Part shown: piece after piece, positions 1 to 44,277 of the stretch | Layout of the letters: every line of letters starts with the position of its first letter | How positions within the stretch are numbered: the stretch's first letter is position 1 | From: an uncultured Agathobacter sp. | Lineage (GTDB): Bacteria > Bacillota > Clostridia > Lachnospirales > Lachnospiraceae | Assembly: GCA_945910395.1 (NCBI GenBank) | Contig: CAMDYX010000020.1 | Coordinates: forward strand, 1-44,277 | Reading direction: 5' to 3' | DNA: 44,277 bases | Notes under the pieces: generated by a model | Databases searched by the model: none | Told to the model about the DNA's origin: nothing | The model's input: only the letters and a program-made list of their open reading frames with translations | Translations under genes and position numbers: made by a program

Positions 1-91
1 CGCAATGAATTGCTCATTAAGTGCCGACGCTTTTTAAACGTTCTGATTCAAATAGTAAAATTCATTTTCTGCAATAGAATACGAAAAGGGA
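1..91. repeat. Right half of 180-bp palindromic repeat (copy A, cut by window edge)
   Basis: Matches positions 219-310 of the complete copy B, including the central block with GTGCCGACGCTTTTT and the arm GTTCTGATTCAAATAG, and ends in AAAAGGGA. The outer part of the arm (about 73-85) has diverged from copy B. The left half lies outside the window. Copies A and B are separated by about 39 AT-rich bases. Confidence 0.85.
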
Positions 92-130
92 GATAAGAAA
101 AGCATATTATAAAAAACTTTATAAAAAATC

Positions 131-310
131 TCCCATTTCGGAAAAGTGTTCCCGAATGAATTTGCATATTTGAATCAGAACCCACTCTCGTTTGTAAAAA
201 GCGTAGCGGTACTAAATTCGCAATGAATTGCTCATTAAGTGCCGACGCTTTTTAAACGTTCTGATTCAAATAGCAAAATTCATTCTCGGGAACACAATTC
301 CGAAAAGGGA
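131..310. repeat. Complete 180-bp palindromic repeat (copy B)
   Basis: Arms of about 51-53 bp (131-181 and 258-310) are near-perfect inverted repeats, beginning TCCC and ending GGGA. The 76-bp centre is also largely self-complementary: AAAAAGCGT pairs with ACGCTTTTT, and CGGTACT with AGTGCCG allowing one wobble. The whole element can therefore fold into one long hairpin. It occupies the gap upstream of yggS and has no coding potential. No target-site duplication is evident. Confidence 0.9.
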
Positions 311-344
311 TTAAAAAATTATTCTAAACGAAAAAGGAAGTATT

Positions 345-1037
345 ATGTTAAGAGAGAATTTGAACCAGGTTGAAGAGAATATTGTAAATGCGTGTAAGAA
401 GGCGGGTAGAGAGCGAAGTGAGGTTACTTTGATTGCGGTTAGCAAAACAAAGCCTATTGAAATGCTTCAGGAAGTATATGATGCCGGAATACGTGAATTT
501 GGCGAGAATAAGGTTCAGGAGATGTGTGATAAGATTGAAGTTTTACCGAAGGATATCAGATGGAATATGATCGGGCATCTTCAAACCAATAAGGTGAAGT
601 ATTTGATTGGGAAAGCTTCCCTCATTCACTCCGTGGACAGTTTGCATTTGGCGGAAGAAATCGAAAAGCAGGCTGCGAAAAAGAATGTTCTTGTGGATAT
701 TCTGGTAGAGGTAAATATTGCAAATGAGGCTTCCAAATTCGGGACAACCAAGGAGGATGCCATATGTCTTGTAAGGGAGATTTCAAGGCTTCCACACCTT
801 AGAATCAAGGGTCTTATGACCATTGCTCCAATGGTTGAAAATCCAGAAGATAACAGGCTTTATTTCCGACAGATCAAAGAATTATCTGTTGACATAGAAA
901 GTCAAAACATAGATAATGTATCTATGAAAGTTCTGTCCATGGGAATGACCGGCGATTATATGGTGGCAATAGAGGAAGGGGCAACCATGGTTCGTGTCGG
1001 AACAGGAATTTTTGGCAAACGAAATTATAATATATGA
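345..1037 (+). CDS. yggS: YggS/YlmE-family pyridoxal phosphate homeostasis protein
   Basis: A 230-residue single-domain alanine-racemase-fold protein that binds pyridoxal 5'-phosphate and is thought to buffer free PLP; no enzymatic reaction is established for the family. The PLP lysine lies in the N-terminal motif AVSKTKP (residues 31-37). The family signatures FGENKVQE and WNMIGHLQTNKVKYL follow, and the C-terminal SMGMTGDYMVAIEEGATMVRVG contacts the phosphate. Length is normal. The start has AAGGAAG eight bases upstream. It lies 15 bp before sepF, the usual ylmE-sepF pairing of Gram-positive bacteria, so co-transcription is expected. No convincing promoter was seen between the palindromic repeat and the start. 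Confidence 0.93.
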   Translation: MLRENLNQVEENIVNACKKAGRERSEVTLIAVSKTKPIEMLQEVYDAGIREFGENKVQEMCDKIEVLPKDIRWNMIGHLQTNKVKYLIGKASLIHSVDSLHLAEEIEKQAAKKNVLVDILVEVNIANEASKFGTTKEDAICLVREISRLPHLRIKGLMTIAPMVENPEDNRLYFRQIKELSVDIESQNIDNVSMKVLSMGMTGDYMVAIEEGATMVRVGTGIFGKRNYNI

Positions 1038-1052
1038 TAAAGAGGAAATATT

Positions 1053-1574
1053 ATGAGTTTAATGGATAAATTTTTAAATGTGATGCGTTTAAATCCGGAT
1101 GATGATGATTACGATTTCGATAATGATGATTATATGGACGATGATGAATTAGAGGATGAACCTGTCGCAAAGAAAAATGTTTTTAAGTCCAGAAACAGAG
1201 AAGACCATGAGATTGAGCAGCCAAAGGAAAAGGTTGTGAAAACTACTCCAAAGATTACACCAATTTCAAAAGGAAAAGGAAAGCAGGGTGGCGGAATGGA
1301 AGTATGTGTCATTAAACCAACATCAGTAGAAGATGCAAGAGAAATTACAGAGACCCTATTAAATGGCAGAACCGTAGTTCTGAATGTAGAGGGATTAGAT
1401 ATGGATATCGCTCAGAGAATTATCGATTTTACCTCAGGTTCCTGCTTTGCAATTAGCGGTAATTTACAAAAAATCTCCAATTACATATTTATTATTACAC
1501 CGGCAAATGTTGATATATCCGGAGATTTTCAGAGTCTGGTAGATTCATTTAATACGAATGGATTTAGTTTTTAA
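1053..1574 (+). CDS. sepF: Cell division protein SepF
   Basis: A 173-residue cytoplasmic FtsZ-binding division protein that anchors and bundles FtsZ filaments at the septum. Residues 1-15 form the probable amphipathic membrane-binding helix. A very acidic, Asp-rich linker follows (about 16-37), then a basic variable region. The conserved SepF core is at about 88-170: VCVIKPTSVEDAREITETLL, NGRTVVLNVEG and RIIDFTSGSCFAISGNLQKI. Start supported by AGAGGAA upstream. The gene follows yggS directly and ends just before a strong intrinsic terminator, so yggS-sepF is probably a two-gene unit. The usual ylmG, ylmH and divIVA neighbours of Bacillus are absent here. Confidence 0.93.
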   Translation: MSLMDKFLNVMRLNPDDDDYDFDNDDYMDDDELEDEPVAKKNVFKSRNREDHEIEQPKEKVVKTTPKITPISKGKGKQGGGMEVCVIKPTSVEDAREITETLLNGRTVVLNVEGLDMDIAQRIIDFTSGSCFAISGNLQKISNYIFIITPANVDISGDFQSLVDSFNTNGFSF

Positions 1575-1583
1575 TTTGAAATA

Positions 1584-1610
1584 AAAAGAGTCTCTTTTGC
1601 AGACTCTTTT
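1584..1610 (+). terminator. Intrinsic terminator after sepF
   Basis: Stem AAAAGAGTCT pairs with AGACTCTTTT across a 7-base loop and runs into a T-rich tail. It begins 10 bp after the sepF stop. Confidence 0.8.
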
Positions 1611-1626
1611 TCTATTTATGTATAAG
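1597..1626 (+). promoter_or_regulatory. Possible sigma-A promoter for lspA
   Basis: TTGCAG, an 18-base spacer and TATAAG, ending 23 bp before the lspA start. The -35 overlaps the terminator stem, which weakens the case. Confidence 0.3.
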
Positions 1627-1649
1627 GTTGAATTTAGGGATTTAAAGAT

Positions 1650-2243
1650 ATGAAGATGATAAAAACAAAAAAAGAAATTTCTTTTGCAGTGATATGGGTG
1701 ATTGCGCTTGTATTACTGGATCAGATTACAAAGCTACTGGCTTCTGCATTCCTGCAGGGAAAACCGGATTTGGTTCTTATACCCGGAGTGTTTGTTCTTC
1801 GGTACTTAAGAAATGACAGCGCTGCTTTTTCCCTCGACCCAGTGACCTTATTGGATAAACTGTTTCATTTTGAGATTTTTGCCAATAATCCAGCTGCTTT
1901 TTTAAATGCAAAAATGTGTTTTTTCATAGTAATGACAATTGTTGTAATCGTGCTTTTATGCCTGCTTTATGTGAAGGTTCCCAATACAAAGCGTTTTCGG
2001 TATTTCAATTGGATTATGATTGCTTTTGTTGCCGGCGCCATCGGTAACTGTATTGATCGTGCTGTCTATCATTATGTTGTTGATTTTTTCTATTTTGAAT
2101 TGATCAATTTCCCGATTTTTAACGTGGCAGATATCTATGTTACCGTTTCTGCTTTTGCATTGGTTATTCTATGTCTTTTTTATTATAAGGAAGCAGATTA
2201 TGATCAAATTTTTCCAACAAAAAAGAGCAAGAAAAAGGATTAA
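1650..2243 (+). CDS. lspA: Lipoprotein signal peptidase (signal peptidase II)
   Basis: Integral membrane aspartyl protease that removes signal peptides from prolipoproteins after diacylglyceryl modification. The 197-residue protein has four hydrophobic segments (about 11-31, 90-107, 117-135 and 155-177). The NDSAAFS motif corresponds to the family NxGAAF. The two catalytic aspartates are in GNCIDRAVYHYVVDF and FNVADIYVTVSA. It is longer than the usual 150-165 residues because of an insertion after NDSAAFS (about residues 60-88) and a lysine-rich tail. It lies 5 bp upstream of rluD, the conserved lspA-rluD pair. The lipoprotein at 30745-31755 is a likely substrate. Confidence 0.93.
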   Translation: MKMIKTKKEISFAVIWVIALVLLDQITKLLASAFLQGKPDLVLIPGVFVLRYLRNDSAAFSLDPVTLLDKLFHFEIFANNPAAFLNAKMCFFIVMTIVVIVLLCLLYVKVPNTKRFRYFNWIMIAFVAGAIGNCIDRAVYHYVVDFFYFELINFPIFNVADIYVTVSAFALVILCLFYYKEADYDQIFPTKKSKKKD

Positions 2244-2248
2244 TTTGC

Positions 2249-3172
2249 ATGAAGGTAGAAGAATTTGAAGTATTAAACGAACAGGAAGGGGAACGTCTGG
2301 ACAAGTATTTAAGTTTGATTTATCCGGATATTTCCCGTTCTTTTTTTCAAAAAATAATCAAAGAAGGAAAAATTCTCGTAAATGGGAAACAGGAAAAGGG
2401 AAGCTATAACGTAAAAGAGGATGATCTTGTTTACGTTCAGATTCCCGATGCGGTAGAAACCGCCATTGTTCCGGAGAATATTCCGTTGGATATTCTATAT
2501 GAAGATGAGGATGTCCTGATTGTAAATAAACCGAAGGGAATGGTGGTACATCCCTCTGCAGGACATTTTTCCGGCACTTTGGTAAACGCGGTAATGTTCC
2601 ATTGTAAGGATTCCTTAAGCGGGATAAATGGAGAAATCAGGCCCGGAATTGTCCATCGTATTGATATGGATACAACCGGTTCTTTAATCATCTGCAAAAA
2701 TGATGAGGCCCATGTAAAAATTGCGGAACAAATAAAGGAGCATTCTGTAAATCGAATTTATGTAGGAATTGTATGCGGAAATGTAAAGGATGATGAGGGA
2801 ACCATATCCGGACCGATTGGACGGAATCCGAAAGATCGTAAAAAGATGGCCATTAATGAAGCAAACGGAAAGCCCGCAGTCACACATTATAAAGTGCTGG
2901 AGCGATATAAGAGCTACACGTATATGCAGTTTAAATTGGAGACCGGACGTACACACCAGATCCGTGTGCATATGGCAAGCATAGGACATCCATTATTAGG
3001 GGATGAGCTTTATTCCAGCGTAAAGCATCCGTTTTCCTCTTTGCAGGGGCAGACGCTTCATGCAAAAATAATCGGATTTGTTCATCCAAGAACCCAAGAA
3101 TATATGGAATTTGAAGCTCCCTTGCCACAATATTTTGAAAATTTAATAAAAAAGTTGAAAAAAACTGTATAA
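2249..3172 (+). CDS. rluD: RluD-type ribosomal large subunit pseudouridine synthase
   Basis: A 307-residue RluA-superfamily pseudouridine synthase expected to isomerise uridines in 23S rRNA. Residues 14-75 form an S4-like RNA-binding domain (GERLDKYLSLIYPDISRS). The catalytic domain begins near residue 85 (LDILYEDEDVLIVNKPKGMV). The catalytic aspartate is in HRIDMDTTGSL, where the usual leucine of HRLD is isoleucine. The C-terminal LETGRTHQIRVHMASIGHPL motif is intact. The gene follows lspA by 5 bp, as in most Firmicutes. Substrate assignment to the RluD positions is by family and neighbourhood only. Confidence 0.9.
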   Translation: MKVEEFEVLNEQEGERLDKYLSLIYPDISRSFFQKIIKEGKILVNGKQEKGSYNVKEDDLVYVQIPDAVETAIVPENIPLDILYEDEDVLIVNKPKGMVVHPSAGHFSGTLVNAVMFHCKDSLSGINGEIRPGIVHRIDMDTTGSLIICKNDEAHVKIAEQIKEHSVNRIYVGIVCGNVKDDEGTISGPIGRNPKDRKKMAINEANGKPAVTHYKVLERYKSYTYMQFKLETGRTHQIRVHMASIGHPLLGDELYSSVKHPFSSLQGQTLHAKIIGFVHPRTQEYMEFEAPLPQYFENLIKKLKKTV

Positions 3173-3184
3173 TTGTTGTATAAT
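3155..3184 (+). promoter_or_regulatory. Candidate sigma-A promoter for the cytidylate-kinase-like gene
   Basis: TTGAAA, an 18-base spacer and TATAAT, overlapping the 3' end of rluD and lying about 55 bp before the next start codon. Confidence 0.5.
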
Positions 3185-3238
3185 TTATATATAAATTCAT
3201 GCTAGTTTTTAAAGTTTTATATTGGAGGGTTATTCATT

Positions 3239-3862
3239 ATGGGAAATGCAGTTTATACAATCGGACGAGAATTTGGAAGCGGTGGATTGGTAATTGGAAA
3301 GGCTTTAGCAGAACGTCTTGGGATAAATTTTTATGATAAGGAGTTATTGCAGCGAGCTGCGAAGGATTCCGGCTTTTGTCAGGAAATTTTTGAAAACCAT
3401 GACGAAAAACCTACGAATAGTTTTCTTTATTCGCTTGTAATGGATACATATTCAGCCGGAAGTTATTCCTCTGCGCCGTTTCTTGACATGCCACTCAATC
3501 ATAAAGTGTTTCTTGCACAGTTTGAATCCATCAAAAAAATCGCTGAGCAGGAATCCTGCGTAATTGTCGGCAGATGTGCGGATTATGCGTTGGCAGATAA
3601 CCCGGATTGTATCAATGTTTTCATACATGCGGAAATTGAGGACCGAATTAAGTGGATCAGCAAGCGTTTAAACATTACGGAAAATAAAGCAAAAGATACG
3701 ATTCAGAAGAAAGATAAACAGCGTGCAAGCTACTATAATTATTACACCAGTAAAAAATGGGGAGATTCACGCAGCTATGATCTGTCACTGAATACCAGCA
3801 AGCTGTCCGTGGATGACTGCGTGGAAATGATTATTAAATACAGGGAATTAATGAATAAATAA
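3239..3862 (+). CDS. Cytidylate kinase-like family protein
   Basis: A 207-residue P-loop nucleotide kinase-like protein. The N-terminal IGREFGSGGLVIGKALAERL (about residues 8-27) is the phosphate-binding loop in the form typical of the cytidylate-kinase-2-like family, followed by INFYDKELLQRAA. A later segment, CVIVGRCADYAL, resembles the conserved strand of this family. It differs from housekeeping Cmk in lacking the longer NMP-binding insertion, so the substrate is uncertain. The ribosome binding site GGAGGG lies 9 bp upstream. It is probably monocistronic, with its own candidate promoter and a strong terminator just after the stop. Confidence 0.8.
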   Translation: MGNAVYTIGREFGSGGLVIGKALAERLGINFYDKELLQRAAKDSGFCQEIFENHDEKPTNSFLYSLVMDTYSAGSYSSAPFLDMPLNHKVFLAQFESIKKIAEQESCVIVGRCADYALADNPDCINVFIHAEIEDRIKWISKRLNITENKAKDTIQKKDKQRASYYNYYTSKKWGDSRSYDLSLNTSKLSVDDCVEMIIKYRELMNK

Positions 3863-3867
3863 ATTTT

Positions 3868-3892
3868 AGAGCTCTTTGAATAAAAGAGCTCT
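3868..3892 (+). terminator. Intrinsic terminator after the cytidylate-kinase-like gene
   Basis: A perfect 10-bp stem, AGAGCTCTTT with AAAGAGCTCT, a 5-base loop and a short T tail, starting 6 bp after the stop codon. Confidence 0.85.
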
Positions 3893-3918
3893 TTTAAATT
3901 TATGTGTTAATTTGATTA

Positions 3919-4098
3919 TCCCATTTCGGAATTGTGTTCCTGAATGAATTTGCATATTTGAATCAGAACCCACTCTCGTTTGTAAAAAGCGTAGCGGTAC
4001 TAAATTCGCAATACATTGCTCATTAAGTGCCGACGCTTTTTAAACGTTCTGATTCAAATAGCAAAGTTCATTCTCAGGAACACAATTCCGAAATGGGA
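3919..4098. repeat. Complete 180-bp palindromic repeat (copy C)
   Basis: Exactly the same length as copy B and about 95% identical to it, in the same orientation. Arms 3919-3969 and 4046-4098 are inverted repeats. Where copy B pairs GTTCCCGA with TCGGGAAC, copy C pairs GTTCCTGA with TCAGGAAC, so both arms changed together. It lies in the gap between the cytidylate-kinase-like gene and dtd. Confidence 0.9.
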
Positions 4099-4178
4099 GT
4101 TATTTATTGTTCGAAGTAAAAAACGAAATTAGCGCTTGCAAAAGTATAAAATATGGGTATTATAGTAATTGATGGTAC

Positions 4179-4214
4179 TAACTATTCGTTAAACTTGTGT
4201 TTTGCGAATAGTTA
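4179..4214. other. Perfect 10-bp inverted repeat with 16-base loop
   Basis: TAACTATTCG at 4179-4188 pairs exactly with CGAATAGTTA at 4205-4214. No T run follows on either strand, so it is not a typical intrinsic terminator, although it lies 47 bp beyond the dtd stop (minus strand). It could be an operator, a processed 3' structure or chance. Confidence 0.4.
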
Positions 4215-4260
4215 TGTATCGCTCTCAAACTACAATTTTTCCGATAAATACTACTGTTTA

Positions 4261-4713
4261 CTATATGGCCAAATCATCAGAATTCAGTATGATTGTAAAT
4301 GGACCATCATTTACCAAGGATATTTTCATTGCAGCGCCAAAGATACCGGTTTGCACATTGGGAATCTGTTTTTTGCATTCTGAGATCATGTATTCATACA
4401 TTTCCTTTGCAAAATCCGGTTTGCCTGCTTCTGTAAAGGAAGGACGATTCCCCTTCCGGCAGTTTGCATAAAGTGTAAATTGTGATATGAGAAGCAAGCT
4501 TCCATTTACATCCTTTAATGATAAATTGATTTTATCTTCAGAATCGGAAAAAATGCGAAGCCCGATCAGCTTCTGAATCATCTTATCCGCAATTTGTTTG
4601 GTATCGGTATCTGATACTCCAATAAAGACACAAAAACCTTGATTGATCTTACCGGTAATTTGGGAATCGACCTCGCAGGAAGCCTCAAGTACTCTTTGAA
4701 TAACAAATTTCAT
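4261..4713 (-). CDS. dtd: D-aminoacyl-tRNA deacylase
   Basis: A 150-residue homodimeric enzyme that hydrolyses D-aminoacyl-tRNAs (and Gly-tRNA-Ala), giving chirality proofreading. The N-terminal MKFVIQRVLEASCEVD is typical. The two active-site cross-subunit motifs are present as SQFTLYANCRKGNRPSF (about residues 77-93) and NDGPFT (about 135-140, the Gly-Pro motif). Length is normal. SD GGAGAG lies 9 bp upstream. It is divergent from the recombinase gene with 123 bp between starts. Confidence 0.94.
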   Translation of the reverse strand: MKFVIQRVLEASCEVDSQITGKINQGFCVFIGVSDTDTKQIADKMIQKLIGLRIFSDSEDKINLSLKDVNGSLLLISQFTLYANCRKGNRPSFTEAGKPDFAKEMYEYMISECKKQIPNVQTGIFGAAMKISLVNDGPFTIILNSDDLAI

Positions 4714-4735
4714 ATTCTATTACTCTCCTATACTT

Positions 4736-4764
4736 TTGTTAATGTTTTAACAATGTTTTATGAT
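4736..4764 (+). promoter_or_regulatory. Candidate sigma-A promoter for the tyrosine recombinase
   Basis: TTGTTA, a 17-base spacer and TATGAT, about 73 bp before the start codon at 4837. An inverted repeat, TTGTTAA-N4-TTAACAA (4736-4753), covers the -35 region and could bind a regulator. Confidence 0.4.
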
Positions 4765-4836
4765 ATGCAATACTCTTTTTGTATTTTACTAAATATGGAT
4801 ATTCAAAACAACAGAAATATCCGCGAAAGGAATTAT

Positions 4837-5886
4837 ATGAAGGAAAAAGCTTATTATGAAGAAGTAAATCGCGCAAATGAAATAAAGCTTCGTAACCTGA
4901 TAGGTGAACTACCACCCTTCTGCAAACAATTTTTTATTTCATTAGAAGCCACTACTTCTTCCCGGACAAGAATTGCCTATGCTTATGATATTGGGTGTTT
5001 TTTTAATTTCATTCATGATGAAAACCCAAAATACAGTAAAATGAAGGTTCAGGACTTTCCACTTTCTTTGCTGGATGAATTGACACCGATGGATATTGAT
5101 GAATATGTATCTTATCTTCGTTTATACGAAAAGGACGGAAAAGAACGCACAAATGAAGAACGCGGGCAAAAAAGAAAGCTTGCTGCCCTTCGCACCTTTT
5201 ATAATTATTTTTTCCGTAACGAACTGATTGACACCAATCCTGCTTCAAAAATTGAATTGCCAAAGACTCCGGAAAAAAATATTGTTCGATTGGATGTAGA
5301 TGAAGTGGCCATATTGCTTGATCAGGTGGAATCTGGAGAGGATTTGACAGAGAAGCAAAAGAAATACCATGAGAAAACAAAAGCCCGTGATTTGGCCCTT
5401 TTAATGCTTATGCTGGGCACCGGTATACGAGTATCGGAATGTGTTGGTTTGGATATCACGGATGTGGACTTTAAAAATAACGGAATAAAAATACATCGTA
5501 AAGGGGGCAAAGAGGTCATTGTATATTTTGGTGATGAGGTTCGGGATGCTCTACTGGACTATCTGGAAGAACGAAAACTGATTATCGCTGAACCGGGAAG
5601 TACAAACGCTCTCTTTCTCTCTCTTCAAAACAAGCGAATCGGCGTAAGAACGGTTGAAAATCTTGTAAAGAAATATACGAAAAATGTAACTCCCTTAAAA
5701 AACATTACCCCCCATAAGCTTCGCAGCACCTACGGAACAACATTATATCGAGAAACCGGTGATATTTACCTGGTTGCAGATGTTTTGGGGCATTCGGATG
5801 TAAATACGACACGGAAGCACTACGCCGAACAAGCGGATGATCGAAGACGCTCCGCTGCAAAAGCAGTTAATTTGAGAAAAATATAA
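4837..5886 (+). CDS. XerC/XerD/XerS-like tyrosine recombinase
   Basis: A 349-residue tyrosine site-specific recombinase. An N-terminal SAM-like core-binding domain (about 25-130) precedes the catalytic domain. All catalytic residues are visible: Arg198 (GTGIRVSE), Lys222 (HRKGGKE), His293 and Arg296 (HKLRSTYGT), His319 (LGHSD) and the nucleophile Tyr329 (RKHYA). The start chosen is the ATG at 4837 with GCGAAAGG six bases upstream; the frame stays open to 4639 but overlaps dtd. The protein is about 50 residues longer than XerC or XerD and closer in length to XerS. Chromosome dimer resolution is likely; an integrase role is possible, but there are no element genes nearby. Confidence 0.88.
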   Translation: MKEKAYYEEVNRANEIKLRNLIGELPPFCKQFFISLEATTSSRTRIAYAYDIGCFFNFIHDENPKYSKMKVQDFPLSLLDELTPMDIDEYVSYLRLYEKDGKERTNEERGQKRKLAALRTFYNYFFRNELIDTNPASKIELPKTPEKNIVRLDVDEVAILLDQVESGEDLTEKQKKYHEKTKARDLALLMLMLGTGIRVSECVGLDITDVDFKNNGIKIHRKGGKEVIVYFGDEVRDALLDYLEERKLIIAEPGSTNALFLSLQNKRIGVRTVENLVKKYTKNVTPLKNITPHKLRSTYGTTLYRETGDIYLVADVLGHSDVNTTRKHYAEQADDRRRSAAKAVNLRKI

Positions 5887-5911
5887 TTATAAAAAATATA
5901 TGTAGTAAAAA

Positions 5912-5955
5912 AATGCTGTCACTTAGTAGTAGAATATTCTCTAAGTGGCAGCATT
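5912..5955. terminator. Bidirectional intrinsic terminator
   Basis: A 15-bp stem (AATGCTGTCACTTAG with CTAAGTGGCAGCATT, one G-T wobble) lies between the convergent recombinase (+) and oleate hydratase (-) genes. A/T-rich runs on both sides suit termination on both strands. Confidence 0.8.
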
Positions 5956-5971
5956 TGTAAAAAGAAAATTT

Positions 5972-7765
5972 TTATTTAATTAATCCGTTATCCTTGAGAA
6001 GGAGTTCAATATCTGTACCCTTTACTTTTTTCAAAGCTGTCTTTATCAAAGTTTTTTCGCTAAAACTCAAAGGAAGTTCATCGACACTCTTCTTATCAAC
6101 TGCATAGAAGCAGGCCTTTAACAGTTCACGGATATCATACTGTGATCCCCATACCTCCGGTACAGCACGGTCTACATTTAATAATGTGTAAACTGCTTCC
6201 ATACCTGTACGGATGGAGTACTCCGTTGTAAATATGGTGTCTCTTGGTGTCTCTGCGAACTGGCCTACAAATGCAAAGTTTACAGCTCCTTCTGGAACAA
6301 CCAGCGGTCTGTCTTCCTTCTTTCTTGGCTGGAAAAAGGCATTGATATAAGGCATATAGCAGGTTGTGGTATTACATGCATTTTTTGATAAATCGTCAAT
6401 CTCATTTACCGGAATACCAATGTGATACAGCCATTCCCTGCAGACCTCTTCGCCGGTACATTCCCGCATTGCCTTTTTTACATAATTTCCCGGCTTATTT
6501 GTATTTAGTGAATAAACCCATATCAGAACAGTATCTTTGTCCTGAGCTTTAAACTGTGGCTGACGGTTGATAGTCCAGGATAAGAACCAGTTTTCTGTAG
6601 AATCTTTTACCGTTACGATACCACCGGTCGTAACCTTTCCTTCACGTGGATCTCTGTGGCAGACGTTAATAATATGCTGTATAATTTCTTTGTTTGAAGT
6701 TGCAACTGTTGCAGACATCCAGTTTGTAGCCTCAACATCGCTACAGAATTTTTCTGGATTACCATATTCACCATTTGCCGCCTGTTTTGCAATATTTTTC
6801 CATAAATCCCATGATTCACCATAGCCATTTTTTATATCGGATAAATCCGGAGCATGATCCTGATCTCCATAGCAGGAGGTATCGGTACAACAACCATTGG
6901 TAATAATGACTAAGTCATCTTCTACCAGATCAATAGTCTGTTCTTTGTCATCCTTGATGTAAATAATCTGCTTTGCAACTTTTTTTGTCCCTATTGAATC
7001 GATAATCACATTTTTTACATCCATACCATAATCAATTTTTACACCATGACTCTCTAAATATTTTACCAAAGGAAGAATCATACTTTCAAACTGATTATAT
7101 TTTGTAAATCTTAATGCGGAAAAATCAGGTAATCCATCAATGTGGTGGCAATATCTGCATAGATATCTCTTCATTTCCAAAGCAGACGACCATCTCTGAA
7201 AAGCAAACATGGTCTGCCAGTATAACCAGAAATTGGTACTCCAAAATGAATCTGGCAGTACATCTGAGATTTTTTTATCTTCAAGCTCTTTTTCCGGTGT
7301 CAAAAAAAGCTTGGACAAAGCCAATGCGGATGCCTTATCCAGTTCAAATTTTTTATCTGTGTGTGCATCTTCTCCACAGTTGATGGAAGCTCTGCATAAA
7401 GAATAATTGGGGTCATGTTTGTTTAGCCAATAGTATTCATCCAGAACGGAAACACCTTCTGTTTCGATAGATGGGACGTCTCGATACATATCCCACATAC
7501 ATTCAAAATGATTATCCATCTCACGACCGCCACGCATATAAAAACCTTTTGTTACATCTTTTCTGCCATCACAAGAACCACCGGCAAGTTCCAGTTTTTC
7601 CAGCAAATGGATATGCTCGCCCTTCATCTGTCCATCTCTTACAAGATAAAAGGCTGCTGACAGGCCTGCAAGTCCTGTACCGATGATATATGCTGATTTT
7701 TTGTCTACTCCTTCCGGTTTTTCCGGATGTGCAAATGCTTCATATGTTCCTGCGCCATAATACAT
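5972..7765 (-). CDS. ohyA: Oleate hydratase (myosin-cross-reactive antigen family)
   Basis: A 597-residue FAD flavoenzyme that adds water to the cis-9 double bond of unsaturated fatty acids such as oleate, giving 10-hydroxystearate; it is linked to detoxification of membrane-active fatty acids. The N-terminal MYYGAGTYEAFAHPEKP is typical of the family. The dinucleotide-binding motif GTGLAG is at residues 29-34, followed by the family segment GGSCDGRKDVTKGFYMRGGR. The C-terminal region contains FVGQFAETPRDTIFTTEYS. The start is the ATG at 7765 because GGAGGA precedes it; the frame extends 47 codons further without support. A TetR gene lies upstream with its own terminator, and a palindrome in the promoter region may be its operator. 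Confidence 0.95.
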   Translation of the reverse strand: MYYGAGTYEAFAHPEKPEGVDKKSAYIIGTGLAGLSAAFYLVRDGQMKGEHIHLLEKLELAGGSCDGRKDVTKGFYMRGGREMDNHFECMWDMYRDVPSIETEGVSVLDEYYWLNKHDPNYSLCRASINCGEDAHTDKKFELDKASALALSKLFLTPEKELEDKKISDVLPDSFWSTNFWLYWQTMFAFQRWSSALEMKRYLCRYCHHIDGLPDFSALRFTKYNQFESMILPLVKYLESHGVKIDYGMDVKNVIIDSIGTKKVAKQIIYIKDDKEQTIDLVEDDLVIITNGCCTDTSCYGDQDHAPDLSDIKNGYGESWDLWKNIAKQAANGEYGNPEKFCSDVEATNWMSATVATSNKEIIQHIINVCHRDPREGKVTTGGIVTVKDSTENWFLSWTINRQPQFKAQDKDTVLIWVYSLNTNKPGNYVKKAMRECTGEEVCREWLYHIGIPVNEIDDLSKNACNTTTCYMPYINAFFQPRKKEDRPLVVPEGAVNFAFVGQFAETPRDTIFTTEYSIRTGMEAVYTLLNVDRAVPEVWGSQYDIRELLKACFYAVDKKSVDELPLSFSEKTLIKTALKKVKGTDIELLLKDNGLIK

Positions 7766-7871
7766 AATTTTGTCCTCCTGTTTTTTGATGGACTTATTAT
7801 GCATCGTTTTTTCTGGTATTAAAATCATTAAAAATTCTTGTTTGACGTACCTTAGGACAGATGATATACAT

Positions 7872-7888
7872 TGTGGCAAATTGCGACA
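7872..7888. promoter_or_regulatory. Candidate TetR-family operator upstream of ohyA
   Basis: The near-perfect palindrome TGTGGCAAATTGCGACA has 8-bp arms with one mismatch. It lies about 107 bp upstream of the ohyA start. A TTGACA on the minus strand (7901-7906) lies 12 bp before it, so the palindrome sits where a -10 element would be expected; no good -10 was seen. Confidence 0.45.
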
Positions 7889-7908
7889 TTTTTGTATAAG
7901 TGTCAAAA

Positions 7909-7934
7909 AAAGTAACAGGGTATCCTGTTACTTT
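7909..7934 (-). terminator. Intrinsic terminator of the tetR gene
   Basis: An 11-bp perfect stem, AAAGTAACAGG with CCTGTTACTTT, a 4-base loop and a T run on the minus strand. It starts 2 bp after the TetR stop codon and separates tetR from ohyA. Confidence 0.8.
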
Positions 7935-7936
7935 AT

Positions 7937-8497
7937 CTAATTTCTACTATAGTTTTTTAGTGCATGTTCAATAGTTCCTTCAATTAAAAGATTTAATCGT
8001 ACAATGATCTGCTTTGGATCTTCTTTCATATCATTTTTTATCCACTCTAATACAATTGCAACAAATGCATATTTAAAAAAGTCCGCTATAAACTTTTTAT
8101 CCTCCTCCCGAACAACTAATCCAACTGCTTTTTCCTCCACCACATTATATAGAAGAGGATAAACAACTTTGTATAGGTATCGGTTTAAGGTCTCTAAGGA
8201 AACGGAATGATAAATATTTATGACAAAAGGTTTATCTTCCTTTAATATTTTAAAAATAGAAAGAAATCCCTCCTGCCAGGTGTCATATGTTTTGTTATCC
8301 TTTAACACTTTATCTGCATCCGTTAGACAAATCCATTCTACTAGGTCTGTTATATCCTGAAAATGATAATAGAATGTTTGACGATTAATATCACATCTCT
8401 TTGTAATGTCACTAATTGTAATTTTAGTCAAAGGCTTCTCCAAAAGTAATTCTTTTAAGGAAGAAGCTATTGCCTTTTTGGTTGTCAAGCTACTCAT
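7937..8497 (-). CDS. TetR/AcrR-family transcriptional regulator
   Basis: A 186-residue regulator. The N-terminal helix-turn-helix covers about residues 8-55, with TKITISDITKRCDINRQTFY and YHFQDITDLV forming the recognition helix and the conserved tail. The C-terminal domain is helical and of the type found in DhaS-like regulators; no ligand can be assigned. The ATG at 8497 is preferred, with GAGGTGG four bases upstream; a TTG codon just before it is also possible. It follows the acyltransferase gene by 9 bp and precedes ohyA, so it probably responds to fatty acids or membrane stress. That role is inferred from position. Confidence 0.85.
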   Translation of the reverse strand: MSSLTTKKAIASSLKELLLEKPLTKITISDITKRCDINRQTFYYHFQDITDLVEWICLTDADKVLKDNKTYDTWQEGFLSIFKILKEDKPFVINIYHSVSLETLNRYLYKVVYPLLYNVVEEKAVGLVVREEDKKFIADFFKYAFVAIVLEWIKNDMKEDPKQIIVRLNLLIEGTIEHALKNYSRN

Positions 8498-8506
8498 CAA
8501 ACCACC

Positions 8507-9241
8507 TCAGTTTTCTCGACCAAGTTCTTTTAATACTTCATCTATTTTATTCTGAATTTTGCCTTGCACATATGATGCCAAGTCCTGACTCTTCATATCT
8601 TTGTATTCTTCATAATAGATTGGATCAAGATAATATACATATGTGGTCACAGGTCCGAAATGCCAGCTGTTAAAAACCTTATAGGAATCAATTAACGCAA
8701 CCGGAACGATTGGCTGTTTTGACTTTAAAGCGATCTTGAAGCTTCCTGCTTTAAAGGTTGAAAGCTTGTTTTTATTGTTAAAATGATAACCGCCTTCTGG
8801 AAAAAGAATGTAAATTTTCCCATTTGAAATCTCTTCCGCAACTTCATTGATGATTGTAATCCCCTGTCTTGGATTATCAATCTCAAGTCTTTTTCCCTGA
8901 ACTAAATCAATGAATTCACGTACAAGCATGGTATGTGATTTCTTCTTGTCCATGACAAAGGAACAGGGTTTTTTATGGGTAAAAATAATTCCAAGAACAT
9001 CATATTTTCCCTGATGATTTGGAAACATAATATATCCGCCCTCTTTTGGAAGATTTTCTTCTCCATGGGAAATCGTCGTAAAATGGCCTGTCCGGTTCAT
9101 CAGATAAATGCAATGATGAACAAGCTTATAGCGTTGCTCTACCGTGTATTTTTCCGGATGATTTGCCAAATAACGCATCTTAGGAACAATAAAAGGTGCT
9201 CGCTTTAAATTCATAAAAATGACATAAAATAAATTAAACAT
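8507..9241 (-). CDS. PlsC-type 1-acyl-sn-glycerol-3-phosphate acyltransferase
   Basis: A 244-residue lysophospholipid acyltransferase of the PlsC family, which transfers a fatty acyl group to lysophosphatidic acid in phospholipid synthesis. The catalytic motif HX4D is present as NHQGKYD (about residues 75-81). The second motif is ILFPEGGYHF (about 147-156), a variant of FPEGTR, and a P-V-A-L segment follows. A short N-terminal hydrophobic stretch suggests membrane association. SD TAGGAG lies 9 bp upstream of the start. It forms a probable two-gene operon with tetR, next to oleate hydratase, giving the region a fatty-acid theme. Confidence 0.88.
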   Translation of the reverse strand: MFNLFYVIFMNLKRAPFIVPKMRYLANHPEKYTVEQRYKLVHHCIYLMNRTGHFTTISHGEENLPKEGGYIMFPNHQGKYDVLGIIFTHKKPCSFVMDKKKSHTMLVREFIDLVQGKRLEIDNPRQGITIINEVAEEISNGKIYILFPEGGYHFNNKNKLSTFKAGSFKIALKSKQPIVPVALIDSYKVFNSWHFGPVTTYVYYLDPIYYEEYKDMKSQDLASYVQGKIQNKIDEVLKELGREN

Positions 9242-9300
9242 ATCACTAATCTCCTAGATATGTATTATATAAAAAATTTCAAAAAAATACAAATATAAAC

Positions 9301-9390
9301 TCCCATTTCAGAAAAGTGTTCCTGAATGAATTTGCATATTTGATTCAGAACACACTTTCGTTTATAAAACGCGTTACGGGACTAAAGTTC
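9301..9390. repeat. Left half of 180-bp palindromic repeat (copy D)
   Basis: Matches positions 131-220 of copy B: the TCCCATTTC terminus, the GAATGAATTTGCATATTTGA arm, and a diverged centre with ACGGGACTAAA. The right half is missing, replaced by the terminator hairpin that follows. It lies between the 3' end of the LysM gene and the 5' end of the acyltransferase gene. Confidence 0.8.
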
Positions 9391-9402
9391 CTTAATAAAA
9401 GA

Positions 9403-9431
9403 GCTCCCTGTAATGGTTAGTTACACGGAGC
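9403..9431 (-). terminator. Intrinsic terminator after the LysM gene
   Basis: On the minus strand, GCTCCGTGTAA pairs with TTACAGGGAGC (one mismatch) across a 7-base loop, followed by TCTTTTATT. It lies 49 bp after the stop of the LysM gene. Confidence 0.75.
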
Positions 9432-9480
9432 AAAAGAAAATATATATGAAGAATCTGGCATAAAAAACATTCAAATCAAG

Positions 9481-9858
9481 TTACTGTAGATCCGTAGAAT
9501 AATAAGCTACAATAAGATAATCTCCACTATGAATCCGTCCGTCGGAAAGATGATTTAACTGGCAAACTTCATCGATATAAGACTGCTTATCCATATCACA
9601 TCCGGTCATATACTGATCTGCAATGCTCCAAAGAGTATCTCCGCTTTCAACCTGAATGCTGGTATAATACTTATGATATTCTAAGGATTCCTTAGAGCTT
9701 GCAAAGGCGTTGATTCCAGTGCCCAGTAAAATTGCAATTGCAATTACCATAATAACTACAAGCGCAAGGATACGGCGCTCTCTCCTGACAATCTGTGCTC
9801 TTCTATTCAGCTGCTCATTCACTTCTTTTGATAAATTCTGATTATATACTCTTCCCAT
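9481..9858 (-). CDS. LysM-domain membrane protein, YneA-like SOS cell division suppressor
   Basis: A 125-residue protein with a basic N-terminus, one transmembrane segment (about 31-49) and an extracytoplasmic LysM peptidoglycan-binding domain (about 66-118, with VESGDTLWSIADQYMTG). This matches the layout of Bacillus YneA, which delays division during the SOS response. The start is the ATG at 9858, preceded by GGAGGA; upstream codons in frame lie inside the LexA-box region and are not credible. It is divergent from lexA and its promoter carries several SOS boxes, so it should be LexA-repressed. Assignment rests on architecture and position; LysM identity alone is not specific. Confidence 0.82.
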   Translation of the reverse strand: MGRVYNQNLSKEVNEQLNRRAQIVRRERRILALVVIMVIAIAILLGTGINAFASSKESLEYHKYYTSIQVESGDTLWSIADQYMTGCDMDKQSYIDEVCQLNHLSDGRIHSGDYLIVAYYSTDLQ

Positions 9859-9876
9859 ACAAGATGTCCTCCGAAT

Positions 9877-9980
9877 CGAACAAATGTTGCGAACAAATGT
9901 TTGTTCTTTGGCTATACTATAATACACGAACAGATGTTTGTCAACAAGAAAATCGAACAAATTTTCGGAATATATGTTTG
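9877..9980. promoter_or_regulatory. Cluster of five LexA (SOS) box-like sites
   Basis: Sites matching the Gram-positive consensus CGAACRNRYGTTYG: 9877-9890 CGAACAAATGTTGC, 9890-9903 CGAACAAATGTTTG, 9927-9940 CGAACAGATGTTTG, 9954-9967 CGAACAAATTTTCG and a weaker 9967-9980 GGAATATATGTTTG. The first two share one base, as do the last two. Three flank or overlap the LysM-gene promoter; two face lexA. Confidence 0.88.
9916..9944 (-). promoter_or_regulatory. LexA-controlled sigma-A promoter of the LysM gene
   Basis: On the minus strand, TTGACA (9939-9944), a 17-base spacer and TATAGT (9916-9921). An SOS box occupies the spacer, so LexA binding would block polymerase directly. Confidence 0.8.
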
Positions 9981-10052
9981 CTTTTTATTATGTTATATGT
10001 TAGACTTAATTCATAGGATAAGAACACCTGTTTTTGAAAAGGAGGATGCTAT

Positions 10053-10667
10053 ATGGCATACGGAAAGATTACAGATAAGCAAAGAGAGATTTTAGAATAT
10101 ATGAAGGAGCAGATCTTAAGCAAAGGATATCCTCCTACCGTGCGTGATATTTGTGAGGCGGTTAATTTAAAATCGACATCTTCTGTTCATTCTCATTTGG
10201 AGACCCTTGAAAAAAACGGATATATCAGAAGAGACCCCACTAAGCCCCGCGCTATTGAGATTATAGATGAAAATTTTAATCTGACCAGACGTGAGATGGT
10301 GAATGTGCCACTTGTTGGACGTGTTGCTGCCGGTGAGCCGATTTTGGCTGTTGAGAATATTGAAAGCTATTTCCCTATTCCTGCAGAATATATGCCCAAT
10401 GCAGAATCCTTTATGCTTCGTGTTAAGGGAGAAAGTATGATCAATGCTGGAATCTTCGATGGAGATCAGATTCTTGTTCAGAAATGTGATACCGCAAGAA
10501 ATGGTGAAATGGTTGTTGCACTAGTAGATGATTCTGCAACAGTAAAGACCTTTTATAAAGAAGGTGATCATATCCGCCTGCAGCCTGAAAATGACACTAT
10601 GGAACCAATTATTGTTCCGGACTGCTCTATTTTAGGAAAAGTTTTTGGTGTATTCCGTTTCTTTTAG
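10053..10667 (+). CDS. lexA: LexA repressor
   Basis: A 204-residue SOS repressor and self-cleaving serine protease. Residues 1-70 form the winged-helix DNA-binding domain (DICEAVNLKSTSSVHSHLE recognition region). The cleavage site is Ala93-Gly94 in GRVAAGEP. The catalytic dyad is Ser128 (KGESM) and Lys165 (ATVKTF). The C-terminal ILGKVFGVFRFF is typical. SD AAGGAGG precedes the start. RecA-stimulated cleavage would relieve repression of lexA itself and of the divergent LysM gene, whose shared 194-bp intergenic region holds five SOS-box-like sites. Confidence 0.96.
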   Translation: MAYGKITDKQREILEYMKEQILSKGYPPTVRDICEAVNLKSTSSVHSHLETLEKNGYIRRDPTKPRAIEIIDENFNLTRREMVNVPLVGRVAAGEPILAVENIESYFPIPAEYMPNAESFMLRVKGESMINAGIFDGDQILVQKCDTARNGEMVVALVDDSATVKTFYKEGDHIRLQPENDTMEPIIVPDCSILGKVFGVFRFF

Positions 10668-10694
10668 TTTTTGATTTTAATTTATTGACCATCA

Positions 10695-10732
10695 AAAAAC
10701 AGAGGGGAAGTATTATATTCTCCTCTGTTTTT
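10695..10732. terminator. Bidirectional intrinsic terminator
   Basis: AAAAACAGAGGGGAA pairs with TTCTCCTCTGTTTTT (one wobble) between lexA (+) and the arsenic-type operon (-). A and T runs flank the stem on both sides. Confidence 0.85.
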
Positions 10733-10740
10733 CCTATTTA

Positions 10741-10893
10741 CTATGACAATTTCTGCTTTAAACAAATGATGTTTTCTTCAATTTTTCTAATAGTCTCCTC
10801 AAATACTTCATCGCTTTGTCCGGAATTGTGTACACAGACAAATGCAACTTTTGGTTTTGCTGCACACTTAATTTTATAACAGCCTTTATTCAT
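10741..10893 (-). pseudogene. Internally deleted arsenate reductase (arsC, LMW-PTP type) remnant
   Basis: A 50-codon open frame with a good ribosome binding site (GGGGGA) encodes the start of a thioredoxin-coupled arsenate reductase (KPKVAFVCVHNSG) fused in frame to what looks like its C-terminal end (SDEVFEETIRKIEEN). The middle of about 80-90 residues is missing. The junction falls in the CX5R phosphate loop, where HNSCRS has become HNSGQS, so the catalytic Cys and Arg are gone. It cannot be an active reductase; whether the peptide is made is unknown. It is the last gene after arsR, the permease and the thioredoxin-like gene. Confidence 0.75.
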
Positions 10894-10982
10894 TATAATT
10901 TCCCCCAAAATTTTTTGGCTTTATTCAAACATTTTTTTAGTCTGGTTAGCAATCAAAGTGTCCTCAAAATACTCCTGTCCCT

Positions 10983-11384
10983 TTAGTAACCAAGTTTATG
11001 CAATAACTTTTCTACATCTGCTACCTTCAGTACCTTTCCCATAGAAACAACTTCCTCATTGACAACTAGCTCTGGCATGCTTATAACACCATATTCCATG
11101 ACTTTCTCCAGATCAGTAATGTATTCCACTTCTACGGGCAGACCTGCATTTTTTACTGCTTCTTTTGTATTCTCGTATAACTCATGACAGGACTTGCAAC
11201 CCATGCCAAGTACCTTGATACTTACTAAAGAACCGCCCACATCATTACAGCAGCAATTTTCTTCAGACGCAGAGTTACTTCCACAACAGCAACAGTTTTC
11301 TTCTTTTGTTTCCTCTACAGGTGCATTACACGCACAGGTAGGTTTCTGTTCTTCCTTTTTCTTCCCAAAATTGAATAATCCCAT
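10983..11384 (-). CDS. Cysteine-rich thioredoxin-like (redox-active disulfide) protein
   Basis: A 133-residue protein. The C-terminal half (about 53-133) is a small thioredoxin/glutaredoxin-fold domain of the TM0996/MTH895 type. Its redox motif is CKSC (Cys63 and Cys66) in VLGMGCKSCHELYENTKEAV, and Met103-Pro104 is at the cis-proline position. The N-terminal 50 residues are low-complexity and hold nine cysteines in clusters: CAC, CCCC and CCC, separated by acidic linkers. Such clusters suggest soft-metal or arsenite binding. It is preceded by AGGAGG, 12 bp after the permease gene. Role inferred: electron donor or metalloid chaperone for the neighbouring permease or the lost reductase. Confidence 0.82.
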   Translation of the reverse strand: MGLFNFGKKKEEQKPTCACNAPVEETKEENCCCCGSNSASEENCCCNDVGGSLVSIKVLGMGCKSCHELYENTKEAVKNAGLPVEVEYITDLEKVMEYGVISMPELVVNEEVVSMGKVLKVADVEKLLHKLGY

Positions 11385-11396
11385 TTTTTTATCCTC

Positions 11397-12404
11397 CTAT
11401 ATTAATAAATTTTGAAACGTATTAAAGAAATAACCAACAATGATAATTCCAATTGTGCAAATCGCAATAAATATTCCTAACAGCTTCGGTTTCACAGCTT
11501 TCTTTAACATAATCAGCGAAGGTAGAGAAAGTGTGGTAACACCCATCATAAAGGAAAGCACAACACCTAGTCTTGCACCTTTCGCAAGCAAAGCTTCCGC
11601 TATCGGAATACATCCAAATATATCTGCATATATTGGCACTCCGGCAATCGTGGCAATAAAAACTCCAAATGGATTGCCTGTACCTAATACCTTTACAATA
11701 ATGTCCTCCGGTATCCAATTATGAATAACTGCACCTATGGCAACACCAACAAGCACATAGGCGGCCACCTTTTTTGCAGTTAAAACAACCTGTTCCCATG
11801 CATATTTCAGACGTTCTTTTTTTGTAAGTTCTTCCTGCGGTATGTCTATGGATTTACTATTCCGGATAAATTCCTCCACCTGATTTTCTAAATGCATTTT
11901 TTCGATTAAAGTTCCGCCTGCAACCGCAATAACAAGACCGACAACCACATACACAATAGCTACTTTCCATCCAAAAATACTCATAAGGAGCACAAGAGAA
12001 CCTAAATCCACCATAGGGGATGATATGAGAAATGAAAATGTAACACCTAAAGGAAGTCCTGCACTGGTAAACCCAATAAATAATGGTATTGATGAACAAG
12101 AGCAGAACGGAGTTACAGTTCCAAGAAGAGCAGCTATAATATTTGCCCATATTCCTTTAAATCTCCCTAATATTTTCTTGGTTCTCTCGGGAGGAAAATA
12201 ACTTTGAATATAGGAAATTATCAAAATCAGGAATCCAAGCAGTACCATGATTTTGATGGTATCATAGATAAAAAACTGTATACTTCCCCCAACTTTGTTA
12301 CTTGTATCTAGCCCGGCTGCTTCCAGCCTACTGCTAATGAGTCTATTCAGCCATTTCATTCCTAAAACTTCATTCTGGAAAAAATCCCAAATATTTTTTA
12401 GCAT
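11397..12404 (-). CDS. ArsP-like permease (DUF318/UPF0718 family)
   Basis: A 335-residue polytopic membrane protein, with about 8 hydrophobic segments in two halves (about 50-66, 84-107, 115-140, 150-172 and from 215 on). The family signature TPFCSCSSIPLF is at about 98-109, with adjacent cysteines conserved in ArsP, which exports trivalent organoarsenicals. A second conserved segment is GVPIYADIFGCIPIAEALL. The start is the ATG at 12404, preceded by AAAGGAAG; longer forms lack support. It lies between arsR and the cysteine-rich thioredoxin-like gene, matching arsenic-type operons. Transport of arsenicals is inferred from family and context; other soft-metal substrates are possible. Confidence 0.82.
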   Translation of the reverse strand: MLKNIWDFFQNEVLGMKWLNRLISSRLEAAGLDTSNKVGGSIQFFIYDTIKIMVLLGFLILIISYIQSYFPPERTKKILGRFKGIWANIIAALLGTVTPFCSCSSIPLFIGFTSAGLPLGVTFSFLISSPMVDLGSLVLLMSIFGWKVAIVYVVVGLVIAVAGGTLIEKMHLENQVEEFIRNSKSIDIPQEELTKKERLKYAWEQVVLTAKKVAAYVLVGVAIGAVIHNWIPEDIIVKVLGTGNPFGVFIATIAGVPIYADIFGCIPIAEALLAKGARLGVVLSFMMGVTTLSLPSLIMLKKAVKPKLLGIFIAICTIGIIIVGYFFNTFQNLLI

Positions 12405-12502
12405 GATAGTCTTCCTTTCACATTTAAAAATTGAAATATATCTATGTTTTATACAAAATAGTAGTCGTGCAAATTTACACGACCTTTGCATTGATTTCAG
12501 CC

Positions 12503-12814
12503 TTATTTACACAATTCATTTATACAAATCCCCGTTTGTGTATTTTTATTTAATTCATCTAAATATTGCCTTGCAGCTTCTATTCCCTCTTTTGAAATAG
12601 AATAGTGCATCCATTTGCCTTCTTTTCTTCCGACCACAATTCCTGAATCACATAAAATTTTCATGTGATGCGATAATGTCGGCTGGGTAATCTGCATTTC
12701 TTCTAGAAGACTGCAAGCACACCGCTCTCCATCTTTTAAAAGATCTAAAATCTGTAACCGGTTTTCATCACAAAACGCCTTAAATATAGATGCAATTTGT
12801 TTGTTTTCCATCAT
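12503..12814 (-). CDS. arsR: ArsR/SmtB-family metalloregulator
   Basis: A 103-residue winged-helix repressor. The helix-turn-helix covers about residues 28-60 (EMQITQPTLSHHMKILCDSG). The metal-sensing motif of the alpha-3 type is present as CACSLLEEM (two cysteines, compare ELCVCDL in ArsR), and a further cysteine (KILCDSG) plus a C-terminal CINELCK could contribute. The wing is KEGKWMHYSI. The start is the ATG at 12814 with GAGG upstream. First gene of the operon; a sigma-A promoter with an imperfect dyad over its -10 lies upstream. A gap of 98 bp separates it from the permease. Confidence 0.88.
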   Translation of the reverse strand: MMENKQIASIFKAFCDENRLQILDLLKDGERCACSLLEEMQITQPTLSHHMKILCDSGIVVGRKEGKWMHYSISKEGIEAARQYLDELNKNTQTGICINELCK

Positions 12815-12849
12815 CGTAAACCTCATATCGAATTTTATCTATATATTGT

Positions 12850-12878
12850 ATAATATTTTACATATAGAAAAATGTCAA
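12850..12878 (-). promoter_or_regulatory. Sigma-A promoter and candidate ArsR operator
   Basis: On the minus strand, TTGACA (12873-12878), a 17-base spacer and TATTAT (12850-12855). An imperfect dyad with half-sites ATATGTA and TACAATAT spans the -10 element (about 12843-12865), the expected place for an ArsR operator. Confidence 0.7.
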
Positions 12879-12895
12879 TATGTCATTCAAAAAAA

Positions 12896-12924
12896 GCTCT
12901 CTACTCTTTTTAAGAATAGAGAAC
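12896..12924 (-). terminator. Intrinsic terminator after rsfS
   Basis: On the minus strand, GTTCTCTATTCT pairs with AGAGTAGAGAGC through two G-T wobbles, followed by a run of seven T. It lies 16 bp after the rsfS stop and closes the long ribosome-biogenesis operon. Confidence 0.82.
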
Positions 12925-12939
12925 TTAGTTTCATTCATC

Positions 12940-13287
12940 TTAGGCAATTTCATCTGTAATCTCTTTTCCATCTCTCCAGATTCGCTCCAAATCATAGAAC
13001 AGACGATCTTCCTTCGAGAATAGATGAACGATAATGTCCTGATAATCCATCAATATCCATGTGGAATTGCGGTTTCCTTCAATCTGCTTTGCATGAACAC
13101 CTGCTTTATACAAAGCTTCATCAACGGCATCCTGCATTGCTCCAAGCTGATTGGAATTCGATCCGCTTGCAATAACAAAATAGTCTGCAATTGTAGAAAT
13201 CTCATGGATATCTATGATACGGACATCTTCTGCCTTTTTATCCTTTAATGCATCTACTGCTAATTTAACAAGTTCTAACGTTTCCAT
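12940..13287 (-). CDS. rsfS: Ribosomal silencing factor RsfS
   Basis: A 115-residue RsfS/YbeB/Iojap protein that binds L14 on the 50S subunit and blocks subunit joining when nutrients are low. Family motifs DIHEISTIADYFVIASGSNS, EGNRNSTWILMDYQDIIVH and FYDLERIW are present and length is normal. It follows yqeK by 2 bp and is the last gene of the operon, just before a terminator. In many Clostridia an LCP-family gene separates yqeK and rsfS; none is present here. Confidence 0.94.
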   Translation of the reverse strand: METLELVKLAVDALKDKKAEDVRIIDIHEISTIADYFVIASGSNSNQLGAMQDAVDEALYKAGVHAKQIEGNRNSTWILMDYQDIIVHLFSKEDRLFYDLERIWRDGKEITDEIA

Positions 13288-13289
13288 TT

Positions 13290-13865
13290 TTACTCCTTTT
13301 CATACGGTTTATAGCATTCATAGGTCAACTGAGTTGCAGGATCGATACTTCCCTTCCTTCCATCTAGATAGAAAAGTGTATCATGTAAGATTTTTGCCAC
13401 GCATTGATTGATGTCTGAAAAAGCAAGCCGTCGAATCTCTTCCAGATTCGGAGCTTTATCCCGTTTCGGTTCAATGTAATCTGCTACAAAAACAATTTTA
13501 TCCAGCAAACTCATATTTGGTTCACCGGTAGTATGAACCTTTATGGCATGCAATATCTCAGGATCGGAAATTTCATACTTTTTTTCTGCAAACAGCGCGC
13601 CTAATTTGGCGTGCAGCAACGTAGGATTTTCATACTCCACCTTTGATATCAAAATATGATGTTCTTCGCATAAATCAATCTTTTCATTGTTTGGAACACA
13701 TTTTGCACAATCGTGAAGCAGTCCTGCCAGCATAGCCTTTTCGATATTGTACTCATTGGCCATTGCAAGGCATCCGGCGGTGTACATGACACCTTTGGTA
13801 TGCTCATAACGCTCCTTATCCAGTTCTTTTTTTAACTTTTTGCGTATTTCTTGAATTTCCATCAT
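13290..13865 (-). CDS. yqeK: YqeK HD-domain symmetrical Ap4A hydrolase
   Basis: A 191-residue HD-superfamily metal-dependent hydrolase; the family cleaves diadenosine tetraphosphate symmetrically to ADP. Metal ligands are visible in YEHTKGVMYTA (His), LLHDCAKC (HD, about residues 50-51), LLHAKLGA (His) and ILHAIKVHTTGEP (His). The Asp of KIVFVADYIEP completes the site. The start overlaps the nadD stop by 4 bp (ATGA), indicating translational coupling. The nadD-yqeK-rsfS order is conserved in Firmicutes. Confidence 0.93.
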   Translation of the reverse strand: MMEIQEIRKKLKKELDKERYEHTKGVMYTAGCLAMANEYNIEKAMLAGLLHDCAKCVPNNEKIDLCEEHHILISKVEYENPTLLHAKLGALFAEKKYEISDPEILHAIKVHTTGEPNMSLLDKIVFVADYIEPKRDKAPNLEEIRRLAFSDINQCVAKILHDTLFYLDGRKGSIDPATQLTYECYKPYEKE

Positions 13866-14467
13866 GCACCTCGGTAAAGCTGATGTTCCTTAATGTAAGA
13901 AAGAACATTCTTTGGTATATATTCCGATACATTTTCGCCCTTTTTTATCCAATCACGCAGCTTTCGGGAAGAAATATCGTATTTCTCACAGGAAACGATG
14001 CGTATATCTGCCGGGAAAAGACATTTGATCTGTCCGATTTTGCCTGACAGGTCTTCATAAGAAAATTCATCCCGGTTTACAACCAGAATGGTTGCTAATT
14101 GGCAGATGATTTCCGGATGATACCACTGGTCAAAATAATCCAAGGAATCGGCTCCCATGATAAAATAGAAATCATCGTTGGGATAAGCTTCTGATAGTTT
14201 TTGCAGGGTCCGATAGGTATAGCTTCGTTCCTCGCTGTCCACCTCGAGAGAGGAGGCTTCCAGATCCTTTGTGCCTTCTAGGGCAATTTGAACCATTGTA
14301 AGGCGAATATCCGCAGGCGTCATTTCCGTTTCGGATTTGTTGGGTGAATGGCCGGCGGGCATAAATATAATTTTATCCAGCTCATACTCCTTTAGCACCT
14401 GCTTTGCCATATGAAGATGTCCGTTGTGAATCGGGTCGAAGGACCCGCCAAGTATGCCGATTTTCAT
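13862..14467 (-). CDS. nadD: Nicotinate-nucleotide adenylyltransferase
   Basis: A 201-residue nucleotidyltransferase that adenylylates nicotinate mononucleotide to deamido-NAD in NAD biosynthesis. The N-terminal GGSFDPIHNGHLHMA (residues 7-21) carries the HxGH signature. FYFIMGADSLDYFDQWY contacts substrate. The C-terminal ISSRKLRDWI corresponds to the ISSTxIR motif. It starts 3 bp after yhbY and overlaps yqeK by 4 bp. Confidence 0.95.
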   Translation of the reverse strand: MKIGILGGSFDPIHNGHLHMAKQVLKEYELDKIIFMPAGHSPNKSETEMTPADIRLTMVQIALEGTKDLEASSLEVDSEERSYTYRTLQKLSEAYPNDDFYFIMGADSLDYFDQWYHPEIICQLATILVVNRDEFSYEDLSGKIGQIKCLFPADIRIVSCEKYDISSRKLRDWIKKGENVSEYIPKNVLSYIKEHQLYRGA

Positions 14468-14470
14468 ATC

Positions 14471-14761
14471 TTATTCCGGAAGCTTGATCTTAGGATTCTT
14501 TTTTGCAGGGCGATAGAAAATCATTTTCTTTCCAATGACCTTTACAACGGTTGAATGGGTGCGCTCTGCAATTACATTTGCAATTTCCTTCGGATCATCT
14601 AAGCAGTTCTTTAAAACTGAAACCTTAATTAATTCCCTTTTTTCCAGGGCTGCGTCCAAAGCTTCTATGATTTCCGGTGTAAGGGACGCTTTTCCTATCT
14701 GAAAAATCGGGTCCATGGTACTTGCTAATGAACCTAAATAAGCACGTTGTTTGCTATTCAT
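14471..14761 (-). CDS. yhbY: YhbY-family RNA-binding protein
   Basis: A 96-residue CRS1-YhbY domain protein associated with 50S subunit assembly. Features: MNSKQRAYLGSLASTMDPIF at the start, GKASLTPEIIEALDAALEKR, the family GxxG loop region around ELIKVSVLKNC, and VVKVIGKKMIFYRP. It lies between obgE (12 bp) and nadD (3 bp), its usual place in Clostridia. Confidence 0.93.
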   Translation of the reverse strand: MNSKQRAYLGSLASTMDPIFQIGKASLTPEIIEALDAALEKRELIKVSVLKNCLDDPKEIANVIAERTHSTVVKVIGKKMIFYRPAKKNPKIKLPE

Positions 14762-14773
14762 AGTATTCTCCTG

Positions 14774-16418
<1,645 letters not shown>

Positions 16419-16421
16419 GCT

Positions 16422-16751
16422 TTACACCTCCTTGAAATCTAGAATGAAATACTCATTCCCATAGTCATTTTGAATTCCCTGTAAGCCCAAAATCATGGAA
16501 TCCAGTAACAGAACAGTATCATGAGTAGCCTCCTCCTGTAACCGGAAGTCGATCATGCCACTCTCTTCCTCGGAATCGATCAAAAATGTGTTGCTTGTGA
16601 ATGCATCAATGGAATTAATGGTATTAATTACAAGAGATGAAACACCGGCACAGATAATATCGCTTCCGCTCTCTGCATATCCGGAATGCCCGATGCAGAA
16701 AAAACCTGTAATCTGCTTTTCCTGATTCTGGTAAATCGTTATATGGATCAT
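16422..16751 (-). CDS. prp: Ribosomal-processing cysteine protease Prp
   Basis: A 109-residue protease that cleaves the N-terminal extension of L27. The catalytic dyad is visible as His22 (IGHSGYAESG) and Cys34 (DIICAGVSSL). Length and both motifs match Staphylococcus Prp. It sits between rplU and rpmA, the diagnostic order, and its substrate motif is present in the adjacent L27. Confidence 0.94.
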   Translation of the reverse strand: MIHITIYQNQEKQITGFFCIGHSGYAESGSDIICAGVSSLVINTINSIDAFTSNTFLIDSEEESGMIDFRLQEEATHDTVLLLDSMILGLQGIQNDYGNEYFILDFKEV

Positions 16752-16766
16752 AACAATTCCTATCGA

Positions 16767-17075
16767 TTACGCGTTGATCTTTTCAATCTTAACCTGAGTG
16801 AACGCCTGTCTGTGGCCGTTCTTTTTGTGATATCCAGTCTTTCTCTTGTACTTGTAAACGATAACCTTTTTGCCTCTGCCTTCTTTTACTACAGAAGCTT
16901 CAACGGTTGCTCCGGCTACTACTGGATCACCAACCTTAATCTCATCACCTGATACTGCTAAAACCTGATCAAAAGTAACCTTCTCACCAGCTGCAGTTCC
17001 AAGCTTCTCAATGGTAATGATATCGCCTTCAGATACTTTGTACTGTTTACCACCTGTTGCTATGATTGCGTACAT
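16767..17075 (-). CDS. rplU: Ribosomal protein L21
   Basis: A 102-residue 50S ribosomal protein. It begins [18 protein letters not shown] and ends with the RNA-binding [19 protein letters not shown] region. The strong SD AGGAGGTG precedes the start. First gene of the rplU-prp-rpmA unit, with its own promoter inside the end of rng and a structured leader of about 85 bases. Confidence 0.97.
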
Positions 17076-17159
17076 ATGGCACCTCCTATTTTATCATTAC
17101 TCGCCAGTTTCGGTGCTGCCTAAAAAAGGGCAGACTTCAAACCACACTGTGCGGCATAC
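17076..17159 (-). ncRNA. Candidate ribosomal protein L21 leader RNA
   Basis: The predicted 5' leader of rplU contains two short hairpins on the minus strand: CCGCA-CAG-TGTGG (17142-17154) and CTGCC with GGCAG around a T-rich loop (17116-17133). Firmicutes rplU genes often carry an L21 autoregulatory leader. Identity is inferred from position and folding. Confidence 0.45.
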
Positions 17160-17165
17160 TCAAGT

Positions 17166-17194
17166 ATAATAGCACAAGCCTTATCCCACGTCAA
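17166..17194 (-). promoter_or_regulatory. Sigma-A promoter of rplU
   Basis: On the minus strand, TTGACG (17189-17194), a 17-base spacer and TATTAT (17166-17171). The -35 lies within the last codons of rng. Confidence 0.75.
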
Positions 17195-18425
17195 CAACTT
17201 CTTTTAAAGATTTATGAACTTTTTTTCGGGTAATCTCAACGAGTCCAAGTCTTGTAATATCAATAAACTGGCAGGGAACAAGATCCTGCTTCAATTCCTG
17301 CTTTAAAAATGCAATCAGCTCATCCTCTGACTCCTTTTGCTCCATATTCATAAAATCAATCAGAATCATTCCGCTTATGTTTCGAAGGCGAAGCTGTCTT
17401 GCTGCTTCTTTGGCAGCTTCCTTATTGATGGATAAAACGGCAAAATCCTGATCCTTGTTTTTGCCTGACTTTAGGTTCTTTGAGGAATTCACATCAATTA
17501 CCGTTAAGGTTTCCAGTTGTTCGATAATGATATTCGCTCCTGAGGGAAGCCATACTTTATTTGCCAAAAGCTTTTCCACATTTCCCTCTATGTGATATAA
17601 CACAGAAAGAGATACCTGTGGATCGTCATAGAAATGAATCAGCTTTTGTTTTTCCAGATATGGAAGAAATTTGTCAATTTGTGCTTTGATTTCCGGAATA
17701 TCGGTATATATCCCATCATACATGGATTCTGTCCCACTCTCGGCAGATTCATTTGCAAAATTCCGAATCGTCTGAAGCCTTCTGATATATTCCGGATATG
17801 GCTGATACACATTTGCAAATGCGGATAAATGCCTGCTCTCTCTTATAATTGCATCATATTGTTCTACGAGCTTTTGGATATCTACAGTAAGCTCCTCGGA
17901 ACTTGCTTGCAAAGAATTTGTCCGAAGAACAATCCCATATCCTTTCTCTTCATGATCCGGGCACAGGCTTTTTAAGAGCTCTTTATGAGATACACGAACC
18001 TCTTCCGGCATTTTTTTGGATACGTTCAGTCCTGTATTTTGGGTTGTAAGAACAGCATAGGTTCCGTTTAACGTAAACCTCGTGGAAGCAACCGGATCCT
18101 TTGTTTTAACCGCATCCTTTACGATTTGTACCAGAAGCTCATCACCTTCACAGATGACTTTTTTATCGGATTGTTTTTTCGTAAAAACAGCATATTCTAC
18201 TTCAGACAAAGGAAGAAAGCATTTCTGCGTTGCAGAGATTTTGACAAATACAGCGCCAATATTACTTACCACATGTTCTACTCTTCCGATAAAAATATTG
18301 TTTAACGAACTATTCTCAGAAGAATACAATTCAAAATCAATAAAATCACGCTTATCGTTTAATGCAATGTAGGATATAAAATTTTTATTTTTAATTGAAA
18401 TCTTTGTAATTGCTAAACGGTTCAT
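17181..18425 (-). CDS. rng: Ribonuclease G (RNase E/G family)
   Basis: A 414-residue endoribonuclease for mRNA and rRNA processing. The S1 RNA-binding domain is at about 38-115 (NIFIGRVEHVVSNIGAVFV). The catalytic metal-binding aspartates are in TVIDVNSSKN (about 309-318) and MILIDFMNM (about 351-359). The protein ends soon after EITRKKVHKSLKEVVDVG, with no CPxC zinc-link that joins dimers in E. coli RNase E and G. The start lies 2 bp after the DUF2344 gene. Neighbours are the radical SAM pair upstream and rplU downstream, a typical clostridial order. Confidence 0.92.
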   Translation of the reverse strand: MNRLAITKISIKNKNFISYIALNDKRDFIDFELYSSENSSLNNIFIGRVEHVVSNIGAVFVKISATQKCFLPLSEVEYAVFTKKQSDKKVICEGDELLVQIVKDAVKTKDPVASTRFTLNGTYAVLTTQNTGLNVSKKMPEEVRVSHKELLKSLCPDHEEKGYGIVLRTNSLQASSEELTVDIQKLVEQYDAIIRESRHLSAFANVYQPYPEYIRRLQTIRNFANESAESGTESMYDGIYTDIPEIKAQIDKFLPYLEKQKLIHFYDDPQVSLSVLYHIEGNVEKLLANKVWLPSGANIIIEQLETLTVIDVNSSKNLKSGKNKDQDFAVLSINKEAAKEAARQLRLRNISGMILIDFMNMEQKESEDELIAFLKQELKQDLVPCQFIDITRLGLVEITRKKVHKSLKEVVDVG

Positions 18426-18427
18426 AC

Positions 18428-19144
18428 TTAGAGTTTTTCTCCCATATCCAGAAGTGGAATGAATTCTTCCTGTTCGTCTCTCGCATATACTTCCAGACGG
18501 TGAATCTGGATTGCGTTTTCATCGTAGGTCAGTCCGCATTTTTCATATAAAGAAGCAAGTACCAGCTCCGGCTTAATGTTGTCAATACTTCCGGTTGATA
18601 CCTTTAAGAAGAAGACAGGACCGGATTCATCCTCCTTCACTTTAAATTCATAAACCAGAGGCTTAAGGTCAACTTCACGTTCACTCTTCTTCGTCTGCTT
18701 TACAATAACGAAGCTTTTGGCATCCGTAAAGTATTCTTTGATGCTATTTGCCCATTCTGCAGCAGAAAGAGGCGAAGAATATCCCTCTTTTACAGATAAC
18801 CGATAATCTGCTGCTGCAACAATTGCCATAGAAGTTTTGGCATTGTCAGGGAGCCTTACATATCCGGTTACTTCAACCCCCTCAACCATAGCAGCATTTA
18901 ATCGTTTCATGGCTTCTTCAGTTGAGAAGCTTGAATTTACTTCAATGTCGAAATATTCTCCATCACTTGTGATTCCTACACCCAGAGGTGCAGCAAAAGA
19001 CATAATCTGATGTGGGGAAAAGCCTTCCGAATAACAGATGTCGATATTGGCTCTTCGAATAGCTTTTTGAAAATAGCGCATCATGTCAAGATGTCCAATA
19101 AACTTCATGGAGCCCCATTTACGAAATTTAATTCTTATCTTCAC
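18428..19144 (-). CDS. TIGR03936-family radical SAM-associated protein (DUF2344)
   Basis: A 238-residue protein of unknown exact function that accompanies the B12-binding radical SAM protein encoded just upstream. The N-terminal KIRIKFRKWGSMKFIGHLDM and FSPHQIMSFAAPLGVG are family signatures. The start is taken as GTG at 19144, because GGAGGA lies 6-7 bases upstream; an ATG at 19177 is possible but lies deep inside the upstream gene. The chosen start overlaps the upstream stop by 17 bp. A tRNA or rRNA modification role has been suggested for this pair; the sequence does not show a substrate. Confidence 0.87.
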   Translation of the reverse strand: MKIRIKFRKWGSMKFIGHLDMMRYFQKAIRRANIDICYSEGFSPHQIMSFAAPLGVGITSDGEYFDIEVNSSFSTEEAMKRLNAAMVEGVEVTGYVRLPDNAKTSMAIVAAADYRLSVKEGYSSPLSAAEWANSIKEYFTDAKSFVIVKQTKKSEREVDLKPLVYEFKVKEDESGPVFFLKVSTGSIDNIKPELVLASLYEKCGLTYDENAIQIHRLEVYARDEQEEFIPLLDMGEKL

Positions 19145-20996
19145 AGCAGACTCCTCCTTCAAATTGTTTTGCACCACATCCCGAGCAGCGCATACGGCAG
19201 TTTGGCGTTACTTGCTCCATATGTGCGTTTTTCCATTCGCGTATCATAAATTCCTTTGTTACTCCAATATCAATAAAATCCCATGGAAATACTTCATCTA
19301 ACGGACGCTTGCGGTATGCATAAAAATCAAGAGAAATTCCACACTCCTCAAAAGCATTCAGCCAGCGGTCGTAATCGAAAAATTCGTTCCAGGCATCAAA
19401 ATAGCCGCCATGCTCATATACATGACGAATTGCGGCGCCTACTTTTCTGTCTCCTCTTGCCAGAACTCCTTCTAAAACGGTTACATCAGCTTCGTGCCAC
19501 TTATAGCTGATACTTTTGCGGTTTAACTGCTCCTTCACATGATCGTTTACAATATGCGCACGATTTAAATATTCTTCCGGCGTAAACATACCTGCCCATT
19601 GAAATGGGGTAAATGGCTTTGGCACAAAGAAAGAGGTACTGATGGTAATCTGACATTTTCCATTACGCTCTTCCTTTGGAACGGTATCATAATATAAAGC
19701 GGCAACCTCATTGGCAAGCTCCGGGATTGCCCTCATGTCCTCCTCGGTTTCTGTAGGAAGACCAAGCATAAAATAGAATTTTACCTTGTTCCATCCTCCC
19801 CGGAATGCAGACTCTGATCCGTTTAATATATTTTCAAGGGTTAGCCCCTTGTTAATCACATTTCGCATCCGTTGCGAACCGGCCTCCGGTGCAAAGGTGA
19901 TACTGCTCTTCTTGACATCCTGTACCTTGCTCATTACATCAAGGGAAAAGGCATCAATTCGAAGAGACGGAAGTGAGATGTTAATATTCTTCTCTTTACA
20001 TTCTGTAATCAGAAAATCAATCAGTTCCGGTAGCTCCTTAAAATCAGAGGAGCTTAGAGAGCTTAGGGAAATCTCTTCATATCCGGTGGATTCAATCATC
20101 TTTTTTGCAAGATCTTTTAAATAAGCTAAAGATTTCTCCCGATTCGGGCGATAGATCATTCCTGCCTGACAGAAACGACACCCTCGGATACAGCCACGCT
20201 GAATCTCAAGAACCATTCGATCCTGGGTCGCTTTTATGAATGGAACAATGGGCTTGTCCGGATATGGTGCATGATTAAAGTCCATTTCCACCTGTTTTTT
20301 GATTTTTCCCGGAATGTCATTATAGATTGGGAGAAAGCTCTCGATTGTGCCATCCTCTTTATAGGTCACTTCATATAAAGATGGCACATAAATACCGGGA
20401 ATCTTTGCTGCTTGATGCAAAAATTCGGCACGGCTCATACCTGTCTGTTTCTTTTTCTTATATAGTTCAAACAGTGGATCATAGGAAATCTCTCCCTCTC
20501 CAATATAGAACATATCGAAGAATTCTGCGATAGGTTCCGGATTATAGGAGCAGGGACCACCACCGATGACAATGGGATCTTCCTCGGTACGTTCTTTTGC
20601 TGACAGAGGAATCATGGACAAATCCAGAATCTGCAGGATATTGGTATAGCACATCTCATATTGAAGAGTAATACCTAAAAAATCCGCATTTTTCACAGGC
20701 TCCTGTGACTCTAAGGAAAAAAGAGGTATCTTCTTTTCTTTTAAAATTTCATGAAGATCCGGCCAGGGCGAATACACACGCTCACACCATACGTCCTTAC
20801 GTTTATTAAACATATCATAGAGAATCTGTATTCCAAGATGGGACATTCCAATCTCATAGACGTCCGGAAAACACATCACAAACCGAATGTCAACCTCAGC
20901 CTTATTTTTGATGACAGAGTTTAATTCATTTCCGATATAGCGTGCAGATTTATCCACACGCATCAATATTTCATCACTTAATGCAAGCTTAACCAC
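19128..20996 (-). CDS. TIGR03960-family B12-binding radical SAM protein
   Basis: A 622-residue protein with an N-terminal B12-binding-like region (about 1-150, MCFPDVYEIGMSHLGIQIL) and a radical SAM core. The [4Fe-4S] motif CX3CX2C is in RGCIRGCRFCQAGMIYRP. The C-terminus carries another cysteine motif, CRMRCSGCG, and a CC pair. The start is GTG at 20996 (VVKLALSDEIL), with AAGGAG seven bases upstream; upstream ATGs fall inside repeat copy E. Function is unassigned; it is always paired with the TIGR03936 protein. Confidence 0.88.
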   Translation of the reverse strand: MVKLALSDEILMRVDKSARYIGNELNSVIKNKAEVDIRFVMCFPDVYEIGMSHLGIQILYDMFNKRKDVWCERVYSPWPDLHEILKEKKIPLFSLESQEPVKNADFLGITLQYEMCYTNILQILDLSMIPLSAKERTEEDPIVIGGGPCSYNPEPIAEFFDMFYIGEGEISYDPLFELYKKKKQTGMSRAEFLHQAAKIPGIYVPSLYEVTYKEDGTIESFLPIYNDIPGKIKKQVEMDFNHAPYPDKPIVPFIKATQDRMVLEIQRGCIRGCRFCQAGMIYRPNREKSLAYLKDLAKKMIESTGYEEISLSSLSSSDFKELPELIDFLITECKEKNINISLPSLRIDAFSLDVMSKVQDVKKSSITFAPEAGSQRMRNVINKGLTLENILNGSESAFRGGWNKVKFYFMLGLPTETEEDMRAIPELANEVAALYYDTVPKEERNGKCQITISTSFFVPKPFTPFQWAGMFTPEEYLNRAHIVNDHVKEQLNRKSISYKWHEADVTVLEGVLARGDRKVGAAIRHVYEHGGYFDAWNEFFDYDRWLNAFEECGISLDFYAYRKRPLDEVFPWDFIDIGVTKEFMIREWKNAHMEQVTPNCRMRCSGCGAKQFEGGVCCEDKN

Positions 20997-21017
20997 GTTC
21001 TTACTCCTTATATTCTC

Positions 21018-21139
21018 TCCCATTTCGGATTTGTGTTCCTGAATGAATTTTGCTACTTGAATCAGAACGTTTAAAAAGCGTCGGCACTTAATGAGCAATT
21101 TATTGCAAATTCATTCAGGAACACAAATCCAAAATGGGA
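21018..21139. repeat. Shortened, inverted copy of the palindromic repeat (copy E, 122 bp)
   Basis: Relative to copies B and C this copy is in the opposite orientation and lacks about 56 bp of one half; the join falls at a shared TGC. Both TCCC and GGGA termini are kept. The arms pair perfectly through CGGATTTGTGTTCCTGAATG-type sequence, with GGATTTG opposite CAAATCC where copy C has GGAATTG opposite CAATTCC. It lies between hisIE's terminator and the TIGR03960 gene. Confidence 0.88.
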
Positions 21140-21152
21140 ATATATTTATAAA

Positions 21153-21183
21153 AAACTCCGTAAGCATAAATCTTACGGAGTTT
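21153..21183 (-). terminator. Intrinsic terminator of the his operon
   Basis: A 12-bp perfect stem, AAACTCCGTAAG with CTTACGGAGTTT, a 7-base loop and a T run on the minus strand, 15 bp after the hisIE stop. Confidence 0.88.
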
Positions 21184-21198
21184 ATAGTAACGTATTTT

Positions 21199-22479
21199 TT
21201 ATCGTTGTGCAAGTTCGCCTGCAATATCTTCCCAGGTAATTCCCTTGTCGATCATAAGAATCATTAAATGGTACATAAAATCTGAGATTTCATATTTAAT
21301 TTCATCTGCATTAGGATTTTTTGCAGCAATAATAATTTCTGTACATTCCTCACCAAGCTTTTGCAGTATTTTATCACTTCCCATATCGATAATGTAGTTG
21401 GTATAGGAACCGTCCTTCGGGTTTTCTTTTCGATCCTTGATGATGGAATACACCTCTTCCAACACCTTCTGTGGATTCTTTTCCACATATTCTTTCTTTA
21501 CAATATTATTGAAAAAGCAGCTTCTGTTTCCGGTGTGGCAGGCAGCTCCAACCTGAGATACTTTTGCAAGGATCGTGTCGTAATCACAGTCTGCGGTAAG
21601 TGCCTTTACATATTGGATATGGCCTGAGGTAAGTCCTTTTGTCCAAAGCTCTTGGCGGCTTCTGCTGTAATAGGTCATTTTTCCGATATGTATGGTGGTG
21701 TCAAAGGCTTCCTCGTTCATATAGGCAAGCATGAGTACTTCATCGGTACGATAATCCTGAACAATGACCGGCACCATTCCGTCGGAATTTTTCTTAAGAT
21801 CCGACCATTTTAAATCCGGAGCAAAATTATCCATCTTAATGCCTTCTAAAGAAAGCATAGACTTAAACTTCATAATATCCGTTGTGATATCATTGATAAA
21901 ATCACCGGCAATTCCGCGGATTGTGCTTCGCTTTAGCATTTCAACAATCTGTTCATAGTTATATTCCGGAAGCTTTACGACATAAGGAACCGTTGTAATG
22001 TTCTCAATGGCATCCATAATATCCATATCCAGAACCAACAGCTCGTGAATGGATTCCTCTAAACTGCTATGGTATTTGTACAGGAAATCTACGTTGGAAA
22101 CAGAAACGAGAATACGGTCCTTTCCAAAGCGGGTGCTGGCCTCTGCAGCAAGCTCAATGCTGCTTAACTTGGAACCATTTAAGATGACCTGAAGGCATCC
22201 TGCATACATGAGTTTTTTTACGTCTTCGATACGCTGAATGTTTCCTCCGGCGCATACCTTTATTTCGAGGTTACGGTTGATGTTTTTAATGGTATTGATA
22301 TTTTTTTCGTGCTCAGTGTCATCGTCTGACAAATCAAAAATAATGATTTTATCGATACCACTGTCATTATAGATCTGACAAAGATCATATACGTTATCAA
22401 TTTCCGTGTGATCCTTAAAGGATTTCACAGCTTTCCCGTTTTTTAAGTATAAGGTGGCAACGATATTTTTCTGTTCCAT
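21199..22479 (-). CDS. hisIE: HisIE with N-terminal degenerate HisF-like domain
   Basis: A 426-residue fusion for histidine biosynthesis steps 2 and 3. The PRA-CH (HisI) domain is at about 223-330, with AYMNEEAFD, the metal motif DCDYD and [11 protein letters not shown]. The PRA-PH (HisE) domain is at about 340-426, with [11 protein letters not shown]. An extra domain at about 1-215 resembles HisF/HisA barrels: [20 protein letters not shown] matches the family GGGIRxxED region. Both catalytic aspartates of HisF appear replaced (Tyr11 in TLYLKNGK; Ser128 in LVSVSN), so the domain is probably non-catalytic. Last gene of the operon, 3 bp after hisB. Confidence 0.88.
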
Positions 22480-22482
22480 CTT

Positions 22483-23073
22483 CTATAAACTTCCTTTCGT
22501 TGAAAGAATATCGGTAATTCTCGGATCAAGTGTCGTTGCCTCATCAAGAGCCCGGGCAAATGACTTGAAAATTGCCTCGATCATATGATGATTGTTGCCC
22601 GGAGTAACTACCTTGATATGGAGATTCATACCAGCAGCATAGGAAATCGCATAGAAAAATTCCTTTACCATTTCTGTATCCATATATCCCACTCTGTCGG
22701 TGGTAAATTCTGCATCAAACTGTAAATAAGGTCTTCCTGATAAATCAATGGCGCATAAAACCAATACTTCATCCATTGGTAGCATGCAGCTTCCGTATCT
22801 CTTGATTCCCTTCTTATCACCGATCGCTTTTTTTATTGCATTACCGAGTACAATACCGCAGTCCTCGATAGTGTGGTGACAATCCACAGCGAGATCTCCC
22901 TCAACGTTTACATCCAGATCGAAAAAGCCATGCTTTGCAAAGCCTTCCAGCATATGGTTAAAAAAGCCGATTCCGGTATTGATGCTGGATTTTCCGGTTC
23001 CATCCACCGAAAAGCTTAAGGTGATATCCGTTTCTTTTGTTTTACGGGTCAATTTTGATACTCGTTCTGACAT
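22483..23073 (-). CDS. hisB: Imidazoleglycerol-phosphate dehydratase
   Basis: A 196-residue Mn-dependent monofunctional enzyme for step 6 of histidine synthesis. Signature motifs: GIGFFNHMLEGFAKHG, DCHHTIEDCGIVLG and the C-terminal GNNHHMIEAIFKSFARAL, which supply the metal-binding histidines. The start is the ATG at 23073 (MSERVSKLTRKT), which leaves a 10-bp gap to hisD; a longer frame overlaps hisD and is not supported. No phosphatase domain. Confidence 0.95.
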   Translation of the reverse strand: MSERVSKLTRKTKETDITLSFSVDGTGKSSINTGIGFFNHMLEGFAKHGFFDLDVNVEGDLAVDCHHTIEDCGIVLGNAIKKAIGDKKGIKRYGSCMLPMDEVLVLCAIDLSGRPYLQFDAEFTTDRVGYMDTEMVKEFFYAISYAAGMNLHIKVVTPGNNHHMIEAIFKSFARALDEATTLDPRITDILSTKGSL

Positions 23074-23083
23074 TTTTTGCACC

Positions 23084-24382
23084 TTACTTCCTTTCCTCTT
23101 CAAAACGCACTCGAATCGAATTTGCATGTGCCGTAAGCTGTTCGCACTCTGCAAAGTTTTCAATATCCTTATGTACCTTTTCCAGCGCCTCTTTCGAATA
23201 AGAAATAATGCTGGATTTCTTTATAAAATCATCTACGGACAAAGCAGAGAAGAATTTTGCGGTTCCGTTTGTGGGAAGTACATGATTTGGACCGGCAAAA
23301 TAATCCCCAAGAGGCTCAGAAGCATACTCGCCAATGAAAATAGCGCCTGCATTCTTAATCTTTGTCATCACATGGAAGGCATCCTTAGTCACAATCTCCA
23401 TATGCTCGGAGGCAATGGAATTTACAGCATCAATGGCATCATCCATAGTCTCTGCCACCAGAATATAGCCGTAGTTGTCTAAGGACTTCTGGATGATATC
23501 CTTCCTGGATAAAACAGCAACAAAGCTGTCTACTTCCTTTGACACCTGCTGGGCCAGCTCTTTGCTTGTAGTGATGAGAATTGCGGATGCCATCTCGTCA
23601 TGCTCTGCCTGAGATAATAAATCCGCTGCCACATAACGAGGATTTGCTGTCTCATCTGCCAGCACAAGAATCTCGCTGGGGCCTGCAATGGAATCAATGC
23701 TTACATAGCCAAATACAGCCTTCTTTGCAAGGGCAACATAAATGTTACCCGGTCCCACGATTTTATCTACCTTTGGTACACTCTCGGTTCCAAAGGCCAT
23801 TGCAGCAATGGCCTGGGCTCCGCCAACCTTGTAGATTTCATCTACGCCGGCCTCTTTTGCAGCAACAAGGGTGGAAGGATATACCTTTCCGTCCTTTCCC
23901 GGCGGAGTACACATCACAATACGAGGTACTCCTGCAACCTTTGCAGGAAGCACATTCATCAAAACAGAGGAAGGATAAACTGCTTTTCCACCCGGTACAT
24001 AGACACCGGCGATACCAAGGGGAGTAACCTTCTGCCCTAAGATAATGCCATCCTCTGTGGTAAACCAGGAGTTCTGGATCTGCTTTTCATGATATTTTCT
24101 GATGTTCACAAGTGCCTTTCGAATGACTTCCAAAAGCTTCTCATCCACCAGCTCATAGGCTTCCTGTATTTCTTCATCGGTTACCAGAAAATTCGAGGTA
24201 TTAATATCTGCTCCATCGAACTGTTTGGTATAAGAAAAAAGTGCCTGATCCTTTTTTTCTCTTACTGTAGCAATGATTTCATTTACACTTGCCTCAAACT
24301 TACCATAGCTGTTTGGGCTTCTCTTTAGGAGATTCTCTAAAATATTGTTCTTACTTTCCTCTGTAAGCTGTATAATTTTCAT
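23084..24382 (-). CDS. hisD: Histidinol dehydrogenase
   Basis: A 432-residue zinc enzyme that oxidises L-histidinol to L-histidine in two steps. Signature region VGPGNIYVALAKKAVFGYVS, IAGPSEILVLADE and LLSQAEHDEMASA (zinc and substrate ligands Gln/His) are intact, as is ASEHMEIVTKDAF with the catalytic Glu-His pair. Length is normal. It lies 12 bp after hisG. Confidence 0.97.
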   Translation of the reverse strand: MKIIQLTEESKNNILENLLKRSPNSYGKFEASVNEIIATVREKKDQALFSYTKQFDGADINTSNFLVTDEEIQEAYELVDEKLLEVIRKALVNIRKYHEKQIQNSWFTTEDGIILGQKVTPLGIAGVYVPGGKAVYPSSVLMNVLPAKVAGVPRIVMCTPPGKDGKVYPSTLVAAKEAGVDEIYKVGGAQAIAAMAFGTESVPKVDKIVGPGNIYVALAKKAVFGYVSIDSIAGPSEILVLADETANPRYVAADLLSQAEHDEMASAILITTSKELAQQVSKEVDSFVAVLSRKDIIQKSLDNYGYILVAETMDDAIDAVNSIASEHMEIVTKDAFHVMTKIKNAGAIFIGEYASEPLGDYFAGPNHVLPTNGTAKFFSALSVDDFIKKSSIISYSKEALEKVHKDIENFAECEQLTAHANSIRVRFEEERK

Positions 24383-24394
24383 GCTTCTGCTCCT

Positions 24395-25039
24395 TTATAG
24401 TACCGTTTTTAAATCACGAATCAGCTTCGTGATTCGTTCATTTTCCATTTTCATACTAACCTGATTAACAATTACCCGTGCAGAAAGCGGGCATACTTCT
24501 TCTAAAACTGTAAGTCCGTTTTCCTTTAAGGTGGTTCCTGTTTCTACTATATCACAAATTACCTCTGAGAGTCCAACAATTGGTGCAAGCTCAATGGAAC
24601 CATTTAGCTTAATGATTTCCACCGTCTGATGCTTTTTGTTGAAAAAGTAGTCCTTTGCTATATGAGGATACTTGGTTGCAACACGGATCTGCTCATGATG
24701 CTGTAACAAATCCCTGGCACTCTCCGGTCCACAGATACACATACGGCATTTCCCATAACCAAGATCAAGCACTTCATATACATTTCGGCCTTCCTCTAAA
24801 ATGGTGTCTTTTCCGACAATACCGATGTCTGCTGCACCATATTCCACGTAGGTCGGTACATCCGGCCCTTTTGCTAAGAAAAAGCGAAGCCTTTGCTCTT
24901 CATTTACAAAGATCAGCTTTCTGGTATCCTTGTCCTTCATTTCCTCGCAGGTGATACCAATCTGCTCAAAAAGCTCCATTGTCTTATTTGCAAGTCTTCC
25001 TTTACCCAGGGCAAAGGTCAAATATCTATCGTTATTCAT
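24395..25039 (-). CDS. hisG: ATP phosphoribosyltransferase, short form
   Basis: A 214-residue catalytic subunit for the first step of histidine biosynthesis (ATP plus PRPP). Motifs: [34 protein letters not shown] and the PRPP loop [18 protein letters not shown]-like segment near 165-183. It lacks the C-terminal regulatory domain of long HisG and therefore needs HisZ, encoded just upstream. The ATG at 25039 has GGAG six bases upstream and is preferred over an ATG at 25051. Confidence 0.95.
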
Positions 25040-25054
25040 CCTATACTCCATTTC

Positions 25055-26239
25055 TTATAGAAATTCGACTCTGCTGATATGATTTTTAGCAGCATAGTTA
25101 AAATAGTCCTCTTTTGTTTTTGTGTCATCAAACAGAACCGTCTGCACCATGGTTCCCTGAGTTCGAAGAATCTGAGCTTTCCGAATCGCTTCCGCAGCAT
25201 GCTCCTTTTCAAAAACAAGCAATGCAAAATTGTTTGGAAGATCAATTTCAATTTTTTGACGTGACAAAGCCAAAAGGAGCTGATCTACTATGATGCCAAA
25301 GCCGATTGCAGGGGCATTTTTCCCAAAATAGCCTAAAAGCTTATCGTAGCGTCCGCCCTTTACGATTGCCTCGCCGGTGCCAAAGGTATAGCCGGAGAAA
25401 ATAATACCGGTGTAATACTGATGGTCGCTTATGATTCCAAGCTCATAGGAAATATATTTTTCAATACCGTAGAACTTCAAATAATTGCGAAGCTCAATCA
25501 GCTGCTCGATTGCATCTGAAATCTCCGGATAATTCTTTGCCTTCTCCCTTGCTTCAAAAAGTGCCTCATCGGAAGAATCAAAGCTTGCAAGCAGACCAAA
25601 GAGCACCCTTAAATCCTCAGAAAGATGCAGGGTATCTGCAAATTCCTCTACCCCGAAGAAATTCTTGTTATGAAGAAGCTCTCTAAGCTGAGCTTCCTCC
25701 TCCTCATTCATCCTGGCTGCATGCAAAAGTCCAAGGAAAAACTGCGCATGTCCGACAGAAATCTGGAAGTCGTGTAGACCTGCAGCCTTTAATGACTCTA
25801 CCGTCATTGCAAGAATCTCGGCATCCGCTGAAATGGTAGCATCCCCGATCAACTCAGCGCCGCACTGGGTTGTTTCCTTCAACCGTCCTTTATAATCGGT
25901 GTAATTTACATAGGTATTTCCCAGATAACAAAGCTTAACCGGCATATCTTCTTCCAAATAATACTTTACTGCACTTCTGGCAATGGAAGGTGTAAAATCC
26001 GGTCGAAGAACCAAGGTATTTCCCTCTTTATCAAAAAACTTATATAAGTCCTTGGAAGGGGTGGTTCCGATTTCACGGCTGAAAATATTAAAGAATTCAA
26101 AGGTAGGTGTCTGAATATCATGATATCCATACTTTAAAAGTACCTGATGAAGCTTATCCTGAATATAAATTTTCTTCTGACATTCTCCATTGTAAATATC
26201 CCGCACCCCATCCGGTGTGTGTAATAACTCGTCTTTCAT
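25055..26239 (-). CDS. hisZ: ATP phosphoribosyltransferase regulatory subunit
   Basis: A 394-residue HisRS-like paralogue that forms a hetero-octamer with short HisG and gives histidine feedback control. Class II synthetase core motifs are visible: TPDGVRDIY, VLRPDFTPSIAR and GGRYDKLLGYFGKNAPAIGFG. The anticodon-binding domain of true HisRS is shortened. The start is the ATG at 26239, with TAGGAG seven bases upstream. First gene of hisZGDB-IE; hisC, hisH, hisA and hisF are not in the window. Confidence 0.93.
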   Translation of the reverse strand: MKDELLHTPDGVRDIYNGECQKKIYIQDKLHQVLLKYGYHDIQTPTFEFFNIFSREIGTTPSKDLYKFFDKEGNTLVLRPDFTPSIARSAVKYYLEEDMPVKLCYLGNTYVNYTDYKGRLKETTQCGAELIGDATISADAEILAMTVESLKAAGLHDFQISVGHAQFFLGLLHAARMNEEEEAQLRELLHNKNFFGVEEFADTLHLSEDLRVLFGLLASFDSSDEALFEAREKAKNYPEISDAIEQLIELRNYLKFYGIEKYISYELGIISDHQYYTGIIFSGYTFGTGEAIVKGGRYDKLLGYFGKNAPAIGFGIIVDQLLLALSRQKIEIDLPNNFALLVFEKEHAAEAIRKAQILRTQGTMVQTVLFDDTKTKEDYFNYAAKNHISRVEFL

Positions 26240-26281
26240 AATAACTCCTATAATAGTATATTCTTTCACTTTATACTTATT

Positions 26282-26372
26282 TGTTTGAATGAATTTGCAT
26301 ATTCAAATCCGAACACATTTTCATATAAGCAAATCGCTTTAATACGTTACAGTACTAATTTGCTACCATGTT
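26282..26372. repeat. Degenerate half copy of the palindromic repeat (copy F)
   Basis: GAATGAATTTGCATATTCAAATC and the spaced blocks CGCTTTAATACG and AGTACTAATTTGC match the left half of copy B with many changes. No closing arm is present. It lies inside the predicted 5' leader of the his operon. Confidence 0.6.
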
Positions 26373-26391
26373 ACCATGTGAAACAAACTAA

Positions 26392-26420
26392 ATTATATGA
26401 GATTGACCTTTTCTTGTCAA
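26392..26420 (-). promoter_or_regulatory. Consensus sigma-A promoter of the his operon
   Basis: On the minus strand, TTGACA (26415-26420), exactly 17 bases, and TATAAT (26392-26397). It predicts a leader of about 145 bases before hisZ, which holds repeat copy F. No T-box or His-codon leader peptide was recognised in that leader. Confidence 0.88.
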
Positions 26421-26502
26421 TTATTATTTCTGATATATTGTTATTTCGGATACATTTCATTTAATATATTCCATTTGATATATTTCCACTTCAAATATAC
26501 AT

Positions 26503-27036
26503 CTAGTTTCGTTTGTTCAAATCCAGTTGAAGTGTATTGAGATATGGCACCAGAATACCAGCGGTCTCTTTTAAAAAGAATTCCGGGTCAAGCTCCTCAT
26601 AGCGAAAGCTTTTCCGGCCCCCCTCTATACAGCGATTCCAATACTTTAACAATTCTTCAAACCGCAGATAATAGAACTCATTTCTCTTGGTAAAAGAAAT
26701 CAAAATAAAGGCTATTCCCTGCTGTTTTTCAAAATTTTCCATGAACTTTACCTGATGCTCGTGAATATTGGCAAGAGGAAAGGTATCCGTATTACACTCT
26801 TTTGCATCAAAGCATACCGGAATTCCCTGTACGGCGCCAATATAGTCAACGGTACTTTTCTGGTCAAAATAGGCGAGCGTGATATGTCGGGTGGATTTAT
26901 CAATATTGATTGGCGTAATTGGTGTAGGAATCTTTTGTATAAGAGCCAATCCGTTTTCTAAGTATTTTTCATTTGTTCGATTGATCATATCTTCTAGTGT
27001 TGAACCTCGAAGACCACGTGAGTTCCAGGTTGGCAT
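26503..27036 (-). CDS. recU: Holliday junction resolvase RecU
   Basis: A 177-residue structure-specific endonuclease that resolves Holliday junctions in recombination and segregation. The N-terminal WNSRGLRGSTLEDMINRTNE matches RecU. The catalytic PD-(D/E)XK-type core is visible: STVDYIGAVQGIPVCFDAKE (Asp...Asp-x-Lys arrangement), followed by FPLANIHEHQVKFMENF. GGAG lies 8 bp before the start. No ponA (PBP1) neighbour, unlike Bacillus. Confidence 0.92.
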   Translation of the reverse strand: MPTWNSRGLRGSTLEDMINRTNEKYLENGLALIQKIPTPITPINIDKSTRHITLAYFDQKSTVDYIGAVQGIPVCFDAKECNTDTFPLANIHEHQVKFMENFEKQQGIAFILISFTKRNEFYYLRFEELLKYWNRCIEGGRKSFRYEELDPEFFLKETAGILVPYLNTLQLDLNKRN

Positions 27037-27057
27037 AAGTTTTTCTCCAATATCTAT

Positions 27058-28047
27058 CTAATACAAGCAAAATTTCCTACTGATTTTTTGGAAAGCACTT
27101 GGAACTGGTGCTTCATATACTCTTCCATCCGGAAATTCCAAACGGAATGCATGTAAAAGCTGTGCCTTTATGTTGTATTTCTGGCGGAAAGACTGATTTA
27201 TGGAAATATCTCCATATTTAGGATCACCGATGATCGGGTGACCAATTGAGGCTAAATGCGCACGGATCTGATGTGTTTTTCCGGTAATCAGATGAACCTT
27301 TAAAAGTGTTGCACCATTATCATAAACCATAGGTTCATAGGATGTCTCAATAAGTTTTGCTTCCGTTTCTTCCCCGGTTGTTTTTTCCGGCATCTGAAGG
27401 GATACAGTAACCTGATTTGCGGACTTATCCTTAATCAAATATCCTTTTAGATGCTGTCCCTGTTTTACCTCTCCTGCCACAACTGCAAGATAATACTTTT
27501 GAATGGTTCGCTCCTTTAGCATCTTCGAAAGCTCCTGAGTCCCTTTTAAGGACACTCCCATCAAAAGAAGTCCGGTGGTATTCCGGTCTAGCCGATTACA
27601 GACAGAAGGGCGGAATGTGGCAAAATCCTCTCTGGTAAGCTTTCCGGTTTTTATGAGATAGCCAAGAAGATGTTCATTCGCAGAAATATCCTCTGCGTTG
27701 GCTTTCTGAGACAACATATTAAATGGCTTGTTTGCAATCAGAATATCATTATCTTCATATACAATCTCTATTCCACCAAGCGAAAGTGCTGCCAGCTTTT
27801 CAAATTCATCGGATTGTTCGCTTACATTTCCTGCAAACTTCTCAAAGGTCTCATCGGAAAAGAAAATAGACACTTTATCACCGGCATGCAGTATTTCATT
27901 TCCGGTTGCTTTTTTTCCGTTGATGCAAATATTCTTTTTTCGAATCATTTTATAAAGAAAACTTGTGGTGGCATTTGGAAGTAATTTCTTTAAATACTTG
28001 TCAAAGCGCTGGTTCTCTTCATTCTTTTTTATTATTAATTCTTTCAT
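27058..28047 (-). CDS. RluA-family pseudouridine synthase (RluC/RluB-like)
   Basis: A 329-residue RNA pseudouridine synthase. The S4 domain is at about 14-75 (QRFDKYLKKLLPNATTSFLY). The catalytic domain starts near 95 (IVYEDNDILIANKPFNMLSQ), with the catalytic Asp in CNRLDRNTTGLLL. The C-terminal ITGKTHQIRAHLASIGHPI is intact. It is a paralogue of the rluD product at 2249-3172 and resembles RluC in the NRLDRNT form. It starts 8 bp after the ygiQ-type gene; recU follows 21 bp later. Confidence 0.88.
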   Translation of the reverse strand: MKELIIKKNEENQRFDKYLKKLLPNATTSFLYKMIRKKNICINGKKATGNEILHAGDKVSIFFSDETFEKFAGNVSEQSDEFEKLAALSLGGIEIVYEDNDILIANKPFNMLSQKANAEDISANEHLLGYLIKTGKLTREDFATFRPSVCNRLDRNTTGLLLMGVSLKGTQELSKMLKERTIQKYYLAVVAGEVKQGQHLKGYLIKDKSANQVTVSLQMPEKTTGEETEAKLIETSYEPMVYDNGATLLKVHLITGKTHQIRAHLASIGHPIIGDPKYGDISINQSFRQKYNIKAQLLHAFRLEFPDGRVYEAPVPSAFQKISRKFCLY

Positions 28048-28055
28048 ACTGTACC

Positions 28056-29975
28056 TTACTTCTTTTTATGTACATTTCGAATCGTCTTTTTCTTTTGAGG
28101 CTTATCCTTTTGCACCCTTCCCTTGGATTGTTTTGCATTGCTATTTTTCTGTCGATCGTCTTTGGAAGAATTTGCCCCAAATCTTCTTGGACGAATCAGA
28201 CATTTTGCATCAAATCCAATCAAATCCTCACGATGCGCCTTGGTGAGTGCTTCATAAACAAGATCATAATTCTTTGGATTTTTATATTGAATCAGAGCAC
28301 GCTGCATAGCCTTCTCATGAGGATTTGTTGCAACATAAACCGGTTCTAGGGTTCTTGGGTCAAGTCCGGTATAGTACATGCAGGTAGAAATTGTGGAAGG
28401 TGTCGGGTAAAAATCCTGCACCTGCTCCGGAGACAATTTGTGGTCACGAAGATATTCTGCAAGCTCTATCGCCTCTTTTAAAGTAGATCCCGGATGGGAA
28501 GACATCAGATAAGGAACCAGATACTGCTCTTTTCCGATTTTCTTATTCATATCATAGTAAGCCTTCACAAAACGGTTATATACTTCTACATTTGGCTTAC
28601 CAAGCTTCTCCAATACCGCATTCGAAATATGCTCCGGTGCAACCTTTAATTGTCCGCTTACATGATGCTCACAAAGCTCTCGCAAAAATGTCTGATCCTT
28701 ATCATAAATCAAATAGTCAAAACGAATTCCGGAACGCACGAAGACCTTTTTTACCTTTGGTAATTCGCGAAGCTTGCGAAGAAGCGCTACATAATCACTA
28801 TGATCTACTTCTAAGTTCTTACACGGCTGAGGAAACAGACATTGTTTATTCGGGCAGACACCCTTTGTAAGCTGTTTTGAGCAGGCCGGCGCGCGGAAGT
28901 TTGCAGTTGGTCCTCCAACATCATGAATGTATCCTTTAAACTCTGGGTCCGCTGTAATCTTTTTTGCTTCTTCTATTATGGATTCGTGACTTCTGGTCTG
29001 TATAATTCTTCCCTGATGAAAGGTAAGGGCACAAAAATTACAACCACCATAGCAACCACGATTACTGATTAAGGAAAATTTGACTTCTTTTATTGCAGGG
29101 ACCCCACCAGCCTCTTCATAGGAGGGATGGTAGGTTCTCATATATGGAAGTGCATATACGGCATCCATTTCTTCCTGACTTAATGGCTTTTGAGGCGGAT
29201 TCTGCACCACATAGGTATGCTCGTAGGGTTCACAAAGACGTTTTGCGGTAAATGCATCGGTATTTACATATTGTTTATAGAAACTCTGGGCAAATACCTT
29301 TTTATCTTCCTTTATTTCATCGTAGGAAGGCAAAAAAAGAGCATCATAGATCAAATCTTTGTTCTTGGTCTTAAATACCGTTCCATCAATAAATGTGATA
29401 TCTTTTACAGCAATTCCGGAATTAAGTGCATCAGCAATCTCAACTATGCTTCGCTCTCCCATTCCATAGGAAATCAAGTCTGCGCCGGAATCCAGTAAAA
29501 TAGACCGCTTTACCTTGTTTGACCAGTAATCATAATGTGCAAGTCTTCGTAAGCTTGCTTCAATTCCACCAATAATAATCGGAATATCCTTATAAGTATG
29601 ACGAATTAAATTCGTATACACAACCGTTGCGTAATCCGGTCTTTTTCCCATCACGCCTCCGGGAGTAAAGGAATCCGTCTCCCGACGTTTTTTCGATACG
29701 GAATAATGGTTAACCATAGAATCCATATTTCCGCCGGATACAAGAAATGCCAGGCGTGGAACACCAAGAATGGAAATGGATGCATCATCCTTCCAATCCG
29801 GCTGTGCAATAATTCCCACCGAATAGCCATGAGCCTCCAGGATTCTGGAAATGATTGCATGACCAAAGGATGGATGGTCCACATACGCATCTCCACATAC
29901 ATAGACAAAATCCAATTGTTCGATTCCGCGGTCAATCATATCTTGTTTTGAAATAGGTAAAAATCCTTCGTTCAT
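28056..29975 (-). CDS. YgiQ-family radical SAM protein
   Basis: A 639-residue radical SAM protein of unknown substrate. The N-terminal [20 protein letters not shown] and [20 protein letters not shown] are family signatures. The cluster motif CX3CX2C is in [21 protein letters not shown] second cysteine group, [20 protein letters not shown], is typical of YgiQ. The C-terminal tail (about 610-639) is very basic and lysine-rich. The start is the ATG at 29975 with GGAG six bases upstream; an adjacent TTG is less likely. Confidence 0.9.
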
Positions 29976-30014
29976 TCGTTTCTCCAATATATATCAATAC
30001 TACATTTTTCCCGG

Positions 30015-30737
30015 CTAACGTCCGGCATACAACCTCTCGACTTCTTCCGGTGTAAGCTTCCTGTATTCTCCGGGTTCAAGGCCGTCTAAAGTCAGGGTAT
30101 CAATGGAAAGCCGTTTTAAGTCGATGACCTTACAGCCAACGGCGTAAAACATACGCTTTACCTGATGGTAGCGCCCTTCCGAAATAGTAAGTTTTGCATA
30201 AAATTCATGTGTACCATCTTCTGACACGACATCCGGCAAAATTTCAAGCTCTGCTGGAAGCGTCGGCTCATCGTCTCCGATGTCGATTCCTTTTTGAAAT
30301 ACTTCCACACTATCGGTTGGAACCGGTGCATCCAGCTTTGCTTCATAGGTCTTATTTACATGATGGGACGGACTTAAAATATGATGCGTAAAAGCGCCAT
30401 CGTTTGTAAGAAGAAGCAACCCTTCGGTATCCTGATCAAGCCTGCCAACCGGTGTAAGAAAACGAAGCTCCTCCGGAAGCTCGTCCATAACCGTCTTGTG
30501 GGTAGCATCTGTTACCGCAGTAACATAGCCAGCCTCTTTGTACAAAAGATAGTAGGAAAATTCCTCATATACTAACTGTTTACCTTTAAAACAAACAATG
30601 TCGCACTTTTCATCCACTTTATCTTCCGGGCGTTTTGCCAAAACATCATTTACGGTTACAAGCCCCTGTTTAATATATTTTTTTACCTCAGACCTTGTGC
30701 CAACCTGACAGGCACATAAAAATTTATCTAATCTCAT
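30015..30737 (-). CDS. rsuA: RsuA-family 16S rRNA pseudouridine synthase
   Basis: A 240-residue enzyme expected to form pseudouridine 516 of 16S rRNA. The S4 domain is at residues 1-60 (MRLDKFLCACQVGTRSEVKK). The catalytic motif is PVGRLDQDTEGLLLLTND. The C-terminal EGRYHQVKRMFYAVGCKVIDLKR segment is typical. The ATG at 30737 is preferred, with AAGGA nearby; an in-frame ATG at 30755 overlaps the upstream lipoprotein stop. Confidence 0.9.
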   Translation of the reverse strand: MRLDKFLCACQVGTRSEVKKYIKQGLVTVNDVLAKRPEDKVDEKCDIVCFKGKQLVYEEFSYYLLYKEAGYVTAVTDATHKTVMDELPEELRFLTPVGRLDQDTEGLLLLTNDGAFTHHILSPSHHVNKTYEAKLDAPVPTDSVEVFQKGIDIGDDEPTLPAELEILPDVVSEDGTHEFYAKLTISEGRYHQVKRMFYAVGCKVIDLKRLSIDTLTLDGLEPGEYRKLTPEEVERLYAGR

Positions 30738-30744
30738 TTTTTCC

Positions 30745-31755
30745 TTAATCTTCATTATATATGATATCTACTGTATCAGATTCTACACCCCAAACAAGAT
30801 GTACCCCAGCATCATAATAAAACGATACCATCTGCCCCTGTCTCATTGCAATATATTCTTCCATTTCAATGGGTTTTTCAAATAAATCCAGATTTTTAAC
30901 TATATCCCAATTTTCATACATAATTTTTAAATCGTTTGTATCGAAATCGGTTTGACCAGCGTTATTCATATATTTACATACTTCTTCATAAACATGTATT
31001 ACAGCGCTGGTTATCTCTTCATCAGTAGCAGAATCTATCGAAAATTCTTGTGAACTATTTTTATCCGGATTCTTCATATTTTTTTCTTGACTATCATTCA
31101 CATTCTCTGTTTCTGACATAAAGGAATGGAGTACATCATGATACTCTGGATCAGAAATATATACCACATCATTCACATATTTATCTAAATAGCTGGTATT
31201 TCCTACATTAGCAACATGAATAGCAAGATAACCTCCATCAATACGCCATAAATATAGAGAATAGTTTGTATCTACTTTAATATCATAGGGCGTAGTATCT
31301 GCATCCAAACCATTTAATACATCTTTCACTTGAATCCCTTCTCCTACGCATTCAGTAGCTGAAATTACATAGACTAATATTTCATCGTTTGATACCCCGA
31401 TAATGTACCTTTGATTGTTGTCCATATAATAATCTATCGTATCATCATCTTTTAAATAATAGCTTGCAGTTATTCCAGTTTGGTCTATAGATACCAATGT
31501 GTCACTGGTGCTTTTCATATAGTCAGTAGCGTTTATACCCAGTTTAGCATTTGTGAAAGAAATATAAGGTAGCTTTTCCTCCAATACAGTTTCTAAGTCG
31601 TTACTGTTCTCGTCTTGCGTTTCTTGTATTTCTGCTATACTTGATGGCACTTCTTTTTCTACAACTTCAGCTTCATTTTTGACCATCTCTTTACTACCAC
31701 ATGAGGTCAGACATATACATCCGATTGCCAGTAAATAAAATAGCACTTTTTTCAT
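30745..31755 (-). CDS. Lipoprotein of unknown function
   Basis: A 336-residue secreted lipoprotein. The signal peptide ends in the lipobox LTSC (Cys19), then an acidic, Glu-rich stretch to about residue 60. The rest divides into two soluble parts, one at about 65-190 with beta-rich sequence (YYLKDDDTIDYYMDNNQRYI) and one at about 225-336, joined by a Ser/Asn/Lys-rich linker. No known domain was recognised. It follows the alpha/beta hydrolase gene by 15 bp. Base composition is more AT-rich than the core genes. Processing by LspA is expected. Confidence 0.75.
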   Translation of the reverse strand: MKKVLFYLLAIGCICLTSCGSKEMVKNEAEVVEKEVPSSIAEIQETQDENSNDLETVLEEKLPYISFTNAKLGINATDYMKSTSDTLVSIDQTGITASYYLKDDDTIDYYMDNNQRYIIGVSNDEILVYVISATECVGEGIQVKDVLNGLDADTTPYDIKVDTNYSLYLWRIDGGYLAIHVANVGNTSYLDKYVNDVVYISDPEYHDVLHSFMSETENVNDSQEKNMKNPDKNSSQEFSIDSATDEEITSAVIHVYEEVCKYMNNAGQTDFDTNDLKIMYENWDIVKNLDLFEKPIEMEEYIAMRQGQMVSFYYDAGVHLVWGVESDTVDIIYNED

Positions 31756-31770
31756 AAATATTTCTCCAAA

Positions 31771-32700
31771 TTAGTTGATAAAATCTCGAATCTCTTTGCT
31801 TATCGTTTCATATTGATAATCATGTACATAATGAGGACAATCTAACTCAATATATTTTGCATGTTCCAAATGTGAAATATATTCTTTTGGAATACTTCTC
31901 CAGGTTTCCTCATCAAAGCCTGTACCGCCAGAACCATTAGAAATAAACAATAACATAGGCACCTGAGGAATTCCATTTTCTTTCACAACATTTGCATTCT
32001 CTTTTACAGTCATTGCTTCATTAATCATTGTCACTGTTGCCGTTCTACTATAAAAAACTGATCTGTAAATTTCTTTTTCATAATCGGATAAAGTTCCATA
32101 TTTTATGGCATCACTTTCCGCAAGACTGGGAATCCATCTGGTAATTCCCAATGCAGCTCCATATTGTCCTAATTTTAATATTGGAAGGCTTATCTTCATT
32201 TCATCATAATACTCTGGGACAGCCATATCTAAACCAATGATTGCTTCTATCTCATCAGGATACTTCTGTGCCCAATACAAAGCCTCTATTCCTGACATGG
32301 AATGTGGGCAAAGAATATATGGTCCCTTTATGCCAGCCTTATCGAGTGCCATCCTTGTTTCGCTTAAAATTGTTTCTATATCTCTGTTTTCATCTACAAC
32401 ATCACTAAAACCATAACCAAATTTTTCTACCACCACAATTCGATAATCGTCACTTAACAACGAATATAACGATTTAAAATCCAATATCGGAGAGCAAGTA
32501 CCACCACCTGACATAAACACAAGAGTCTTTTTACCTTTACCCTCAATATAAATACTCATATTGTGACCATTTACTTCTACCGTCTCCCCTAATGGCATAA
32601 GGAAATTCTTTTCTTTTGAAGAACAAATTATGTTGCGAATAAATGAAACCACCAGGAACAATATTATGATTGCTAAAATAATCAATAAAACTTTTATCAT
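31771..32700 (-). CDS. Membrane-anchored alpha/beta hydrolase
   Basis: A 309-residue alpha/beta-hydrolase-fold protein. An N-terminal hydrophobic segment (about 3-24) suggests a membrane anchor with the domain outside. The oxyanion region is FMSGGGTCSP. The nucleophile elbow is CPHSMSG, a variant of GxSxG in which the first Gly is Pro-preceded Cys. An acid residue and the His in CPHYVHDY near the C-terminus complete a plausible triad. Substrate unknown. It is probably co-transcribed with the lipoprotein gene. Confidence 0.82.
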   Translation of the reverse strand: MIKVLLIILAIIILFLVVSFIRNIICSSKEKNFLMPLGETVEVNGHNMSIYIEGKGKKTLVFMSGGGTCSPILDFKSLYSLLSDDYRIVVVEKFGYGFSDVVDENRDIETILSETRMALDKAGIKGPYILCPHSMSGIEALYWAQKYPDEIEAIIGLDMAVPEYYDEMKISLPILKLGQYGAALGITRWIPSLAESDAIKYGTLSDYEKEIYRSVFYSRTATVTMINEAMTVKENANVVKENGIPQVPMLLFISNGSGGTGFDEETWRSIPKEYISHLEHAKYIELDCPHYVHDYQYETISKEIRDFIN

Positions 32701-32705
32701 TTTGT

Positions 32706-32939
32706 TTAATATCCTTTTCCATTTGGAGTACTAATTTCTTTTAGTTTCGTATCCGGAATTGTTATAAAACCGGTAATATTCGATTGCATATTTGCATCTA
32801 TCCCTTGTGTTTGTCCTGTATATAAATACTCACATGCATGAAATACTTCTCCCTGGGTAAAAGTGATTCTGGCTATGGATTGTAATATTCCACAAATACA
32901 TCTTATTTCGGATTCTCCTCTACAATTTTTCCTAAACAA
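32706..32939 (-). pseudogene. Suppressor-of-fused-like (SUFU) domain fragment
   Basis: A 77-codon frame from a TTG with no ATG. The stretch LQSIARITFTQGEVFHACEY, GQTQGIDANMQSNITGFITI and KEISTPNGK resembles the middle of bacterial SUFU-domain proteins (function unclear, often linked to toxin-immunity loci). Both ends of the domain are missing, the frame stopping right after the TPNGK motif where FLQ and further strands are expected. It overlaps the HD-gene stop by 8 bp. The family call rests on recalled motif similarity. Confidence 0.4.
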
Positions 32940-33537
32940 GATTTACGGATGAATTTTCTAAGACATTAGGTAATAGTGTATAAATATTACAACCACACAA
33001 TTCATCAAAATGTTTTTTTGTATTCATAAAAGCTTTCCATTTATCTATTGTAAAATCTGGTAACCCATGCCTCAATGCAACGTCTACTAATCGTTTTTCC
33101 ATGATACATGCTTCATTTGGTAATGAGATAGCATCACATAATTGAATTAGAATATCATAATTATCATACTCACTATTTTTAAGAAATGCTGCCAGAAACT
33201 CTTTCTGTTCTGAAGAACAATCATACTTGCCAAAAAAGGGGTTTATATCTTTTATAGGGAAAGAATGAGTCAAGCAAATTCGTGCAATTTCTTCTTGCTT
33301 TATACTCATCATATAATCATATCCATCAAATATATGTAGAATTCCCTTAATTCCAGCTCTACGTCCGATATCATGCATTAACCCCATAACATATGCTTTA
33401 TCGCAATCCATGCCTTCTACTTTTTCAACAATTAATCTTGCATTTTTTGCAACCGATATGCTGTGCTGTTCCCATGGTCCAGGTGTTAATTGTGCTGCAA
33501 TTTATAGTTCTTTATCTGCTTCTGATGGTGTAAGCAT
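32932..33537 (-). pseudogene. HD-domain phosphohydrolase gene with in-frame stop
   Basis: A frame of 201 codons starts at the ATG at 33537 with a strong GAGGAGGG site and begins MLTPSEADKEL. Codon 12 is TAA (33502-33504); the frame then continues without further stops: IAAQLTPGPWEQHSISVAKN, and the HD motif GLMHDIGRRAG. Without the stop it is a normal HD-superfamily hydrolase. Translation could resume only from the ATG at 33411, which would lose the first conserved His (EQHS). It looks like a recent single-codon inactivation. Confidence 0.75.
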
Positions 33538-33602
33538 TTTAACCCTCCTCTTCGGTGTAGGCAGCTATTACGATTTACCTCTAAATCCTTTAATTTTTTA
33601 TT

Positions 33603-33840
33603 TGTTATATGTAATTTCTAGCTTGGATAAGCTCATTGAAAAAGGTCGCTTACATATAAGCTCTTTGTTTTCTCTCTGCTTATATGTATTTTTCGACTCA
33701 AATGCATCTCTTGGGAGAGGACGATTACATATAAGCGTGCTGATTTCTCGTCTTTTATATGTAATTCCAAGCTAAAACACATTTCGCAACAGTCAATGGC
33801 TACATATAAATATCCTTATTTCTCCACGTTTATATGTAAA
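33603..33840. repeat. Array of hairpins with 75-bp period
   Basis: Three units each carry an arm like TTACATATAAGC and, about 17-19 bases later, a complementary arm like GCTTATATGTAA: 33650-33688, 33725-33764 and 33801-33839. A half unit with only the right arm precedes them (about 33605-33615). The spacing is 75-76 bp. Sequence between hairpins is weakly conserved (for example TATATGTAATT followed by AAGCT). It fills most of the 394-bp gap between the HD gene and the RhuM fragment; no gene was seen there. Confidence 0.75.
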
Positions 33841-33932
33841 TCCCCGATTCAACACTTCTCTTTTCCTCTGCTATAAATTTTATCTACAACTTCAAAGATT
33901 ACGAGCATTTTATCCCTAATTCTATTTTTAGT

Positions 33933-34139
33933 TTATAAAATCTCTCTAAGCGAAATAATCATATCCAAATTGTAGTAAGTCACATTATAGTTTTTGCCAT
34001 CGGAAGCAGTTGTTCGGAATTTCCGAACAACTGCTTCTTCATCCAACTCACCTTTTTCAAAAATATGCTTAATATGGTCACTTACATTAGCTTTGCTAGA
34101 CTGATACAATTCCACCAGTTGTTGTTGTGTAAGCCATAC
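33933..34139 (-). pseudogene. RhuM-family protein fragment
   Basis: Coding sequence for WLTQQQLVELYQSSKANVSD, HIKHIFEKGELDEEAVVRKF and TYYNLDMIISL matches the N-terminal region of virulence RhuM (Fic/toxin-associated) proteins. The rest of the protein (SLGYRVKS and some 200 more residues) is absent. There is no normal start: the homology runs back to the stop codon of the upstream phosphotransferase-like gene, in the same reading frame. A GTG at 34115 could start only a 60-residue piece. Confidence 0.7.
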
Positions 34140-35156
34140 CTAGATAATCTTCGGTAATCGAGAGTCCAATGTAGCTTTGATGAGCTGCTCATTACTATGT
34201 ATATACTGAATCCTGTTGATTGTATTTTCTACCTCAGAAATGCCCATCATTTTTTCAGTATCATCCATACACTCACCGAGTGCTCTCCTGATATTATATT
34301 CCAGCCATTCAACCCAGGTATATGCCAAACCGAAAAACTCACTATATGCCCGAAAGCAATTGTCATAGGCTTCCAAATAACCTTCAAAATAAGTAACCAT
34401 TTTCTCTATGTCCAGATCACAGGTGGTAATTCCTGACCATTGAAGCGCAAGTTGAAGTACATGAGATACTGGATTACCATAATCAAGACATTCTAAATCT
34501 ATTACCCATGGGTTCCCATTATCCCACATAATATTCTTAGGGTCCATATCCTCGTCTGACAAACAAAGAATATCCGGTAAAGAAACTCTGGCCTTATTCA
34601 TTTCTTTCTCGACATAGATCAGAAGCTCTTCGTTTTCCAACAAAAGAGAAGCAATTTCGCTCTTCTGTTCTTTTGCTTTCATGGAATATCCATGCCAATC
34701 AATTTTACTGATTTCAGGTTCCTGATGAAACACATTCCTTGGTTCAATCCCATGAATTTTTCCAAGAATATTTCCGGCGATATGACATTGCCGATTTGAA
34801 ATAGTATTCCAATCTGTTATATGTCCTTCTTTCCAATTAAAAATATAGAAAAAATGTCCATCTATACTTTGCATCTTATTCCCATGTATGGTTAAGGCCG
34901 GTACAATTGGAATACCTTCTTTTTCAAGAATACCTTCTATTTTTTCTGCCCGTGCATAGTTGTCATGGGCGTCTTCTCTGCTCATGATTTCCGGATTCAG
35001 ATGCTTGACCGCATATGTCCCGCATTCGGTTACTACTTGATACATTCGATGTAAAAAACCGCCAGATACAGGCTTAACAGGCAAAATAATTGTTCCAAGC
35101 CCACAGATCTGCATGAGCTTATAGAGCAATTCTTCTATCGTTTTTTCCTTATTCAC
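34140..35156 (-). CDS. Phosphotransferase-fold (APH/choline kinase-like) protein
   Basis: A 338-residue kinase-fold protein. The N-lobe has KPVSGGFLHRMYQV (phosphate loop) and TYAVKHLNPEIM (ATP-binding Lys). The catalytic loop is LSDEDMDPKNIMW, where the family His of HxDxxxxN appears as Asp but the catalytic Asp and the Asn are kept. The metal-binding segment is VIDLECLDYGNP. Substrate unknown; related proteins phosphorylate small hydroxylated compounds or aminoglycosides, but resistance cannot be inferred. The C-terminus LPKII is directly followed by the RhuM fragment. Confidence 0.78.
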   Translation of the reverse strand: MNKEKTIEELLYKLMQICGLGTIILPVKPVSGGFLHRMYQVVTECGTYAVKHLNPEIMSREDAHDNYARAEKIEGILEKEGIPIVPALTIHGNKMQSIDGHFFYIFNWKEGHITDWNTISNRQCHIAGNILGKIHGIEPRNVFHQEPEISKIDWHGYSMKAKEQKSEIASLLLENEELLIYVEKEMNKARVSLPDILCLSDEDMDPKNIMWDNGNPWVIDLECLDYGNPVSHVLQLALQWSGITTCDLDIEKMVTYFEGYLEAYDNCFRAYSEFFGLAYTWVEWLEYNIRRALGECMDDTEKMMGISEVENTINRIQYIHSNEQLIKATLDSRLPKII

Positions 35157-35174
35157 TGCTTTATTCCCTCTGAC

Positions 35175-35576
35175 TTAGAATTTTTCAACGACTTCAAATT
35201 CTTCAAAAATCACAGGCATTTCTTCTGAAAACTCATACCCAAGTTCTTTTCCTTCTTCTCTGAAAAAATGCTCATGATTTTTTCTCCAGGACTCAAGAGA
35301 ATCATCTTCTCCCTCAAGCTTTGCTATTTCAAAGGTAATATCCTTATACGGAATGATTCGAACTCTTGTTGTTTTAATCACGCATCCGGGTTTTCCGTCC
35401 CAATAGGTAATGACACTCATATTTCCTTCTTGGGGAATTGCTTTCCCCTCAATCTCATATCCCCATACACTGCTTGCAGTTGCTTTTTTCTGGCCTTTTA
35501 ATACCAAGTCTAATAGGTAATTACAGGCATCTTCCGTCAGCTCAAAATGCCACTTTTCTAAATGCTCGATATCCAT
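35175..35576 (-). CDS. ASCH-domain protein
   Basis: A 133-residue protein of the ASCH family (YqfB/RNA-binding PUA-like fold). Signatures: LVLKGQKKATASSVWGYE near residues 25-42, and KPGCVIKTTRVRIIPYKDI. The C-terminal WRKNHEHFFREEGKELG is typical. Members are proposed to bind RNA or hydrolyse modified nucleosides; no substrate is evident. GGGAGAAGG lies just upstream of the start. Confidence 0.87.
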   Translation of the reverse strand: MDIEHLEKWHFELTEDACNYLLDLVLKGQKKATASSVWGYEIEGKAIPQEGNMSVITYWDGKPGCVIKTTRVRIIPYKDITFEIAKLEGEDDSLESWRKNHEHFFREEGKELGYEFSEEMPVIFEEFEVVEKF

Positions 35577-35590
35577 TTTCCTTCTCCCAA

Positions 35591-36466
35591 TTAACGTTTT
35601 TTATCTTTTCTGATAAATGGTTCTTCTACATGATCTTCCACCAGGATTTTGTACTTTTCCGGGCGCCTGTATGCATTTCCATGAACTTCCTGCTGTCTGT
35701 ATTTTCTAAGCATATCCATGTCAAGCTCCGCTATATACACATCTTCTTCTCCGGATGCTTCAAGCAGACAGGTATCCCTGGAAGAAGGTAGTTCCGGAAG
35801 ATAGGCCACACCATCAAATACTGAGGAATGACCATTGCAATCCGGTTTTCCCTCCGGATAATTACAGGTTGCAATCGCCAGCATGTTTTCATAGGCTCTT
35901 CCTCGCAGCTGGGATAATCGATTAATTTCCATTGGACAGGCATTTGGAACAAGCAGTAGCTCCGCACCTTTTAGCATGAGTATTCTGGCACTTTCCGGAA
36001 ACTCTCTGTCATAGCAGATCATAGACCCTACCTTTACTTTTCCAATCCTTGTATCCAGATCCGTAACAAAAAAATCATCCCCGGCATCCAGTCTGCATTC
36101 GTCACCAAAATCACAGGTATGAATCTTTGCATAGGTATATTGACGCTCTCCATGTCGGTCAAACAGAATTACCGTATTTCTTGGAAGCGGCTCGTGCTGT
36201 TCTAAAATAGTTATGGCAATCGCCATATCCAGTTCAGCCGCAAGCTTTCCAAAAGTATTTACAAAATCACCATCCGGCAAAACTGCCATACTTTTCAGCG
36301 CATTTATGTCCTCCGGTATCTCGTATCCATTACTCCACATTTCCGGAAAAAGGGCAATATCTGCGCCTTTTTCTTTTGCTTTTCTACAGCATATAATGCC
36401 CTTTTTTAAGTTATCTTCCAGTGTACCTGTCGGTAAAATCTGCAATAATGCGATCTTTAATTTCAT
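35591..36466 (-). CDS. Carbon-nitrogen hydrolase (nitrilase superfamily)
   Basis: A 291-residue amidase/nitrilase-fold enzyme. The Glu-Lys-Cys triad is visible: Glu in LFPEMWSNGYE, Lys in YTYAKIHTCDFG and Cys in GSMICYDREFPESAR. Closest in layout to omega-amidase-like and N-carbamoyl-type branch members, but no substrate can be named. The ATG at 36466 is preferred, with GGGGAG seven bases upstream. It lies between the NUDIX gene and the ASCH gene. Confidence 0.88.
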   Translation of the reverse strand: MKLKIALLQILPTGTLEDNLKKGIICCRKAKEKGADIALFPEMWSNGYEIPEDINALKSMAVLPDGDFVNTFGKLAAELDMAIAITILEQHEPLPRNTVILFDRHGERQYTYAKIHTCDFGDECRLDAGDDFFVTDLDTRIGKVKVGSMICYDREFPESARILMLKGAELLLVPNACPMEINRLSQLRGRAYENMLAIATCNYPEGKPDCNGHSSVFDGVAYLPELPSSRDTCLLEASGEEDVYIAELDMDMLRKYRQQEVHGNAYRRPEKYKILVEDHVEEPFIRKDKKR

Positions 36467-36507
36467 AGATGGTCTCCCCAAAAATTTCAAATATGTTATT
36501 CCGGAGC

Positions 36508-36999
36508 TTATAAATTGAGTTCTTTTACTAATTTCATTGCTCTGGCTGAAACCAATTCATCATCACTCATTTCCAGTAAACTTTTTCTATCTACCCATTT
36601 GTAATCTATCGTTTCACCTTCTTGCAGAATAATCGAATCCTTTTTACAATCGGTGACACATAAGTATTCCACATAGAGGGAATGATGAGCATCATGAACT
36701 ATTTTTCCAATCTCTTTTAATTCTTTCGTGCTTATTCCTGTTTCTTCTTTTAACTCTCTTATGGCACCTTCTAATGAATTTTCACCTTTTAAAACAGAAC
36801 CACCGGCGGTCAGCTCCCACATGCCACCATAATGTTTGCGGTAATCTCTTTTCATAAGCAGATAGGTTCCATCCTCGTGCTTAACTATAACATCAACCAC
36901 AAGATGATAAACGTCATCAGGAATGGAGTTTCCTCTTACTAAAGTCGATTTTTCTATCTTGTTAAAATTTTTATCATATGCATCCCACAGCTCAGCCAT
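36508..36999 (-). CDS. NUDIX hydrolase
   Basis: A 163-residue protein with the header MAELWDAYDKNFNKIEKSTL seen in isopentenyl-diphosphate-isomerase-like NUDIX proteins. The NUDIX box GX5EX7REUXEEXGU is present as GGSVLKGENSLEGAIRELKE followed by ETGI. Likely a nucleoside-diphosphate-type pyrophosphohydrolase; substrate unknown. The start is the ATG at 36999, with GGAG eight bases upstream. The frame stays open 86 codons further because a nucleoside-phosphorylase remnant is fused in frame upstream. Confidence 0.87.
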   Translation of the reverse strand: MAELWDAYDKNFNKIEKSTLVRGNSIPDDVYHLVVDVIVKHEDGTYLLMKRDYRKHYGGMWELTAGGSVLKGENSLEGAIRELKEETGISTKELKEIGKIVHDAHHSLYVEYLCVTDCKKDSIILQEGETIDYKWVDRKSLLEMSDDELVSARAMKLVKELNL

Positions 37000-37037
37000 T
37001 ATACTTCTCCGTTCTATATTTTCTGTATCCTGCATCT

Positions 37038-37367
37038 GTCGTCCAATGACGCCTCTCTGGTACTTTATCTTGGCATTGCGAAGCATAGTTTCCAGTTCAT
37101 TTGTTAAACCATCTGTTGAACGAATCATGTCATAATCAAATCCATACAGTCGTGCTACTGCCGTATCATTATAGGCACCATCGGTAAGAACAATATCACC
37201 GGGCTCGGATTCATTCTGTAATCCACCGGCATACCCTACATGAATCAATTCCTGCACGCCTCCGGCAATCAGATCCTCCGCCTGGGTTGCAATAGCCGGT
37301 GAACACTATTTTTTAACTCCAGCCGAACCAATTCCTTAGGATCGGTTAATGCATCTTCTCTTTTCAT
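37038..37367 (-). pseudogene. Nucleoside phosphorylase-like remnant
   Basis: A good start (AGGAGA before the ATG at 37367) encodes MKREDALTDPKELVRLELKN, then runs out of frame to a stop. The next frame resumes with SPAIATQAEDLIAGGVQELI, VGYAGG and PGDIVLTDGAYNDTAVARLY, the nucleoside-phosphorylase core. So a small deletion has shifted the frame near 37305. The homology then breaks off at RGVIGR (about 37038) and continues in frame into the sequence before the NUDIX gene. The gene is broken at two places. Confidence 0.72.
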
Positions 37368-37399
37368 CCGTTCTCCTATTATTATTCCGTTTAGGCAAA

Positions 37400-37927
37400 T
37401 TACATACTATACAATAATAAAATAAGTAAAGCAGCGATTCCGCCTATCGGTGCAAGAATTGTAATCCTGTTTTTCGTCTGATCTTTAAAAATAAAGTCCA
37501 GTATTCGAAAGAAGATAACACCTATCAGACCACCCAGCGAATTTAAAATTACATCATCTATGTCTGTTGCACCAACTGCAAACATGTATTGAAAAGCTTC
37601 AACCAATGTACTTATGAATAAAATTGATAAAGTATTCATAAAAACAGACTTTTTTCTAATTAACAGCGGAAAATATATTCCCATTGGAATAAAAATTACG
37701 ATATTACCTAACAGATTACTTAATGCAAAAGAACGCTGTAACAAATAGTCACTAAACAAATAGCTAGATATCGTGCGAAAAGGAATCAGATTTATGGAAC
37801 GAAAAGAACCTATGCTTTTCTTATGAAAAAGAAGAGCAAAGAGTATTAAAAAATAGAGAATCATCACTCCATAAAATAAGATATCATATATTATTTTGGT
37901 ATTTTTCCCTTCTTCTTGTCGTTTCAT
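37400..37927 (-). CDS. VanZ-family membrane protein
   Basis: A 175-residue protein with four or five transmembrane segments (about 12-29, 62-84, 90-110, 120-140 and 155-173). Family features are FRTISSYLFSDYLLQRSFAL-type N-terminal region, LLGNIVIFIPMGIYFPLL, and the motif VGATDIDDVILNSLGGLIGV with conserved acidic residues. VanZ relatives give low-level teicoplanin resistance in some contexts, but most are of unknown role. There is no van gene set nearby, so resistance should not be inferred. Confidence 0.85.
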   Translation of the reverse strand: MKRQEEGKNTKIIYDILFYGVMILYFLILFALLFHKKSIGSFRSINLIPFRTISSYLFSDYLLQRSFALSNLLGNIVIFIPMGIYFPLLIRKKSVFMNTLSILFISTLVEAFQYMFAVGATDIDDVILNSLGGLIGVIFFRILDFIFKDQTKNRITILAPIGGIAALLILLLYSM

Positions 37928-37981
37928 ATTCTTCTCGTATCATCCAATTGTCTTAGATGGTAATCGTATTGTTCCTTTCTC

Positions 37982-39430
37982 CTATTTTGAACGCTTTAAA
38001 AATTCTAAGATCAACTTCCACATTCTCTCTGTGGAAGAAATAGAAAGGCGCTCCTTTGGCGTATGAATATCATAGTTGGTCGGACCAAAGGATACACAAT
38101 CAAGACCTTCTATTTTTTCTGAGAAAATGCCACATTCAAGACCAGCATGAATTGCTTCAAAACGAGCTTCCTCCCCAAACAGTTCTTTGTAGATTTCTCC
38201 AATGAGTGTTCTCATATCAGAGGAAGGCTTGTACTCCCAGGCTGGATAATCTCCCTCAATTTCCACTTCTCCTCCCAGCATTTCTACAATCTGACATAAA
38301 CGTTCCTTCAGTTCCTCTTTTCTTGTAGAAACGCTGCTTCGCACAGAGGTCACCATGTACAGGCATTCCTCCTGCAATTCCAGGATACCAAGATTTAATG
38401 ATGTCTCTATAAGGTTCTCCATTACCTGACTCTTATTCTGTACCCCGTTTGGAGTAACACGAAGAAAATAGATCAGTTTATTGACCGAAGAAAAGTTCAA
38501 GATTTTCTCTTCCTTTACCGCTTCAAAGCTAACGGTAACAGCTACCTCCGGATCCGATACCATAAATTCATTCTTAAATGCCTGATCTAAGGAGGCTACA
38601 GCCTCGGAAACGAGCTCTTTGTTTTCTTCCGGAAGCAAAATGACTGCATTACATTCCCTTGGAATCGCATTGTCCTTAAGTCCTCCTGCCATGGATGCAA
38701 TTCCAAAGGGTGTCACATCAAAGATGGCTTTTAATACTCTTCCCATAAGAATATTGGCATTGCCGCGTTCCTTGTGAATCTCTGCACCGGAATGTCCGCC
38801 CTGTAAACCGGAAACCATAAGCTTTGCCACCAGTCCATTCTGGGAAACATATTCCATTGGTATTCTGGAAATCAGGCTCATTCCGCCGGCACAACTGGTA
38901 AGAAATTCTCCCTCCACATCGCTGTCGAGATTTAGCATTTTCTTGCCTTTTAGCATAGACAAATCGATATCGTATGCACCAAGCATACCGATTTCTTCAT
39001 CCACCGTTATAACCACTTCAAGAGGCGGATGGGGAATATCCTTGGAATCCAAAATAGCCAGTGCATAGGCAACTGCAATGCCATCATCACCACCTAAGGT
39101 AGTTCCATCAGCAGTCACAAAATCATCCTCCACCAAAAGGGAAAGACCGTCCTTTTCAAAGTCAATATCCACACCGTTTTCTTTCTCACAAACCATGTCC
39201 ATGTGGCCCTGAATAATGATCGGTTCAGAGGCTTCATAGCCTTCTGTTCCTTCTGCAAAAAGGATGACATTATTCAGTTCATCCTGAATGTATCTTAAAT
39301 TGTGATCTTTTGCGAAGGAAACGAGATAATCACTGATTTCCTTTGTGTTCCTTGAACCGTGAGGAATGCTTGCGATCTCCTCAAAATAATAAAATACTTT
39401 TTTTGGCTCTAAGCCTTCTAAAACTCTCAT
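37982..39430 (-). CDS. pepD: Aminoacyl-histidine dipeptidase (PepD)
   Basis: A 482-residue M20-family dizinc dipeptidase for Xaa-His (carnosine-like) and other dipeptides. Metal-binding motifs: IIQGHMDMVCEK, GTTLGGDDGIAVAYALAILD and the catalytic VDEEIGMLGAYDI. A lid domain covers about 200-375. The C-terminal HAGLECGIFSEK supplies the last ligand. AGGAGG lies 6 bp before the start. Divergent from the YlbJ-like gene with only 30 bp between the starts. Confidence 0.93.
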   Translation of the reverse strand: MRVLEGLEPKKVFYYFEEIASIPHGSRNTKEISDYLVSFAKDHNLRYIQDELNNVILFAEGTEGYEASEPIIIQGHMDMVCEKENGVDIDFEKDGLSLLVEDDFVTADGTTLGGDDGIAVAYALAILDSKDIPHPPLEVVITVDEEIGMLGAYDIDLSMLKGKKMLNLDSDVEGEFLTSCAGGMSLISRIPMEYVSQNGLVAKLMVSGLQGGHSGAEIHKERGNANILMGRVLKAIFDVTPFGIASMAGGLKDNAIPRECNAVILLPEENKELVSEAVASLDQAFKNEFMVSDPEVAVTVSFEAVKEEKILNFSSVNKLIYFLRVTPNGVQNKSQVMENLIETSLNLGILELQEECLYMVTSVRSSVSTRKEELKERLCQIVEMLGGEVEIEGDYPAWEYKPSSDMRTLIGEIYKELFGEEARFEAIHAGLECGIFSEKIEGLDCVSFGPTNYDIHTPKERLSISSTERMWKLILEFLKRSK

Positions 39431-39460
39431 AGAATCCTCCTTACATTCATAACATGTATT

Positions 39461-40441
39461 ATGAAAAAATATTTATTTTCCTTCCTTGTTTTCCTTTTTA
39501 TTTTATTTTTTATTCTTGCACCAACTAAAACCCTTGATGCAAGCAAAAATGGAATCACATTATGGTTTGAACAGATATTACCAACCTTATTACCGTTTAC
39601 CATATTGTCGAGCTGGGTCATAAACTCCAATTTTTTTGATCTTTTCCGGGGCGCAAAAACAAAAAAGAGCCATCGGATTCTGCCGGAGGAATGGTTTATT
39701 CTCTTGTCCGGATTCCTTTTTGGTTTTCCCATTGGCAGCAAGCTTTCTTCTGATTTTTATCTAGCAGGAAAAATATCAAAAAAACATGCCCAAACTCTTT
39801 GCATGTATACTAACCATATGAGTCCTGCCTTTGTACTTGGTTATGTCTGCACACAGCAATTACAGGACATCCATTATGCGCTTCCGATATGTTTCATTTT
39901 GTATGGGCCATCCTTGATATTGGCACTTATCTTACTGCTCAGGGATTGCAAAAAACTGCAAAAATCAAACAAAGCTACACCCCTAATACCGGATTTCGAC
40001 AATCAGAATTGCGGAAAACAGATTTTAGATGAGCATAAAAATACGGCATCAAGTTTTCAAATAGATATGAAAATCATTGACGCCGGTATGATAAGCGGTT
40101 TTGTTACACTTATTAAGCTATGCGGATATATGGTATTTTTCTCAATCGGCGTATCCATGATACAGCACTTTTCTATTCTGCCACAAAACTTAAAGATCCT
40201 AGCGATATCCGGCCTTGAGGTAACAAATGCCATTTCATTTATATGTTCACATGTCGCGGAAAAAGCAAAGATATTGTATCTCGTACTCATATCCTTGTCC
40301 TTTGGCGGACTGTCCGGTCTTGCTCAAACTGCATCCATGATCAGTCCCGCAGGATTATCTGTCAAAAAATATGTTTTCACCAAAATTCTGCTGACACTTT
40401 TAACTGCTCTGCTGATCACAGCCTATCTGTCAGTTATCTAA
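39461..40441 (+). CDS. YlbJ-like nucleoside-recognition-domain membrane protein
   Basis: A 326-residue polytopic membrane protein with about 8 hydrophobic segments. GITLWFEQILPTLLPFTILS and GFLFGFPIGSKLSSDFYLAG are Gate/nucleoside-recognition domain signatures, arranged as in the sporulation protein YlbJ. The C-terminal GGLSGLAQTASM repeats the pore-type motif. Transport role unknown; a YlbJ function would imply sporulation. No clear ribosome binding site lies before the ATG. It ends 12 bp inside the convergent coiled-coil gene. Confidence 0.75.
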   Translation: MKKYLFSFLVFLFILFFILAPTKTLDASKNGITLWFEQILPTLLPFTILSSWVINSNFFDLFRGAKTKKSHRILPEEWFILLSGFLFGFPIGSKLSSDFYLAGKISKKHAQTLCMYTNHMSPAFVLGYVCTQQLQDIHYALPICFILYGPSLILALILLLRDCKKLQKSNKATPLIPDFDNQNCGKQILDEHKNTASSFQIDMKIIDAGMISGFVTLIKLCGYMVFFSIGVSMIQHFSILPQNLKILAISGLEVTNAISFICSHVAEKAKILYLVLISLSFGGLSGLAQTASMISPAGLSVKKYVFTKILLTLLTALLITAYLSVI

Positions 40442-41059
40442 AAGACCTTCCGTTGAAATCTTGATATTTCCATAGTCGGTATTTTCTGCCTCTTTGGAAG
40501 GAGCTGCCGGCTGTGGAGCCGGTTCCGGATACAACTGTGCACGATTGGCAGTAACCACATCCAAAAATCCCTGAAGGGAAGAAATCAAATTATCATATCT
40601 CATCTTAGATGTATCAATGGCATTGATCAGAATATCCTCTACACCTTTCAACTGGTCATCGGTATATCCCATGGCGCCCATACGGATATTATTTGCCTCA
40701 TTTGTTGCATTATCAAGAATTTCCTGAGCCTGCTTTGTGGCAATCATAACCACTTCATTAGCCTGGGCGTAAGCCTGCTGCATGATCTGGTGCTCAGATA
40801 CAAGCTCATTTGTCTGAATCTGAGCCTGGGCAATAATCTGGTCTGCCTTTGCCTGGGCATCCGCTAAAATTGCCTCTTTATTGCTGATAATTTTCTGATA
40901 TCTCTTAATCTCTTCCGGAGTTTTACTGCGAAGTTCTGCAATTAATTCTTCAAGTTCTTCACGATCAACGATAATCTTGGTGCTGGATAACATCTGTGGC
41001 TTGCAATTGGAAATATACTCTTCGATTTCGTCAATGATCTGTTCCATTCTACTGCTCAT
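40430..41059 (-). CDS. Coiled-coil protein of unknown function
   Basis: A 209-residue soluble protein. A long heptad-type helix covers about 45-125 (ILADAQAKADQIIAQAQIQT and repeated Ala/Gln/Glu segments), similar in style to DivIVA and ATP-synthase stalk subunits. A second helical part follows (about 128-165), then a Pro-rich linker (PEPAPQPAAPS) and a short conserved-looking tail. Homologues next to coaD in Clostridia are often called ATPase or subunit-H-like without evidence. It lies 11 bp after coaD. Confidence 0.72.
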   Translation of the reverse strand: MSSRMEQIIDEIEEYISNCKPQMLSSTKIIVDREELEELIAELRSKTPEEIKRYQKIISNKEAILADAQAKADQIIAQAQIQTNELVSEHQIMQQAYAQANEVVMIATKQAQEILDNATNEANNIRMGAMGYTDDQLKGVEDILINAIDTSKMRYDNLISSLQGFLDVVTANRAQLYPEPAPQPAAPSKEAENTDYGNIKISTEGLLDN

Positions 41060-41070
41060 AAATACTCTCC

Positions 41071-41553
41071 TTAAATCACATTATACTTCTTGTATATCTT
41101 CTCAATAATCGGTTCCGGAACAAATTTGGAAATATCGCCACCATAGGAAGCAAATTCCTTTACGATTGTGGAACTGAGATAGGAATATTTCAAATTTGTA
41201 GTTAAAAAGATGGTTTCCATATCCGGATTCTGTACATGATTCGTTTGAGCGATCTGCAATTCATACTCAAAATCTGTTACGGCACGTAGACCACGAATGT
41301 TAATTGTAGCTCCGATTTCCCTCATGTAATCCACTAAAAGACCATTGAAGGAAGACACTGTAACATTCGGAAGATCTTTTGTCATCTCTTCTATCATACT
41401 AACACGTTCTTCCAAAGAAAACAATGAATTTTTTGCGCTGTTATTGAGCACACCAATGACTAATTCATCTACAATTTTAGAGGATCTTTCAATGATATCT
41501 AGGTGTCCGAAAGTAATCGGGTCAAAACTTCCGGGATAAATTGCTTTCTTCAT
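41071..41553 (-). CDS. coaD: Phosphopantetheine adenylyltransferase
   Basis: A 160-residue enzyme for the fourth step of coenzyme A synthesis. The N-terminal [20 protein letters not shown] carries the (T/H)xGH motif, with the catalytic His in FGHLD. The ATP-binding [20 protein letters not shown] is the ISSTxxR-type region. Length is normal. It follows rsmD by 8 bp, the usual rsmD-coaD pair. Confidence 0.96.
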
Positions 41554-41561
41554 AATCTACC

Positions 41562-42113
41562 TCATTTTCTACGCAAAAAAGCGTGGGCATTTGTCTTGTA
41601 CTTTTTGTATCTTGTAAGCTCAAATCCGTATTCTTCTACATCATCAAATTCTGTGTCGCAGGATGCTTCCACAATAATAATCGTATCCGGTTTTACGATG
41701 GAGGAATGGGAAAGTAAAGCAAGCACTTCCTTTTCCAGATCCTTGTTGTAGGGAGGGTCCATGAAGATGATGTCAAACTGATATTTCCCCTCTAACATGG
41801 AAATCGCAGACCGGACATCCATCGTCATCAAAGACGCTTCTTCTGTAAATTTTGTAAACTTAATATTATCTTCGATACATGCAGAAGCCTTCTTGCTATT
41901 CTCGACAAAAACAGCCCGTTTTGCCCCTCTGCTGATTGCCTCAAGACCAATTTGTCCGCTTCCTGCAAAAAGATCAAGAAAATAACATCCCGGAATATCT
42001 GCCTGTAAGATATTAAATAAGGTTTCCTTAATTTTATCAGTGGTTGGTCTTGTGTCCATTCCTTCGATGGTTTTCAAAGGAAGACTTCTCGCTGAACCTG
42101 CAATAATTCTCAT
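41562..42113 (-). CDS. rsmD: 16S rRNA (guanine-966-N2)-methyltransferase
   Basis: A 183-residue SAM-dependent methyltransferase acting on 30S subunits. RIIAGSARSLPLKTIEGMDT, RPTTDKIKETLFNIL and the SAM-binding FLDLFAGSGQIGLEAISRGA are diagnostic. The catalytic motif is FMDPPYNKD. It starts 3 bp after pgsA. Confidence 0.95.
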   Translation of the reverse strand: MRIIAGSARSLPLKTIEGMDTRPTTDKIKETLFNILQADIPGCYFLDLFAGSGQIGLEAISRGAKRAVFVENSKKASACIEDNIKFTKFTEEASLMTMDVRSAISMLEGKYQFDIIFMDPPYNKDLEKEVLALLSHSSIVKPDTIIIVEASCDTEFDDVEEYGFELTRYKKYKTNAHAFLRRK

Positions 42114-42116
42114 AGC

Positions 42117-42668
42117 CTATTTTTGTTCCTTTAATACATCTTTATTTTTTACAATATAATCGATCAGTGAAATGACGGTAAGAGCAAGGGCAATATAGGT
42201 AAGTACAATGCCCAGAATATGTAACCAGGCAAACTGACTTAAGGTGATGTCAAGCATCAGCACAATCACCATTAACATCTGGAATGTGGTCTTAAATTTG
42301 CCCCAATAGCTGGCTGCAATTACCACACCGTTATCCGATGCAATGAGACGAAATCCGCTGATAATGAATTCTCTTGCAATAATAATGATAACAATCCAGG
42401 ATGCCAGTTTTCCTAAATCAATCAGACAGATCATTGCGGAACAAACCAAAAGCTTGTCCGCAAGAGGGTCCATAAATTTTCCGAAATTGGTTACCAAATG
42501 ATATTTTCTTGCAATTTTTCCGTCCAGAAAATCCGTAATGCTGGCAATGATAAAAATTGCCACTGCAATATAATTTCCATATCCTTCAAAATAAGGTGCC
42601 AACAGGAAAAATACAAAAAATGGAATCAAAATCACACGGAACAGTGTTAATTTATTTGGTAAATTCAT
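42117..42668 (-). CDS. pgsA: CDP-diacylglycerol-glycerol-3-phosphate 3-phosphatidyltransferase
   Basis: A 183-residue integral membrane enzyme making phosphatidylglycerol phosphate. The CDP-alcohol phosphotransferase motif DGX2ARX8GX3DX3D is complete within DFLDGKIARK, then TNFGKFMDPLADK (about residues 46-72). Four or more transmembrane segments are visible. The start overlaps the rimO stop by 4 bp. Confidence 0.94.
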   Translation of the reverse strand: MNLPNKLTLFRVILIPFFVFFLLAPYFEGYGNYIAVAIFIIASITDFLDGKIARKYHLVTNFGKFMDPLADKLLVCSAMICLIDLGKLASWIVIIIIAREFIISGFRLIASDNGVVIAASYWGKFKTTFQMLMVIVLMLDITLSQFAWLHILGIVLTYIALALTVISLIDYIVKNKDVLKEQK

Positions 42669-43987
42669 AATAACTCTCCTATCAAATCGTATTCGTATGC
42701 GCCGGTTACCAAAACCTTTGCGATATCTCCTGACATCAGTTCCTTCTCGGTGTTCACGAAAATGTAACCGTCCACATTCGGTGCATCCCGATAGGTTCTG
42801 CCTATATAGGCGTTGTCATCCACAACCTTTCCCTCAATCAGGACATACATTTCCTTACCGATCATGGTCTCATTTTTATCCATGATCACCTCTTCCTGAA
42901 GCTCCATGACATCGGCCCGATAATCCGCTTTTTTCTCTTCCGAAAGCTGATCCAAAAGCTCGGCAGCAACCGTACCCTCTTCTCTGGAATAGGTAAATGC
43001 CCCCAGCCGGTCGAACTCCATGTCATTGACGAACTGCATCAGTTCCTCGTGCATCTCATCGGTTTCTCCCGGAAAACCGCAGATCAGTGAGGTGCGCAGG
43101 GTAATATCCGGAATGCATTCCCTTAAATAAGAGATTCTCTCTATCAGTTCTTCTTTGTTTGTTTTCCTTCCCATCCGGCGGAGAATTTCATTATTGCAAT
43201 GCTGAATTGGCATATCCAGATAATGACAGACCTTCTTGTTACGAAGAATCGAATCAATCAGCTCCTCATAGATTTCCTCCGGATAGCAGTACATGATCCG
43301 AATCCAGAACAGTCCCGGGATTTCATTGAGTGCGTCCAACAGTTTATGAAGAGACTTTTCGCCGTATAAATCCACTCCGTAAAGGGTCGTTTCCTGTGCC
43401 ACAAGAATCAGCTCCTTTACTCCGTCCTCGGCAAGGGCTCTTGCCTGATCTAAAAGTTCTTCCATCGGCACACTTCGGTATCTTCCCCGGACAGAGGGGA
43501 TGACACAATAGGTACAGTTTTTATTGCAACCCTCTGCAATCTTCAGATACGCATAGTGGCCTCCCGTAGAAACTACGCGCTTTGCATTGGTATTCGGAAG
43601 TCCCGTAAGAGGTTTTAGGCTTACAAAGGTCTCGTTTTTCATGGTGCTGTGTACTGCATCGCAGATTGCATCATAAGAATTTGTTCCGATAATGGCATCC
43701 ACTTCAGGAATTTCTTTCTTAATCTCATCCGCATAGCGCTGTGCAAGGCAGCCGGTAACAATCAAGGATTTTAGCGGTCCTGTCTTTTTGTATTCAGCCA
43801 TTTCAAGAATGGTATTGATGCTCTCTTCCTTTGCATCTCCAATGAAGCAACAGCTGTTTACAACGATGATATCCGCCTCTGTTTCATCGTCTGTAATGGT
43901 AATGCCATCTTTTTCCAGCATTCCAATCATAAATTCGGAGTCTACAAGATTTTTGTCACATCCTAAAGATATAAATAAAAGTTTCAT
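42665..43987 (-). CDS. rimO: Ribosomal protein S12 methylthiotransferase RimO
   Basis: A 440-residue radical SAM enzyme that adds a methylthio group to Asp88 of S12. The N-terminal UPF0004 domain has three cysteines (SLGCDKNLVDSE, VVNSCCFIGDA and VTGCLAQRY). The radical SAM motif is CNKNCTYCVIPSVRG, and a TRAM domain ends the protein (about 375-440). The start is the ATG at 43987; 14 upstream codons in frame run through the terminator region. No strong SD is visible. It overlaps pgsA by 4 bp. Confidence 0.94.
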   Translation of the reverse strand: MKLLFISLGCDKNLVDSEFMIGMLEKDGITITDDETEADIIVVNSCCFIGDAKEESINTILEMAEYKKTGPLKSLIVTGCLAQRYADEIKKEIPEVDAIIGTNSYDAICDAVHSTMKNETFVSLKPLTGLPNTNAKRVVSTGGHYAYLKIAEGCNKNCTYCVIPSVRGRYRSVPMEELLDQARALAEDGVKELILVAQETTLYGVDLYGEKSLHKLLDALNEIPGLFWIRIMYCYPEEIYEELIDSILRNKKVCHYLDMPIQHCNNEILRRMGRKTNKEELIERISYLRECIPDITLRTSLICGFPGETDEMHEELMQFVNDMEFDRLGAFTYSREEGTVAAELLDQLSEEKKADYRADVMELQEEVIMDKNETMIGKEMYVLIEGKVVDDNAYIGRTYRDAPNVDGYIFVNTEKELMSGDIAKVLVTGAYEYDLIGELL

Positions 43988-44001
43988 ATTACATACACTA
44001 T

Positions 44002-44032
44002 AAAAAAGGGAATGACAACAAAGTATCATCCC
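44002..44032 (-). terminator. Intrinsic terminator between rpoZ and rimO
   Basis: On the minus strand, GGGATGA pairs with TCATTCCC (one bulge) around about 10 bases, followed by TTTTTTAT. It lies 12 bp after the rpoZ stop and only about 15 bp before rimO. Confidence 0.7.
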
Positions 44033-44044
44033 TCTTTGTCTTTC

Positions 44045-44277
44045 TTATCTATTCTCTTCGTCAGCCACAATCTTAACTTCGCCTTTATACAGCTCCTGAA
44101 CAGCGATAGAAAGTGGTTTGTTGCATGGTGCATCTGCAAGTGCCTCTGCACCGTCGATTAGCTGTCTTGCACGCTTTGCGGTGGCAAGCACGATAGAATA
44201 ACGGCTGTTAACTACGGGCTCCTCTCCGATTTCAACGTCATTGTTTACAACTTTCATAAGTTCTACATAAGATGGAT
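44045..44277 (-). CDS. rpoZ: RNA polymerase omega subunit (5' end cut by window edge)
   Basis: The C-terminal 77 or so codons of the omega subunit, which helps assemble RNA polymerase. VNSRYSIVLATAKRARQLID is the family signature, and the acidic tail (ADEENR) is typical of Clostridia. An ATG at 44257 is visible, but the frame continues upstream as PSYVEL, matching the usual beginning MLHPSYxxLMKVVN. The true start is therefore just beyond the window. Confidence 0.93.
   Translation of the reverse strand, partial: PSYVELMKVVNNDVEIGEEPVVNSRYSIVLATAKRARQLIDGAEALADAPCNKPLSIAVQELYKGEVKIVADEENR

Follow-up and report, generated by a model that had tools for sequence, protein, structure and literature searches.

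A 44,277 bp contig assembled from an uncultured Agathobacter sp. (CAMDYX010000020.1; the whole stretch is here called the window) carries several copies of a palindromic intergenic repeat. When the sequence was first inspected, the arms of these copies were noted to change in step, and this was attributed either to selection on the folded form or to one arm being repeatedly copied onto the other. Changes of this compensatory kind normally count as proof of a functional RNA. Which of the two processes has shaped the repeat, and what kind of element is it?

Copies in the window

The two full copies, at 131–310 and 3919–4098, are as originally described: both are 180 bp, end in TCCC and GGGA and are symmetrical. 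They share 91% identity over 209 nt. The true length of the element is 182 bp, as one further base beyond TCCC and GGGA belongs to it at either end (Table 1). Each full copy folds as a single hairpin (z about −15, 200 dinucleotide shuffles) and the reverse strand also folds (z −11.9). The description of the copies as fully palindromic was nearly right, but the apical core is asymmetric. Among the partial copies, that at 1–91 is cut because the window is the whole contig, that at 9301–9388 is a 5′ half and that at 21018–21139 is a palindrome that has suffered an internal deletion, while the match at 26285–26358 is weak. Of the two pairs of compensating arm changes first noted, one is valid when the full copies are compared with each other. 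The other holds between the copy at 3919–4098 and the partial copy at 21018, but the arms of the copy at 131–310 are mismatched here (GGAAAAG versus CAATTCC). Consistent with the earlier reading of the window, no transposase domain was found in the 40 ORFs scanned of the 61 that are at least 100 aa.

Table 1. Copies of the element and their parts in the window
Feature	Position	Strand	Details
3′ half copy (model 89–180)	1–91	+	profile match; truncated by contig end
Left 8 bp target duplication	122–129	none	TAAAAAAT
Complete 182 bp element	130–311	+	TCCC...GGGA at 131–310, with a variable base added on either side
Conserved core, first full copy	173–267	+	covariance model R1
Right 8 bp target duplication	312–319	none	TAAAAAAT, same as 122–129
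Complete element no. 2	3918–4099	+	TCCC...GGGA at 3919–4098; target duplication gone
Conserved core, second full copy	3961–4055	+	covariance model
5′ half copy (model 1–88)	9301–9388	+	profile match
Copy with internal deletion	21018–21139	−	palindrome kept
Degenerate partial copy, weak (model 22–85)	26285–26358	+	nhmmer E 4.6e-4
Element ends			CTCCCNTTTCGGAANNGTGTTCC

A MITE-like family with 8 bp target duplications

The expectation that six copies in 44 kb reflect a large genomic family was borne out. When a pattern common to both arms was used to query the source genome with up to three mismatches, 462 matches (229+233) were returned, and none with the reversed control. We therefore estimate about 200 or more elements; the figure is approximate because a single arm match stands for roughly half of an element and some copies are themselves only halves. 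Approximately half a megabase of the source genome provided 82 distinct near-full copies, and later a set of 127 parsed copies, none of which lies inside a called ORF.

The AT-rich bias of the flanks ends approximately 10 bases out from the element, and a shift test located 8 bp direct repeats that are separated from TCCC and GGGA by a single base. Where both ends of a copy are intact (73 copies), the two 8 bp segments share an identity of 0.705 compared with 0.443 after shuffling (z 13.4). They are perfect in 16/73 copies, and in 28/73 they match at 7 or more of the 8 bases, versus 1.7 after shuffling. The target duplications that the original prediction proposed to look for are thus present, and the duplicated target is an AT-rich 8 bp sequence. 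Short, present in many copies, without a transposase gene, and with a fixed-length target duplication at inverted-repeat ends, the repeats behave like non-autonomous transposons and, as a repeat, the element is a MITE-like palindrome. Of the two marks of an ordinary MITE that had been set against a special role for the fold, target duplications and a cognate transposase, the first was found and the second was not.

Of the other 61 genomes in the genus, 15 contain the same ends, and 13 of these 15 have no match to the core described below; the reversed control gave one match. At the loci examined, including those in the 89% complete source genome, these ends were seen only around cargo or non-coding elements. 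The cargo elements, at L226, L227, L232, L234 and L235, are approximately 0.4–1 kb, and no transposase was seen in them. All five have 8 bp duplications, with perfect repeats at L226, L227 and L235 but imperfect ones at L232 and L234, and two of the cargo ORFs are acetyltransferase-like by eye. A second non-autonomous family of approximately 370 bp, with the same ends but without the core, is present in the source genome (L398, L406, L396, L399 and L048), and its copy at 1274–1659 of L048 is flanked by a perfect TTTTTCAA duplication.

The ends behave like the inverted repeats that terminate a cut-and-paste transposon, and a putative transposase acting in trans would have spread the 182 bp unit, the duplications and copy number of which are observed, to about 200 or more places in the source genome. 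Searches for IS66 (PF03050, 8 genomes), IS256 (PF00872, 26 genomes), ISL3 and IS1595 (PF01610 and PF12762, 17 genomes) and Y1 (PF01797, 26 genomes) transposases found none in the source genome, a draft that is 89% complete, and some of these five families are present in other core-bearing genomes. As the draft source genome includes no matching transposase, derivation from IS66, IS256, ISL3 or IS1595 was rejected. IS66 had looked attractive because the ends in genome G004 begin with GTAA, yet G004 and G347 are without IS66. Inspection by eye of 19 places in the source genome with a lone end, and one further place, revealed no autonomous element and no transposase; the same 20 places yielded full copies, deletion derivatives and the approximately 370 bp family. 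The end pattern was found in four stretches of viral contigs and the core pattern in none, and the plasmids and phages searched returned no match to the element.

Probable arm-to-arm copying

In the 82 near-full copies, double changes at paired arm positions number 152, compared with 62.6 expected under independence, and 120 of the 152 keep Watson–Crick pairing. The arm covariation first noticed in a few copies is therefore a property of the wider set. The two arms also differ from each other by small shifts at two places, and these were used to follow each arm in 88 copies, with states scored by fuzzy matching that leaves some calls uncertain. At site 1, 75 copies have the normal left and right forms, both arms are of the left form in two and of the right form in another two, and nine were not assigned. 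At site 2 the corresponding numbers are 54, eight, five and 21. Hence, the same form is on both arms in 4/88 and 13/88 copies, respectively. In some copies private variants beside the site are common to both arms (for example, L039 near 3215–3396 and L073 near 1739–1920), and the copied tracts contain indels. Compensated changes cluster within copies, with 53 co-occurrences within three pairs versus an average of 26 and at most 42 with copy totals held constant, though the clustering is partly due to shared descent, as five of the eight clustering copies listed carry an identical change set.

When 193 elements from many genomes were examined, the arms were paired over at least 20 bp in 181 (median 54, shuffled median 14), and arm mismatches showed no excess of G·T (289) over A·C (329). 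Of the two original explanations, arm copying is the better supported, because tracts with indels and private variants have been copied, compensated changes cluster and the 193 elements lack a G·T excess. Selection on a fold finds support in the apical core, which had not been singled out. The arm covariation looks mainly like a by-product of arm-to-arm copying. This most likely occurs via template switching during replication of the hairpin; the copied tracts are visible in the sequences, and the polymerase mechanism is what we infer from them. Template switching at quasipalindromes makes the arms of inverted repeats alike (PMC8604942, PMC8794818); the cases shown there are in yeast genes and RNA genes, whereas here the substrate is a dispersed bacterial element.

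Selection on the whole hairpin as an RNA, for example as a terminator, mRNA stabiliser or RNase III site, would also generate covarying arms. Copies in the source genome tend to follow stop codons closely, the upstream stop codon being the nearer feature in 37/52 and 15/22 tandem cases, and in tandem contexts their orientation agrees with that of the genes 43:9 in the first sample and 14:8 in an independent one (p 0.29); single arm changes in this genome include a mild G·T excess (147 versus 99 A·C). However, orientation to genes is unbiased in other genomes (43:46), the G·T excess is not seen in the larger set of 193 elements, indel tracts have passed between arms, and most arm-pair changes between the orthologous elements of G086 and G123 (see below) are one-sided and break pairing. 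We consider it very unlikely that whole-hairpin selection caused the arm covariation. A sense-orientation function was likewise dropped as main evidence, given the 14:8 and 43:46 ratios.

A conserved core at the tip

The tip of the element is a core of approximately 80 nt with a two-base-pair mini-hairpin, a bulged stem and a TAA/TAA loop. It folds as a three-way junction of the arm stem, the mini-hairpin and the bulged main stem, which includes the TAA/TAA internal loop. The 5′ part of the consensus, derived by eye, is GACACGC-TYTC-GCTC, a variable stem P3, CGTARCGGTAC, TAA and stem P5, and the 3′ part is the P5 loop, often AAAANAC, followed by TAA, GTACCGACG, P3′ and AAGGTC.

Some weak matches to the element in relatives span only its middle, and each of these is a palindrome with different arms. 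A covariance model built from the middle of 13 sequences detected the core in 17/62 genomes of the genus and 28/295 genomes of the order, the source included in both; all 28 belong to its own family and they represent 14/130 genera. Copy numbers per genome are lower bounds, as scoring had a cap for each genome. Palindromes whose arms are unrelated in sequence carry this core at their tip, and their ends differ too. Among the matches listed, the records are from gut or rumen and carry the titles Lachnospiraceae or genera usually placed there; other titles among them are Clostridiales, Clostridium, Eubacteriaceae or similar, and one Gastranaerophilales MAG. Outside the source genome, simple ORF calls placed 12 cores within ORFs and 146 in intergenic regions.

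The mini-hairpin at the 5′ junction occurs with the pair sets GC/GC, GT/AC, AC/GT and AT/AT and is fully Watson–Crick in 170 of 183 distinct cores. In 82 representatives that are <80% identical, 12 of the 14 core pairs tested beat all 1000 partner shuffles, which ignore relatedness among cores, and the remaining two were reached by 1 and 13 of the 1000 shuffles. P4 pairs 9–11 were omitted as insertions shift them.

An Rfam scan of the window and 114 loci, a few of them overlapping, found no credible family on a core. The one match over a core, mir-1271, is at chance level (21.8 bits, cut-off 80.5), and membership of a known Rfam RNA family was rejected since cores in the window and the 114 loci are below the gathering score. 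No description of this family was found in the literature searched, which included few subscription papers. The core is a widespread gut and rumen motif, found neither in Rfam nor in that literature, that is conserved at fixed sites.

Constraint on the core at fixed sites

Species G086 and G123, the pair to which the orthologue comparison applies as further genomes of their genus gave no syntenic pair, were compared at 13 G086 loci; the corresponding G123 site was seen for 10 of these, and at all 10 both species carry the element, giving 11 orthologous elements. Comparison of these revealed changes at 34/892 core positions versus 138/1007 arm positions. A single locus, L200/L207, supplies 19 of the 34 core changes (19 of its 81 positions), and without it the figures are 15/811 and 117/914. 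Flanking windows, coding sequence included, have identities of 0.65–0.98. The element at L200/L207 has changed far more than its left flank and includes several compensated changes; a replacement or a burst of mutation is possible there.

As cores differ between loci of the same genome, homogenisation among loci is unlikely to be the cause of the slow change. At most G086 loci the arms are unrelated to one another, and the insertions therefore look old and fixed. That the tip is common to many gut and rumen bacteria and has been preserved in place suggests that the core has a function.

The core could instead be the ancestral centre of a functionless MITE that looks conserved since the copies are young or the transposase binds it. 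Target duplications, high copy number, the lack of an ORF and the presence in the source genome of another non-autonomous family bounded by these ends fit such an element, but it does not account for a core that is held in common by elements with differing ends and arms, or for one that is nearly unchanged at fixed sites in two related species while the arms change. On this evidence a functionless MITE appears rather unlikely. We consider it reasonably likely that this is a once-mobile hairpin family, mostly intergenic and spread across Lachnospiraceae, with three layers: transposon ends, self-copying arms and a constrained tip. The sequence of the arms would be little constrained and changes in one would be repeatedly copied onto the other, so that complementarity is retained even though the arms of different lineages rapidly become dissimilar. 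The tip, which covaries and changes slowly, would be conserved in its folded, single-stranded form and constrained in place. The novelty lies in a constrained tip that is shared among elements with differing arms and ends, and in a clear case of compensatory arm change that is mainly a by-product of copying. A single element thus offers both arm covariation that is better explained by copying and a core under constraint, and is a natural test bed for distinguishing the two.

RNA or single-stranded DNA

The core most likely acts as a structured RNA, otherwise as a protein-binding fold of single-stranded DNA, and the evidence on this point is mixed. In P3, G·T exceeds A·C (49 versus 21 summed over representatives, 54 versus 17 in the count of 183 cores). 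In P4 the numbers are 46 and 9, but one pair contributes 43 of the G·T and without it they are 3 and 9. One-sided changes in the orthologous core pairs of G086 and G123 are A·C in six cases and G·T in one.

Of 15 distinct pairs of cores <400 bp apart, 14 are convergent, one is in the same direction and none is divergent, though several of these loci were chosen because pairs showed in the match list. Together with a bulged hairpin that has conserved unpaired bases, this arrangement would fit a single-stranded DNA fold recognised by a recombinase or an HUH-type transposase, comparable to REP doublets or integron attC sites; the core resembles attC only in folded-site recognition. Against it, PF01797 is absent from the source genome and is present in 5/16 core-bearing genomes (absent from 11/16) versus 6/10 core-free genomes, and 8 bp target duplications do not fit HUH/Y1 chemistry. 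We regard this as unlikely, and a structured RNA as the preferred role.

In genome G295, the convergent pairs at L186, L187 and L188 are of two different core subtypes, and inspection by eye shows a third inverted repeat surrounding the pair at L186.

Proximity to TwoAYGGAY

At four loci (L303, L151, L167 and L211) the TwoAYGGAY motif (RF01731) follows a core on the same strand, at a distance of 89–145 nt downstream. These are the only TwoAYGGAY matches in the 114 core-bearing loci, a few of which overlap (approximately 426 kb). In the three loci folded, TwoAYGGAY is the tip of its own long palindrome. It resembles the core in being a structured Clostridiales motif at a palindrome tip that adjoins a core, but its own core is different and the cores here fail to match the TwoAYGGAY model. 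TwoAYGGAY was published as a probable structured RNA that is not cis-regulatory (PMC2864571), and CsrA has been put forward as its binding partner (PMC4333381). TwoAYGGAY also prompted the idea that the core binds CsrA, which was rejected: in the list of loop types for 183 cores, the loop AAGGA appears six times.

Tentatively, the core and TwoAYGGAY may be one bipartite genetic system, with a functional core carried throughout Lachnospiraceae by self-templating palindromes; we hold this as a possibility that is more doubtful than the three-layer family itself. The arms would be rewritten freely and kept paired by copying, the ends would vary by lineage and selection would preserve the tip, which is often in convergent doublets and sometimes beside TwoAYGGAY. 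In either case, the adjacent core gives TwoAYGGAY, an orphan RNA, a genomic neighbour to test.

Comparison with known repeat families

REP/REPIN elements with their RAYT are hairpins that are often found in inverted doublets and in many copies, and doublets are seen here as pairs of cores. However, the element has much longer stems and 8 bp target duplications, and membership of this group was rejected as RAYT (Y1_Tnp, PF01797) is absent from the source genome. The target duplication of bcr1–bcr3 is 5 bp, compared with 8 bp here. We know of no core or ends that ERIC/YPAL has in common with the element.

The ERIC/YPAL repeats of enterobacteria are, like the element, intergenic repeats that fold as long hairpins; they have model lengths of 115–168 bp and up to 241 copies, and a family-wide core with exchanged arms is not among the features described in the available part of that account (PMC2267715). 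The bcr1–bcr3 repeats are also MITE-like and are often in transcribed UTRs and operon gaps (PMC3446304), but they are restricted to the Bacillus cereus group and have a different sequence.

Some further features were observed near cores or in the window. At 987–2355 of L190 in genome G066, two convergent core hairpins flank a 261 aa ORF that is methyltransferase-like by eye. In the window, a gene for a phage-integrase-family (tyrosine) recombinase is at 4639–5883, near the copy at 3919–4098. Between a LysM gene and lexA, at 9874–9986, a 36 nt repeat with GAAC...GTTC boxes is present twice, and we presume that these repeats are LexA-binding sites.
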